The notes below the pieces were generated by a model. That model worked only from the letters and a program-made list of their open reading frames with translations. It had not been told where the DNA came from and did no database searches. The position numbers were made by a program, and so were the translations under genes. From Prevotella sp. (GTDB lineage Bacteria; Bacteroidota; Bacteroidia; Bacteroidales; Dysgonomonadaceae), in contig JAITVV010000051.1 of assembly GCA_031285625.1 (NCBI GenBank), positions 1 to 50,459 on the forward strand: DNA of 50,459 bases, in the 5' to 3' direction. Below are positions 1 to 50,459 of this stretch, one piece after another (positions within the stretch are counted from its first letter, which is position 1; every line of letters starts with the position of its first letter).

Positions 1-97
1 CTATATTGTTTCAAGTTAATAAGTAAGTAATCTCCATTACCAAAATTAACTAAAACTTATAGCTTATATTTTTGCTATCTATCCATCGCTTCCGATT

Positions 98-529
98 TTA
101 AACATAGGAACTTTTTATAGAATATTCAGTCCAGTCTGTAGTGCCGGATATTGCCAGGGGAGTAAAATTCTGGTATAAATTATCAGCAGATAAAGCTAAA
201 ACCATTTCCCCGGACGAGACATCCTGGCATTTTATATAAATATTGAACTCAACTTCTTTTCCATCAAAGCTCAGCGGTATAGTATTTGAGAAAGAAAGCA
301 TATTATTACTCCCTTCAGATGAGATCATAATGGAATTTTTACCATTATGTACTGCCATAGTATCTACAGATATAGTATATCCTTTACCCATCTTGTTCCA
401 GTTTACAGGCGATTGACTTTCCGTAGAAATATTCTCGAAATCGAGGTTAAAGTCATAGGGCGTCTTGTTGTTTTGTGCTACAACAATCATTGAAAAGCAT
501 AGAAAGAGAAGACCGATCAGTTTTTTCAT
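98..529 (-). CDS. Short secreted protein, probably a truncated carbohydrate-binding-like domain
   Basis: A 143-residue protein begins with a clear Sec signal peptide: a KK start, a hydrophobic core LIGLLFLCFSMIVV, and probable cleavage near AQ. The mature part (about residues 25-143) has a beta-rich pattern with NLDFEN, W-N-K-M-G-K-G-Y, H-N-G-K and a final T-T-D-W-T-E-Y-S-I. From memory this resembles the N-terminal jelly-roll-like domain found ahead of S41 peptidase or esterase domains in Bacteroidales. The reading frame stops just after the TTDWTEYSI segment, where that domain would normally continue, so the gene may be a 3'-truncated remnant. No catalytic domain follows in the 97 bases left in the window. 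Function is unknown, and the family resemblance is inference. Confidence 0.6.
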   Translation of the reverse strand: MKKLIGLLFLCFSMIVVAQNNKTPYDFNLDFENISTESQSPVNWNKMGKGYTISVDTMAVHNGKNSIMISSEGSNNMLSFSNTIPLSFDGKEVEFNIYIKCQDVSSGEMVLALSADNLYQNFTPLAISGTTDWTEYSIKSSYV

Positions 530-675
530 ACTATTAGTTTTAAGTATTTAAAAGAATTCTTTGTAATACTATAGAGTAAAAAAATATGGATATTCCACAA
601 ATGAATTTAATGGAATTGATAAATATTTATAACTATCGAAAAAGAAGGATTATAATCAAAAAAAATATCTTTTTG

Positions 676-706
676 TTTGCTTTTATGAAAAAATGAAATA
701 ACTTTG
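676..706 (+). promoter_or_regulatory. Bacteroidetes-type promoter of the leu operon
   Basis: TTTG at 676-679 and TAACTTTG at 699-706 are separated by exactly 19 bases and match the primary-sigma consensus of Bacteroidetes (TTTG, N19-20, TAnnTTTG). Transcription would start near 712-715, only about 15 bases before the leader-peptide ATG at 728. The stretch 530-675 ahead of it is AT-rich and shows nothing else I can support. Confidence 0.8.
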
Positions 707-727
707 TCATCCAATAATAAAAACAAA

Positions 728-787
728 ATGAATTTACATAGTAATATTATTAGTTCACTCATTCTGCTCTGGAGAAATTTAGGGTGA
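728..787 (+). CDS. leuL: Leucine operon leader peptide
   Basis: A 19-codon ORF reads MNLHSNIISSLILLWRNLG and then TGA. Five of its 19 residues are Leu (TTA, CTC, CTG, CTC, TTA) and three are Ile (ATT), with the dense block I-I-S-S-L-I-L-L in the middle. It begins about 15 bases after the predicted transcription start and is followed by an intrinsic terminator just before leuA. Its mRNA holds two control segments. Bases 754-760 (TTCACTC) can pair with 782-788 (GGGTGAG), which contains the stop codon. The second segment can instead pair with 833-839 (CTCACTC) inside the terminator stem. A ribosome stalled at the CTC-ATT-CTG-CTC codons would cover segment 1 and free segment 2. This is the layout expected of a branched-chain amino acid attenuator. 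The gene symbol is by analogy with enteric leuL; the peptide sequence is unrelated. Confidence 0.8.
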   Translation: MNLHSNIISSLILLWRNLG

Positions 788-825
788 GCATTGCTATGTA
801 GTATATTTAATAAAGAAAAAACTAG

Positions 826-863
826 AGCCTTTCTCACTCGTAACAGATGAGAAGGGCTTTTTT
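826..863 (+). terminator. Attenuator terminator upstream of leuA
   Basis: An 11-base-pair stem pairs 826-836 with 848-858 (one G-U pair) around a loop of about 11 bases and runs into a T tract at 858-863. Its 5' arm contains CTCACTC (833-839), which can alternatively pair with GGGTGAG at 782-788 in the leader ORF. The hairpin ends only 33 bases before the leuA start codon, so read-through is needed for the whole operon. Confidence 0.85.
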
Positions 864-896
864 GTGTAGTAAGCTAATTATATAATAAAAAAAGTT

Positions 897-2387
897 ATGG
901 ACAAGTTATTTATTTTTGACACCACCCTGAGAGATGGAGAGCAAGTACCAGGTTGCCAGTTGAACACAATTGAGAAAATCGAAGTAGCCAAGGCCCTCGA
1001 AATGCTCGGTGTGGATGTTATCGAAGCTGGTTTTCCGGTATCAAGCCCCGGGGACTTTAACTCGGTAGTCGAGATATCTAAAGCCGTAACTTGGCCAACT
1101 ATATGTGCTCTTACACGTGCAGTGGAAAAAGATATTGAAGTAGCAGCCGACGCCTTGAAATATGCAAAGAAGAAACGTATACATACGGGTATCGGAACGT
1201 CCGAATATCATATCAAATATAAATTTAACTCCACACAGGAAGAAATTCTTGAACGTGCGATTGCTTGTGTTAAATATGCAAAACGTTATGTAGAAGATGT
1301 CGAGTTTTATGCAGAAGATGCAGGACGCACCGATAATGCTTATCTGGCGCAGGTTGTACAGGCTGTAGTAAATGCCGGGGCTACTGTTGTAAATATACCG
1401 GATACTACAGGTTACTGTTTACCAACGGAATATGGTGCTAAAATAAAATACTTGATAGATAATGTGGATATGAAGAATGCAATTCTTTCTACACACTGTC
1501 ATCAGGATCTGGGGATGGCTACAGCCAACTCAATTATGGGTGTCCTTAATGGAGCGCGTCAGGTAGAGGTAACCATCAATGGTATTGGTGAACGTGCAGG
1601 AAATACTTCACTGGAGGAGGTTGTTATGGCTATCAGAAGTCATAAGGAATTGGATATAGAGACAAATATTAATACACAAAAGATATATCCTACCAGCCGT
1701 ATGATTTCAAGTTTGATGAATATGCCTGTTCAGCCTAATAAGGCAATCGTCGGACGTAATGCATTTGCCCATTCATCAGGCATTCATCAGGATGGTGTGC
1801 TTAAGAATCTTTCTACATATGAAATAATTGATCCGAAAGATGTTGGAATTGATGATAATGCGATTGTACTTACTGCCCGAAGTGGACGTGCCGCATTAAA
1901 AAATAGATTAAATTTGCTTGGAATTGAAGTAAATGATGATTTACTTGCAGAATATTATCAGCGTTTTCTTGAATTGGCCGATCGCAAGAAAGACATTACT
2001 GACGAAGATCTGCTGATTATTGCCGGGAAGGAAACAAACAAAATGCACCGTATCAAATTGGATTATTTACAGGTAATATCCGGTCTTGGTATTCGCAATG
2101 TAGCAAATGTCGGACTTGATATTGCTGGGGAAAAATTTGAGGCTTCGTCTTCTGGTAATGGGCCTGTTGATGCTGCTATAAGTGCAATAAAGCAAATTAT
2201 CCGTCGCCAGATGGTTATTGAAGAGTTCCTTATTCAGGCTATTAACAGGGGAAGCGATGATACCGGAAAAGTTCATATGCAAGTTTCGCATGAAGGAATG
2301 AACTATTATGGATTTTCAGCAAATACGGATATTGTAACAGCTTCGGCAGAAGCATTTATAAATGCCGTTAACAAATTTGTAAATTGA
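897..2387 (+). CDS. leuA: 2-isopropylmalate synthase
   Basis: LeuA condenses acetyl-CoA with 2-oxoisovalerate to form 2-isopropylmalate, the committed step of leucine biosynthesis. The 496-residue protein has the N-terminal catalytic TIM barrel: the metal-binding TTLRDGEQ motif sits at residues 9-16 and the H-C-H metal-ligand motif at residues 200-202. The GIGERAGN segment follows, then a linker region with SSGIHQDG, and a C-terminal LeuA dimer/allosteric domain from about residue 385. The ATG is 33 bases past the attenuator terminator. As the first structural gene of the leu operon it should be controlled by that attenuator, and probably also by leucine feedback through the C-terminal domain, as known for the family. 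Confidence 0.95.
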
Positions 2388-2405
2388 TTTTAGAGTAATA
2401 AATTG

Positions 2406-2437
2406 TAAGTTTAAGTCATAAATTATGACTTCGAACT
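2406..2437. repeat. Near-perfect palindrome between leuA and the first acyltransferase gene
   Basis: Bases 2413-2431 form a perfect 9-1-9 palindrome (AAGTCATAA, A, TTATGACTT), extended outward by AAGTT/AACTT with a mismatch. It has no T tract, so it is not a good intrinsic terminator. It could be an RNA stability hairpin or the scar of the insertion that brought in the neighbouring acyltransferase gene. Confidence 0.5.
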
Positions 2438-2450
2438 TTAAATTAGATAA

Positions 2451-3530
2451 ATGGAGCCTAAGAAATATCAATATATTGATAGCTTAAGAGGAATTGCAAT
2501 TCTTTTGGTGGTGCTAGTGCATGTTGGTATTGTTTTGGATAATACAATAGATTATTTTCCCAAAGACAGCCTTTTATTATCAATTATAGGGAATGGCGCG
2601 TACGGTGTGCAACTATTTCTGATTGTGAGTGCATATACTTTGACAATGTCACATTATAATAGGTTGAATGAACCGAACAAGAATCGGAATTTTTTTATAC
2701 GTCGTTTCTTCAGAATAGCTCCGATGTATTATATTGCTATAATATATTTTACATTAGATAAGTATCTGCAGTTTGATTTTGTAAATCCTGATTTTTCGGT
2801 AATCCCTGTACGTTCTTTATTGAGTAATGTGTTTTTTACCAGTGCGTTGATACCCGAACATACAAATAATTATGTACCTGGGGGTTGGTCTGTTTCTGTT
2901 GAGTTTTTGTTTTATCTAATACTACCTTTTATCTGTAGTAAGATTAAGACAATTAATTCAGCGTTACTATTATTCCTGTCTACTTTAACATTGGCTCTTA
3001 TTGTAGACCCATTTATAAGAGAACATACAATATATCCATATTTTCATGAATATAATTTCTTTGTGCAGTTGCCTGTTTTCCCATTAGGGATATTGGCTTA
3101 TTTCTTTCTGAATAGAGAACAGCACCATATAAAACCAGTAACATGGGTGTTTGCGGCCATTATGGTACTTGTATTTTGCTATATCGCTATACCTAAGCAT
3201 ATAATGTTCAGTTTCGTATTTATGTTGTTACTGATTATACAGGGAAAATATAACTTTAAACTGTTCTCTAACAGATTTTTTTCAGAGGTAGGAAAAGTGA
3301 GTTTCAGTATGTATTTGATACATTTTGCAGTTATTTATTTATTTAACCGGTTTGGATTCTATCATGTTGTAAATATTACTGATTTTTGGACTTCTCTACT
3401 CAATTTCGCACTAATGTATATTATTGTTGCCGGAGTGGCTTTTGCCATATCCAGCGTTACATACCGACTTATAGAGGTTCCCGGACAAAATTTAGGTAGA
3501 AGATTAATTAAAAAACTAGAACAAGATTAA
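2451..3530 (+). CDS. Acyltransferase 3 family membrane protein
   Basis: This 359-residue protein is a member of the acyltransferase 3 (OafA/NodX-like) family, multi-spanning inner-membrane enzymes that transfer acetyl or other acyl groups onto sugars, lipopolysaccharide or polysaccharide. The N-terminus [18 protein letters not shown] carries the conserved arginine and histidine of the first helix. It is followed by [10 protein letters not shown] and about ten hydrophobic segments. The motif S-F-S-M-Y-L-I-H in the C-terminal third is also typical. The gene lies between leuA and leuC, eight bases before leuC. It has no obvious role in leucine synthesis and is best read as a passenger of the operon. 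The acceptor substrate cannot be deduced. Confidence 0.85.
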
Positions 3531-3538
3531 TAATAAGT

Positions 3539-4930
3539 ATGAAAACTTTATTCGACAAAATTTGGGATGCCCATGTGGTGTCATCAGTAGAAAACGGCCC
3601 TACACAATTGTATATCGACCGCCATTTCTGTCACGAGGTTACCAGCCCACAGGCTTTTAACGGGCTTAGGGCAAGAGGACTGAAAGTATATCGTCCCGAG
3701 AAAACGACATTAACAGCCGATCATAATACACCGACTATTCATCAGGATCAGCCGGTAAAAGACCCTATCTCTCGCAATCAGCTAGATACTTTATCTAAAA
3801 ATGCAAAAGACTTTGGGCTTACTTTATATGCGTTGGGTGATAAGAAAAATGGAGTAGTACATATTATTGGACCCGAAAATGGATTTACTCAACCCGGAAT
3901 GACTATTGTTTGTGGTGATAGCCACACGTCTACACACGGGGCTTTCGGTGCTATTGCGTTTGGCATAGGAACCAGCGAAGTAGAGATGGTTCTGGCCACA
4001 CAATGTATCTTGCAAACCCGTCCGAAGACTATGCGTATCACTTTTAATGGAAAGTTAGGTGAGGGCGTTACTGCTAAAGATCTGGCATTATATATGATAT
4101 CCAAGCTAACTACAGGTGGTGCAACTGGCTATTTTGTTGAATATGCAGGCGAAGCTATCCGCAATATGTCGATGGAAGAGCGTATGACCTTGTGTAATCT
4201 TAGTATCGAGATGGGAGCCCGCGGAGGCCTTGTCGCTCCGGATGAAACAACATTTACATACGTAAAAGGACGTGAATTTGCCCCCAAAGGTGAAGCCTGG
4301 GATAAGGCACTGGCTTATTGGAAAACATTGAAAACAGATGAAGGAGCTAAGTTTGATAAAGAACTTACATTTGATGCTGCTGATATAAAACCAATGATAA
4401 CTTATGGAACAAATCCGGGTATGGGTATGGGAATTAATGAATCGATACCTACTCTTGATCAGATTGATGAAGCCGGACGTATTTCATTTCAGAAGTCGGT
4501 GGATTATATGGGATTCAAACCGGGTGAAAAGGTTGAAGGTAAGCAGATCGATTATGTATTCTTAGGTAGCTGTACAAATGGACGTATCGAAGATTTCCGC
4601 ACATTTGCCAATTTCGTAAAAGGAAAGAAGAAAGCTGATAATGTAATCGCCTGGCTGGTTCCCGGTAGTCATATGGTAGTTGACCAGATTAAGGCTGAAG
4701 GGCTGGATAAGATATTAACTGATGCTGGATTCGAGCTTCGTCAACCGGGATGCTCTGCATGTCTGGCTATGAACGATGATAAGGTGCCTGCAGGAAAATA
4801 TGCAGTATCTACATCAAACCGTAACTTTGAAGGTCGTCAGGGTCCTGGTGCACGTACTATCCTTGCCGGACCGTTAGTAGCTGCAGCTGCAGCTGTAACA
4901 GGAAAAATTACAGATCCGAGGAATTTCTAA
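3539..4930 (+). CDS. leuC: 3-isopropylmalate dehydratase large subunit
   Basis: LeuC forms the iron-sulfur subunit of isopropylmalate isomerase, which converts 2-isopropylmalate to 3-isopropylmalate through a dehydration and rehydration. The 463-residue length is normal for the bacterial enzyme. The three cysteines expected to hold the [4Fe-4S] cluster are visible: C345 in LGSCTNGR, and C405 and C408 in GCSACLAMN. The substrate-site motif [12 protein letters not shown] is near residue 125, and the protein ends with the aconitase-type [19 protein letters not shown] segment. It works with LeuD, encoded 110 bases downstream. Confidence 0.97.
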
Positions 4931-4936
4931 TAATCT

Positions 4937-5000
4937 GTCATATGAGCGTAACGAAGTATCTCGTGATTATAGAGAGATTCTTCACTTTGTTCAGAATGAC
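4937..5000. repeat. REP-like palindromic repeat element between leuC and leuD
   Basis: Two arms of about 26-27 bases face each other: 4937-4962 (beginning GTCATATGAGCG, ending ATCTC) and 4974-5000 (beginning GAGATTC, ending GAATGAC). The reverse complement of the right arm reads GTCATTCTGAACAAAGTGAA then GAATCTC, matching the left arm at most positions. I recognise this as the kind of dispersed intergenic palindrome found in many Bacteroidetes genomes (GTCATTCTGAGCG...GAATCTC). It would form a stable hairpin in the leu mRNA and may affect the LeuC:LeuD ratio. Dispersal in this genome cannot be tested from one copy. Confidence 0.7.
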
Positions 5001-5040
5001 ACAGGATATAATAATTCGTTCATAATACATAAAAAGAAAA

Positions 5041-5631
5041 ATGGAAAAATTTCAAACACTTACATCAACATATGTACCACTTCCTATCGAGAATGTGGAC
5101 ACAGACCAGATTATACCGGCTCGCTTTTTGAAAGCCACAGACAAAGAGGGTTTTGGAAATAATCTTTTTGCCGACTGGCGCTACAACAAGGATGGAAGCC
5201 CCAAAGCTGATTTCGTATTGAATAATCCTACATATAGTGGGCAGATTTTGGTTGCCGGAAAGAATTTTGGTAGTGGTTCCAGTCGCGAACATGCTGCATG
5301 GGCAGTAGCCGGATATGGATTTAAGGCAGTAGTTTCAAGTTTCTTTGCGGATATATTCAGGAATAACTCTTTAAATAACGGAGTGTTACCGGTAGTGGTT
5401 ACACCGGAGTTTCTTTCTGAGATTTTTGACAATGTAAATGCTGATCCTAAAGCAACATTGACTATCGATTTGGAAAAACAAACCATAACCAATGATACTA
5501 CGGGTAAATTCGAATCGTTTGAAATAAACCCTTACAAAAAGGAATGTCTGATGAAAGGTCTTGATGATATTGACTATCTGCTTTCTAAAAAAGAACAAAC
5601 TGAAAAGTACGAGAAAGAGCATACTTTGTAA
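5041..5631 (+). CDS. leuD: 3-isopropylmalate dehydratase small subunit
   Basis: LeuD is the swivelling small subunit that combines with LeuC to make isopropylmalate isomerase. The 196 residues carry the family hallmarks [13 protein letters not shown] near the N-terminus and [15 protein letters not shown] around residues 75-90, followed by the hydrophobic strand ending [10 protein letters not shown]. Length is typical of the bacterial small subunit. The gene follows leuC across the palindromic element and precedes the GH127 gene by 52 bases in the same direction. Confidence 0.96.
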
Positions 5632-5683
5632 TCAGTCTCCTGTATAAGGAGAAAATCAGGATACTTAAAACCCGGATTATAAT

Positions 5684-8137
5684 ATGAAAAATATCATCGT
5701 ATTCTTGTCTTTGTTTGTCTTCGTTTCTGTGAATATGCGTTCTCAGGAAATTCTTACACCTGTTTCATTCGATAAGGTAACTCTTACTGATAATTTTTGG
5801 AGTAACCGTATGAAAATTCAGAAAGAAGTGCTTGTGCCTGTGGCATTTGAACGTACAGAAATAGCCGTGGAGGACCTGAGGCGTACAGCAAATTACCTGA
5901 AAGGAGTGGAAGGTCCTTTGCCTTCCGATAGTAGATTCAGCACTTCGGACTTGTTTAAGGTACTGGAAGGGGCCGCTTATCTGTTGAAGATGGAGCGAGA
6001 TCCAAAGCTTGAGAAACAGATTGATGATATTGCTGATATTATTGCACAGGCCCAGAAAGAAGATGGATATTTATATCCTCCGCATATTACGGGTTCGTAC
6101 AAGACTGCCCCGTTGTGGGGTGGCGCAGGTATGGGTGATAAGCCTTACTCGTGGGTAGTACATAGTCATGAACTATATAATATGGGGCATATGTATGAGG
6201 CTGCCGCAGCATATTATCAGGCAACGGGGAAAAAGAACCTGTTGGATATCGCTGAAAAAAGTGCGAAACATATTAATAAAGTATTCTTTGAAGGGGATGC
6301 GAATTATAATAATGGAAAGCCCGTTAATCAGGCTCCCGGACATGAAGAAATTGAAATAGCCCTGGTAAAGTTATATCGTGTAACAGGAAATAACCTGTAC
6401 CTTGATATGGCGAAGAAATTTGTTGATATCAGAGGTGTAACTTACGTACCCGACGGAGAAGGTACTATGTCTCCTGAATATGCACAACAACAAGCTCCGG
6501 TCAGAGAACAGGATGAAGCTGTTGGTCATGCCGTAAGGGCTGTATATCTATACTCCGGTATGTCTGATATTGGTACATTAAGTAATGATCCTACACTATC
6601 TCCTGCATTGGATAAGATATGGCATAATATTGTAGATACCCGTATGCATATAACAGGAGGGCTCGGGGCCATACATGGAATAGAGGGCTTTGGGCCTGAA
6701 TACGAATTACCAAATAAGGAAGCATATAATGAAACTTGTGCAGCGGTAGGAAATGTATTCTTTAACCATCGTATGTTCCTGCTCGAAAAAGACGGTAAAT
6801 ATATGGATGTTGCAGAGGTTGCTTTACTGAATAATGTACTGGCAGGAGTAAATCTTGATGGTGATAAATTCTTTTATGTAAATCCTCTTGCTTCAGATGG
6901 CATGGTAGACCGCTCGCATTGGTTTGGTACAGCCTGCTGTCCTACCAATCTGGCACGGCTTATACCTCAGGTTTCAGGATTAATGTATGCTCATACTGAT
7001 AATGAAATATATTGCTCTTTTTATACGGGTAGCAGTGTAAACTTTGATCTTTCTTCTGGTAAGGTTGCTCTTGATCAAAAGACGGATTATCCTTTTGATG
7101 AAAGTGTTAGCTTAACTGTAAGTCCGGAAAAAGATAATCAGCAGTTTTCTATAAAAATGAGAATCCCTACATGGACAGGTGCTCAGTTTGTTCCGGGTAA
7201 ACTGTATAATTATATCGATGATAATTCCAAACAATGGGAATTGTACGTTAACGATAAAAAAGTAAATACTATAGTCAATAAAGGTTTTGTCTCTATTACC
7301 AGAAAATGGAAAAAAGGAGATAAAGTAGAATTAAAGCTTCCGATGCCGGTACATTACTCTCATGCTATTGATGAAGTAAAAGCAGATAATGGAAGGATTG
7401 CAGTAACCAGAGGCCCTTTAGTTTACTGTGCCGAAGGTATTGATAATGAGGCGTCACTCAATCGTTATTTTATTAGTGGATATCCTAACGGAATCAATGT
7501 AAATTATTCTCAATCGGGAAAACTTAAAGGTATAGAAACTGTCAGCCTTTCAGCTCAATATATTAGTGCAGATGGTACTGTTAATAACACACAGTTAAAT
7601 ATGATTCCATACTATGCATGGAATAACAGAGGCATTTCGCAAATGAATGTCTGGTTTCCCGAATCGGAAAGTATCGCAAGGGAGAACATCTCTGAAATAT
7701 CTTTATTATTGAAGGACATCAAAGCATCATATACAAACGAAGGGGAAGATGTTAATTCGATAGTAGATGGGAAATATCCGGAAAGCTCATCAGATACTCA
7801 TGTTCAGCGTTGGACTTCCTGGTCACAAAAAGGGAAAGAGCAAACAATAGAATTTACATTTGAGAAACCTATTGATATAAAAGCCTTTTCTGTATACTGG
7901 TATGATGATAACGGAGGAGTACAAATGCCTGTTTCATGGGATCTGGAATATAGGGATGATGGCATTTGGAAAGTTTTTCCTCTATATAGTACCGATTCAT
8001 ATAGTTTAATAAAAGATCAGTTTAATCTTGTACACTCAGATGGCGGTTCATTTGTTGTAAAAGAACTCAGACTGAATATGAAACCGAAAGCCAATAGTGC
8101 AGTCGGCATATTACAAGTGAAATTTGATACCAAATAA
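5684..8137 (+). CDS. Secreted GH127 glycoside hydrolase, probable beta-L-arabinofuranosidase type
   Basis: This 817-residue protein starts with a signal peptide (about 20 residues, ending near MRSQ), so it should act outside the cytoplasm. The body matches the DUF1680/GH127 alpha-alpha barrel. The cysteine-glutamate zinc site that defines the family is visible: E350 and C352 in NETCAAVGN, and the pair C418-C419 in ACCPTNLARL, with C418 in the position of the cysteine nucleophile known from HypBA1. From about residue 690 the chain ends in a beta-rich domain with F-T-F-E-K-P-I-D-I-K, resembling an F5/8-type carbohydrate-binding domain. Known relatives release beta-L-arabinofuranose, but specificity varies. 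The gene sits between leuD and a LeuA-type synthase in the leucine operon, an odd position for a polysaccharide-degrading enzyme. Confidence 0.9.
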   Translation: MKNIIVFLSLFVFVSVNMRSQEILTPVSFDKVTLTDNFWSNRMKIQKEVLVPVAFERTEIAVEDLRRTANYLKGVEGPLPSDSRFSTSDLFKVLEGAAYLLKMERDPKLEKQIDDIADIIAQAQKEDGYLYPPHITGSYKTAPLWGGAGMGDKPYSWVVHSHELYNMGHMYEAAAAYYQATGKKNLLDIAEKSAKHINKVFFEGDANYNNGKPVNQAPGHEEIEIALVKLYRVTGNNLYLDMAKKFVDIRGVTYVPDGEGTMSPEYAQQQAPVREQDEAVGHAVRAVYLYSGMSDIGTLSNDPTLSPALDKIWHNIVDTRMHITGGLGAIHGIEGFGPEYELPNKEAYNETCAAVGNVFFNHRMFLLEKDGKYMDVAEVALLNNVLAGVNLDGDKFFYVNPLASDGMVDRSHWFGTACCPTNLARLIPQVSGLMYAHTDNEIYCSFYTGSSVNFDLSSGKVALDQKTDYPFDESVSLTVSPEKDNQQFSIKMRIPTWTGAQFVPGKLYNYIDDNSKQWELYVNDKKVNTIVNKGFVSITRKWKKGDKVELKLPMPVHYSHAIDEVKADNGRIAVTRGPLVYCAEGIDNEASLNRYFISGYPNGINVNYSQSGKLKGIETVSLSAQYISADGTVNNTQLNMIPYYAWNNRGISQMNVWFPESESIARENISEISLLLKDIKASYTNEGEDVNSIVDGKYPESSSDTHVQRWTSWSQKGKEQTIEFTFEKPIDIKAFSVYWYDDNGGVQMPVSWDLEYRDDGIWKVFPLYSTDSYSLIKDQFNLVHSDGGSFVVKELRLNMKPKANSAVGILQVKFDTK

Positions 8138-8161
8138 TTAAAATAGATTCACGAAACAGCT

Positions 8162-9673
8162 ATGATAGAAATAATGGATACTACCCTGAGAGACGGCGAA
8201 CAAACATCCAGTGTTTCGTTCTCTGCTCAGGAAAAAATGAGTATAGCGCACCTGCTGCTTGTCGATCTCGGTGTAAACCGTATCGAAGTGGCTTCTGCCC
8301 GTGTTTCGGAAGGTGAATTCGAGACAGTAAAAAAGATTGCCGGATGGGCAGCTGCCACAGGGCATATCGATAAGATAGAAATACTTGGGTTTATAGATAA
8401 GGGGGCTTCTCTTAACTGGATAAAGGATGCAGGCTGTAAAACGATAAATCTCTTAACCAAAGGTTCGTACAAACATGTTACAGAGCAGTTGCGTAAAACA
8501 CCCGAGCAACATCTTCAGGATGTTAAGGCAGAAGTAGAACTTGCCCAAAAGCTGGGTATTACAGTAAATGTATATCTTGAGGACTGGTCTAACGGTATTA
8601 TAAATTCCGAAGATTACGTCTATTATATGATGGATGGAATGAAAGACCTTCCTATTAAGCGTTTTATGATTCCCGATACATTAGGAGTACTGAATCCTCA
8701 TAGCACCTGGCGGTGCTGCCGCCGTATGATAAACCGTTATCCTAATCTGCATTTCGATTTCCATGCTCATAACGATTATGACCTTGCTGTCGCTAATACA
8801 ATGGTTGCTGCCGAAGTAGGAGTAAAGGGTGTACATCTTACTATGAATGGACTGGGGGAAAGGGCTGGAAACGCATCTTTAGCCAGTGTGATCGCCGTAT
8901 TTCATGATCAATTGAAGATAAAGACCTCGATCAGGGAAGAATATATAAACAGGGTAAGCCGTGTTGTTGAATCTTATTCAGGGCAGACAATATCAGCTAA
9001 TCAGCCTATTGTAGGAGACAATGTATTTACTCAATGTGCCGGAATACATGCTGACGGAGACAATAAGAATAATCTCTATTTCAATGATCTTTTCCCCGAG
9101 CGTTTTGGGCGTGTGCGTGAGTATGCATTAGGTAAATTATCTGGCAAATCCAATATCCGAAAAAATATTGAAGCTCTTGGTATAGAATTGGATGAGGCAG
9201 ATATGATGAAGGTAACAAACCGTGTGATCGAACTAGGTGATAAAAAAGAGATTATCACACAGGATGACTTGCCATATATCATTTCAGATGTACTGAAAAA
9301 TAATGAAAAAGAGAAACGGATCAAAATATTATCCTTTGCTTTTGTACTCACCAAAGGCTTGCGTCCTACCGCCACAGTGAAAGTAGAGATCGACAGACAG
9401 GAATATGAATGGACTGCTCCCGGTGATGGTCAGTATCATGCCTTTTCTAAGGCTCTATGGAAGATATATACAAGATTGAATAAACCAATTCCTAATTTGA
9501 TTAATTATACGGTGTATATTCCACCGGGCGGCCGTACTGATGCTTTGGTACAAACTGTTATAACCTGGGAATTTAATGGTAAGACTTTCAAAACAAGGGG
9601 CCTTGATGCCGACCAGACCGAAGCTGCAGTAAAAGCAACAGAAAAGATGTTGAATATGATAGAGGATATGTGA
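8162..9673 (+). CDS. Second LeuA-family synthase (isopropylmalate or citramalate synthase type)
   Basis: A 503-residue paralogue of LeuA has its own TIM barrel (D-T-T-L-R-D-G-E-Q at residues 6-14, metal histidines H201 and H203 in FHAHND, and GLGERAGN). It also has a complete C-terminal LeuA dimer/regulatory domain with R-G-L-D-A-D-Q-T at the end. It differs from the LeuA at 897-2387 throughout, for example E-V-A-S-A-R-V-S-E-G instead of the [10 protein letters not shown] segment. Enzymes of this group condense acetyl-CoA with a 2-oxo acid, either 2-oxoisovalerate (leucine) or pyruvate (citramalate, feeding isoleucine). The sequence alone does not decide between them; a CimA role is plausible because LeuC, LeuD and LeuB can process citramalate products. 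It is co-directional with the other leu genes and 24 bases after the GH127 gene. Confidence 0.85.
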   Translation: MIEIMDTTLRDGEQTSSVSFSAQEKMSIAHLLLVDLGVNRIEVASARVSEGEFETVKKIAGWAAATGHIDKIEILGFIDKGASLNWIKDAGCKTINLLTKGSYKHVTEQLRKTPEQHLQDVKAEVELAQKLGITVNVYLEDWSNGIINSEDYVYYMMDGMKDLPIKRFMIPDTLGVLNPHSTWRCCRRMINRYPNLHFDFHAHNDYDLAVANTMVAAEVGVKGVHLTMNGLGERAGNASLASVIAVFHDQLKIKTSIREEYINRVSRVVESYSGQTISANQPIVGDNVFTQCAGIHADGDNKNNLYFNDLFPERFGRVREYALGKLSGKSNIRKNIEALGIELDEADMMKVTNRVIELGDKKEIITQDDLPYIISDVLKNNEKEKRIKILSFAFVLTKGLRPTATVKVEIDRQEYEWTAPGDGQYHAFSKALWKIYTRLNKPIPNLINYTVYIPPGGRTDALVQTVITWEFNGKTFKTRGLDADQTEAAVKATEKMLNMIEDM

Positions 9674-9682
9674 TCGGTTCAG

Positions 9683-10687
9683 ATGAAAGAAGAAAGAATA
9701 GAGTGGGTAGATATAGCTAGAGGAATTGGTATAGGATGTGTTGTTATGGGGCATATCTTTTCATCCCAGATGCTGGCTCATAAAGTTATATTCTTGTTCC
9801 ATATACCTCTTTTCTTTTTTGTGAGCGGTTTTTTGTATAAAAGACAATCAGATAATAAAGCATATATAATTAAGAAAGCTAAAAGCTTGCTTGTACCCTA
9901 TTTTTCAGTATTTGCTTTTGTCTTTCCTATTCTTATTTTTGCTTATATGCCTGAAGGTTATACACTCAATATGATAGCATGGGATACATTGTATTATGTG
10001 CTTGGCGGGTGTTATCTGAGAGGACTGGTCTATGATATATTTATAGCAATGTGGTTTATTACCTGCTTATTCCTTGTACAGGTTATTTATAATTATATAC
10101 AGACAAGATTTAAAGAGCAAACTATCCATGTTGTTATATTCATAATGCTTATTGGGGCTTATATAAATAGTATAATTTATCCAGGTTTCTGGCTTCCATG
10201 GTCAGCCAATGTAACTCTAATGGCAATACCTGTTTATCACTTGGGTTATATATCCAGACAGATTAATGTGGATAAATATTCAATATTATTTATTATTGCC
10301 GGGCTTTTAATCTGTGCAAGTCTTATTGTATTTCCGCAGAACACTTTTGATATGATGCGCAATAGTTATGGTATTCCCTTTGTTACTCTTATTTCTGCTA
10401 TTATCTGCATTTATATGGTAAGGTATATATCTGTAATTATTGCTAAAAACAGTATATTGAAAAGGATATTATCCGAATTTGGAAAAGCTTCACTTGTTAT
10501 TATGGCTTTCCACTTGCCGGTATATCAACTTCTATGGAAATATTTTGAGATAAGTTCGATTCCGGCTATCATTGTAATTACAATAATCCCTTATCTGTTT
10601 TATCGTATATTTGATAAATTTAAAATAACACAGATGCTTTTTTTAGGTAAATTCACCAAGATTAATAATTCGAATAAACAAGATTAA
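9683..10687 (+). CDS. Acyltransferase 3 family membrane protein (second copy in the leu operon)
   Basis: A 334-residue, multi-spanning protein opens with R-I-E-W-V-D-I-A-R-G-I-G-I and G-H-I-F. This is the shorter, NodL/OatA-like version of the acyltransferase 3 motif with its conserved arginine and histidine. About ten hydrophobic helices follow, including H-I-P-L-F-F-F-V-S-G-F-L-Y. Related enzymes O-acetylate cell-surface sugars. It is clearly divergent from the other acyltransferase of this operon (2451-3530), yet the two genes share the identical 15-base sequence AACAAGATTAATAAT at their 3' ends. The start codon is nine bases after the preceding synthase, and leuB follows by 21 bases. No link to leucine synthesis is evident. 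Confidence 0.82.
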   Translation: MKEERIEWVDIARGIGIGCVVMGHIFSSQMLAHKVIFLFHIPLFFFVSGFLYKRQSDNKAYIIKKAKSLLVPYFSVFAFVFPILIFAYMPEGYTLNMIAWDTLYYVLGGCYLRGLVYDIFIAMWFITCLFLVQVIYNYIQTRFKEQTIHVVIFIMLIGAYINSIIYPGFWLPWSANVTLMAIPVYHLGYISRQINVDKYSILFIIAGLLICASLIVFPQNTFDMMRNSYGIPFVTLISAIICIYMVRYISVIIAKNSILKRILSEFGKASLVIMAFHLPVYQLLWKYFEISSIPAIIVITIIPYLFYRIFDKFKITQMLFLGKFTKINNSNKQD

Positions 10688-10708
10688 TAATTTTCTAAAA
10701 TACACATA

Positions 10709-11779
10709 ATGAAATTAAACATTGCAGTACTCCCGGGAGATGGGATCGGACCTGAAATAATAGAACAGGCCTTGAGAGTGACAGAAGCCGTATGTGAAAA
10801 ATATGGTCACGAACTTAGTTATGAATATGGTTTGGTGGGTGCATCGGCTATCGATCAGGTTGGAAATCCATATCCTGATGGTACACATGAACTTTGTATG
10901 ACATCGGATGCTGTATTGTTTGGTGCAATAGGTGATCCCAAATATGATAACAATCCTTCAGCTAAAGTGCGTCCTGAGCAGGGGCTTTTAGCAATGCGTA
11001 AAAAACTGGGACTCTATGCTAATCTTCGCCCGGTAAGTACATTCCCGACTTTGATCCATAAATCACCACTTCGCTCCGATCTGGTAGATGGTGCAGATTT
11101 TATGTGTGTTCGTGAGCTGACCGGAGGTCTGTATTTTGGACGCCCTCAGGGACGTAGCGAAGATGGAGATACAGCTTATGATACATGTGTATATACCCGC
11201 GAAGAAGTAGAAAGGATCTTACACCTTTCGTACAAATATGCACAAATGCGCCGCAAAAAAGTGACAGTGGTAGATAAAGCAAATGTACTGGCTACATCCC
11301 GTTTGTGGAGGCAGGTGGCCCAGGAGGTAGAAAAGCAATATCCGGAAGTAGAAACAGAATATATGTTTGTGGATAACGCTGCTATGCAGATTATCCAATG
11401 GCCAAAACGTTTTGATGTATTAGTAACTGAAAATCTTTTTGGAGATATTCTTACTGATGAAGCATCTGTTATTACCGGATCTCTAGGTATGTTGCCTTCA
11501 GCTTCTATCGGTATCCATACATCGGTATTCGAACCGATACATGGCTCGTATCCGCAGGCAGCGGGAAAGAATATAGCTAACCCATTGGCTACAATATTGT
11601 CTGCAGCTATGATGTTTGAGTATGCGTTCGAACTGAAAGAAGAGGCCGAACTAATCCGTCAGGCGGTTGATGCTTCTATGAATGCCGGTGTGGTTACTGA
11701 AGATATTTCTCTGAAAGAAGGTAAGGTCCATTCTACATCTCAGGTAGGAGACTGGATTGTAAATTATATAAAAGGATAG
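10709..11779 (+). CDS. leuB: 3-isopropylmalate dehydrogenase
   Basis: LeuB oxidises and decarboxylates 3-isopropylmalate to 2-oxoisocaproate with NAD+, the last dedicated reaction before transamination to leucine. The 356 residues show the family features: [10 protein letters not shown] at residues 8-17, the R[10 protein letters not shown] segment, [12 protein letters not shown], and the metal-site D-N-A-A-M-Q with [12 protein letters not shown]. The NAD-binding E-P-I-H-G-S-Y-P segment is also present. It is the last gene of the operon and is followed directly by an intrinsic terminator. Confidence 0.97.
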
Positions 11780-11800
11780 AAAACATTCGGATAATAGGCG

Positions 11801-11832
11801 AAGGCAGGCTAAAAGGTCTGCCTTTTCTTTTT
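11801..11832 (+). terminator. Terminator of the leu operon
   Basis: AAGGCAG at 11801-11807 pairs with CTGCCTT at 11818-11824, and a T-rich run extends to 11832. It follows the leuB stop codon by about 22 bases and closes the leucine operon. Confidence 0.85.
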
Positions 11833-11855
11833 TAACATTGATACATTCACATTTA

Positions 11856-11887
11856 TTTATTTCTATGATCTATTTTTTATACTTTTG
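11856..11887 (+). promoter_or_regulatory. Promoter of the ClC channel gene
   Basis: TACTTTTG at 11880-11887 fits the TAnnTTTG element, with TTTA 20 bases upstream at 11856-11859 as a weaker upstream element. The transcript would start about 10 bases before the ATG at 11905, giving a very short leader. Confidence 0.55.
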
Positions 11888-11904
11888 GGATTCAATTATA
11901 AAAA

Positions 11905-13701
11905 ATGTCACTCAAGAAATTATATAACAACTTCCTAGTCTGGAAAACCCAGAATGTAAAAGAAAAGCAAATAGTCTTATTTGTGAGTTTCCTTATCGGG
12001 ATATTTACAGCGTTGGCCGCTCTCTTACTTAAAACGCTTATACACCTTATTCAGCATGTTCTTACTTCTAATTTCCTTACCGAAGGGGTTAACTATATGT
12101 ATCTCATATTTCCAGCTGTGGGTATTCTCATTGCCGGATTATATGTGAAATATGTAGTAAGGGATGATATAAGCCATGGGGTGACAAAGATATTATATGC
12201 CATATCGCAGCGGAAAAGTTTTATTAAGCTACATAATGTTTATACCTCAATAGTTGCCAGTTCTGTAACTATCGGATTTGGGGGATCGGTAGGGGCGGAG
12301 GCGCCCATTGTGTTGACAGGTTCTGCCATTGGTTCCAATCTGGGTCGTTTCTTCAATGTAGAGCAAAAATATTTGATGTTGCTTATCGGTTGTGGTGCTG
12401 CAGGTGCCATTGCCGGAATTTTTAAGGCACCTATTGCAGGACTTGTGTTTGTTGTTGAGGTGTTGATGCTCGACCTGACTACATTTACGGTACTGCCGTT
12501 ACTTGTAACATCTGTCACTGCTGCTACCTTATCATATCTGACGATGGGTACCCGGGCCATGTTCAATTATGCCCATACGGATGCATTCTTATTTGAGCGT
12601 ATTCCTTATGTTATATTGTTGGGTATCTTTTGTGGATTGGTTTCATTATATTTTACCCGCGCAATGGGTTGGTTCGAAAATCAATTCCGTAAATTGACCT
12701 ATTGGCAGAAATTCGGAATAGGAGCTACCATATTGAGTATCCTTATCTTTTTAATGCCGCCATTGTATGGTGAAGGTTATGATACAATAGAGATGTTGAT
12801 AAACGGGCAGAAAGATTATTCTGCTTTATTGGATAATAGTGCCTTCTTTCAGTTCAAAGATTATCGTTGGACTATCATAATCTTTTTAGGAGGTGTCTTA
12901 TTGATGAAGGTATTTGCGTCCAGTGCAACCAACGGAGCCGGGGGTACCGGGGGAATATTTGCACCATCACTATTCTTAGGCTGTATTGCCGGATTTATTT
13001 TTGCTTTTGTATTGAACCATTCGGAGTTAACAGGCTTTGCTCCACTATTACCCGAAGAAAATTTTGCTCTGATGGGTATGGCTGGGGTGATGGCCGGAGT
13101 AATGCATGCTCCACTCACGGGAACTTTCCTGATTGCAGAACTCACGGGGGGATATGAACTCTTACTGCCTTTGATGATTGTGTCCATCTGTTCGTATGTG
13201 GTGATTAAGTTCTTTGAGCCACATAGTATCTATTCGATGCGTTTGGCAAAAAAAGGTGAGCTGATTACACATCATAAAGACAAAGCTGTGCTTACATTGA
13301 TGGACATTGAAAAATTGATTGAATCTAATTTCCAGACAGTTCATCCCGAAATGTCTTTGGGTGATATGGTAAAAGTGATTTCAAGCTCTTCCCGAAATGT
13401 GTTCCCTGTGTTGGATGATAAAAACCGTTTCCTGGGAATAGTGTTGATGGATAATATTCGTAATATCATATTCCGCCCCGAATTATATAGCCGTTTCAAT
13501 GTTTCCCGTTTTATGACATCTCCACCTGCTATTATTGTGGTGGGAATGACAATGGAAGCCATAATGAAAAGCTTTGATGAAACAAAGGCATGGAATCTTC
13601 CTGTTGTAGACGAGAATGATGTGTACTTGGGATTTATATCTAAATCTAATATATTAGACGTCTACAGAGAAGTTCTTGCAGATAACTTTGTGGAAGAATA
13701 G
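11905..13701 (+). CDS. ClC-family chloride channel/antiporter with CBS domains
   Basis: A 598-residue membrane protein of the ClC family, moving chloride (and often protons in exchange) across the inner membrane. The hydrophobic core spans about residues 20-440. The anion-selectivity signatures are visible: G-S-V-G-A-E-A-P with the gating glutamate at E132, G-I-F-K-A-P-I-A-G, and G-A-G-G-T-G-G-I-F-A-P-S-L-F-L-G. The C-terminal part, about residues 460-595, forms a pair of CBS domains, which in relatives bind nucleotides and modulate transport. It appears monocistronic, or reads on into the gene 45 bases downstream; no terminator is obvious between them. Confidence 0.93.
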   Translation: MSLKKLYNNFLVWKTQNVKEKQIVLFVSFLIGIFTALAALLLKTLIHLIQHVLTSNFLTEGVNYMYLIFPAVGILIAGLYVKYVVRDDISHGVTKILYAISQRKSFIKLHNVYTSIVASSVTIGFGGSVGAEAPIVLTGSAIGSNLGRFFNVEQKYLMLLIGCGAAGAIAGIFKAPIAGLVFVVEVLMLDLTTFTVLPLLVTSVTAATLSYLTMGTRAMFNYAHTDAFLFERIPYVILLGIFCGLVSLYFTRAMGWFENQFRKLTYWQKFGIGATILSILIFLMPPLYGEGYDTIEMLINGQKDYSALLDNSAFFQFKDYRWTIIIFLGGVLLMKVFASSATNGAGGTGGIFAPSLFLGCIAGFIFAFVLNHSELTGFAPLLPEENFALMGMAGVMAGVMHAPLTGTFLIAELTGGYELLLPLMIVSICSYVVIKFFEPHSIYSMRLAKKGELITHHKDKAVLTLMDIEKLIESNFQTVHPEMSLGDMVKVISSSSRNVFPVLDDKNRFLGIVLMDNIRNIIFRPELYSRFNVSRFMTSPPAIIVVGMTMEAIMKSFDETKAWNLPVVDENDVYLGFISKSNILDVYREVLADNFVEE

Positions 13702-13746
13702 GCTGTTTTTCTGTCTGTTTACACAAATTATACAACTACTTACATC

Positions 13747-15441
13747 ATGAAAAATATAGCAGACCGGATTCTTGAATTTATTATCGAGGCTTTGGAAGAA
13801 CATCGCAAAAGCCTTAATGGTACGCCCGAAAGTATTGTGAAGCGAACCACTCTTCAGGCTGGGGTTGTTGATAAGTTCAAAATTACTTATAAAACAATCA
13901 ATCAAAGTACGTCTAAAACAGGAAATATTCTGGAGGCAGAAACCGGCTATAAGAAATATATAAGGAAAGAGTTACTGGAATTGGATATCCTAACAGTTGA
14001 GGATATAAGTGACCGATTAATTCCTTTATTAAAGGATAAAGTGCAAGAACAGATTGTATCACTATATGCCAATGATCCTTTTCTGGATTATCATTTCAAA
14101 CTGGTATTAGGGTTTCAGACTAAAGCTTTATTTGATAGTTATATTCTCTATGATGATGTAGATCAACAAAAGAAGAATTCTCTGAAAAAGAATGTTGAGG
14201 ATTATATAGAGAATAAGGTTATTAATGGAAAGTACCCGACAGATCATCTCGAAATATTTTTCCTGTCCAGGCATATTGTTTCTCCAGCACTGTACCCATA
14301 TCCTGATATTGAAAGGATCCGTCTTATATTTGAACGGATAACAGAACTCAGTAAAGGGAATAAAGATAAGCAAAGGACATGTCAAGGTGATATGGTCAGG
14401 AATCTGAATTCGTGGGTTATTAAAGATTTCTTTCCCAAGTATTTTGATTTGAAAGGACCTGACTACGATTTTACATATTCACTAAAAGAGAATGCAAAAG
14501 TTGAAGATAATGACTTAGCTCTTATTGATCTGGTTATCTACGCGTCTATACTCATTCTCAAATATGAGCCCAACTATTCGAGGGATAAGGGGATCAAATA
14601 CCTTAATATGCTTTCCGATCTAGGCTTTAAGCAAGCAAAAGAAATGCTGAAAACAGGTAGTGATACTTTCAATAAGGAAGATAAATATTATAAAGATAGT
14701 TCAATAGAGCTTTTAGCAAATGATGTCCTGGCTTTCTTTACAATAAATATTAAGGAAGAATCGGCAGGCAGCTACGGAAAGGCATTGGATTTTATCTGTA
14801 ATTTATTGCAAAAAGGATTCCCTAAAAGTTATCGGATTAAGCTGAAATCTAAGGAAAAAAACTTCCTTCCGGTAAAGAAGTTGGGTAAATCGCAAACTCA
14901 TCAGTTTTTTGCCAATGCTTTACAATATCCTGAACTTTATGATAAAATAGGTAAATATGCATCTCTGGTTGTGAAAAACGAGTATGAATGGTATGAAGAT
15001 GTAGAAGAGGAATATTGCGCCAAACCAGGAACATACGCGGTTTTCGGGCTTGGGCTATTAGATAAAAGATTTTTCCCGCTAGTGGCAGAATATATGGAAC
15101 ATACGGATGAAGAGCATCAAAGTGTACAAAATCAATTTACACATGCATTTATTCAAAAATATGGCGTTAATACCAATACGATTCCTGTATTGACAAGATG
15201 TTTTTTAGCTTGTCAGGATCATAAGACCCTGAAACTGTCAGCCCAATATGAAACCGAACAAAATTTAAAGACATTTCTTGAATCGATAGAAGGTTTGGAA
15301 GATTATCATGTATCACATCTTATCTTCTTTATCTGGGGCAAAACTGCCGATTTCCACAAAAGCAAGAAGAAGGCTACTCCTTATATTCAGAATCTTTTAC
15401 AACAGATAGAAGATAAGGCTGATATGAAATATCTTGGATAA
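13747..15441 (+). CDS. Uncharacterised 564-residue protein
   Basis: No signal peptide or membrane segment is visible, so it is likely cytoplasmic. It is charged and mostly helical, with a distinctive conserved-looking block C-A-K-P-G-T-Y-A-V-F-G-L-G-L and D-E-E-H-Q-S-V-Q in its C-terminal third. I have a weak recollection of a domain-of-unknown-function family (DUF6138-like) with this block but cannot confirm it. It is followed after 28 bases by the zinc-ribbon membrane protein at 15470-16756, so the two are probably co-transcribed and may act together. No catalytic motif is recognisable. Confidence 0.8.
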   Translation: MKNIADRILEFIIEALEEHRKSLNGTPESIVKRTTLQAGVVDKFKITYKTINQSTSKTGNILEAETGYKKYIRKELLELDILTVEDISDRLIPLLKDKVQEQIVSLYANDPFLDYHFKLVLGFQTKALFDSYILYDDVDQQKKNSLKKNVEDYIENKVINGKYPTDHLEIFFLSRHIVSPALYPYPDIERIRLIFERITELSKGNKDKQRTCQGDMVRNLNSWVIKDFFPKYFDLKGPDYDFTYSLKENAKVEDNDLALIDLVIYASILILKYEPNYSRDKGIKYLNMLSDLGFKQAKEMLKTGSDTFNKEDKYYKDSSIELLANDVLAFFTINIKEESAGSYGKALDFICNLLQKGFPKSYRIKLKSKEKNFLPVKKLGKSQTHQFFANALQYPELYDKIGKYASLVVKNEYEWYEDVEEEYCAKPGTYAVFGLGLLDKRFFPLVAEYMEHTDEEHQSVQNQFTHAFIQKYGVNTNTIPVLTRCFLACQDHKTLKLSAQYETEQNLKTFLESIEGLEDYHVSHLIFFIWGKTADFHKSKKKATPYIQNLLQQIEDKADMKYLG

Positions 15442-15469
15442 AACACTCTGTATATACAAATTATAAATT

Positions 15470-16756
15470 ATGGCAAAACAGCTCAAAGTAATAAAATGTC
15501 CTCAATGTGGAAGTGTAGATCATCGGCAAATCAAGGAAGATTATTATAAATGCCAGAATTGCGGGACTGAATATTTTCTCGACAATGATGATATAAATAT
15601 TAATGTTACTCACAGGGGCGATGGAAAGCCGGTTGCCGTAAATAATAAAGCTGTAATCTTTTCAGTGGTTTTGATTGCCCTTGTTTTTTTACTAGCCGTT
15701 ATAATCCCTTCACTTATGAAGAAACCTTCTAAAGGCATTTTCTCTGAATCGGCTTATGGTAGTGTAATGCTGGATATTCCGGTTGATATAAAAGGAAAAA
15801 TGTATTTGTTGACCATATCCAATGGATCTGATGGTAGCTTCTATTCATTTACAGACTTTGATACCCGTAAAATAGTAAAATCGGAGAAATTATTGGATGT
15901 AAATAAGCTGGGTATTTCTATCGAAGACCGCAATATACGTAAGTTCTCAAACGGGGATATCTATGTTGTCATTGATAAACAAAAGATATTCAAACTGGAT
16001 AATGACAATATGGAACTCAAAGATGTTACTGTCAGTATGTTTGAAGCTGATTCCCTTTACAAATCGGGTATAGCTAATATCGATCCTTTTGCAGGAAGTA
16101 ATGATGGTGATTGCTTTAAAGTGATGACAAACATGGGTAAGGAATATTATTTCTTTCCTCGAATTAAGCAAAGTTTTACCCAGAATGAATTATCAATTAA
16201 TGCTAGTGGTTCGAAATCATTACGGTCTGACTCAAAGGAGGCTGTAACATATATTTTTACAAAAAAGCAGTGGGAGTCTATGGAAATGGATAAAACCCAC
16301 GAATGTCAGTTGGTAAAGATCATATATCAGGATAATGCAGGAGGCCCGTCCAATACGTATTTCAGACCTCAGTGGCAAACCGAAAAAGAAGGTTTTAAAT
16401 TGGATTGGTGGGGGGCGTCCAAAGAGAGGATTGTGTCATATACTAATCTTACTCCCGACAGGTTGTATTTCAATCCTGAAATATTCTATGCAGATAAAGT
16501 TTTCCTGTTGGTAAAAGTAACAGCTACAGCTTCAAAAGAGTCGGCTTTCAGTCTGCAACGTATAAATACTGCCACAGGTGAATTGATGTGGACAATTCCT
16601 TTGGAAGTAAAAAATGGAAGATATATTTATTATTTCAAGAGAGCATTGCATACAGGTAACCGGTTTGCTTTGAAACTGAATGATGGGGTGAATTATTTCT
16701 TGGTAGATGATAATGGTGAAAATGCAACATATTTTAATCTGAAAGAAGATAGATAA
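15470..16756 (+). CDS. Zinc-ribbon, single-pass membrane protein of unknown function
   Basis: The 428-residue protein begins with a zinc ribbon of two Cys pairs: C-P-Q-C-G at residues 10-14 and C-Q-N-C-G about 16 residues further on. One strong membrane helix follows, about residues 62-82 (A-V-I-F-S-V-V-L-I-A-L-V-F-L-L-A-V). The remaining 340 residues would lie on the other side of the membrane. They look beta-rich, with repeated strand-turn patterns such as S-N-G-D-I-Y-V-V-I and I-N-T-A-T-G-E-L-M-W suggesting a propeller-like fold. The layout suggests a sensor or anchor, but no function is known. It follows the 564-residue gene by 28 bases. Confidence 0.8.
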   Translation: MAKQLKVIKCPQCGSVDHRQIKEDYYKCQNCGTEYFLDNDDININVTHRGDGKPVAVNNKAVIFSVVLIALVFLLAVIIPSLMKKPSKGIFSESAYGSVMLDIPVDIKGKMYLLTISNGSDGSFYSFTDFDTRKIVKSEKLLDVNKLGISIEDRNIRKFSNGDIYVVIDKQKIFKLDNDNMELKDVTVSMFEADSLYKSGIANIDPFAGSNDGDCFKVMTNMGKEYYFFPRIKQSFTQNELSINASGSKSLRSDSKEAVTYIFTKKQWESMEMDKTHECQLVKIIYQDNAGGPSNTYFRPQWQTEKEGFKLDWWGASKERIVSYTNLTPDRLYFNPEIFYADKVFLLVKVTATASKESAFSLQRINTATGELMWTIPLEVKNGRYIYYFKRALHTGNRFALKLNDGVNYFLVDDNGENATYFNLKEDR

Positions 16757-16831
16757 TTGGTAATATTTATCCTATCTGATTAATAAACTTTAATTAATAA
16801 GGAAAAAAACATAAAGTATGGCATAGTTTTT

Positions 16832-16839
16832 TATCTTTG
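16832..16839 (+). promoter_or_regulatory. -7 element for the small membrane protein
   Basis: TATCTTTG at 16832-16839 matches TAnnTTTG and sits 34 bases ahead of the start codon at 16874. No good TTTG upstream element is visible at the usual distance, so the call is tentative. Confidence 0.45.
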
Positions 16840-16873
16840 TTTTTTCCAACAAATCCTAAATTGATAAGAAGTT

Positions 16874-17089
16874 ATGAGAATATTTATAGGTGTACTTTCA
16901 GCAGTGATTATCCTTACCGGAGCGACCTTAACTGTTCTGGCTTTGTGGGATATTAAACCAATAGAATGGAGTATTATATGGCGCTCAGGTGCTACAATAG
17001 CTATAGCTTGTATTACATTTCTTATTATGTGGCTGGTAAAAGTACTGTTCTTCAAGAAAGACCCTTTCAATCCATCGAAAGGTAAATAA
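16874..17089 (+). CDS. Small two-helix membrane protein
   Basis: A 71-residue protein with two hydrophobic helices, about residues 3-24 and 39-61, joined by a short polar loop (D-I-K-P-I-E-W-S). It ends in a basic tail rich in K. It has its own candidate promoter and a strong terminator after it, so it seems to be transcribed alone. I do not recognise a family. The coding case rests on the hydrophobic pattern, the ATG and the flanking signals. Confidence 0.65.
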   Translation: MRIFIGVLSAVIILTGATLTVLALWDIKPIEWSIIWRSGATIAIACITFLIMWLVKVLFFKKDPFNPSKGK

Positions 17090-17126
17090 GATACAAAATA
17101 GGTCTTCGGCCTAAAAAAATAGTTGA

Positions 17127-17161
17127 AGCGTAAAGATTTAAAGCTAATCTTTGCGCTTTTT
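17127..17161 (+). terminator. Strong intrinsic terminator after the small membrane protein
   Basis: A 12-base-pair stem pairs 17127-17138 with 17146-17157 (one T-G pair) around a 7-base loop and is followed by a T run. It isolates the upstream genes from fmt. A smaller GGTC-TTC-GGCC hairpin lies just before it at about 17100-17112. Confidence 0.85.
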
Positions 17162-17223
17162 CATATCTGACAGTATGTATTTGTTGCTACGCAAATAAAA
17201 GTGATAAATAGGTCTCTGACCTT

Positions 17224-17254
17224 TTTGGAGAGTCTTCTTTTATCCTTAAATTTG
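17224..17254 (+). promoter_or_regulatory. Promoter of fmt
   Basis: TTTG at 17224-17227 and TAAATTTG at 17247-17254 are 19 bases apart, a full match to the Bacteroidetes consensus. The start codon at 17274 lies about 12 bases past the likely start of transcription. A short GGTC-TCT-GACC hairpin overlaps the upstream element. Confidence 0.8.
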
Positions 17255-17273
17255 CATAAACAATCAGAATAAA

Positions 17274-18245
17274 ATGAATAAAAAAGATTTACGTATCGTT
17301 TTTATGGGTACTCCCGAATTTGCTGTTGAAAGTCTGCGGGGACTTGTTGAAAACGGATATAATATAGTAGGTGTGATCACTATGCCTGATAAGCCGAGTG
17401 GGAGAGGGCATAAGATTCAATATTCAGCCGTTAAGAAATATGCGTTGGAACAGAGTCTTCCTTTACTACAGCCCGAGAAGCTGAAGGATGAAACCTTCCT
17501 GAGTGAGCTGAAAGCATGGAATGCAGATTTGCAGATTGTTGTTGCTTTTCGCATGTTGCCCGAAGTGGTTTGGGATATGCCGCGTCTGGGTACATTTAAC
17601 CTGCATGGATCTTTACTTCCTCAATATCGTGGTGCCGCCCCTATTAATTGGGCTATAATTAATGGTGACAAAGAAACGGGCGTTACCACTTTTTTCCTGA
17701 CTCATGAAATAGATACAGGTAAGATTATCCTGAAAGAAAAGATAAAAATCGGGGAAAATGATAATGCCGGAAAAATTCATGATGAGCTGATGTTAGTCGG
17801 AGCTGGATTGGTACAAAAAACAGTAGATCTGATCCTTGAGGATAAAGTGGATGCCATAGCGCAAGAGCAATTATTCAGCGATGAACAGAAACTGAGACCT
17901 GCACCGAAGATATTCAAGGACACCTGCCGTATCGATTGGAATAAACCAGCTATAGATATACATAACTTTATCAGGGGGCTATCTCCTTATCCTACAGCCT
18001 GGACAGAATTGCATATTGATGGTAAGGAACCTCAAATGGTAAAGATATATACCTCAGAGATTATTTTAAGTGGAAGCCGATCTTCAGTAGGTAGTATCAG
18101 TACTGATAATAAATCATATCTGCATATTGCCTGTACGGATGGGTACATCAGAGTAAAGGAAATACAGTTTGCCGGAAAAAGAGCAATGAAGATAGATGAA
18201 GTACTGAGAGGCTATAAGTTTGAAGAAGGTACTTATTTTAAGTGA
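17274..18245 (+). CDS. fmt: Methionyl-tRNA formyltransferase
   Basis: Fmt formylates the methionine on initiator tRNA using 10-formyltetrahydrofolate, providing fMet-tRNA for translation initiation. The 323 residues are the usual length. The N-terminal formyltransferase domain shows I-V-F-M-G-T-P-E-F-A at the start and the catalytic H-G-S-L-L-P-Q-Y-R-G-A-A-P-I-N-W with H111. The C-terminal tRNA-binding domain (from about residue 210) has R-P-A-P-K-I-F-K-D-T-C-R-I-D-W and ends with R-G-Y-K-F-E-E-G. It has its own promoter. Confidence 0.97.
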   Translation: MNKKDLRIVFMGTPEFAVESLRGLVENGYNIVGVITMPDKPSGRGHKIQYSAVKKYALEQSLPLLQPEKLKDETFLSELKAWNADLQIVVAFRMLPEVVWDMPRLGTFNLHGSLLPQYRGAAPINWAIINGDKETGVTTFFLTHEIDTGKIILKEKIKIGENDNAGKIHDELMLVGAGLVQKTVDLILEDKVDAIAQEQLFSDEQKLRPAPKIFKDTCRIDWNKPAIDIHNFIRGLSPYPTAWTELHIDGKEPQMVKIYTSEIILSGSRSSVGSISTDNKSYLHIACTDGYIRVKEIQFAGKRAMKIDEVLRGYKFEEGTYFK

Positions 18246-18279
18246 AATAACCTGTAAAACTTTATCTTATATAAAAACT

Positions 18280-18342
18280 AAAAGGTAACAGAATTGCAAT
18301 ATTTAAAAACAGATAAAAACCTGTTACTTTTGTCACTTTTTA
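18280..18342 (+). repeat. Promoter-bearing direct repeat, copy 1
   Basis: This 63-base stretch begins AAAAGGTAACA and ends TGTTACTTTTGTCAC plus T-rich bases. It contains the -7 element TACTTTTG at 18325-18332. A near-identical copy lies at 19101-19161, so the hydrolase gene between them is bracketed by direct repeats. Within each copy the two ends are themselves roughly inverted (GGTAACA against TGTTAC). Confidence 0.75.
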
Positions 18343-18358
18343 TAAAAAATAAATTCAA

Positions 18359-19093
18359 ATGATGAGAAATATACTAATCATATTAGTTTTGTTACTGTCT
18401 GTAAAGATGTATTCTCAGTCTGTAGCAGAATACACTTTAGATATATATGATGAATCCCGGAGTCGACAAATACCATTAGCAATATATTCGCCTTCCCAAA
18501 ATTCTACGAAGTGTAAAGTTGTAATAATGAATCATGGATATGACCAGAATAGAGGAGGTGCCTATAAAGACTATTCTACAATTACGCGAAAATTGGCTTC
18601 GAAAGGATATTTTGTGATCAGTATACAACATGAACTTGCCGATGATGCTTTATTAGCTATGGAAGGTAATTTGTATGAAACGAGAATGCCTAACTGGCAA
18701 AGAGGCGTACAGAATATCTATTTCACTATTACTGAATTTAAAGAGCTCCGACCTGATCTTAATTGGGAAGATGTTAGTCTGATAGGGCACTCCAATGGAG
18801 GAGATATGGCTATGCTCTTTGCAAAGGAGCATCCACTGTATATTAAGCGGGTAATCTCGCTGGATCATCGGAGAATGCCAATTCCATTGAATAATGCACT
18901 TAAACTATATTCTTTGAGAGGATGCGACTTTGAGGCGGATGAAGGTGTACTCCCCTCAGTTGAAGATCAGCAGAAATATTCAATAAAAATAGTAAAGTTT
19001 GATGATATAAAGCATGGAGATATGGATGATAAAGGTTCTCCTGCCCAGCTTGAGCGAATCAATAACCTTCTTCTACAATATTTAGAAGATTGA
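18359..19093 (+). CDS. Secreted alpha/beta-hydrolase
   Basis: A 244-residue protein with a signal peptide (hydrophobic I-L-I-I-L-V-L-L-L-S-V, probable cleavage near Y-S-Q-S) and an alpha/beta-hydrolase fold. The nucleophile elbow is G-H-S-N-G-G with Ser145. An oxyanion-region motif M-N-H-G-Y appears near residue 58, and a C-terminal histidine in I-K-H-G-D-M would complete a catalytic triad. Relatives are esterases or dienelactone-hydrolase-like enzymes; the substrate is unknown. It begins 27 bases after the promoter repeat, and the same repeat follows its stop codon, so it may be a gene that entered between fmt and aroB. Confidence 0.82.
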   Translation: MMRNILIILVLLLSVKMYSQSVAEYTLDIYDESRSRQIPLAIYSPSQNSTKCKVVIMNHGYDQNRGGAYKDYSTITRKLASKGYFVISIQHELADDALLAMEGNLYETRMPNWQRGVQNIYFTITEFKELRPDLNWEDVSLIGHSNGGDMAMLFAKEHPLYIKRVISLDHRRMPIPLNNALKLYSLRGCDFEADEGVLPSVEDQQKYSIKIVKFDDIKHGDMDDKGSPAQLERINNLLLQYLED

Positions 19094-19100
19094 GAACATC

Positions 19101-19161
19101 AAAAGGTAACAAAGTTACAATCTAAAAACGGATAAAAGCTGTTACTTTTGTCACCTTTTTA
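19101..19161 (+). repeat. Promoter-bearing direct repeat, copy 2
   Basis: This copy begins AAAAGGTAACAAAGTTACA and ends TGTTACTTTTGTCACC plus T-rich bases, with the -7 element TACTTTTG at 19143-19150. It matches copy 1 over its whole length apart from a three-base length difference and a handful of substitutions. It serves as the promoter of aroB, whose ATG is at 19187. Confidence 0.75.
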
Positions 19162-19186
19162 CTGTAAATGCTTTAAAATAAATGAA

Positions 19187-20242
19187 ATGCAAAAAGTAAT
19201 AAAATCTTCAGATCTGAATAAAGATCTATCTTATATCCTTAGTCAGTTGTCATTTGATAAATTGTTTTTACTGACAGATGAAAATACGGAAAAGCTTTGT
19301 TATCCTTTTATAAAAGATAATGAGCAGATTACTGATGCCGGAAAGATAATAATAAAGGCAGGTGATGATAATAAGAATATTGAAACACTGGCTTCTATAT
19401 GGAAATATCTGTCTGAGAATGGGGCTACACGTCACTCTTTACTTATCAACCTGGGAGGCGGTATGCTTACGGATATTGGAGGATTTGCAGCTGCAAGTTT
19501 CAAGAGAGGGATTAAGTGTATTAATATTCCGACCACTTTACTGGGGGCGGTGGATGCAGCGGTAGGAGGGAAGACCGGTATTAACTTTAATGGCTTAAAG
19601 AACGAAATAGGTGCTTTTGCTCCTGCTGAAACAGTATTGATTGATTCGGTTTTTTTCAAAAGTCTCGATCATCAGAACTTCCTTTCCGGTTATGCCGAAA
19701 TGATAAAACATGGACTGATAGATAGTGATAAAGAATGGAAAGCAACCATATCTTTTGATACGGAAGAAATCGATTATGAAAAACTGAAACAACTGGTTGT
19801 AGATTCGGTAGCGGTGAAAGAACGTATTGTCGAGATCGACCCTTTTGAGAGAGGTATTCGTAAAGCCCTGAACTTGGGACATACTATCGGACATGCTTTC
19901 GAAAGCCTCTCTTATGAGTTAGGTAAACCTGTTCAGCATGGTTATGCCGTAGCATGGGGTACCGTATGTGAGTTGTACCTGTCCCACAAGTTTTGTGGTT
20001 TTCCTAAAGAGAAACTATATAAGACGGTTTATTTTATTAAAGACAATTACGATAGTTTTTATTTCGATTGCGACCATTATGACCGTCTTTATGAATATAT
20101 GAAACACGACAAGAAAAATGAATCGGACACTGTTAATTTTACGTTTCTTTCAGATGTGGGTAAGATTGAAATCAATCAGACAGCAGATAAAGAGGATATT
20201 TTTGATTCTATTGATTTTCTCCGCGAAAGTGTCGGGTTGTAA
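19187..20242 (+). CDS. aroB: 3-dehydroquinate synthase
   Basis: AroB converts DAHP to 3-dehydroquinate, the second step of the shikimate pathway, using NAD+ and a divalent metal. The NAD-binding G-G-G-M-L-T-D-I-G-G-F-A-A-A and the following P-T-T-L-L-G-A-V-D-A-A-V-G-G-K-T-G-I-N are diagnostic. The metal-ligand histidines occur in L-N-L-G-H-T-I-G-H-A-F-E. I chose the ATG at 19187 (351 residues, M-Q-K-V-I-K-S-S). The longer reading from a TTG at 19148 would begin inside the promoter -7 element and adds no family sequence. AroA, a later enzyme of the same pathway, is encoded at 31011-32240. Confidence 0.95.
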   Translation: MQKVIKSSDLNKDLSYILSQLSFDKLFLLTDENTEKLCYPFIKDNEQITDAGKIIIKAGDDNKNIETLASIWKYLSENGATRHSLLINLGGGMLTDIGGFAAASFKRGIKCINIPTTLLGAVDAAVGGKTGINFNGLKNEIGAFAPAETVLIDSVFFKSLDHQNFLSGYAEMIKHGLIDSDKEWKATISFDTEEIDYEKLKQLVVDSVAVKERIVEIDPFERGIRKALNLGHTIGHAFESLSYELGKPVQHGYAVAWGTVCELYLSHKFCGFPKEKLYKTVYFIKDNYDSFYFDCDHYDRLYEYMKHDKKNESDTVNFTFLSDVGKIEINQTADKEDIFDSIDFLRESVGL

Positions 20243-20248
20243 AATAAA

Positions 20249-20273
20249 CCCTCCGAAAATCACTTTTCAGAGG
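20249..20273. terminator. Hairpin between the convergent aroB and receptor genes
   Basis: CCTC and GAAAA pair with TTTTC and GAGG around a 4-base loop, with one internal mismatch. It lies between two convergent genes and is placed to stop transcription from both sides, though the T tracts are short. Confidence 0.5.
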
Positions 20274-20306
20274 ATTTAATAGTGTTGTGAAAAATTGAAC
20301 TATGTT

Positions 20307-22661
20307 CTATCTGCCAAATCGCGAAGTATCAACTTCATCTACTTTCGGCTTCTTGTAATTACCAAACCGGTAGGTAAATGATAGTTTGAACGATGGTGCG
20401 TTTGGTTTTATTTTCATTGTACTATATTGGGTCATATAATCTATTTTAGTTGTAGCCCCATTGCTTTTGAAAATATCCTGTACCTGAGCCATCAATTCAG
20501 CTTTATTGTCGAGGAAAGTCCATTTGGCTCCACTGGTTACATTCCACATTTTCTTTATGTCATAGATGCCTTGTAAGGCTCCTGACATATAGAATCCGGA
20601 AACATCAAGTTTAATATTCGGCTTGGAAGATATATTGAACGTATTGCGTATTTGTGCTACAAATGCATTCATACTACGTTTGTAGGGTACATCATAAAAT
20701 TTATCGTCTTTTTCTTCCTGCCTCAGCAGGTTTATAGTAGCTTTTGTATCCCATACTTTATCTATAGTGAAAGGTATGACAAAGAATATCCCGTATTGCT
20801 TCTCATAGTTAAGATTCACCATCTGGAAAATGTTTTCAAGATTATTCTGAGACTGGTATGGCAGTTGAATAAAACGATCAGGAGTGTATTCGTAGTAGCT
20901 TCCAATAATGTATTTCTGTTTTAGTATTACATTTAGCTGGGTTTTATACTCTTTCGAGAATTTCAGTTCGGGGTTGCCTTCTGCTGATGAATAGGCATTT
21001 ATTTTAAAGCGGTCGTTGCTTAACGCCCAGTATGGAGGATAGTTTATATCCGATGAGAATGATAACTGAAATATCAATTGTGGATTTTGTGTATATGTTA
21101 TGTTTGCATTCACAAAAGGTTGGAAATCATTCCATAGCGTTTTTTTATTGCCCATAATATCTATTGCTGCCTGGAAGTAATTACCCGAGATAGAGGCCTG
21201 TACGGATAGCTTTTCTCCGAATGACTTTGTAAATCCGGCAAATATTGAGGCGTTATATTCTTTTTGCTTTGTATCGTTTATTGAGTCAACAATTGTATTC
21301 TCAGGGTTTTTATAATAGTCATAACTGTTATTATTTTTTGAGTAGGAGAAGTTTCCTCCATAATTGAGGCTCCAGTCATTCTTGAGTGTAGCCGTATGAT
21401 TGATAAAAGCTACTATTTTATTTACACGTTGAGCAGTTTCTGTTTTAAAAGCGGTCTTTAATGTATTGTTATCTTCATAATATTTAGTAGTGGACGGGTC
21501 ATTATAGAATGTATAATCCATACCTATATTTAGTTTTTTATGAGAATTAAACTCAGCCTTGATATTATGTAGATAAGTATTACCTTTTACATCGTCTTTA
21601 GAGTCTATATTGGTAAAAGGTTTTTTATCTTCCAGAAAAACAGTTTTTGAAGTATGGTTTGTATTATACTTATCAAAATCTCCTGTGTAGACAAGTCTGA
21701 TTTTATCTTCATTCTTAAGATTGTATCCCAATCCCAATCTTGTATTTAACCCTTTCAGATCTGACCTTGAATTATTCGCTTGAGTTATATCATAGGCATG
21801 ATTATTAAACTGATGTATTGCATACATATCGCTAAGTCCCCAGCCATTCGATTTATTCAGGCCTATATTGAAGTCAATATTGAAATTCGGTTTAGTATAT
21901 AATAAACTACCTCTGGCTCCAAACCCTTCATAATGGGCTTGCCTATATTCTATATTACCTTCTCCCTGCAACGTTGGCATATCTGCAGTCTGATCTTTCA
22001 GTATTATGTTAATAGCAGCTCCCCGCACATTGTATTGAGGAGGTGCACTATACATTATTTCTATATTGGCGACACGCGAAGCAGGCATCGATTTCAACAG
22101 GCTTATGACTTGCTCTTTGCTCATACTGGTTTGTTGACCATTAATCAGAATAGTATAACCAGATGTTCCTACCAGGCTTATGTTATCATCTGCACCAATA
22201 ACATTTGGTACATTTTGCAGTGTTTCAAATGCATTCGAAACAGCCTTGTTTTGTACTAGCTGTGGAATATCATAAATGAGTTTTCCTCTTTCCGATTTTA
22301 CTATTGGACGCTCACCACTAACTACAATCTCGTTCAACTCTTTATTTAAAGAAAGAAGTACGTAGGGTGGAATATCCAGGTTAGCATTCTCGATTATAAC
22401 CGAATGCTCTTCTTTTTCATATGCCATATGTTGAAGTACTAATCTGTATTTTCCGGAAGGTACCTCCTTAAACTCAAAAGCTCCATTTGAATCCGTGATA
22501 GTGGTTTTTATCCATAAACTATCATTCATATTTTTCAGGATGCAGATAACGGCTTCTACTGTTTGATTGGACTCATTTGTTGTTGTACCTTGTAAAGAGT
22601 AAACTTGCGCATTAAGTATTGATGCAATTCCAAACATTAAGGATAGTAAAAATAGTTTCAT
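20307..22661 (-). CDS. Outer-membrane beta-barrel protein, TonB-dependent-receptor-like
   Basis: The 784-residue protein has a signal peptide (M-K-L-F-L-L-S-L-M-F-G-I-A-S-I-L-N-A-Q) and then a CarboxypepD regulatory-like domain (about residues 20-100). A plug-like region follows, with V-S-G-E-R-P-I-V-K-S-E-R-G-K and N-V-P-N-V-I-G-A-D-D. The remainder is a long beta-barrel rich in aromatic/asparagine strands, ending with a short tail after F-T-Y-R-F-G. This is the architecture of the Bacteroidetes outer-membrane beta-barrel family related to TonB-dependent receptors. There is no adjacent SusD-type lipoprotein, so glycan uptake is not indicated; the ligand is unknown. I chose the ATG at 22661 because the signal peptide starts there; the in-frame start 14 codons earlier would put extra residues before it. 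Confidence 0.85.
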   Translation of the reverse strand: MKLFLLSLMFGIASILNAQVYSLQGTTTNESNQTVEAVICILKNMNDSLWIKTTITDSNGAFEFKEVPSGKYRLVLQHMAYEKEEHSVIIENANLDIPPYVLLSLNKELNEIVVSGERPIVKSERGKLIYDIPQLVQNKAVSNAFETLQNVPNVIGADDNISLVGTSGYTILINGQQTSMSKEQVISLLKSMPASRVANIEIMYSAPPQYNVRGAAINIILKDQTADMPTLQGEGNIEYRQAHYEGFGARGSLLYTKPNFNIDFNIGLNKSNGWGLSDMYAIHQFNNHAYDITQANNSRSDLKGLNTRLGLGYNLKNEDKIRLVYTGDFDKYNTNHTSKTVFLEDKKPFTNIDSKDDVKGNTYLHNIKAEFNSHKKLNIGMDYTFYNDPSTTKYYEDNNTLKTAFKTETAQRVNKIVAFINHTATLKNDWSLNYGGNFSYSKNNNSYDYYKNPENTIVDSINDTKQKEYNASIFAGFTKSFGEKLSVQASISGNYFQAAIDIMGNKKTLWNDFQPFVNANITYTQNPQLIFQLSFSSDINYPPYWALSNDRFKINAYSSAEGNPELKFSKEYKTQLNVILKQKYIIGSYYEYTPDRFIQLPYQSQNNLENIFQMVNLNYEKQYGIFFVIPFTIDKVWDTKATINLLRQEEKDDKFYDVPYKRSMNAFVAQIRNTFNISSKPNIKLDVSGFYMSGALQGIYDIKKMWNVTSGAKWTFLDNKAELMAQVQDIFKSNGATTKIDYMTQYSTMKIKPNAPSFKLSFTYRFGNYKKPKVDEVDTSRFGR

Positions 22662-22686
22662 AGTTCTTATTATTGGTTTTATATCA

Positions 22687-22694
22687 CAAAAGTA
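22687..22694 (-). promoter_or_regulatory. -7 element for the beta-barrel receptor gene
   Basis: On the minus strand TACTTTTG occupies 22694-22687, 26 bases before the ATG. The usual TTTG upstream element is missing; its place is taken by a long inverted repeat (22701-22728), which suggests that this promoter depends on, or is blocked by, a regulator. Confidence 0.55.
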
Positions 22695-22700
22695 GAATTG

Positions 22701-22753
22701 CAAAACTGGAAACTATGTTTCCATTTTGCTATTTAGTGTTATCTAGTGTTATC
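22701..22753. promoter_or_regulatory. Operator-like inverted repeat and 10-base tandem repeat
   Basis: CAAAAcTGGAAAC and GTTTCCATTTTG (22701-22728) form a 12-base-pair inverted repeat with one bulged base around a TAT centre. Immediately upstream of the receptor promoter on the same side, TAGTGTTATC is repeated twice without a gap (22734-22743 and 22744-22753). Both lie within the divergent spacer and flank the position of the -33 element, as expected of regulator-binding sites. The regulator is not encoded nearby. Confidence 0.5.
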
Positions 22754-22783
22754 AGAAAAATATTTGGTTTTTAATTTAATTAT

Positions 22784-22791
22784 TACCTTTG
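22784..22791 (+). promoter_or_regulatory. -7 element for the 357-residue protein gene
   Basis: TACCTTTG at 22784-22791 fits TAnnTTTG. A TTTG is found at 22763-22766, with a spacing of 17, slightly short. The predicted leader before the ATG at 22870 is about 70 bases. Confidence 0.5.
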
Positions 22792-22869
22792 AGCAATGAG
22801 TTTTGAATTGGAAATATGTAAAGATAGTACTTTTACTAAAATTTAGTAATACCACTTAATAAAAAAATA

Positions 22870-23943
22870 ATGCCAAATTCATTTAAAAGCAGAGTATCCA
22901 GGTTTTGGGAATCTTTTTCGGAAGAAGAAGGTCAGATCAGAGAGATGATGGATAATAAGGTTGAAGGAGAAACTCTTCTCAATTTTGTTGATAGTATATT
23001 ACAGATAGCCTTTACTAAGATATATTTCGAAATGGGAATAAACAATGAGGGTAAATATGAACTTATTCTTACTCCTGAAGGCGACCGGGTTCGTTTGATG
23101 CAGTTGCACTATTGGTTGCAATATGCACCACAACACCTTTGGAAAAAGTGGAATTTTTACTCCACTAAACCTCCTCATGGAAAGCCTGGTTCAACCATAA
23201 CTATGTATGATATCAGACTGGAGGAAAACGATATTTTTATTTATCCGGAAATTGATAATGATAGAAGTAAAGTCAATATTGAAATTTACTCGCCTAAGCT
23301 GATGGGGCTTGATGAAAGTAAAAGGTATTCAATGTTTTTTATCTATCTGGACCAATTTATAGGTGAGCTATATACAATGGAATACATTGGCTATATTGAT
23401 TTTGTTGAGGATAAACTAGATAAAGGATCAACACTGATTTCTGAATTAAAATCAATTATTGATAGTACTATTGAAAACAACAGTTGGCCAAAGTTTGAGA
23501 ATCCATGCGAGATTTACAGCGGATATCGCATGGAACCAAATGAAAAAGAAGGTTGGAAGTTACGTGAAGATATATTTTCCGGTTATACATCTTGTACTCC
23601 TATATTAAATGAGTATTATAATGGAAAATTGGAGCATTTTGATGATGCTAAAGAAAACGGGGTTCGGTTCGGTTTTTTATTCTTTGAGAATATAAATGTA
23701 CCCAAGGAAAATATTGTGAATTTCAGAGGTAATATTGAAGATAAAATAATGGAAGAGATAGCTGCATATGGTATAGCAAATAGTTTGGGTGGTGCAACTG
23801 GGTTTCATTTCTCATATATTGATTTTATTATTTATGATTATGAAGCATTTATCAAAACTGTAAAGAATGTTTTTACCGGATATAACTTTGAAGAGGCTGG
23901 CTACTCTGACTTTTCTGTTAAATCTGAACCTATCGTTTTTTAA
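22870..23943 (+). CDS. Uncharacterised 357-residue cytoplasmic protein
   Basis: No signal peptide or membrane segment is seen. The N-terminal half has a pattern F-W-E-S-F-S-E-E-E-G-Q, K-I-Y-F-E-M-G-I, E-L-I-L-T-P-E-G-D-R and Y-A-P-Q-H-L-W-K-K-W. I recall it from unnamed Bacteroidetes and proteobacterial proteins of unknown function, some of which lie near toxin-immunity or stress genes. The C-terminal half contains G-Y-T-S-C-T-P-I-L-N-E-Y-Y-N-G and a closing S-L-G-G-A-T-G-F-H-F-S-Y-I-D-F. It is transcribed divergently from the beta-barrel receptor and alone. I cannot assign a function. Confidence 0.75.
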   Translation: MPNSFKSRVSRFWESFSEEEGQIREMMDNKVEGETLLNFVDSILQIAFTKIYFEMGINNEGKYELILTPEGDRVRLMQLHYWLQYAPQHLWKKWNFYSTKPPHGKPGSTITMYDIRLEENDIFIYPEIDNDRSKVNIEIYSPKLMGLDESKRYSMFFIYLDQFIGELYTMEYIGYIDFVEDKLDKGSTLISELKSIIDSTIENNSWPKFENPCEIYSGYRMEPNEKEGWKLREDIFSGYTSCTPILNEYYNGKLEHFDDAKENGVRFGFLFFENINVPKENIVNFRGNIEDKIMEEIAAYGIANSLGGATGFHFSYIDFIIYDYEAFIKTVKNVFTGYNFEEAGYSDFSVKSEPIVF

Positions 23944-24067
23944 GTTGGGAGATATAAAGTCTTTTAGAGTTATGATTTCACAGCTTTTTTACTGATTTTC
24001 AACCCTACTAAAAACGTTAACAAACACTTTCCAGATAATTTTATTCTGGTATTTGAAACAAAATGAC

Positions 24068-24075
24068 TACTTTTG
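24068..24075 (+). promoter_or_regulatory. -7 element of topA
   Basis: TACTTTTG at 24068-24075, about 76 bases before the topA start. The upstream element is poor. The remainder of the 208-base gap from 23944 shows no other feature. Confidence 0.45.
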
Positions 24076-24151
24076 CCGTTCAAAAGAGAACAAATATTCT
24101 GGTCTGTAAAGAATGTGGCACTGGAATATTATATAAGCCTTAATATATTAT

Positions 24152-26488
24152 ATGCAAAAAAATTTAGTTATTGTAGAGTCTCCAGCCAAAGCCAAGACTA
24201 TAGAAAAATTTTTGGGGAAAGATTTTAAAGTAATGTCTAGTTATGGACATATCAGAGACCTGAAAAAGAAGGATTTGGGTATTGATCTGGAAAACGATTA
24301 TACACCAATATATGAAGTTCCTGCTGACAAAAAGAAAGTAGTAGATGAACTTAAAAAAGCGGCAAAGGAAGCAGAAACGGTGTGGTTGGCTTCCGATGAA
24401 GACCGTGAGGGGGAAGCCATTTCCTGGCATTTATACAAAACACTAAAGCTTGACGAAAAGAAAACTAAAAGAATCGCTTTCCATGAAATTACTAAGGACG
24501 CGATTCTTCATGCTATAGATAACCCTCGTAAAATTGATGAAAATCTGGTAGATGCGCAGCAGGCCCGACGGGTTTTAGACCGTATTGTCGGGTTCGAACT
24601 ATCGCCTGTACTCTGGCGAAAAGTAAAACCGGCTTTATCTGCTGGACGTGTACAATCTGTTGCAGTAAGGCTGATCGTAGAACGTGAGCGTGAGATACAA
24701 GCATTTAAGTCAGAGGCCTCTTATAGAGTAACAGCTATATTTATAAAAGAAGAAAATGGCGTTCGCTCCGAAATCAAAACTGAGTTGAACAAACGTTTGA
24801 AAACGAAGAAGGAAGCCTTGGAATTTCTTGAGAAGCTAAAGGAGGCAAACTTTAAGGTAGAAGATGTTGAAACCAAGCCTGTGAAAAAATCGCCGGCTGC
24901 ACCATTTACAACCTCTACACTTCAACAAGAAGCATCGCGTAAGCTTGGTTTTCCTGTTTCGATGACGATGATGGTTGCACAGAAACTATATGAGTCCGGA
25001 AAGATTACTTATATGCGTACCGACTCTGTGAACTTGTCAGGTCTGGCTATAAATACGACTAAGAACGAAATAGAAAGTGTATATGGAAAACAGTATTCCA
25101 AAGTACGCCAGTTTTCGACAAAAAGTAAAGGAGCACAGGAAGCGCATGAGGCTATCCGTCCTACATATATAAACGAACATACAGTTTCGGGTACAGCTCA
25201 GGAAAAGAAACTATATGATTTGATCTGGAAAAGAACTATTGCATCACAAATGGCTGATGCTGAATTGGAAAAGACGACCATAACAGTTGGAATCTCAAAT
25301 AACGAAGGTCTTAAATTTACGGCTGTAGGTGAGGTCATTAAATTTGATGGTTTCCTACATGTGTATCTCGAAGGAACTGATGATGAAAATGTAGATAGCG
25401 AAACAAGCCTGCTCCCTGCTGTAAAAGCTCAGGAAGCTTTGAATATGAAAGAGAGTACAGCTACCGAACGGTTTACTCAACGTCCGAGCCGCTATAGTGA
25501 GGCCGCATTGGTACGCAAACTGGAGGAACTGGGCATTGGACGTCCATCTACATATGCTCCTACTATCTCTACAATCCAGAATCGTGAGTATATAGAGAAA
25601 TCTAATATAGAAGGAACTGAACGCCGATATAATATATTGACCCTAAAGAAGGGACAAATAGCAGATACTGAGAAAACTGAAATAACAGGAACTGATAAAG
25701 GAAAACTTATACCAACTGATACAGGTATGGTCGTAAATGATTTTCTTACAGAATATTTTCCTGGTATATTGGATTATAACTTTACTGCAAATGTAGAGAA
25801 AGAGTTTGACCAGGTCGCAGAGGGTGAAGAGAACTGGACAAAACTGATTGATAAGTTTTATAAAGTCTTTCATCCAGTAGTCGAATCTGCTACAAATATG
25901 CAGACCGACCATAAGATTGGTGAACGCATCTTAGGTACAGATCCAAAGTCTGGCCGTCAGGTTTCTGTCAAGATAGGCCGTTTTGGTCCTATGGTGCAAA
26001 TCGGCACGCAAGAAGAAGAAGAGAAACCTCAGTTTGCCGGATTGCAGAAAACCCAATCAATTGCAACGATTACTCTTGATGAAGCACTTAAACTATTTGA
26101 ACTACCCCGTTCTATAGGAGAGTTTGAAGGAAAAGATGTAAGTGTAGGTGCAGGCCGCTTTGGTCCTTATATCAAACATGACGGAAAATTCATATCTTTA
26201 CCGAAAGGATATGATCCATATGGTGTGAATATTGAAGATGCAATTCCTCTGATAGAAGAGAAACGTAAAAAAGACGCGGAGAAAGTAATTAAAATTTTCA
26301 CTGAAGATGCGGATCTACAAATATTAAATGGAAGATATGGGCCTTACATTGCTTATAAAAAAGCAAACTATAAGATACCAAAAGGGACAACGCCTGAGGA
26401 GCTTAGTTTCGAAGCAGCAATGAAAATTGTAGAGGCAACAGATGCCAAGCCTGCCGCGAAGGCAAAAGGAAGATCTAAGAAAAAGTAA
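24152..26488 (+). CDS. topA: DNA topoisomerase I
   Basis: TopA is the type IA topoisomerase that relaxes negative supercoils. The 778-residue protein begins with the Toprim domain (L-V-I-V-E-S-P-A-K-A-K-T-I-E-K-F-L-G, with D-E-D-R-E-G-E-A-I-S-W-H as the acidic metal site). It continues through the gate domains with L-S-A-G-R-V-Q-S-V-A, and carries the catalytic tyrosine Y287 in K-I-T-Y-M-R-T-D-S. In place of cysteine zinc fingers, the C-terminus has repeats of the G-R-F-G-P-Y-I-K type (G-R-F-G-P-M-V-Q, G-R-F-G-P-Y-I-K, G-R-Y-G-P-Y-I-A) and a basic lysine/arginine tail, the form usual in this phylum. The next gene follows by 33 bases. Confidence 0.97.
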   Translation: MQKNLVIVESPAKAKTIEKFLGKDFKVMSSYGHIRDLKKKDLGIDLENDYTPIYEVPADKKKVVDELKKAAKEAETVWLASDEDREGEAISWHLYKTLKLDEKKTKRIAFHEITKDAILHAIDNPRKIDENLVDAQQARRVLDRIVGFELSPVLWRKVKPALSAGRVQSVAVRLIVEREREIQAFKSEASYRVTAIFIKEENGVRSEIKTELNKRLKTKKEALEFLEKLKEANFKVEDVETKPVKKSPAAPFTTSTLQQEASRKLGFPVSMTMMVAQKLYESGKITYMRTDSVNLSGLAINTTKNEIESVYGKQYSKVRQFSTKSKGAQEAHEAIRPTYINEHTVSGTAQEKKLYDLIWKRTIASQMADAELEKTTITVGISNNEGLKFTAVGEVIKFDGFLHVYLEGTDDENVDSETSLLPAVKAQEALNMKESTATERFTQRPSRYSEAALVRKLEELGIGRPSTYAPTISTIQNREYIEKSNIEGTERRYNILTLKKGQIADTEKTEITGTDKGKLIPTDTGMVVNDFLTEYFPGILDYNFTANVEKEFDQVAEGEENWTKLIDKFYKVFHPVVESATNMQTDHKIGERILGTDPKSGRQVSVKIGRFGPMVQIGTQEEEEKPQFAGLQKTQSIATITLDEALKLFELPRSIGEFEGKDVSVGAGRFGPYIKHDGKFISLPKGYDPYGVNIEDAIPLIEEKRKKDAEKVIKIFTEDADLQILNGRYGPYIAYKKANYKIPKGTTPEELSFEAAMKIVEATDAKPAAKAKGRSKKK

Positions 26489-26521
26489 ACTCTTTTTCTT
26501 AAAAAACTTATATCCAACTGA

Positions 26522-27901
26522 ATGAATACAATTTTGAGAAAAATATTCGGATATAGAGGGCTTAAAATAATAGTTCCTTTGTTAGATCTCATTATAATAT
26601 ATATGACATATATGTTAGCGTTTTATATATTAAAAGATGATCTGGATAATTTTACTATAAATTATAATGCATTTTGGGCTACCTTGCCTTTTATTATTAT
26701 AGCATATCTCGTATTAAGCCATATATTTGAGCTGGATAAGCCTAAGGATTTTTCTTTCTTTGGTATTGGTTATACAGTTTCTCTGGCAATTATATCTTTA
26801 TTGTTCTGTACGATGGCAATTAGTTTCCTTGTCAGAGAGTTTGCCTTTCCCAGAAGTATTTTACTTATTGCTTCGGCTGCTCAGATTGTAGGGGTTACAC
26901 TCTGGCATTTATTTGCTAATCGAATGTTCTTTCGTTTGCATAAAGGGCGGTCAGTCCTAGTTATCGGATATGAAAAATCACAGCCCCTCGCCTATAAATT
27001 ATTAGAGTCGAAAGGTATGTGGTCTAATCTAAAACATGTCTGTTCCCCTGATCATCCAAATGTGTATAACTATATAAATGAATGTGATGTGACATTCCTT
27101 ACAGAGGATATTACAGAAGATCAGAAGCAGACTCTGGTTCTTTATTGTATAGAAGGTAACAGGACAGTATTATATCAGCCTAAAAATTCAGAGATATTAC
27201 AATTTAATGCAAATTTTCTTCAGATTGATGATTCTCCGGTTCTTGATGTCAGGGAATTAGGTTTGGGGCAAAGTAATGAATTTTTAAAGCGTGTTACTGA
27301 TGTTATATTAGGCAGTTTGGCTTTAATTATCTTTGCCATTCCTCTTGTTATTGTTTATTTGATGCTGAAAATTGGTGGAGGATCAGCTTTTTATGTTCAG
27401 GAACGGATCACACGTGATAATAGGATATTTAAGATATATAAATTCAGGACAATGGTAGAAAATGCTGAAGCTATGTCTGGTCCTGTTCTAGCTCAGGAGA
27501 CTGATAAAAGAATAACAAAATTGGGACACATTCTTCGTGCAACCCGCCTGGATGAAATACCACAGATATATAATATTCTGGTAGGAGATATGAGCATTGT
27601 TGGACCCCGCCCTGAACGTCCGTTTTTTGTCGGACAGTTTTGTGAAGAGATGCCCGAATATAATTTGAGGCATAGAGTAAAAGCGGGTTTGACTGGTTTA
27701 GCTCAGGTACAGGGCAAATATAATACATCAGTAAGAGATAAACTGAAATATGACCTTTTGTATATTAATGGTTATTCATATGCTCTTGATATCAAACTTA
27801 TCATGCAGACTTTGAATATATTGTTAAGAAAGAGTAGTACAGAGGGGGTTAAAACTGTAACAGAACTAGAGAAAGAAGTCGAGGACTTAACCCGACGATA
27901 A
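26522..27901 (+). CDS. Polyprenyl-phosphate glycosyl-1-phosphate transferase (exopolysaccharide initiation)
   Basis: The 459-residue protein has four to five N-terminal membrane helices (about residues 15-135), then a soluble linker and a fifth helix followed by the bacterial sugar-transferase domain. Diagnostic motifs are D-V-I-L-G-S-L-A-L-I, Y-K-F-R-T-M-V, the R-L-D-E-I-P-Q-I-Y-N segment, G-D-M-S-I-V-G-P-R-P-E-R-P and G-L-T-G-L-A-Q-V-Q-G-K-Y. Enzymes of this family transfer a sugar-1-phosphate to undecaprenyl phosphate in the inner membrane, the first step of capsule or exopolysaccharide units. The sugar is not predictable. It begins the gene run that ends with era; no other capsule gene is next to it, though a flippase and a glycosyltransferase lie at 44059-46388. 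Confidence 0.92.
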   Translation: MNTILRKIFGYRGLKIIVPLLDLIIIYMTYMLAFYILKDDLDNFTINYNAFWATLPFIIIAYLVLSHIFELDKPKDFSFFGIGYTVSLAIISLLFCTMAISFLVREFAFPRSILLIASAAQIVGVTLWHLFANRMFFRLHKGRSVLVIGYEKSQPLAYKLLESKGMWSNLKHVCSPDHPNVYNYINECDVTFLTEDITEDQKQTLVLYCIEGNRTVLYQPKNSEILQFNANFLQIDDSPVLDVRELGLGQSNEFLKRVTDVILGSLALIIFAIPLVIVYLMLKIGGGSAFYVQERITRDNRIFKIYKFRTMVENAEAMSGPVLAQETDKRITKLGHILRATRLDEIPQIYNILVGDMSIVGPRPERPFFVGQFCEEMPEYNLRHRVKAGLTGLAQVQGKYNTSVRDKLKYDLLYINGYSYALDIKLIMQTLNILLRKSSTEGVKTVTELEKEVEDLTRR

Positions 27902-27912
27902 AAATATACGAT

Positions 27913-28461
27913 ATGATTGATTTTCAGAGTTTGATAACAAATCGTCGTAGTATTCGCAAATTCACAGATGAGCCGCTAAAGCCGGAACAAGTAGAGCTAA
28001 TACTTAAAGCAGCCTTGAAGTCTCCTTCTTCGAAGAGTAAAAATCCATGGCAATTTCTATTAGTAGAGGATAAAGGGATGCTTGAAAAATTATCTCTTTG
28101 CAAGGCGTCTGCCAGTAAACCGATTGCAGGTTGCGCTTTGGCTATAGTTGTTGTAGCTGACCCATTAACTAGTGATGTTTGGATTGAAGATGCATCGATT
28201 GCCTCTATTATGGTGCAATTGCAGGCGGAAGATTTGGGGCTTGGTAGCTGTTGGATTCAGGTGCGTGAGCGTTTTACAGAAGAGGGAATCCCATCAGGCG
28301 AATATATACGTGAATTATTGGATATTCCTATGCAATTGCAGGTTTTGTCTGTGATCGTACTTGGTAATAAGGCCCAGGAGCGTCCTCCTTTTGATGAAGA
28401 TAAGCTACAATGGGAGAAAATACATATTGAAAAGTTCAATTTGGATCAATTAAGTGAATAA
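27913..28461 (+). CDS. Nitroreductase-family flavoprotein
   Basis: A 182-residue FMN-dependent nitroreductase-like protein. It opens with the FMN-binding I-T-N-R-R-S-I-R-K-F-T-D-E-P, continues with A-L-K-S-P-S-S-K-S-K-N-P-W-Q-F, and has the central E-D-A-S-I-A-S-I-M-V-Q-L-Q-A-E-D-L-G-L-G-S-C-W. Members reduce nitro compounds, quinones or flavins with NAD(P)H; the physiological substrate is unknown. It is in the operon, 11 bases after the glycosyl-phosphotransferase and one base before the next gene. Confidence 0.9.
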   Translation: MIDFQSLITNRRSIRKFTDEPLKPEQVELILKAALKSPSSKSKNPWQFLLVEDKGMLEKLSLCKASASKPIAGCALAIVVVADPLTSDVWIEDASIASIMVQLQAEDLGLGSCWIQVRERFTEEGIPSGEYIRELLDIPMQLQVLSVIVLGNKAQERPPFDEDKLQWEKIHIEKFNLDQLSE

Positions 28462-28462
28462 T

Positions 28463-28795
28463 ATGGCAGCTAGTAAGTCAAACGATCGTTTATCATATGG
28501 TATAACGATCCTAATTTTTGGAATTCTATTTCTACTGGATAAGACCGGGGTTTTATATAATATACCTTACGGAGAAAAACTGATCAGTGTTGGTTCATTC
28601 CTGTTAATAGCTGGGATCGTATTCCTTTGCACTCAGCCTAAGAAAATACTAGGATGGATCTTTTTAGGAGTGGGAGTACTCTTGAATGCTGATACATTCT
28701 TTGGCTGGATGAGTAGCTATTCTAACCTGATTGTTCCCGGACTATTGATTATAGCGGGGGTTGCATTAGTGCTGACAGCTAAAAAGAAAGACTAG
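28463..28795 (+). CDS. Small integral membrane protein (LiaF/DUF-type, four helices)
   Basis: About 110 residues with four hydrophobic stretches: Y-G-I-T-I-L-I-F-G-I-L-F-L, V-G-S-F-L-L-I-A-G-I-V-F, I-F-L-G-V-G-V-L-L, and L-I-V-P-G-L-L-I-I-A-G-V-A-L-V-L. They are punctuated by short loops, and the protein ends in a basic T-A-K-K-K-D tail. The pattern is that of small putative membrane-anchored DUF proteins of Bacteroidetes; I do not assign a function. I chose the ATG at 28463, one base after the preceding stop, rather than the GTG at 28454 that overlaps it. The gene follows the nitroreductase without space, so it is co-translated with it. Confidence 0.8.
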   Translation: MAASKSNDRLSYGITILIFGILFLLDKTGVLYNIPYGEKLISVGSFLLIAGIVFLCTQPKKILGWIFLGVGVLLNADTFFGWMSSYSNLIVPGLLIIAGVALVLTAKKKD

Positions 28796-28800
28796 AAGGC

Positions 28801-29571
28801 ATGAAGGTTGTTTTAATAGGAGCAGGTAATGTTGCTACACATTTGGCAACTGAATTATATCAGAAATCTTTTGATATAATTCAGGTTTATAGCCGGACTA
28901 TTGAATCTGCATCTGCTTTGGCCAAAGCGGTTCATGCTGTTCCTGTTACAGAAATATCAGCAATCATAAATGATGCTGATTTATATATCTTTTCGCTCAA
29001 GGATTCAGTTTTGGAAGAATTGATCTCTCAAGTGCCGGAGAACAAAGGTCTGTGGTTGCATACTGCCGGTAGTATGCCTATTGATATATTTAGCAAATAC
29101 ACATCTCATTATGGAGTGATATACCCATTTCAGACATTTAGTAAAAACAGAGATGTAAATTGGTCTGATATCCCTCTATTTATTGAGGCATCAGAACATA
29201 ATACCCTTATTCAATTAGAAGGGATTGCCAAACAGTTATCCGGTAAAGTATTGGAGTTATCTACAGATAAGAGGAAATACTTGCATTTGACCGGAGTATT
29301 TGCCTGCAATTTTACGAATCATATGTATGCATTGGCAGAACAGATTCTAAAAAAGATTGATTTGCCGTTTGAGGTTGCTCTTCCTCTTATTGACGAAACG
29401 GCGGCAAAGGTACATTCCTTAAGTCCTAAAGTTGCGCAGACAGGACCTGCTGTGCGTTATGATGAGAATGTGATAAATAAACACTTGTCCCTTATCGATA
29501 GTAAACAAGTAAAAGAAATATATAAACTGATCAGTGATGATATTCACCGTATTAGTGATGACGAAATATAA
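28801..29571 (+). CDS. Rossmann-fold NAD(P)-binding protein with DUF2520 domain
   Basis: A 256-residue protein of the F420/NADP oxidoreductase-like group. The N-terminal Rossmann fold shows V-V-L-I-G-A-G-N-V-A-T-H-L-A and Y-S-R-T, and a middle strand D-L-Y-I-F-S-L-K-D precedes L-W-L-H-T-A-G-S-M-P. The C-terminal half carries the DUF2520 signatures Y-P-F-Q-T-F-S and H-L-T-G-V-F-A-C-N-F-T-N-H-M. Its relatives have no established reaction but share the fold of pyrroline-5-carboxylate reductase. In many Bacteroidales it lies directly before the KdsC-like HAD gene, as here (2 bases apart). Confidence 0.88.
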   Translation: MKVVLIGAGNVATHLATELYQKSFDIIQVYSRTIESASALAKAVHAVPVTEISAIINDADLYIFSLKDSVLEELISQVPENKGLWLHTAGSMPIDIFSKYTSHYGVIYPFQTFSKNRDVNWSDIPLFIEASEHNTLIQLEGIAKQLSGKVLELSTDKRKYLHLTGVFACNFTNHMYALAEQILKKIDLPFEVALPLIDETAAKVHSLSPKVAQTGPAVRYDENVINKHLSLIDSKQVKEIYKLISDDIHRISDDEI

Positions 29572-29573
29572 TT

Positions 29574-30107
29574 ATGAGTACTATAAATTACGATTTGAGT
29601 AAAATTAAATCATTTATTTTTGATGTTGACGGTGTTTTATCTCCGGATTCAATACCTTTATCACCGGATGGAGCACCTATCCGTATGGTCAACATAAAAG
29701 ACGGTTATGCAATTAATCTTGCTGTACAGAATGGATATGGTGTTGCCATAATAACAGGTGCAGATACGGAAAATATACGTCTTCGTTTCTCTCGTCTTGG
29801 AGTAAAAGATATTTACCTGAAGTCTAAACCTAAGATGAAAGATTTACATGATTATATGGAAAGAACAGGATATAGCCCCGAAGAAATAATGTATGCCGGA
29901 GATGATCTTCCTGATTATCAGGTGATGAAAGCTGTTGGTCTGTCTGTAGCCCCTGCAAATGCTGTTGCTGAGATCAGAGGTGTTGCGAAATACATATCTC
30001 ATCGTAATGGTGGTGATGGAGTTGCTCGTGATGTCATAGAGCAGGTAATGAAAGCACAAGGTAAGTGGATGAATGATGAGGTATTAAATTCCACTTCTGT
30101 TTTTTAA
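29574..30107 (+). CDS. kdsC: HAD-family phosphatase of the KdsC type
   Basis: KdsC removes the phosphate from 3-deoxy-D-manno-octulosonate 8-phosphate, making Kdo for lipid A core synthesis. The 177 residues match this small cap-less HAD subgroup: F-D-V-D-G-V-L-S-P at the nucleophile, the I-I-T-G-A motif II, the lysine in Y-L-K-S-K-P-K-M-K, and the metal-binding Y-A-G-D-D-L-P-D. The C-terminal N-G-G-D-G-V-A-R-D follows. The usual I-I-T-G-R is I-I-T-G-A here, which leaves the substrate assignment a little less certain. The neighbouring order DUF2520-kdsC-era is compact. Confidence 0.82.
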   Translation: MSTINYDLSKIKSFIFDVDGVLSPDSIPLSPDGAPIRMVNIKDGYAINLAVQNGYGVAIITGADTENIRLRFSRLGVKDIYLKSKPKMKDLHDYMERTGYSPEEIMYAGDDLPDYQVMKAVGLSVAPANAVAEIRGVAKYISHRNGGDGVARDVIEQVMKAQGKWMNDEVLNSTSVF

Positions 30108-30120
30108 AAATATAAAGAAA

Positions 30121-31002
30121 ATGCATAAATCAGGATTTGTAAATATAGTAGGAAACCCGAATGTAGGTAAATCAACTTTGATGAACCTATTAGTGGGGCA
30201 GAAGGTGTCTATTATTACTTCTAAGGCACAGACTACACGCCATCGCATATTAGGAATTGTTAATACCGAAGATTATCAGATAGTGTATTCCGATACACCG
30301 GGAGTACTTCGTCCTAACTATAAATTGCAAGAGTCAATGCTGAACTTTTCAGAATCTGCATTAAGTGATGCCGATGTGTTATTATATATGACTGATGTAA
30401 TTGAAAAAACTGATAAAAATGAAGATTTCCTGAAAAAAGTACAGCGTGTAGATGTTCCTGTTTTGCTTTTAATCAATAAAATAGATCAGAGCAATCAGAA
30501 GGAACTTGAAACGATGGTGGCTCAGTGGAAAGAGTTACTACCCAAGGCCGAAATATATCCAATATCTGCACTTAATAAGTTCAATGTAGATGTAGTAAAA
30601 AAACGTATTCTGGATTTAATTCCTGAATCACCTCCTTACTTCGAAAAAGATGCATTGACAGATCGTCCTGCCCGCTTCTTTGTGACAGAAATAATACGGG
30701 AAAAAATACTTCTCTATTATCAGAAGGAGATTCCATATGCAGTTGAAGTTATTGTCGAAGAATTTAAGGATGAGAAGGATATTATAAACATTAGAGCTCT
30801 TATTGTTGCAGAACGGGATACACAGAAGGGGATAATCATTGGACATAAAGGTGCGGCTTTGAAGAAGATGGCAACTATGGCCCGTAAAGATATTGAACGC
30901 TTTTTCGATAAAAAGATATTCCTTGAGATATATGTTAAGGTAGAAAAAGACTGGCGAAGCAGGGATAACCTACTCCGCCAATATGGATATCGTTTAGATT
31001 GA
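30121..31002 (+). CDS. era: GTPase Era
   Basis: Era is the essential GTPase that binds the 3' end of 16S rRNA and helps 30S ribosome maturation. The 293-residue protein has G1 G-N-P-N-V-G-K-S at residues 11-18, the G2 threonines in Q-T-T-R-H-R-I-L-G, G3 D-T-P-G-V and G4 N-K-I-D. The C-terminal type II KH domain follows, with I-I-G-H-K-G-A-A-L-K-K-M and K-I-F-L-E-I-Y-V-K-V. It ends the plus-strand run and meets aroA convergently, the two stop codons being only 8 bases apart. Confidence 0.97.
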   Translation: MHKSGFVNIVGNPNVGKSTLMNLLVGQKVSIITSKAQTTRHRILGIVNTEDYQIVYSDTPGVLRPNYKLQESMLNFSESALSDADVLLYMTDVIEKTDKNEDFLKKVQRVDVPVLLLINKIDQSNQKELETMVAQWKELLPKAEIYPISALNKFNVDVVKKRILDLIPESPPYFEKDALTDRPARFFVTEIIREKILLYYQKEIPYAVEVIVEEFKDEKDIINIRALIVAERDTQKGIIIGHKGAALKKMATMARKDIERFFDKKIFLEIYVKVEKDWRSRDNLLRQYGYRLD

Positions 31003-31010
31003 GGTTATCC

Positions 31011-32240
31011 TTATTCTTCAACAGTGAATCCAACATGCTTTAAATCATTCCAATAACGCGGATATGATTTTGTAACAACATTCGGATGCGCTATATTGAT
31101 ATGACCTAATTTGATTGCTGCCGGAGCGAATGCCATTGCCATACGGTGATCTTCGTAAGTTCTTATTACAGCGTCGGCTTCCGGTTCGCATTTTTCACCA
31201 TTCCATTCCAGAATACTATTTTCACTATCATAAATAAGATAACCTAGCTTTTTCATTTCAGCTTTTAATGCCTCTATTCTGTCTGTTTCTTTTATCTTGA
31301 GGCTTTGCAGGCCTGTAAACATAAACGGAATATTCATCATACAACATGTAACTACAAATGTTTGAGCCAGATCAGGCTCATTTACAAAGTTGTGAAACAT
31401 CTTTTTTGTTACCTTATTGGTCTTTTTCAGTACTACGCTCTCGTCAGTGTATTCAGTTGAAATACCAAGATCTGCAAATAACTCTGCAACTTTGGAATCT
31501 CCCTGCATACTATTCTTAAATAATCCTTTCAACTCGATGTGCGCATCATCAGCCAATGCCGCCATTTCATACCAATAAGAAGCTGCAGACCAGTCTGATT
31601 CAACTACATAGTGAGTCGGTTTATATTCTTCAGGATATATTTTTATGGTTTTGTCATCCCAATGGGTTTTGACTCCAAACTGTGCCATCATACCCAATGT
31701 AAGTTTAATGTATGGGATTGATACTATATTTCCCTCCAGATGAATAGTAAGCCCCTTACTCATCATTGGAGCTATCATCAACAGTGCTGAAATAAATTGC
31801 GAACTGACGTCTCCCGACAGATAGATTTCGCCACCATCGAGGGCAGTTCCTTTTATTTTTAGCGGAGGATAGCCTATATTGCCAAGATATGTAATACGGG
31901 CTCCTAGTGATGTTAATGCCTCTACAAGAATGTTGATAGGACGTTCCTGCATGCGTTCTGTTCCTGTAATTATCCACTCTCCTGGGGTTATTGCAAGTAG
32001 AGCTGTAAGAAAGCGCATTGATGTACCTGCTGCTTTTACATCTATTAGATTATTCCCGATACTGCCTGATTTGAATGCGTCAATCATGACATTGGTATCA
32101 TCACAATCAGATAAATTTTCCAAGGTAGATGTGTTCATGCTCAAGGCATTTAAGATAAGAGCCCTGTTACTGATACTCTTGGATGAAGGCAGGAATATAG
32201 TTGAATTTATGGCTTTGGGAGCCATGATTTTATATTGCAT
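31011..32240 (-). CDS. aroA: 3-phosphoshikimate 1-carboxyvinyltransferase (EPSP synthase)
   Basis: AroA transfers the enolpyruvyl group from PEP to shikimate 3-phosphate in the shikimate pathway. The 409 residues are the short form common in Bacteroidetes. Landmarks are L-P-S-S-K-S-I-S-N-R-A-L-I-L near residue 18, A-G-T-S-M-R-F-L-T-A-L-L, Q-E-R-P-I, S-S-Q-F-I-S-A-L-L and S-D-W-S-A-A-S-Y-W-Y. The catalytic-region E-T-D-R-I-E-A-L and D-H-R-M-A-M-A-F are at the end. It uses PEP as a substrate and lies downstream of the PEP carboxylase gene on the same strand, although 137 bases separate them. Confidence 0.95.
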   Translation of the reverse strand: MQYKIMAPKAINSTIFLPSSKSISNRALILNALSMNTSTLENLSDCDDTNVMIDAFKSGSIGNNLIDVKAAGTSMRFLTALLAITPGEWIITGTERMQERPINILVEALTSLGARITYLGNIGYPPLKIKGTALDGGEIYLSGDVSSQFISALLMIAPMMSKGLTIHLEGNIVSIPYIKLTLGMMAQFGVKTHWDDKTIKIYPEEYKPTHYVVESDWSAASYWYEMAALADDAHIELKGLFKNSMQGDSKVAELFADLGISTEYTDESVVLKKTNKVTKKMFHNFVNEPDLAQTFVVTCCMMNIPFMFTGLQSLKIKETDRIEALKAEMKKLGYLIYDSENSILEWNGEKCEPEADAVIRTYEDHRMAMAFAPAAIKLGHINIAHPNVVTKSYPRYWNDLKHVGFTVEE

Positions 32241-32274
32241 GATATTATTTTTTAGCTGGACTAAATTAGATTAA

Positions 32275-32351
32275 AAACTCATAAAAATCAAAGCATTAAA
32301 CATAGATTAAGTATTTTCTACGAATTAAAATATTTCGACTTTTATGAGTTT
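32275..32351. repeat. Wide 12-base inverted repeat between ppc and aroA
   Basis: AAACTCATAAAA at 32275-32286 is the exact reverse complement of TTTTATGAGTTT at 32340-32351, with a 53-base loop of AT-rich sequence. It fills most of the 137-base gap. A loop this long makes it a poor terminator; it may be an mRNA fold or an insertion remnant. Confidence 0.5.
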
Positions 32352-32377
32352 CTCAACTTATCGTTTTATTGTTGTTA

Positions 32378-35017
32378 TCATCCTGTATTTCGCATTCCTG
32401 CTGCAATACCTGATATGGTAATCATCAGTGCAAGTTCAAGTTCAGGAGAATGCTCATCGTCCTTCCTTGTGCGGTGTAGCAGTTCTACTTGTAGCAAGTT
32501 TAGAGGATTTGTATAAATATTACGCATAGCAATATTTTCAGCAATTTCAGGTAGTCCTTCCATCAGATACTCATCCTGAGAAATCCTTAAAGTGGATTTA
32601 ATCGCACTTTCCAGCTGAGCTCTTAATTTTTTACCTAAACCCTGGTATTTTTCTTCTACCAGCCTGTCATCGTAGTATTCTGACATACGCGAATCCGCTT
32701 TGGCAAAAACCATCTCAAGCATGCTGATACGTGTTCCAAAGAATGGCCAGTCTTTATACATTGTTTTTAATGTATCTATCTTTCCGTCATCAATAACCTT
32801 TTGCAAAGCTTCACCTGCTCCCAGCCAGGCAGGAAGCATTAGTCTGTTTTGGGTCCACCCAAAAATCCATGGGATAGCACGTAAGCTTTCCACACCGCCG
32901 TTAGGGCGTCGTTTTGCCGGACGTGATCCAAGAGGAAGACGGGCCAGTTCCGCTTCTGGGGTTGCCTGATAGAAATAAGGTATAAAATCGGGATCTTTGC
33001 GTACAATACCTTGATAAACATCACACGATACATCTGACATTTCATCCATTAGATCTCTCCATTCCTGTTTAGGTGCAGGGGGAGGGAGTAAATTGGCTTC
33101 GAGTATCGCATCTGTATATAATGATAGGGTCTTGATTGCTAAGTCTGGTAATCCCAGTTTGAAACGTATCATTTCTCCTTGTTCTGTAACCCTCAGTCCG
33201 TCTTTTAATGAGCCTGGCGGTTGCGAGAAAAGGGCCACTTTTGCTGGACCGCCACCGCGACCAACTGTACCACCACGACCATGGAACAAGGTTAAGGCTA
33301 TTCCTGCATCCTGACATGTTTTGATCAATGCTTCCTGTGCCCTGTACTGTGCCCACCCGGCAGCAATAGAACCAGCATCTTTTGCAGAATCGGAGTAACC
33401 GATCATAATCATTTGTTTATTCTTGATAACTCCTCTGTACCAGCTGATATTGAATAATTGCTGCATAATGCCATTGGAATTGTTCAAGTCATTCAATGTC
33501 TCAAACAAAGGTGTGACCGGTAATGTATACGGGCATTCTGCCTCTTTCAATAACAGATATACAGCCAATATATCGGATGGTGTACGGGTCATTGAAATAA
33601 TGTATGTTGGTATAACTCCTTCCGGTGTTTCTGCTATTACTTTACATGTCTGTAGTACTTCTTTAGTTTGTGGGCTAGGTTCCCAGTTATTTGGTACTAA
33701 TGGCCGCTTAGAGTTTAATTCCCTGATAAGGAAAGCTTGCTTTTCTTCTTCCGACCAGGTTTCATAGTCTCCTAAACCAAGATAACGGGTTATTTCAGAA
33801 ATAGTTTCAGTATGTATTGTACTTTCCTGACGAATATCTATTTGTACTAATGTAAGCCCAAAGCATTTTACTCTGCGTAGTGTATCCAGAAGTTTATCAT
33901 TTGCAATAATTTCCATTTTACATGCTACAAGAGATTTATAACACTCATGCAGAGGTTCCCATATCTGTTCGTTGTGGATTAGTATATCATCAGTTAATTC
34001 TACATTTTTACCAGCAATACGGGCATCGAGGTAAGCAATTGTATTTCTTAACTGTGTACGCAATCTTTTCATTAGTTCCCTATATGGTTCCTGTATTTCA
34101 TAATCTTTGATATAATCTCTGAATTCACTGGTACAGGTTGCCATAGATAGTTCTTTTACAAGTATTTCTATGTCGGCAAGGAATAATGTGGCCGCTCTTT
34201 TGCGGCTATCCAATAATACCGCATGGGTCACTTTTGCAGTAACGTTCGGATTTCCATCCCTGTCACCACCCATCCATGATGAAAAATGGATGGGACGTGC
34301 GTCGATTGGAATACGATAAGCAATCGTATTTCTTATTTGTTCATCCAATTCTCTTAGATATGCCGGAACTGCAGCCCAAAGACTGTTTTCAACGGCATCA
34401 TAGCCCCATTTTGCCTCTTCATTTGGGGTCGGACGGTTTTGACGTATCTCATCAGTATACCAATATTGAGCGATTAATTGTTTAAGTCGCTGTAATATCT
34501 GAATTTTCTGATGTTCAGCAAGGTCATCATGATCTAATAGTTCTAAACAGTGATCTACCTGATTTAGATTATTGATAAGTGATCTTCTGTTAATTTCGGT
34601 AGGGTGTGCGGTCAATACCAAATCGATAGAAATATTTTCTATTGCTTTGATAATTTCACTATCGCTGAAATTGGCATTTTTCAGTTTCTTGTATATTGCC
34701 GGAAAATTTATAGGATTTTCGGCACCCTGTGCATGAGGCGATATACTGTTATATTGTTCTGCTGTATTTGTCAGATTCAGGAATTGATTGAAGGAACGTG
34801 CCACAGGTAAGAATTCTTCATCTTTTAGATTTTGTAGTGTTTTTACCAGTGATTTATGTGCTTCAATATCTCCTGAGTGAGATGCTTTAGACAATCTACG
34901 AATTGTTTCTATGAGGTCAACCATATCTTGTCCTTTGGCTTCGCTGATCGTTTTTCCGAGCATATCACCAAGCAACTTAATATTGCTGTGCATCAAAGAT
35001 TGTTGCATTTTATTCAT
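32378..35017 (-). CDS. ppc: Phosphoenolpyruvate carboxylase
   Basis: Ppc carboxylates phosphoenolpyruvate to oxaloacetate, replenishing the citric-acid cycle. The 879 residues are close to the 880-880s of enteric enzymes. The catalytic histidine lies in [13 protein letters not shown] (H138). The glycine-rich active-site loop is [14 protein letters not shown], with F-G-W-T-Q-N-R further on and the canonical C-terminus [12 protein letters not shown]. It is preceded on the same strand by a PEPCK-like P-loop protein gene (35167-36897). Confidence 0.97.
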
Positions 35018-35126
35018 AGGTTATTTATAATTATTAGTTATATCATTTTAGTGTATTATATTCAACACTGAAAACAGGTAAAAGTTTTATTGATTTAACG
35101 ATATTTAGATATGTTAATCAGAGAAA

Positions 35127-35150
35127 GAGATGAGCCATACAACTCATCTC
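35127..35150 (-). terminator. Probable terminator after the PEPCK-like P-loop gene
   Basis: GAGATGAG at 35127-35134 pairs perfectly with CTCATCTC at 35143-35150 around an 8-base loop. On the minus strand a weak T-rich run (TTTCTCTG) follows. It stands between the P-loop gene and ppc, so ppc probably has a promoter of its own in 35018-35126, where I find no consensus element. Confidence 0.55.
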
Positions 35151-35166
35151 CCTTGTTCTTATGTTT

Positions 35167-36897
35167 TTATTCGTTTATCATTGTAAACAATTCTTCGGCA
35201 GCCAAACGAGGTCCATCTTTAGAGTGCCCTTCTATTGCAAGAGATGTATAGATTTCGCCAATTTTTACACCATTCTGATTCATGTCTTTAAAATATTCAT
35301 GAATTAGTTTTCCTGCTAACTCAGGTTCTTGTACTGGTCCGAATGGATTTGCGAAGTAGGAGGTAACCAGACCGGTTTCGGTTGTTGTTCCTTTAGCTTT
35401 GCGTGCTCCTGCCTCAAAAACTTTAATTGCTTCATCAAGATTATCGAAGAATTTAATTTTCTGGTCAGCTTCTGTATAATTATTAGCATACAAGAAATAA
35501 TCCACTTTGTAGCCTTTTGAAATCACATCATAAGTGGCAGCAGGAATTGTAATGCGTGCATTTACTTTGTCAGGATTGGTATATATACCTCTTTCCAGCT
35601 GTTCGAAAGCATACATCGGATCAAGGTCATCAATACGGACAAATGCACCTATTTCTGTACCATATCCTTTGATCGTGCCATTCTCTTCTTTCTTAAGATA
35701 TCCCATATCGTCGAAAATAATACGCATATGACGGATATATTTTTCATTCAGAGAGCGGAAGGCTTCAAGGCTTTCAGACTTACCGGCACCACTGTCTCCC
35801 ATGATAATAATGTTGGCTTCTGTTCCATTTTTTAACAATATATTTACCATAGCTCCATGGATGGGAAGACGGTTTTTTTCCATTTGCTTTACATTATGTA
35901 GTGTAAGCAACATCTTCTTCATGTAACCAAAATAGTCTATATCATCACAATGATTTGCATATCCGATAAGTATATCATTCTTCTTGTCTTTATAATAGAA
36001 GGTACGTTTTTCTTCGTATCCGTCAGGGTATCCGAAAACATAGATAATATCAGGTTTCTTTCCTATATATTCGTTCTCTTTAGCCAGTTCAAATAAGTTT
36101 GACAGAGCGAATCCATGAACCATATAGTCTTTATGAAAATAAACAAATGTGAGCATATTGCCTACTTTTGCCGGATACAGGAACCAGTCATCCTCATTCA
36201 GGGCTAAATTCTCAATTGGATTTGAGTTGTGTTCATGGAAAATACCGTCACGTGTATTACGCTTAGTATAAGATATAAACGGAGGTCTGAACATCACAGA
36301 TGTGATGAATGGTATAGTGGTCAGTCCATTATATTCTACAGGACAATTCCATGTAATATCACTGAGTGTTAAGCCGGCATTTGCTCCGGCAGTAAGTTGA
36401 CGATAAACACGGTATTGGTATCCAATCACTGTTTCCTCTATACGTCGGTATATAGAAAGGACAAGTTCATTGAATAATTCGTTGGCTTGCATAAAGCGTA
36501 CACTTTGCAATCCACTACCTACTGAGCTATTATGAACGATTGTATAGCGTTCCAGTCTGCGCCAGAAGCTATATAACAGTTCTATTAATTCAATAAACAA
36601 GTCTTTGTCGTTGAAAAATATAGCATACTTGTTATGTACATTCTGTACTTCGTCCGGATTACAAACTGTAAGAAGTCTGAAAGCTTCTATTAGTGTTTTT
36701 TGAAATTCTTCGTCAGTTTTGAATTCTTTGATATAATAATCATAGATGATTATTTCTTCTTTTTTAAGTTTTTGGATAAAGGCTTCAATAACCCTGTTAA
36801 ATCCATAACTGTTTAATATTTTCTGTCGCGTGTCGCAAAATTTTAGTGTGAAGTTAATTATCGCTTTACCTTCGCCTAAAGTAAATTCTTGTAGCAT
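35167..36897 (-). CDS. P-loop protein with a PEPCK/HPr-kinase-type nucleotide-binding site
   Basis: A 576-residue soluble protein. Its only strong motif is the P-loop I-I-M-G-D-S-G-A-G-K-S-E-S at about residues 364-376. This has the S-G-x-G-K-S form typical of HPr kinase and ATP-dependent PEP carboxykinase rather than general ATPases. I-I-F-D-D-M-G-Y follows as a candidate Walker B-like acidic site. Around the P-loop, I-H-G-A-M-V-N-I-L and A-R-I-T-I-P-A-A-T-Y recall the PEPCK C-terminal fold. The N-terminal 300 residues are not recognised. Databases list such proteins as PEPCK-like, but the PEP-binding signature of true PckA is not apparent to me. Location directly before ppc suggests a role at the PEP/oxaloacetate node, which is inference. 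A good promoter lies at 37047-37078. Confidence 0.75.
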   Translation of the reverse strand: MLQEFTLGEGKAIINFTLKFCDTRQKILNSYGFNRVIEAFIQKLKKEEIIIYDYYIKEFKTDEEFQKTLIEAFRLLTVCNPDEVQNVHNKYAIFFNDKDLFIELIELLYSFWRRLERYTIVHNSSVGSGLQSVRFMQANELFNELVLSIYRRIEETVIGYQYRVYRQLTAGANAGLTLSDITWNCPVEYNGLTTIPFITSVMFRPPFISYTKRNTRDGIFHEHNSNPIENLALNEDDWFLYPAKVGNMLTFVYFHKDYMVHGFALSNLFELAKENEYIGKKPDIIYVFGYPDGYEEKRTFYYKDKKNDILIGYANHCDDIDYFGYMKKMLLTLHNVKQMEKNRLPIHGAMVNILLKNGTEANIIIMGDSGAGKSESLEAFRSLNEKYIRHMRIIFDDMGYLKKEENGTIKGYGTEIGAFVRIDDLDPMYAFEQLERGIYTNPDKVNARITIPAATYDVISKGYKVDYFLYANNYTEADQKIKFFDNLDEAIKVFEAGARKAKGTTTETGLVTSYFANPFGPVQEPELAGKLIHEYFKDMNQNGVKIGEIYTSLAIEGHSKDGPRLAAEELFTMINE

Positions 36898-36960
36898 GTT
36901 CGATCTTGTTTATATTTGTTATTTTCTTTTTTTAGCTTCCTTTTAAATATCAGTTTACAA

Positions 36961-36991
36961 TCTCCTGTTTTCCTTTTAGTTAGACAGGAGA
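36961..36991. other. Hairpin in the leader of the P-loop gene
   Basis: TCTCCTGT pairs with ACAGGAGA around about 15 bases. On the minus strand it lies in the 5' untranslated leader, 64-94 bases before the ATG. It could serve mRNA stability; no terminator tail is present. Confidence 0.5.
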
Positions 36992-37046
36992 ATGTAGACT
37001 GAACTTACAATCCCTGATTTTTGGGACTGAAGATGTTTTCTAGCAT

Positions 37047-37078
37047 CAAATTTAAGGAAACTTACCTATACATTTAAA
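37047..37078 (-). promoter_or_regulatory. Promoter of the P-loop gene
   Basis: Reading on the minus strand, TTTA (37078-37075) and TAAATTTG (37054-37047) are separated by 20 bases, close to consensus. The transcript would have a leader of about 140 bases containing the 36961-36991 hairpin. Confidence 0.6.
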
Positions 37079-37159
37079 CGAATTAAAGACTAATTTTATA
37101 ATAAATTGTAAATTAAAAATAAGTTTTTACTATTTTGTTGTTTTGGAGCAGCTTATATA

Positions 37160-37378
37160 CTATCCATTTTTATTTTTTATAAACTTTGGATTAACATCAA
37201 ATGCATAAAAATAAGTATTGGTCTCATTTAAGCATTTGGGGCATAAGCAATCATTATAATTATCTTTAATGTAATCACGTACACCGGAAGCTAAAGAAAC
37301 TTTACGGCAACTGCAAAATTCAATCCTGTCTTCCCTGCAATTGAAAGATGCTTCACATCTTTGACATATCTTTTTCAT
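37160..37378 (-). CDS. Cysteine-rich CWC-family small protein
   Basis: A 72-residue protein with paired cysteines: K-I-C-Q-R-C, F-N-C, F-C-S-C-R-K-V-S-L and D-C-L-C-P-K-C-L. The spacing and the C-L-C-P-x-C-L ending match the cysteine-rich CWC family, probably a zinc- or metal-binding protein; here the signature C-W-C is C-S-C. The gene is the only coding sequence behind the cobalamin riboswitch at 37565-37757, so it is the apparent target of B12 control. No corrinoid gene is nearby. The function of the family is not established. Confidence 0.75.
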   Translation of the reverse strand: MKKICQRCEASFNCREDRIEFCSCRKVSLASGVRDYIKDNYNDCLCPKCLNETNTYFYAFDVNPKFIKNKNG

Positions 37379-37564
37379 TGTTTTTGGTTTTTATTTATTA
37401 ATATTTATTATTGTATTTATATAAATCGATATGCCATATGTTCGCTACAAATGGCAATATGATTGATACATACTACAATCATCTCAGTTCAGTTCTAGTA
37501 ATCAGAGAAATTCTCTTATGTGCTTTCAAAACCTTTTTCGCGAAGGTCGAAATTTATTGTTTTT

Positions 37565-37757
37565 GGCAGGTCTTCTGACTTACTCCGTTTGTACTACCTT
37601 CCCATTTCCAGTTGCCGGTAAACGACTCACTGCTAATAGTGGTTTAGAGGATTTGTACAAACACTTCTGTAGAGCTTACAGCAGCGCGACTGTTCAGGAT
37701 TTACACCTGATTCCCTTTTCATTACTCTTCCGAAGAATACGGATTTGTAACACCAAC
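37565..37757 (-). ncRNA. Cobalamin riboswitch
   Basis: On the minus strand the sequence has the conserved blocks of the B12 aptamer: G-G-G-A-A-T-C then AGGTGTAAATCCTGAACAGT, C-G-C-G-C-T-G-C-T-G-T-A-A-G-C, a G-G-G-A-A-G-G block, and the closing AGTCAGAAGACCTGCC. These match the P3-P6 core and B12 box seen upstream of cobalamin genes in Bacteroidetes. The leader to the CWC gene is another 186 bases. It contains a stem (37429-37437 with 37451-37460) and a weak hairpin near 37535-37551, either of which might be the expression platform. I see no classic terminator, so the effect may be on translation or through one of these stems. Boundaries are approximate. Confidence 0.9.
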
Positions 37758-38146
37758 ATGTGAAACAAAGATATGGAATTATATATAACAACAATTTTTT
37801 TGAAGAGAAAGTTTTTAACAACAATAAAAAGGCTTACAAATGAGATAAATAAAAGAGGTTACCCATATCACATGGATAACCTCAAAGAATAAAAAGGTAT
37901 TGAGAGTGTTCTCATCTGGTCATATCAGGACCAGCCAACAGTAATTATACTTACTCTTGTTATATTGTATAAGGCAATATATATGCCATTATGTATTGTT
38001 TTTGTATAACTATATGGCTGAAATATAATATATTAACAGATTTATTGATTCGTAAATATTATATATTATCTTTTTGCTGTATTTTATTTCTTTTAACTGA
38101 CAGAATGTCTTGCATTCTTTATTATTGTTAATGTATTGGAATAAAA
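37758..38146. other. AT-rich intergenic region with no coding sequence
   Basis: No ORF with a credible start or composition is seen here. The minus strand carries a hairpin CTGGTC/GACCAG near 37915-37940, a short GAGA/TCTC hairpin beside it, an AGAATG/CATTCT hairpin near 38103-38118, and the isolated terminator at 37855-37883. That combination could mark a small RNA transcribed on the minus strand, but I find no consensus promoter for it. Confidence 0.4.
37855..37883 (-). terminator. Isolated intrinsic terminator on the minus strand
   Basis: GAGGTTA and CCAT pair with ATGG and TAACCTC (one mismatch), and on the minus strand the stem is followed by TTTTATTT. Upstream on that strand the next gene, hslR, already has its own terminator at 38147-38171, so this one may end an unannotated transcript or stop read-through into the riboswitch. 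Confidence 0.75.
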
Positions 38147-38171
38147 AAGGTTACCTTTATTAGATAACCTT
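38147..38171 (-). terminator. Terminator after hslR
   Basis: AAGGTTA pairs with TAACCTT around an 11-base loop, followed on the minus strand by a run of T (TTTTTTATT). It lies 21 bases beyond the hslR stop codon and ends the rplY-pth-hslR unit. Confidence 0.8.
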
Positions 38172-38191
38172 ACTTATATAAAATAGTTGAA

Positions 38192-38617
38192 TCAATTTTC
38201 ATCATCAAAATCCCAATCATCAAAGAATGAATAATCATCCGCAAACTGATCTAATTCGCGGCGATCTTTCTTAGTTGGGCGTCCGGTTCCTCTTGCTCTG
38301 TCTACAAATCCACTCATTTTAGACAGTTCCAGTATCTCTAACTGCGAAGGAGGAGTTACATCTTTCATGAAATCGGGAACTAGTTTTGCACCCATTCTAT
38401 TCTCGGAAAGGTTTAATACTTCAAAAGAATAGGTTACAGGAGGGCGGCGAACTTCTATTATGTCACCGATTTTTATCATACGTGAAGGCTTTATAGTTAT
38501 GCCTTTTATTGTGATACGTCCTTTTTTACATGCTTCTATTGCTATAGAGCGTGTTTTAAAAAGGCGTACCGCCCACAGCCACTTATCTATACGTACTTCT
38601 TTTTTAGGTTCTTTCAT
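38192..38617 (-). CDS. hslR: S4-domain RNA-binding protein, heat-shock protein 15 type
   Basis: A protein of about 141 residues with an N-terminal S4 domain (about residues 7-65): V-R-I-D-K-W-L-W-A-V-R-L-F-K-T-R-S-I-A and a following G-R-I-T-I-K-G. The tail, which is basic and then acidic, ends in D-D-W-D-F-D-D-E-N. HslR/Hsp15 relatives bind stalled 50S subunits carrying nascent peptidyl-tRNA and recycle them. I took the ATG at 38617, five bases after the stop of the preceding gene; an upstream in-frame ATG at 38638 would overlap that gene. It is the last gene of the rplY-pth-unknown-hslR unit, all concerned with ribosome function. Confidence 0.85.
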   Translation of the reverse strand: MKEPKKEVRIDKWLWAVRLFKTRSIAIEACKKGRITIKGITIKPSRMIKIGDIIEVRRPPVTYSFEVLNLSENRMGAKLVPDFMKDVTPPSQLEILELSKMSGFVDRARGTGRPTKKDRRELDQFADDYSFFDDWDFDDEN

Positions 38618-38622
38618 TTCGG

Positions 38623-39123
38623 TTAATTTGTTTCCCACCAGAATATTTGGTTTACAGAATCATGTTTGGTTGATTTTTTTAAAATAATCTCAAAATGGAC
38701 TTTATTATCTTTTTCCTCAAAATTATCCGGGTCGAACATTTGTCTTACCGTTACATTATAAGATCCATTTTCTAGATTTATCTTTTGGATATCTGGACAC
38801 TGTCCTTTTACAGATTCATTTTCTAATTGTGCTATCGTTGTCAGGCTTGTATAGTCAATAAAGTATAGCTCTTCGGATGTAACTTCTATTGTCTTCTCAA
38901 ATGTTCTGAAAGCTTTATTATGGCTTGCAGTATCCCTAATTTCTATATTCCAATTATTTCCGTATTCTGATGCTTTCCATATAATCAGGTTTTGCTCATT
39001 CATTTGCTGAACAAATAGTTCTGTCAATTCATTTAGCTCCCAGTCTTCACCAATGAAACCATTATATTTTTCTGCATTTACAATAGCTATAATGCCATCT
39101 TCGTCAAATAATTGGTATTTCAT
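38623..39123 (-). CDS. Uncharacterised 166-residue protein in the pth-hslR unit
   Basis: A soluble, acidic protein with no signal peptide. It starts K-Y-Q-L-F-D-E-D-G-I-I-A-I-V-N-A and has a beta-rich look, with E-V-T-S-E-E-L-Y-F-I-D-Y and G-S-Y-N-V-T-V-R-Q-M-F. Its start is 2 bases after the pth stop, and its stop codon is 5 bases before the hslR start, so it is translationally packed between two translation-quality genes. No family is recognised. Confidence 0.8.
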   Translation of the reverse strand: MKYQLFDEDGIIAIVNAEKYNGFIGEDWELNELTELFVQQMNEQNLIIWKASEYGNNWNIEIRDTASHNKAFRTFEKTIEVTSEELYFIDYTSLTTIAQLENESVKGQCPDIQKINLENGSYNVTVRQMFDPDNFEEKDNKVHFEIILKKSTKHDSVNQIFWWETN

Positions 39124-39125
39124 AT

Positions 39126-39689
39126 TTACTTATTGTTATACTGATTCATTGTATTTTGTATACCTGCTAGACAAAAGCTTTTAATTATTTCACCACAGGT
39201 TTCCAGCTTAGCTGGAAGCTCCTTTTCTTCTTCATCTGTGAAATCATCGAGTACATAACCTACTTGCCCTCCTTTTGAAAAATCATTACCAATTCCAAAG
39301 CGTAGACGTGCATACTCCTGCGTATTCAGAATGGATTGGATATGTCCCAATCCGTTATGTCCGGCATTACTACCTTTACCTTTGAGTCGCAATGTACCAA
39401 AAGGAAGAGCCAGATCATCGACAACAACCAACAGATTCTCAATTGGTATTTTCTCCTGATTCATCCAATAACGCACAGCATTTCCACTGAGATTCATAAA
39501 TGTAGACGGTTTAAGAAGGATTATAGTTCGTCCTTTCACCTTTATTTCAGTTACGAATCCATAACGTCTGTCGGCAAAAATAACATTGGACGCTTTAGCT
39601 AAAGCGTCCAATACTCTGAATCCTATATTGTGGCGGGTATATTCGTATTCTCTACCAATATTACCGAGACCGGCAATCAAGTATTTCAT
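39126..39689 (-). CDS. pth: Peptidyl-tRNA hydrolase
   Basis: Pth cleaves peptidyl-tRNAs released from stalled ribosomes. The 187-residue length is typical. Motifs are [18 protein letters not shown] with catalytic H20, [26 protein letters not shown] with the catalytic-site aspartate near residue 93, and [10 protein letters not shown]. It lies between rplY (22 bases upstream) and the 166-residue gene, a common gene pairing. Confidence 0.97.
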
Positions 39690-39711
39690 TTATTCCTGAT
39701 ATTATGTCCGA

Positions 39712-40290
39712 TTAGCCGTTTTTAGCAGCCAGACCTCTTGCTGCACGAGTCAATTGAACGCGGCAAACAACAGCATTTTTAGCATTTAATAATTCAAGAC
39801 CTTCAAAGTGTAGTTCTCCAACCTGAATAGATTTACCAAGAGTAAGAGCTGTAACATCAATATGTACTTTTTCAGGAACTTTGTCGTATAGCGCTTTTAC
39901 TTTTATCTTACGCAAGTCAAGAGATAGTTTACCCCCGGCTTTTACCCCTTCTGCAAGTCCGTCAAGAACAACAGGTACATCAATAACGATCGGAGTCTTT
40001 TCGAATACATGAAGGAAGTCAAGGTGCAGAATTTCATCCGAAACTGGATGTACCTGTACATCTTTCAATATTGCTTTGTAGTTATCTTTACCTATAGTAA
40101 GGTCTACAAGGAAGATTTCCGGAGTGTAGATTAATTTACGAACATCGCTATTTGTTACAGTAAAGTGGATGGCTTGTTTGTCATCACCACCATAAATAAC
40201 AGCAGGGATTTTATCTTCTTTACGGAAAGCTTTTGTTGCTTTTTTGCCAAGGTCGTTTCTTAATTCGCCTTTTAGTTCAAATGTTTTCAT
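39712..40290 (-). CDS. rplY: 50S ribosomal protein L25, general stress protein Ctc type
   Basis: A 192-residue two-domain L25. The N-terminal 5S-rRNA-binding domain (about residues 1-90) has G-K-K-A-T-K-A-F-R-K-E-D-K-I-P-A-V-I-Y-G. The C-terminal TL5/Ctc domain (about 95-185) has the pattern V-P-V-V-L-D-G-L-A-E-G-V-K-A-G-G-K-L. The Ctc form is the one normally found in Bacteroidetes. A promoter with TATCTTTG on the minus strand (40379-40372) precedes it. Confidence 0.94.
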   Translation of the reverse strand: MKTFELKGELRNDLGKKATKAFRKEDKIPAVIYGGDDKQAIHFTVTNSDVRKLIYTPEIFLVDLTIGKDNYKAILKDVQVHPVSDEILHLDFLHVFEKTPIVIDVPVVLDGLAEGVKAGGKLSLDLRKIKVKALYDKVPEKVHIDVTALTLGKSIQVGELHFEGLELLNAKNAVVCRVQLTRAARGLAAKNG

Positions 40291-40371
40291 TTTCTAATTT
40301 TAAAATGTGTTACTCAAATTAAGGATTTGCTTCCTTATTCCCATCACACGTACGGGCTTATAAAAGCGGTG

Positions 40372-40379
40372 CAAAGATA
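40372..40379 (-). promoter_or_regulatory. -7 element of the rplY-pth-hslR unit
   Basis: TATCTTTG on the minus strand (40379-40372), about 82 bases before the rplY ATG. The leader between contains a small AAGGA/TCCTT hairpin. Confidence 0.5.
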
Positions 40380-40453
40380 AAGTTTTAGTTTGTATCTTCC
40401 TAATATTTGAAGAATTAAAAGAAATAAATGCTTTCAATTTTGTATCAGCAATC

Positions 40454-41719
40454 TTATAAACCTGTGGTAAATTCAGTACTTTTTATTTTTGCGGATTTAT
40501 TACTATAGGAGTCTACAGCCGTTATCTGTACAGTGTATCTTGTTTCCGACTCTAGATTTGCTATATTGGTTTTTAATGAAGTTGGCATAAGACTATTGAG
40601 ATAAAATTGAGAAAAAATTGTTATGCTTCTATATACTTGATCACTATTATTTGATATCTCTATAATATAATGATGGACAACTTCGTCGTCTGTAGCCTGA
40701 GGAAATAATACCACACAACCATTAGGGGTTATATCGTTTATGATAGGTATATCATTTTCCTTAAAGACTGGAGCATTTCCTCCATTGCGATTGCTATATG
40801 TAAAGGCTGAGCCATTATGAGGTGCTTTTATTACCCATCTTGGCAGAATTTCTTCATTACGATAAGTATCCCATCTTTCAATTTCTAAGTCAAGATTCTC
40901 TTTGACGGCTACAATAACTCCTTCTGTGACTTCATTATTGCCTGGAGGATGTTCTCCTTCACTGAAGCCTGATTCTATTTCACTATAAGTAACGCTTCCG
41001 AGATTTACAGATGTAAAACTTTCTTGATGGATAGAACGGGGATCTCCTATAGGGAAGTGTGAATGTCCGGAGAAAAGTATAGCCTGAGGATACTTTTCAA
41101 ATACATGGGCTAATGTGCCAGATCCCCATCCTTCATGCTGTCCTGTACCATATACAGTATTAATAACCCCGATATGGGCAAATACAAATATAGGAAGTCC
41201 AGGATATCTTTTACTGGCATCTTCTAAAGAAAGTGATAAAAAATCTATTTCTTCCTGAGTATAGCCTCCCCCTCTGAGGCTTATCGTAATGAAAGGGAAC
41301 CCCTTTATATCTATATATTGATGCAATGGTTGTTTAAGCTTATTAATATACAGGGTTTCCGGATTGCCATCAGTCCAAAGCTGGTCATGATTACCTAACA
41401 TATAGTATACCGGGAGATTTGACGCATATGTACTGAATATCTGAATAAGGCCATTGTATTGACTATCTTTTGAGGTATCAGTTAAATCTCCTACGACGAA
41501 GATAGCATCTAATTGAGGGTTTCTACTTGACATTACATTCAAAGTTTTAATTACTTTGTCTTTAGAGTCAGGACGTCCGATATGTATATCCGAGATGACG
41601 GCAAAATTCGGGTAAATACTTTTTTCCGTGATAACCTGTGTTTCATCAAAATCATTGGTACAAGCTGCTAAAAAGAATAGAAGCGAAATGATAGATAGTG
41701 GGCATTTAAAATTTTTCAT
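40454..41719 (-). CDS. Lipoprotein metallophosphoesterase with a C-terminal fibronectin-like domain
   Basis: A 421-residue protein with a lipoprotein signal peptide ending L-A-A-C-T-N-D-F, so it is anchored to a membrane. The calcineurin-like phosphoesterase fold covers about residues 35-270: I-S-D-I-H-I-G-R-P, V-V-G-D-L-T-D-T, L-G-N-H-D-Q-L-W, F-A-H-I-G-V and F-S-G-H-S-H-F-P-I-G. These supply the binuclear metal ligands D, H, D, N, H and H. The last 100 residues have the strand and Y-x-V-Q-I-T-A-V-D pattern of a fibronectin type III domain. Substrate is unknown. Confidence 0.9.
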   Translation of the reverse strand: MKNFKCPLSIISLLFFLAACTNDFDETQVITEKSIYPNFAVISDIHIGRPDSKDKVIKTLNVMSSRNPQLDAIFVVGDLTDTSKDSQYNGLIQIFSTYASNLPVYYMLGNHDQLWTDGNPETLYINKLKQPLHQYIDIKGFPFITISLRGGGYTQEEIDFLSLSLEDASKRYPGLPIFVFAHIGVINTVYGTGQHEGWGSGTLAHVFEKYPQAILFSGHSHFPIGDPRSIHQESFTSVNLGSVTYSEIESGFSEGEHPPGNNEVTEGVIVAVKENLDLEIERWDTYRNEEILPRWVIKAPHNGSAFTYSNRNGGNAPVFKENDIPIINDITPNGCVVLFPQATDDEVVHHYIIEISNNSDQVYRSITIFSQFYLNSLMPTSLKTNIANLESETRYTVQITAVDSYSNKSAKIKSTEFTTGL

Positions 41720-41899
41720 AACATAAAAGATCTAAATTAACAAATGGGCATTTATATGAATTCTAAATATTATCATGATCCGGGCATTGTCATTGATACG
41801 ATCGAGTGATCAAATTAGAATTCTAAGAATATATCAAAGCTTTAACATACTCTTATAAAAATTAAACAATTGTTTGTCTCGTTTTGTTCTGAAAATAAA

Positions 41900-41926
41900 A
41901 AAGACTATGCTTTATGCATAGTCTTT
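41900..41926 (-). terminator. Terminator after gpmA
   Basis: AAAGACTATGC pairs perfectly with GCATAGTCTTT around a 5-base loop, followed on the minus strand by a T run. It lies 26 bases after the gpmA stop codon. The rest of the 41720-41951 gap shows no other feature. Confidence 0.88.
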
Positions 41927-41951
41927 AACTATATTTTTAGCTGATTTGCTT

Positions 41952-42698
41952 TTATTTCTTTTTACCTTGATTAGCAACTGCATCCATCAATTTTTTGATT
42001 TCTTCAGGATCGCCAAGGAAATAATCTTTTACCAAGTTTAGGTTATCATCAAACTCGAACACATAAGGTACAGCCGTAGGTAAATTCAAGCTAACGATAT
42101 CTGCATCAGAGATTCCTTTAAGGTATTTGATGATACCACGTAAGCTATTGCCGTGAGCAGCAACGATGATTTCGTCATGGCACATTAATGAAGGGTAGAT
42201 AACTTCTTGCCAATATGGAAGAATGCGTTCTACTGTTTCTTTTAATGCTTCTGTTTCTGGAATATATGATTTTGGAATATCAGCATAACGAGGATCTTGT
42301 GAAGCTGAACGAGGATCAGACGGATCTAGTGGTGCAGGTGGAACATCGTAGCTACGTCTCCAAACCAGTACTTGCTCATCTCCATATTTTTCTGCTGTTT
42401 CAGCTTTATTCAAGCCTTGAAGCATACCGTAATGTTTCTCATTCAGGCGCCATGTTTTTTCAACAGGGATCCAGTCTAGGTCCATTTGGTCAAGGATGTT
42501 ATTTAATGTCTTAACAGCTCTTTTCAGATAAGAAGTGTACGCTAAAGTAAATTTGTAACCTTCTTTTTTTAGTAATTGTCCTGCTTTAAGAGCCTCTTGT
42601 ACTCCTTGTTCCGACAAGTCAACATTTGTCCATCCTGTAAAGCGGTTTTCTTTGTTCCAAACGCTTTCTCCATGGCGAATTAATACTACCTTTTTCAT
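41952..42698 (-). CDS. gpmA: 2,3-bisphosphoglycerate-dependent phosphoglycerate mutase
   Basis: GpmA interconverts 3- and 2-phosphoglycerate in glycolysis. The 248-residue length matches the dPGM family. The catalytic [10 protein letters not shown] with H9, [23 protein letters not shown]-like [11 protein letters not shown], and the second catalytic histidine in [10 protein letters not shown] are all present. It has its own promoter at 42738-42768 (CTTG, 19 bases, TAACTTTG on the minus strand). Confidence 0.96.
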
Positions 42699-42737
42699 CT
42701 TTATTTACTATTTTAATTTGTGATTTTTCTCGCAACG

Positions 42738-42768
42738 CAAAGTTATTAAAATATGGCGGATTCACAAG
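42738..42768 (-). promoter_or_regulatory. Promoter of gpmA
   Basis: On the minus strand CTTG (42768-42765) and TAACTTTG (42745-42738) are 19 bases apart, close to the consensus. The upstream element overlaps the last coding bases just before the yaaA stop region. Confidence 0.65.
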
Positions 42769-42774
42769 CCGTTT

Positions 42775-43536
42775 TTAACGAATAAATACCCATTCTTTAT
42801 CATCCGAAAGTTGTGGCGCAAAGCCATAACCTTCAGTATCAAATGCTTTCAGATGCTCTACATCCGTTAGCTGATTTTGTATAATAAAACGGCTCATCAT
42901 GCCACGTGCTTTTTTTGCATATACTACTATTTGTTTATATCCTTTATCAGTTTGTTGTTTAAAGATAGGAGTAATTATCCTGTGTCCTTTCGGTAGCAAT
43001 TTTTTATTCACAGCCTTAGCATATTCTTTCGAGGCCAGATTGATGAGGATATTATCATCTGCTTTCATTTGTTTTGCCAGATAGTTACTAATTGTATCTG
43101 TCCAGAACGCATATAGGTCTTTCCCTTTATTGTTCACTATAGGTATTTGCATTTCCAGCCTGTATGGTTTAATCAAGTCCAGAGGCTTGAGAACTCCATA
43201 TAGCCCGGAAATATGTAGAAGATGTTTTTGTGCAAAATCCAGTTCCTCTGTAGTAAATGTTTCAGCATTGAGACCTTTATAGGCGATGCCATTATATGCA
43301 AAAGCAGCTTGTTTTTGCGGAGTTTTACTCAACGGAAAAGCATGTATATATTGGTATACATCGTGTGCCATTTGAGGATTAATACTCATAAGAGAAGCTA
43401 TTTCTTCTACAGATATACCTTCCATTGATTTATATAATCCTTTGGCTTCTTTCCCGTAGAGTGGGGTAGTGGCTTCTTTTGTTGGGGCCGGTGTTTCAAA
43501 ATTTTGTAGTTTGGCCGGCGACATTATTATAATCAT
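42775..43536 (-). CDS. yaaA: Peroxide stress protein YaaA
   Basis: YaaA (DUF328) lowers free intracellular iron during hydrogen peroxide stress in enteric bacteria, and the same family is found across phyla. The 253 residues carry the family's S-P-A-K-L-Q-N-F near the start and A-F-N-G-type A-F-A-Y-N-G-I-A-Y-K-G-L. They continue with L-H-I-S-G-L-Y-G-V-L-K-P-L-D-L-I-K-P-Y-R-L-E-M and N-L-A-S-K-E-Y near residue 165. It starts 7 bases after the GNAT acetyltransferase gene. Confidence 0.94.
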   Translation of the reverse strand: MIIIMSPAKLQNFETPAPTKEATTPLYGKEAKGLYKSMEGISVEEIASLMSINPQMAHDVYQYIHAFPLSKTPQKQAAFAYNGIAYKGLNAETFTTEELDFAQKHLLHISGLYGVLKPLDLIKPYRLEMQIPIVNNKGKDLYAFWTDTISNYLAKQMKADDNILINLASKEYAKAVNKKLLPKGHRIITPIFKQQTDKGYKQIVVYAKKARGMMSRFIIQNQLTDVEHLKAFDTEGYGFAPQLSDDKEWVFIR

Positions 43537-43542
43537 ATCTAT

Positions 43543-44055
43543 TTATTTTACAAGTTCATGATAATGCATATCTATGATCTTATTATTTTTAATAGCAGCA
43601 TTTCTTAATACTGCGATTTTCTGGAAACCCGCTTTCTCCAAAACTCGCATCGATGCAATATTGTGCTCAAATACAGGTGCAAACAGGCGAATGATAGGAG
43701 TATTATTGAAAACATAGTCAACAACATCTAATACAACGTTTGTCATTAGTCCTTTGTTCCAATAATCTTCTCCCAGCCAATATCCGATTTCGGCGCTTAC
43801 ACGTTCTACATCCGTTTGAGGAACAATGCCAACCATACCGACAGCATTTCCATCGACTGCAATGGTAAAGTCTTCGATACTCTCTTTTTGGTTTACAAAT
43901 GTGATAAAATCAATAGCATTTTGCTTAACATACGGATGAGGAAAATAATCACGTACATTATTCCATATATTAATATTATTTGCATGCTTAGCTATTGAAT
44001 CGGCGTCATTTATATTTAACTGTCTCAATATATATTTTTCGCGTTCTATTTTCAT
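43543..44055 (-). CDS. GNAT-family N-acetyltransferase (RimJ/RimL-like)
   Basis: A 170-residue protein of the GCN5-related family. Y-I-L-R-Q-L-N-I-N-D-A-D-S-I at the N-terminus, the acetyl-CoA-binding region E-I-G-Y-W-L-G-E-D-Y-W-N-K-G-L-M-T, and the closing N-I-A-S-M-R-V-L-E-K-A-G-F are characteristic of the RimJ/RimL-like subgroup. It may acetylate a protein N-terminus or a small molecule. The gene sits between the glycosyltransferase and yaaA in a compact run. Confidence 0.88.
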   Translation of the reverse strand: MKIEREKYILRQLNINDADSIAKHANNINIWNNVRDYFPHPYVKQNAIDFITFVNQKESIEDFTIAVDGNAVGMVGIVPQTDVERVSAEIGYWLGEDYWNKGLMTNVVLDVVDYVFNNTPIIRLFAPVFEHNIASMRVLEKAGFQKIAVLRNAAIKNNKIIDMHYHELVK

Positions 44056-44058
44056 ACT

Positions 44059-44937
44059 TTATTTAGGTAACAGATTTCTTATTTTCTTTTTTATGCAATA
44101 AATATGTGCCCAGAGTGAATCTGACCCTGTAAAAACAAAATCAGTTCCCGGAAGTATGCTTTTCAGAGCTGAAGTATTGAATATTCCTTCTCTACCCATA
44201 TATCTCAATAACGATTTTCTGTATTTATCAGATTTATTATTCAGATTATATTTTTTGTATAAATAAATCTTTTCTGAAATCCGGATTTTAGTTTCTGTCA
44301 GGCATTGCCGGGTAATCTGAAATTCACTTACTCCAATATTAACCAATATTTCGGGGGTGAAAACAAATGATTCTTCTCCGGTAATTATCTGCATATAAAA
44401 ATCAATATCGACAAGCCAGATTAGATTTGGATCGAAAGTATAGTTCTCATTTCTAAAAATAGAGACACTGGGTGCCCCCAATTGATTTCCTGTATATATC
44501 GTTTCTCTTTCTTCTCTCAGACTGGATAAGAATGTCTCATCTGCAATATGTATTTTCTTCTCATTGTTTGCATTTATATCACAACTAGCAGAAAAGGCTA
44601 TGTTTGCATTTGGGTTTTCTTCAAGTAATTTTACGAATTTTCCCAAACTTTGCGGTGAAGAGAACCAATCATCATGATGCAGAATTTTTATGTATTCACC
44701 TTTCGCTCTTTTTATTCCTTCGTTCCAATTTTTTGGTGAGCCTAATGCCTTCTCATTCTTATAATACTGTATACGTTTGTCCGAATATATTTCTATGAAT
44801 TTTTGTAACGAATTATCAGGTGAATCGTCTGTAATTATAACTTCATAGTCCGAAAATTCTTGTTCAACTATTGAATCAAGGCATCGTTTCAAGAAGTCGA
44901 TATGTTTGTATGCCGGAATACAAATACTTACCTTCAT
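44059..44937 (-). CDS. Family 2 glycosyltransferase
   Basis: A 292-residue GT-A enzyme. The N-terminal V-S-I-C-I-P-A-Y-K-H, the nucleotide-sugar site I-I-T-D-D-S-P-D-N, G-S-P-K-N-W-N-E-G-I and the metal-coordinating H-H-D-D-W-F define family GT2. It would add a sugar to a lipid-linked oligosaccharide. It overlaps the flippase gene by four bases, and both probably belong to an O-antigen, capsule or exopolysaccharide pathway. The sugar is unknown. Confidence 0.9.
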   Translation of the reverse strand: MKVSICIPAYKHIDFLKRCLDSIVEQEFSDYEVIITDDSPDNSLQKFIEIYSDKRIQYYKNEKALGSPKNWNEGIKRAKGEYIKILHHDDWFSSPQSLGKFVKLLEENPNANIAFSASCDINANNEKKIHIADETFLSSLREERETIYTGNQLGAPSVSIFRNENYTFDPNLIWLVDIDFYMQIITGEESFVFTPEILVNIGVSEFQITRQCLTETKIRISEKIYLYKKYNLNNKSDKYRKSLLRYMGREGIFNTSALKSILPGTDFVFTGSDSLWAHIYCIKKKIRNLLPK

Positions 44938-46388
44938 TTTTTTACTCTTTTGTTTGTAATGTATTCGATAGCCTCCCTTAATATTTTTGCTTTAGAAAAA
45001 TATAGGGTACCAATATATAAAGTGGCAACAAAAAATATCTGACATATCATTAGGATTACGGGTTCTGATATAACAAAACGCAGGAGATAACCACAAGTAA
45101 TGCAGATGAAAGATATACTGAAATATGGTAATAAGTCTTTGGCTAATTCTATAATTCTGTATCCTATCAGTTTGTTGGATATTATACTTGAAACAATATA
45201 TCTGATAATGTAGCTGGAAGATATACCTGCAATATAATATAAGTAACCAAGTTCGAGTACAAATGGAATACATATAGCACTGAATATAAGGATGGCATGC
45301 ATAATAGTTAATGTCAGAATAATTCCGGACTTGCCCTTAATCCTTTGTATATCTGCATTAGCTGTTTCCAGTCCGGAGAATATGCCGCCCAAGCATAATA
45401 GTTGAAGAATCGGTGCGGCAGACAGCCATTGTTCACCAAGTACATGCATAAATGACTCTGCAACCAGTATTATCCCCATAAACATAGGGAATATAATAAA
45501 TGCTTTTATACGGATAAACTTTCTAAATATATATTTCAATCTATGATCATCATCATGAATAGATGATAAAATAGGGTAGGAGACGCTGTATACCGAACCT
45601 GTTAATACATCATTTGCCGAATTGTAGTTCCTGTATGCCAGATTATATAAACCACCGATTCCCAAAGTGTAATATTTTCCTATTATATTCTGAGGGATAT
45701 TTACCATAACGGAATTAATAATACTCCCCAATACCAGCTTAGAACTGAATGCAAAAAGTTCTCTGAACGATTCTTTGTTAAATGAGCCGGACGGTTTCCA
45801 TCTACTAAAGATCCATAAACAGGTTACTTTCAGAAATGTCCATATTACTACCTGTGCTGCCAGAGCCCATACTCCGAAGTTATAATATGCTAAAATCAAT
45901 GTTATAGAATATGAAACAAATACAGAAAAGGAGTTGATTTTAGTAATTAATTTGTAATTGATCTCTTTGATCAACCGTGCATTCTGCACAACGGCGAAAG
46001 AATTGAATAGGAACGACAGAAATAAAAATCTTGATAAGGGGGTTAATACAGGTTTTTCATAATAGTTGCTAATAAGGGGCGCTAGAAAAAATAAAAGTAA
46101 GTATAGCACTATTCCTATAGAAATATTTAGATAGAATACTGTTGTATAGTCAGCCTGAGTAATGTTCTTTTTACGAATGATAGCACTTGTAAATCCACTC
46201 TCATGCAATATATTAGCTAATCCTGTAAAAATAGCTAAAACCCCTATCAATCCATAATTTTCCTTATCTATCAAACGGGCAAGAAGTATTCCGGCCACAA
46301 ACACAAAACCATTCTGGAACAGTTTATCAAGAACACTCCAGCTGAGTCCTGAAACGGTTTTGTCTTTAAGTGATTTTTCTTTCATCAA
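44934..46388 (-). CDS. Polysaccharide flippase (Wzx/MOP superfamily)
   Basis: A 484-residue membrane protein with about 12-14 helices, of the polysaccharide-transport group within the MOP superfamily. Near the N-terminus lies the typical S-G-L-S-W-S-V-L-D-K-L-F-Q-N-G, followed by L-A-R-L-I-D-K-E-N-Y-G-L-I-G. The protein would flip an undecaprenyl-linked oligosaccharide across the inner membrane. It is followed immediately by the GT2 glycosyltransferase. The upstream gap 46389-46637 holds several minus-strand promoter-like elements. Confidence 0.9.
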   Translation of the reverse strand: MMKEKSLKDKTVSGLSWSVLDKLFQNGFVFVAGILLARLIDKENYGLIGVLAIFTGLANILHESGFTSAIIRKKNITQADYTTVFYLNISIGIVLYLLLFFLAPLISNYYEKPVLTPLSRFLFLSFLFNSFAVVQNARLIKEINYKLITKINSFSVFVSYSITLILAYYNFGVWALAAQVVIWTFLKVTCLWIFSRWKPSGSFNKESFRELFAFSSKLVLGSIINSVMVNIPQNIIGKYYTLGIGGLYNLAYRNYNSANDVLTGSVYSVSYPILSSIHDDDHRLKYIFRKFIRIKAFIIFPMFMGIILVAESFMHVLGEQWLSAAPILQLLCLGGIFSGLETANADIQRIKGKSGIILTLTIMHAILIFSAICIPFVLELGYLYYIAGISSSYIIRYIVSSIISNKLIGYRIIELAKDLLPYFSISFICITCGYLLRFVISEPVILMICQIFFVATLYIGTLYFSKAKILREAIEYITNKRVKK

Positions 46389-46425
46389 CGAGCTGTCTAA
46401 TGTTGGCTGATTTCTTTATTGATCA

Positions 46426-46551
46426 CAAAACTACTAAAAAAAGGTAAGCTTTCTTTAGTTATAATTGAAAAGTGACAAAGTCGCAAATATTGTTTGTTTG
46501 TAATACCTTGTTAATTATCCATTTATGGCTAAAAGGTGACAAAGTTAACAC
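46426..46551 (-). promoter_or_regulatory. Candidate promoters of the flippase-glycosyltransferase run
   Basis: Three sites are seen on the minus strand: TAGTTTTG at 46433-46426, CGACTTTGTCAC near 46470-46485, and TTAACTTTGTCACCTTTT at 46550-46533. The last two share the TTTGTCAC core with the promoter repeats at 18280-18342 and 19101-19161. Which site is active cannot be decided from sequence. The remaining part of this 249-base gap shows nothing further. Confidence 0.45.
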
Positions 46552-46637
46552 ATAATAATGGTATTTTAATTGTCCCTCTCTTAGTATGTCAAAAAGCTTT
46601 ATATTAGATAATTATATTGTTTTGACTTGATAACTTG

Positions 46638-47441
46638 TTACTTTTTTACTTTCTCTCCATCTATTATTTTATAATTAGCTTTATCCAAGTCAAATCTTTT
46701 TACAAAATCATCTATGAATCCTTTGTTATCACATCCAATAAGGATATCTTGGGTAAATTGTCCTCCTCTAAACCACGCCAGGGCTTTATGTTCCTTATTA
46801 TAGAATATAGTATGTCCATAATATTCTAGATTTGGAATCCGTGTAAAGAAGTCTTTATAACGTTTCTCTGCTACTTCACTTGGCCAGGATAATGTGTCGG
46901 TAAATCCTTTAAGTCGGCTATACATTACTGTTTGCATGTGATTGATGGCAAAGCATGATATATCTATAAAGGATTGTTCCCAGAATGACATAGCATCCTT
47001 TTCCCAATACCAACCATAGTCTTTTGCATAATAATTGAGCCTGAGTTTTCCCAGATCAATCCCCCATGCATATTTCTTTCCCTGGATTTTATATGCAAGG
47101 TTATTGTTTTCCACATATAGTTTGTCTAGAGGCAGAAAATTAAGATTCTCTAGTTTTGATTTCAAGAATCGTTCATCATTCCCAATATAGTTATATATTA
47201 TTTTCAGAGCCTTAGGTATTTCTGTTCCTATTCTTTGCTCAGTTTCTCTTATCTTGTCTTCTGAAACCCCACTTTTTATTATGTCTATATTGAGTATATC
47301 TTTTAATAAATCGAGCCAGATCTGTAGTTGATCTATTTCTTTTTTGGTGATGCGGTGATTCTTCCAGTAGCGGTCAATTTTCTTACCTTCATTATTGGTA
47401 TGGAAACCATTCTTTTCATCTTCATTGTATTGTATAGTCAT
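46638..47441 (-). CDS. SMI1/KNR4 (SUKH) family protein
   Basis: The 267 residues include the SUKH core beginning about residue 55, K-I-R-E-T-E-Q-R-I-G-T-E-I-P-K-A-L-K-I-I-Y-N-Y-I, the I-E-x-x-E-x-x-L-G-x-x-L-P-type motif. It continues to about residue 205 with W-G-I-D-L-G. In many bacteria SUKH proteins are immunity factors against nuclease toxins. Here no polymorphic toxin is adjacent, so it may be an orphan or have another task. It is soluble, with no signal peptide. The tsf terminator lies just upstream, so it is transcribed independently. Confidence 0.8.
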   Translation of the reverse strand: MTIQYNEDEKNGFHTNNEGKKIDRYWKNHRITKKEIDQLQIWLDLLKDILNIDIIKSGVSEDKIRETEQRIGTEIPKALKIIYNYIGNDERFLKSKLENLNFLPLDKLYVENNNLAYKIQGKKYAWGIDLGKLRLNYYAKDYGWYWEKDAMSFWEQSFIDISCFAINHMQTVMYSRLKGFTDTLSWPSEVAEKRYKDFFTRIPNLEYYGHTIFYNKEHKALAWFRGGQFTQDILIGCDNKGFIDDFVKRFDLDKANYKIIDGEKVKK

Positions 47442-47477
47442 TATATAAGTGTTTTAGTAGAAGAATAAAGATAATAA

Positions 47478-47509
47478 AAAAAGTGCAACCATTTCTGATT
47501 GCACTTTTT
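47478..47509. terminator. Bidirectional-type terminator after tsf
   Basis: AAAAAGTGCAA and TTGCACTTTTT form an 11-base-pair stem around an 11-base loop. The T run serves the minus strand (tsf direction), and the A run makes it symmetrical. It is 20-50 bases past the tsf stop. Confidence 0.85.
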
Positions 47510-47528
47510 ATATTTGATAGAACTCTGA

Positions 47529-48353
47529 TTATTCAGCGTTCAATGTATAGCGTTTAAACCCTGTAACAGCCAGTTCTTTATCGTGTTCAGCTAGATACTG
47601 AGCAACTGTTTGTTTTGGATTTTTGATAAATTCTTGTTGGAGAAGAGTAAACTCTTTGAAGAATTTTTGAAGAGCACCTTCTGCTATTCTTTCAATTAAA
47701 TTTTCAGGTTTACCTGCTTCACGAGCTTTTTCTTTTGCAAGATTGATCTCTCTTAGTCTGATTTCTTCCGATACATGTTCTGCAAGAAGAGCCACAGGGT
47801 TCATTGCAGCAATTTGCATAGCTACATCTTTAGCTACTTGTTCGTCTACGTTTGGTTTGTTGAACCCAACTATTGCAGCAAGTTTGTTACCTGGGTGAAT
47901 ATAAGCTACTACAGTAGGAGCAGTTACTTGCTCAAATATATTCAATTCCATTTTTTCGCCTGTAACACCCATTCTGTCTGTAACAAGGTCTGCTACAGTA
48001 CGTCCGTTTACATCGATAGCTTTTAATGTATCCAGATCAGCAGGTTTGTTTTCTAATGCAGCATCTAAAATTGATTTTGTCATACCTACGAAGTCTGCGT
48101 TCATAGCTACAAAGTCAGTTTCACAATTTACTGCTACAAGAGCAGCAAAGTCACCTTTAGTTGCTGCAAGTACACAACCTTCGGTGGCATCACGATCTTC
48201 ACGTTTTGCTGCGAAAGCCTGTCCTTTTTTACGAATTATTTCGATTGCCTTGTCAAAATCACCTTCTGCTTCTGTTAAAGCATTTTTACAGTCCATCATA
48301 CCCGCTCCGGTCATTTTGCGCAGGTGTTGGATATCAGCCATAGATATTGCCAT
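47529..48353 (-). CDS. tsf: Elongation factor Ts
   Basis: EF-Ts exchanges GDP for GTP on EF-Tu. The 274-residue protein begins with the UBA-like domain (L-R-K-M-T-G-A-G-M-M-D-C-K-N-A-L-T-E-A-E-G-D, residues 10-31). It contains the C-E-T-D-F-V-A segment and the core domain with V-A-Y-I-H-P-G-N-K-L-A. The ATG at 48353 is preceded, unusually for this phylum, by a Shine-Dalgarno-like AAGGAG about 10 bases upstream. It is downstream of rpsB on the same strand. Confidence 0.96.
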   Translation of the reverse strand: MAISMADIQHLRKMTGAGMMDCKNALTEAEGDFDKAIEIIRKKGQAFAAKREDRDATEGCVLAATKGDFAALVAVNCETDFVAMNADFVGMTKSILDAALENKPADLDTLKAIDVNGRTVADLVTDRMGVTGEKMELNIFEQVTAPTVVAYIHPGNKLAAIVGFNKPNVDEQVAKDVAMQIAAMNPVALLAEHVSEEIRLREINLAKEKAREAGKPENLIERIAEGALQKFFKEFTLLQQEFIKNPKQTVAQYLAEHDKELAVTGFKRYTLNAE

Positions 48354-48490
48354 AGTCTCTTTCTCCTTTTTATTTAGTTATAAGTTTACTAGTCTACTAA
48401 GTGTACTAGTTTAATTTTTGTATATTTTAAAGAAACTAGTAAACTAGAAATCTTTAATACTCTCAAACTCAAAAAAGACCAGGAAATAGG

Positions 48491-48513
48491 CTCTAAGAAA
48501 AGATCTCTTAGAG
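48491..48513 (-). other. Strong hairpin in the rpsB-tsf gap
   Basis: CTCTAAGA and TCTTAGAG form an 8-base-pair perfect stem around a 7-base loop, about 28-50 bases after the rpsB stop on the minus strand. No T tract follows directly, so it may be an attenuating or processing structure adjusting tsf expression. Between it and tsf there are repeated ACTAGT-type units (48390-48450). Confidence 0.55.
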
Positions 48514-48541
48514 GCTAATTCTTAGTCTGTTATTTTGTGAC

Positions 48542-49393
48542 TTATTCTTCGTCCTCTTTTGCAAACTTGCTAGCTACAGCAGCATTGATTGCATCCTGAT
48601 CTTCTTTTGTTACAGCTTTTTTAGCACCGGCTTTAGCCTTACGCTCTCTTCTTGGAGCTCCTTCTTCGTCCTGTGCTTCGGCAGCAGCTGTATCAGCTTT
48701 CTCTATCTTTCTTTCTTCCAGTCCTTCTTTGATTCCTTCGCAAAGGCTACCCAGAATAAGTTCGATTGATTTTGCTGCATCGTCATTTGCAGGGATTACA
48801 AAGTCTACATCTTCCGGATTAGAGTTTGTATCTACCATAGCAAATACAGGTATACCCAGACGGTTAGCTTCTCTTACTGCAATGTGTTCTTTCATTACGT
48901 CTACAACGAAAAGTGCAGATGGCAGACGGGTAAGGTCTTGTATAGATCCTAATGTCTTTTCCAGTTTTGCACGTTGACGTGTTACTTGAAGTCTTTCTCT
49001 TTTAGATAAAGTTTCAAATGTACCGTCTTTCATCATTTTATCGATAGTCGACATTTTCTTCACAGCCTTACGGATTGTAGGGAAGTTTGTCAACATACCG
49101 CCTGGCCAGCGTTCTACCACGTATGGCATATTTACTGCTGTAGCCAGATCTGTAACTACTTGTTTTGCTTGTTTCTTTGTAGCAACAAACAATATTTTTT
49201 TGCCCGATTTAGCTATTTGCTTCAAAGCAGCAGCAGCCTCTTCGGTCTTAGCTATTGTTTTATAAAGGTCAATGATGTGGATACCATTGCGCTCCATAAA
49301 AATATAAGGAGCCATTGCCGGGTTCCACTTTCTCTTCAAGTGACCGAAGTGTACACCAGCGTCTAATAATTGGTCGAATTCTAATTTTGCCAT
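48542..49393 (-). CDS. rpsB: 30S ribosomal protein S2
   Basis: S2 is a late-binding protein of the 30S subunit. The 283 residues start with the canonical F-D-Q-L-L-D-A-G-V-H-F-G-H and W-N-P-A-M-A-P-Y-I-F. They include V-E-R-W-P-G-G-M-L-T-N-F-P-T-I and end with a charged extension of about 50 residues rich in E and K, as usual in Bacteroidetes. It is followed by tsf. Its 192-base upstream gap has several stems and is treated separately. Confidence 0.97.
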   Translation of the reverse strand: MAKLEFDQLLDAGVHFGHLKRKWNPAMAPYIFMERNGIHIIDLYKTIAKTEEAAAALKQIAKSGKKILFVATKKQAKQVVTDLATAVNMPYVVERWPGGMLTNFPTIRKAVKKMSTIDKMMKDGTFETLSKRERLQVTRQRAKLEKTLGSIQDLTRLPSALFVVDVMKEHIAVREANRLGIPVFAMVDTNSNPEDVDFVIPANDDAAKSIELILGSLCEGIKEGLEERKIEKADTAAAEAQDEEGAPRRERKAKAGAKKAVTKEDQDAINAAVASKFAKEDEE

Positions 49394-49437
49394 TTGTAGT
49401 TTTTTGTTTCGTTTACTTTCTTTTTCTGTTAGCGAAT

Positions 49438-49553
49438 TGTCGGGTAGCTCATTTGCTGAAGTCCCGGCAATTTAGATACTAAACGTCATTTCGAGTGATG
49501 AGGCCGACTCATCATATATTAACCAACCTGTAACTTTTAAGCGGCAGTAGCCG
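49438..49553 (-). other. Structured leader region upstream of rpsB
   Basis: Three stems lie in a row before rpsB. TGTCGGG/CCCGGCA occupies 49438-49469 (one mismatch on the transcribed strand) with an inner AGC/GCT pair. TGATGAG/CTCATCA occupies 49496-49514 with a 5-base loop. CGGC/GCCG occupies 49542-49553. Ribosomal protein operons often carry autoregulatory leaders, and this could be one for S2. Not matched to a known RNA family by me. Confidence 0.45.
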
Positions 49554-49585
49554 TGAAAGCGTAATTGGGTAAAATAATATCCAAA

Positions 49586-49972
49586 TTAACGTTTTGAGAA
49601 TTGAAATCTTTTTCTTGCTTTCGGTTGTCCCGGTTTTTTACGTTCTACAACACGAGGGTCGCGAGTCATAAATCCTTCAGCTCTTAGAGCAGCTTTATCT
49701 TCAGCATTGATCTTAACCAAAGCACGGGCAATACCCAGACGTGCAGCTTCTGCCTGTCCTTTGTATCCACCACCGTTCAGGTTGATCTTGATGTCGTATT
49801 TTTCAGCAACAGCTAATTTGTTTAGCGGTTGTTTTACAACATACTGAAGAATAGTTGAAGGGAAGTAATTGTCTAGTTCACGTTTGTTGATCACTATTTT
49901 TCCGGTTCCTTCGCTTACGAATACGCGAGCTATAGCAGCTTTACGTCTTCCTATTGCATTTACTACTTCCAT
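49586..49972 (-). CDS. rpsI: 30S ribosomal protein S9
   Basis: A 128-residue S9, complete at both ends. It starts V-V-N-A-I-G-R-R-K-A-A-I-A-R-V, has the conserved G-G-G-Y-K-G-Q-A-E-A-A-R-L-G-I-A-R-A, and ends with the basic tail K-A-R-K-R-F-Q-F-S-K-R that reaches toward the P-site tRNA. It follows rplM by six bases. Confidence 0.98.
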   Translation of the reverse strand: MEVVNAIGRRKAAIARVFVSEGTGKIVINKRELDNYFPSTILQYVVKQPLNKLAVAEKYDIKINLNGGGYKGQAEAARLGIARALVKINAEDKAALRAEGFMTRDPRVVERKKPGQPKARKRFQFSKR

Positions 49973-49978
49973 TAATAA

Positions 49979-50434
49979 TTATTTAAGAGCGTTAATATCT
50001 ATTGTTTTTGGCTGTTGAGCTTCATGATTATGCTCAGTACCTGCATATACATAAAGGTTTTTCAAAAGAGCTGCGCCAAGACGATTCTTAGGCAACATAC
50101 CTTTTACTACCTTATGCACCAAGCGGTCGGCTCCTTTTTCCATCAATACGGCAGGAGTAGCTTCTCTTTGTCCTCCCGGATATCCTGTATATCTCAAATA
50201 TACACGGTCGTTCCATTTATTACCAGTCAACACCACTTTTGCTGCATTGATAATAATTACATTATCGCCACAGTCTACATGCGGAGTAAAACTTGGTTTA
50301 TACTTCCCTCTCAGAAGTTTTGCCACTTTGGATGCCATGCGTCCAAGTGTCTGCCCGTTTGCGTCAATCACAACCCATTCTTTTTGTACGGTTGCCTTAT
50401 TCGCTGAAATGGTCTTATAACTTAAAGTATCCAC
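49979..50434 (-). CDS. rplM: 50S ribosomal protein L13
   Basis: A 151-residue L13. W-V-V-I-D-A-N-G-Q-T-L-G-R-M-A-S-K-V-A and H-V-D-C-G-D-N-V-I-I-I-N-A are present, as is the P-A-V-L-M-E-K-G-A-D-R-L-V-H-K-V-V-K-G-M-L-P-K-N-R-L-G stretch. It leads the rplM-rpsI pair, and its ATG is 25 bases from the window edge, so its promoter is not visible here. Confidence 0.98.
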   Translation of the reverse strand: MDTLSYKTISANKATVQKEWVVIDANGQTLGRMASKVAKLLRGKYKPSFTPHVDCGDNVIIINAAKVVLTGNKWNDRVYLRYTGYPGGQREATPAVLMEKGADRLVHKVVKGMLPKNRLGAALLKNLYVYAGTEHNHEAQQPKTIDINALK

Positions 50435-50459
50435 TTACTTAAAAATTAATTTGGTTAAT

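Follow-up and report, generated by a model that had tools for sequence, protein, structure and literature searches.

A putative ribosome-mediated attenuator of the leucine gene cluster in a Dysgonomonadaceae genome, with counterparts across Bacteroidales

What controls transcription into the leucine genes of a bacterium that lacks an evident Shine-Dalgarno site in front of its leader? The question is raised by a 50,459 nt stretch of DNA (the window, meaning the whole of the sequence analyzed, forward strand) from Prevotella sp., placed by GTDB in Dysgonomonadaceae (GCA_031285625.1, contig JAITVV010000051.1). A 367-base gap between leuA and a divergent small gene holds a putative promoter, a leader ORF, pairing segments and a terminator. 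A first-pass annotation had read them as a ribosome-mediated attenuator of the leucine operon, and conservation, coevolution across genera and spacing support that reading: very probably, the leu gene cluster is governed from this gap by transcription attenuation of the classical, ribosome-mediated type. The evidence, drawn from sequence and comparison, consists of the parts, their conservation, their coevolution and their spacing. The features are as follows.

98-529, minus strand: small upstream gene, transcribed away from leuA
676-706, plus strand: putative Bacteroidota-type promoter, with TTTG at 676-679, a 19 nt spacer and TAACTTTG at 699-706
728-787, plus strand: leader ORF of 19 codons plus TGA, MNLHSNIISSLILLWRNLG
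736-760, plus strand: segment 1, the 5' arm of the protecting hairpin, within the leader ORF (from single-sequence folds)
754-760, plus strand: TTCACTC, the part of segment 1 that pairs with 782-788
758-769, plus strand: control codons CTC-ATT-CTG-CTC (Leu-Ile-Leu-Leu)
782-788, plus strand: segment 2, GGGTGAG, sharing bases with the leader TGA; its hairpin has a 3' arm that reaches 799
826-863, plus strand: intrinsic terminator, with an 11-bp stem (826-836/848-858), a loop of 11 and six T (858-863)
833-839, plus strand: segment 3, CTCACTC, the antiterminator partner of segment 2, its first bases in the 5' arm of the terminator
897-2387, plus strand: leuA, 2-isopropylmalate synthase (TIGR00973, 649.7 bits, above cut-off)
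3539-4930, plus strand: leuC (TIGR00170, 677.6 bits, above cut-off)
5041-5631, plus strand: leuD (TIGR00171, 200.2 bits, above cut-off)
8162-9673, plus strand: citramalate-synthase-like gene (best match NF042433 CimA, 655 bits, below the cut-off of 950)
10709-11779, plus strand: leuB (TIGR00169, 461.9 bits, above cut-off)

The genes follow one another on the same strand in the order leuA, acyltransferase, leuC, leuD, GH127-like, citramalate-synthase-like, acyltransferase, leuB, and the cluster from leuA to leuB is presumed to form a single transcript. Genes without a leucine role split it: two of the acyltransferase-3 type and one GH127-type glycoside hydrolase (2451-3530, 5684-8137 and 9683-10687). 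The product of 8162-9673 is probably citramalate synthase (CimA), on a route to an isoleucine precursor, and its gene may be a reason for the Ile codons in the leader. Among the named relatives found, a Dysgonomonas MAG is the nearest (LeuA, 94%).

Promoters in Bacteroidota follow the consensus TTTG-N19-21-TAnnTTTG. The consensus promoter noted in the first-pass annotation is borne out as one of this type, TTTG/TAACTTTG, conserved within the genus: TAnnTTTG occurs within 330 nt upstream of leuA in all 23 same-genus regions checked, and the full TTTG/TAnnTTTG pair (spacer 17-22) in 22 of them. The pattern is weak taken by itself: the window holds four exact matches where 1.35 would be expected, and in a wider set just 70 of 127 leaders have TAnnTTTG 8-70 nt 5' of their ATG. 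A scan for E. coli-type promoters found none on the plus strand at the leader; its consensus is that of E. coli, and the host promoter type differs. Promoter activity at 676-706 is predicted from these sequence patterns.

Between this promoter and leuA, the first gene, lies a short ORF rich in codons for the product of the cluster. It contains five Leu codons (at 734, 758, 764, 767 and 779) and three Ile codons (at 746, 749 and 761) in 19, a count that had been given before and proved exact on retranslation. Its stop codon, 785-787, is 109 nt upstream of leuA. For leader statistics, the longest suitable ORF was taken in each of 113 distinct regions and the same choice was applied to dinucleotide shuffles; presence of an ORF was the entry condition for all 113 regions, and 39% of shuffles have one. 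Leu and Ile make up 0.38 of leader residues, compared with 0.21 in the shuffle ORFs, and runs of at least four consecutive Leu/Ile occur in 87.6% of the 113 leaders versus 2.4% of 2213 shuffled ORFs. In 111 distinct leaders Ile and Leu each make up 19%, and Val 4%. The proposal of a leucine-sensing leader needs widening: Ile codons match Leu codons in frequency across the leaders and probably carry signal alongside them. The leaders favour CTA and CTC, which make up 234 of their 473 Leu codons; in nine long ORFs of the window the two supply 43 of 355. Such a skew is expected if rarer codons act as sensors; pairing constraints could favour these codons too.

An intrinsic terminator stands before the first structural gene. 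Folding of the leader region with the terminator reaches -42 kcal/mol; shuffles average -26.3 +/- 3.8 (z -4.1), and none of 200 did as well. A terminator scan of E. coli type, with loops of up to 8, gave no site at the leader; the actual loop is 11. With the terminator excluded, 740-825 folds no better than shuffles (z -0.54), and from the leader ATG to just before the terminator z is -2.4 in the window and below -1 in 75 of 80 loci. The best single-sequence fold combines 736-744/791-799, 753-760/782-789 and the terminator; the consensus fold of aligned relatives (RNAalifold) picks another apical helix, 767-772/779-784.

Both segment pairs of the first-pass annotation, 754-760 with 782-788 and 782-788 with 833-839, have coordinates that are right to the base. 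The first of these pairings stands as a part of the 1:2 hairpin, which is larger than the 7 bp claimed. Likewise, the leader stop codon falls inside segment 2, as described, in the window and its close relatives, and beyond segment 2 in other relatives; the exact leader partner of segment 2 varies between clades. The 1:2, 2:3 and 3:4 pairings (segment 4 being 848-858) are mutually exclusive. In stepwise folding of the window sequence, 1:2 has probability 1.0 with nothing occupied, 2:3 has probability 1.0 with positions up to 781 occupied and segment 4 unmade, and the terminator forms with segment 2 covered. Once segment 4 is present, the terminator is more stable than the antiterminator by 5.2 kcal/mol; the on state must therefore depend on kinetics, not on equilibrium.

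Does the element recur in relatives, as the first-pass annotation required of it? Within the family, a LeuA-type match was present in 92 of 101 genomes and 78 of the 92 regions were read. Leader and terminator hairpin were found in 77 of the 78; the other region (L029) has the terminator, the rest being cut by the contig end. One set of leuA upstream regions, with a few species present twice, came from 30 same-family genomes and 80 named genomes. In these 110 regions an automated rule found an anchor-type terminator in 84, with a leader ORF alongside in 80. Among its 26 misses, six (L052, L062, L063, L064, L067 and L109) keep a Leu/Ile-rich leader and a hairpin, most of the six having a poor T tract. 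L087 has a hairpin with an ORF less rich in Leu/Ile, L093 has a Leu/Ile-rich ORF with a weaker hairpin, and the regions of L065 and L073 are cut short. The remaining 16 of 110, mostly from other Bacteroidales, showed no leader or terminator of this kind on reading. The upstream regions of L010 and L032 read alike.

A second set of 80 regions comprised 4 from other Bacteroidales, 28 from other orders of the class and 48 from the family. All four other Bacteroidales were positive, as were 43 of the 48 family regions by script and the other five on reading. These five loci (L160, L161, L167, L177 and L189) all have leaders, and the T tract is poor in L161, L167 and L177. The leader of L189 is found only via GTG, which stands as the start where relatives use ATG, with frame and peptide kept. 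None of the 28 leuA regions from other orders had the element directly upstream; 34 other-order genomes had some match, the six weak or partial ones lying outside the 28. In two of these other-order loci, L119 and L121, another coding sequence apparently extends close to leuA, so an attenuator directly upstream is not expected there. Overall, the leader, its Leu/Ile cluster, the helices and the terminator recur across Bacteroidales, and the putative element is widespread in that order, though not universal. Four loci titled Flavobacteriaceae or Apibacter (L036, L037, L042 and L046) carry a leuA 82-86% identical to that of the window with an attenuator of the same kind, possibly through operon transfer from a Bacteroidales donor or through misassigned MAG titles.

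The first-pass annotation also proposed covariation analysis of leuA leaders. Alignment A1 holds 26 sequences from Dysgonomonas and near neighbours. In it, 2:3 is 98.9% paired and the 1:2 helix of the first-pass annotation 91.3%, neither with a two-sided change; the terminator is 97.6% paired and the alternative apical helix 767-772/779-784 98.1%, each with one two-sided pair. For 1:2 and 2:3 shuffles do equally well on pair counts. A1 is too conserved to be informative for these two helices, and covariation support for them therefore comes from swapping partners across genera. By way of description, the segments shift together: GTGAG/CTCAC in some genera is GCGAG/CTCGC in others, and GGGTGAG/CTCACCC corresponds to GAAGTGAG/CTCACTTC.

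In the partner-swap permutations the best match was re-searched each time. Own partners beat swapped ones across genera for each helix, in permutations that do not model the tree and so ignore relatedness. For 2:3 the own partner scored 18.7 versus 15.8 for swapped ones (sd 0.23; 110 distinct leaders), the best of 10,000 permutations reaching 16.7; with the 61 loci that have a distinct segment 3 the values were 18.1 versus 15.1 +/- 0.29 (best permutation 16.2). For 1:2 the energies were -17.0 versus -13.0 kcal/mol (sd 0.30, n=88), the own partner beating the mean of the others in 79 of 88 loci, and for 3:4 they were -17.4 versus -14.3 kcal/mol (sd 0.28, n=43).

Ribosome placement was computed with an assumed footprint of -15 to +12 nt around the A site. 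On this assumption, when the ribosome sits on the final codon of the Leu/Ile/Val run, its front edge is a median of 1 nt short of segment 2 (quartiles 1-3, 95th percentile 15 nt; 109 of 111 distinct leaders measurable). In the window, with the A site on 767-769, this distance is likewise 1 nt. Once at the stop codon, the ribosome hides the whole of segment 2 (8 nt) in 82 of 109 leaders and 5 nt or more in 102; in the other 7 it hides 2 or fewer. With this footprint, then, a stalled ribosome would free segment 2 and a terminating one would cover it, 7 of 109 leaders being unfit at the stop. The placement logic of stall and stop proposed at first pass is thus matched by a spacing that suits ribosome stalling. 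One detail counts against the model: the final leader Leu codon, TTA at 779-781, abuts segment 2, and a stall there would favour termination.

For the window we infer the following scheme, including translation of the leader, the stalling, its response to amino acids and the kinetic order of events. Transcription would start just after 706, and a ribosome would enter the 19-codon leader, before which there is no evident Shine-Dalgarno site. If charged Leu-tRNA, and probably charged Ile-tRNA too, runs short, the ribosome would stall on the control codons at 758-769, opening the hairpin that holds segment 2 and halting just short of that segment. The freed segment 2 would pair with nascent segment 3 before segment 4 is made; this pairing would block the terminator, and leuA, leuC, leuD, the cimA-like gene and leuB would be transcribed. 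With both amino acids ample, the ribosome would reach the stop codon at 785-787 and cover segment 2, leaving 826-836 to pair with segment 4, and transcription would end at 858-863. If the leader carried no ribosome at all, both the 1:2 hairpin and the terminator would form, again an off state. The attenuator would in this way sense leucine and probably isoleucine.

Other explanations of the same region were weighed. A riboswitch-like attenuator, in which the RNA senses a ligand or protein and the small ORF is incidental, would fit a leader that is strongly structured and conserved in nucleotide sequence among close relatives. It would also fit a weak match to the RF04312 trpB motif (31.3 bits), which is called a riboswitch candidate in a passage whose authors leave a classic attenuator possible (PMC11109978). 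We regard this explanation as very unlikely, as the RNA sequence differs from genus to genus whereas a Leu/Ile-rich ORF is kept, codon spacing relative to segment 2 is tight, and Rfam yields no family at cut-off for the leader or for the loci of 20 relatives. The RF04312 match (E 0.012) is below the gathering threshold of 59 and was rejected; the two elements share a two-hairpin architecture. Rfam gathering scans of the window and the 20 relatives' loci returned no attenuator family. RF01692 (Bacteroid-trp) had no match at leuA (600-950, to E 10), and RF00512, the Rfam enterobacterial leucine leader, was not among the three Rfam matches for 600-950 up to E 10.

It is scarcely credible that the element is a plain terminator shielding leuA from upstream transcripts, with a chance ORF and no amino-acid sensing. 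The terminator is indeed the strongest single element, and terminators alone match the covariance model R1 weakly. However, the upstream gene (98-529, minus strand) is divergent and a genus-conserved promoter separates it from the terminator, which must then act on the leu transcript; moreover, segments 1, 2 and 3 coevolve with their partners and the ORF content is far from chance. R1 matches of about 33 bits or less are untrustworthy, reverse-strand matches reaching 31 bits, and two such matches (L227, 32.7 bits; L229, 30.7 bits) were plain terminators on reading. Nor is there much to be said for the ORF as a working small protein, or as a device for reinitiation on leuA instead of termination, which Korolev et al. 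propose for leaders near the gene: close relatives conserve the peptide well, but between genera it varies freely except in Leu/Ile content, and its stop lies 109 nt from leuA with the terminator between, compared with distances that peak at about 10-16 bp in the passage cited (PMC4833913).

The putative attenuator of leuA has company in the same genome, where attenuator-like leaders precede trpB, ilvD and hisG (L112, L113 and L114). The trpB leader, MNFLLTNTFWWWHSQLEKS, contains WWW and matches RF01692 at 51.3 bits, the only match of that family in the genome and on another contig than the window; trpB itself matches TIGR00263 at 583 bits. The hisG leader is MSNKLHHHHFTLLPLGE, with HHHH, and the ilvD leader, MTNCFLHILNLVILLVGQSK, is rich in Leu, Ile and Val. 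A terminator-like hairpin precedes each of the three genes. The trp and his leaders rest on their sequence, trp also on RF01692, and are not supported by R1.

Leader codons also vary with gene content. Of 31 ilvD loci, 21 carry a Val-containing leader with a terminator, 7 carry none and 3 were unparsed; five of the seven leaderless cases are in genomes with ilvD near leuA, and in one genome (G031) ilvD is unlinked to leuA and no ilvD leader was found. We compared leu leaders in 51 family genomes with the leuA upstream region available and ilvD placed, reading four leaders by eye and leaving out G098, in which leuA is at a contig edge. Where ilvD is within 12 kb of leuA, all 24 genomes have Val in the control stretch of the leu leader; of the 26 others, one does (G021). 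The pattern is confounded with the two main clades, and 'not linked' mostly means different contigs of drafts. In two single-contig genomes (G023 and G034) ilvD is firmly unlinked. Exceptions occur outside the family: two Apibacter loci (L042 and L046) have ilvD within 8 kb of leuA and no leader Val, and L104 has leader Val with ilvD on another contig. We lean towards the view that Bacteroidales use classical attenuation as a standing layer of regulation in which leader codons follow the content of the gene cluster, an ilvD gene apart from leuA having a Val-containing leader of its own (21 found). If so, it would imply tight coupling of polymerase and ribosome in a phylum that initiates translation without Shine-Dalgarno sites.

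Leader-peptide attenuators of this type are best compared with E. coli leuL and its kin. The enterobacterial leu, ilv, trp and his leaders are alike in having a short leader peptide rich in the amino acids that the operon makes, exclusive hairpins, a terminator upstream of the first biosynthetic gene and the position of the ribosome as sensor. The Bacteroidales leu leader differs in the absence of an evident Shine-Dalgarno site, in having Ile as frequent as Leu and in its promoter type, and Rfam matches for 600-950 up to E 10 include no enterobacterial amino-acid leader. The broad attenuation survey of Lopatovskaya et al. (2010) may cover Bacteroidetes, and we do not claim priority for leu. 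No paper on a Bacteroidota leu attenuator was found among the literature matches listed, judged by titles and abstract openings.

The first-pass annotation pointed to enteric attenuation logic in a distant phylum; the mechanism is not new to that phylum, attenuation of amino-acid operons having already been hinted at in Bacteroidota. Bacteroid-trp (RF01692) was described as a cis-regulatory candidate of Bacteroidetes by Weinberg et al. (2010; PMC2864571); like the leu element it is upstream of an amino-acid gene and has a terminator, but the amino acid and gene are others and the leu element falls outside that family. A 2021 transcriptome of Flavobacterium psychrophilum, with transcript maps, reports 'strong clues' of leader-peptide attenuation before amino-acid operons, the same proposed mechanism in the same phylum, though in a different family and with no leu operon in the passage cited (PMC9723704). 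A 2020 transcriptome map of B. thetaiotaomicron describes sORFs in long 5' UTRs as 'reminiscent of leader peptides', and Bacteroidales mRNAs as lacking Shine-Dalgarno sites, in the portion cited (PMC7366714). Farther away, the Corynebacterium ilvB (ilvB-II) uORF motif has an Ile/Leu/Val-rich uORF, a terminator and an antiterminator, but belongs to another phylum and another gene, ilvB, and is likened here by its description (PMC11109978). Naville and Gautheret (2010), in the passage cited, knew of no prior leader-peptide system beyond Proteobacteria and Actinobacteria, ermC aside, their own case being Firmicutes his (PMC2965389). As far as our searches go, what is added here is the leu leader family and its breadth in Bacteroidales; that breadth, and the match of leader codons to cluster genes within one family, appear to be the strongest new points.

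Leader-peptide attenuation needs a ribosome close behind RNA polymerase, and the Bacteroidales leaders would offer a natural reporter of transcription-translation coupling in common gut bacteria, along with a testable picture of how leucine, isoleucine and valine are sensed there. For annotation, alignment A1 and model R1 describe an element that has no Rfam family at cut-off. Elsewhere in the window, a Cobalamin riboswitch is found at 37548-37772 on the minus strand (RF00174, 83 bits).
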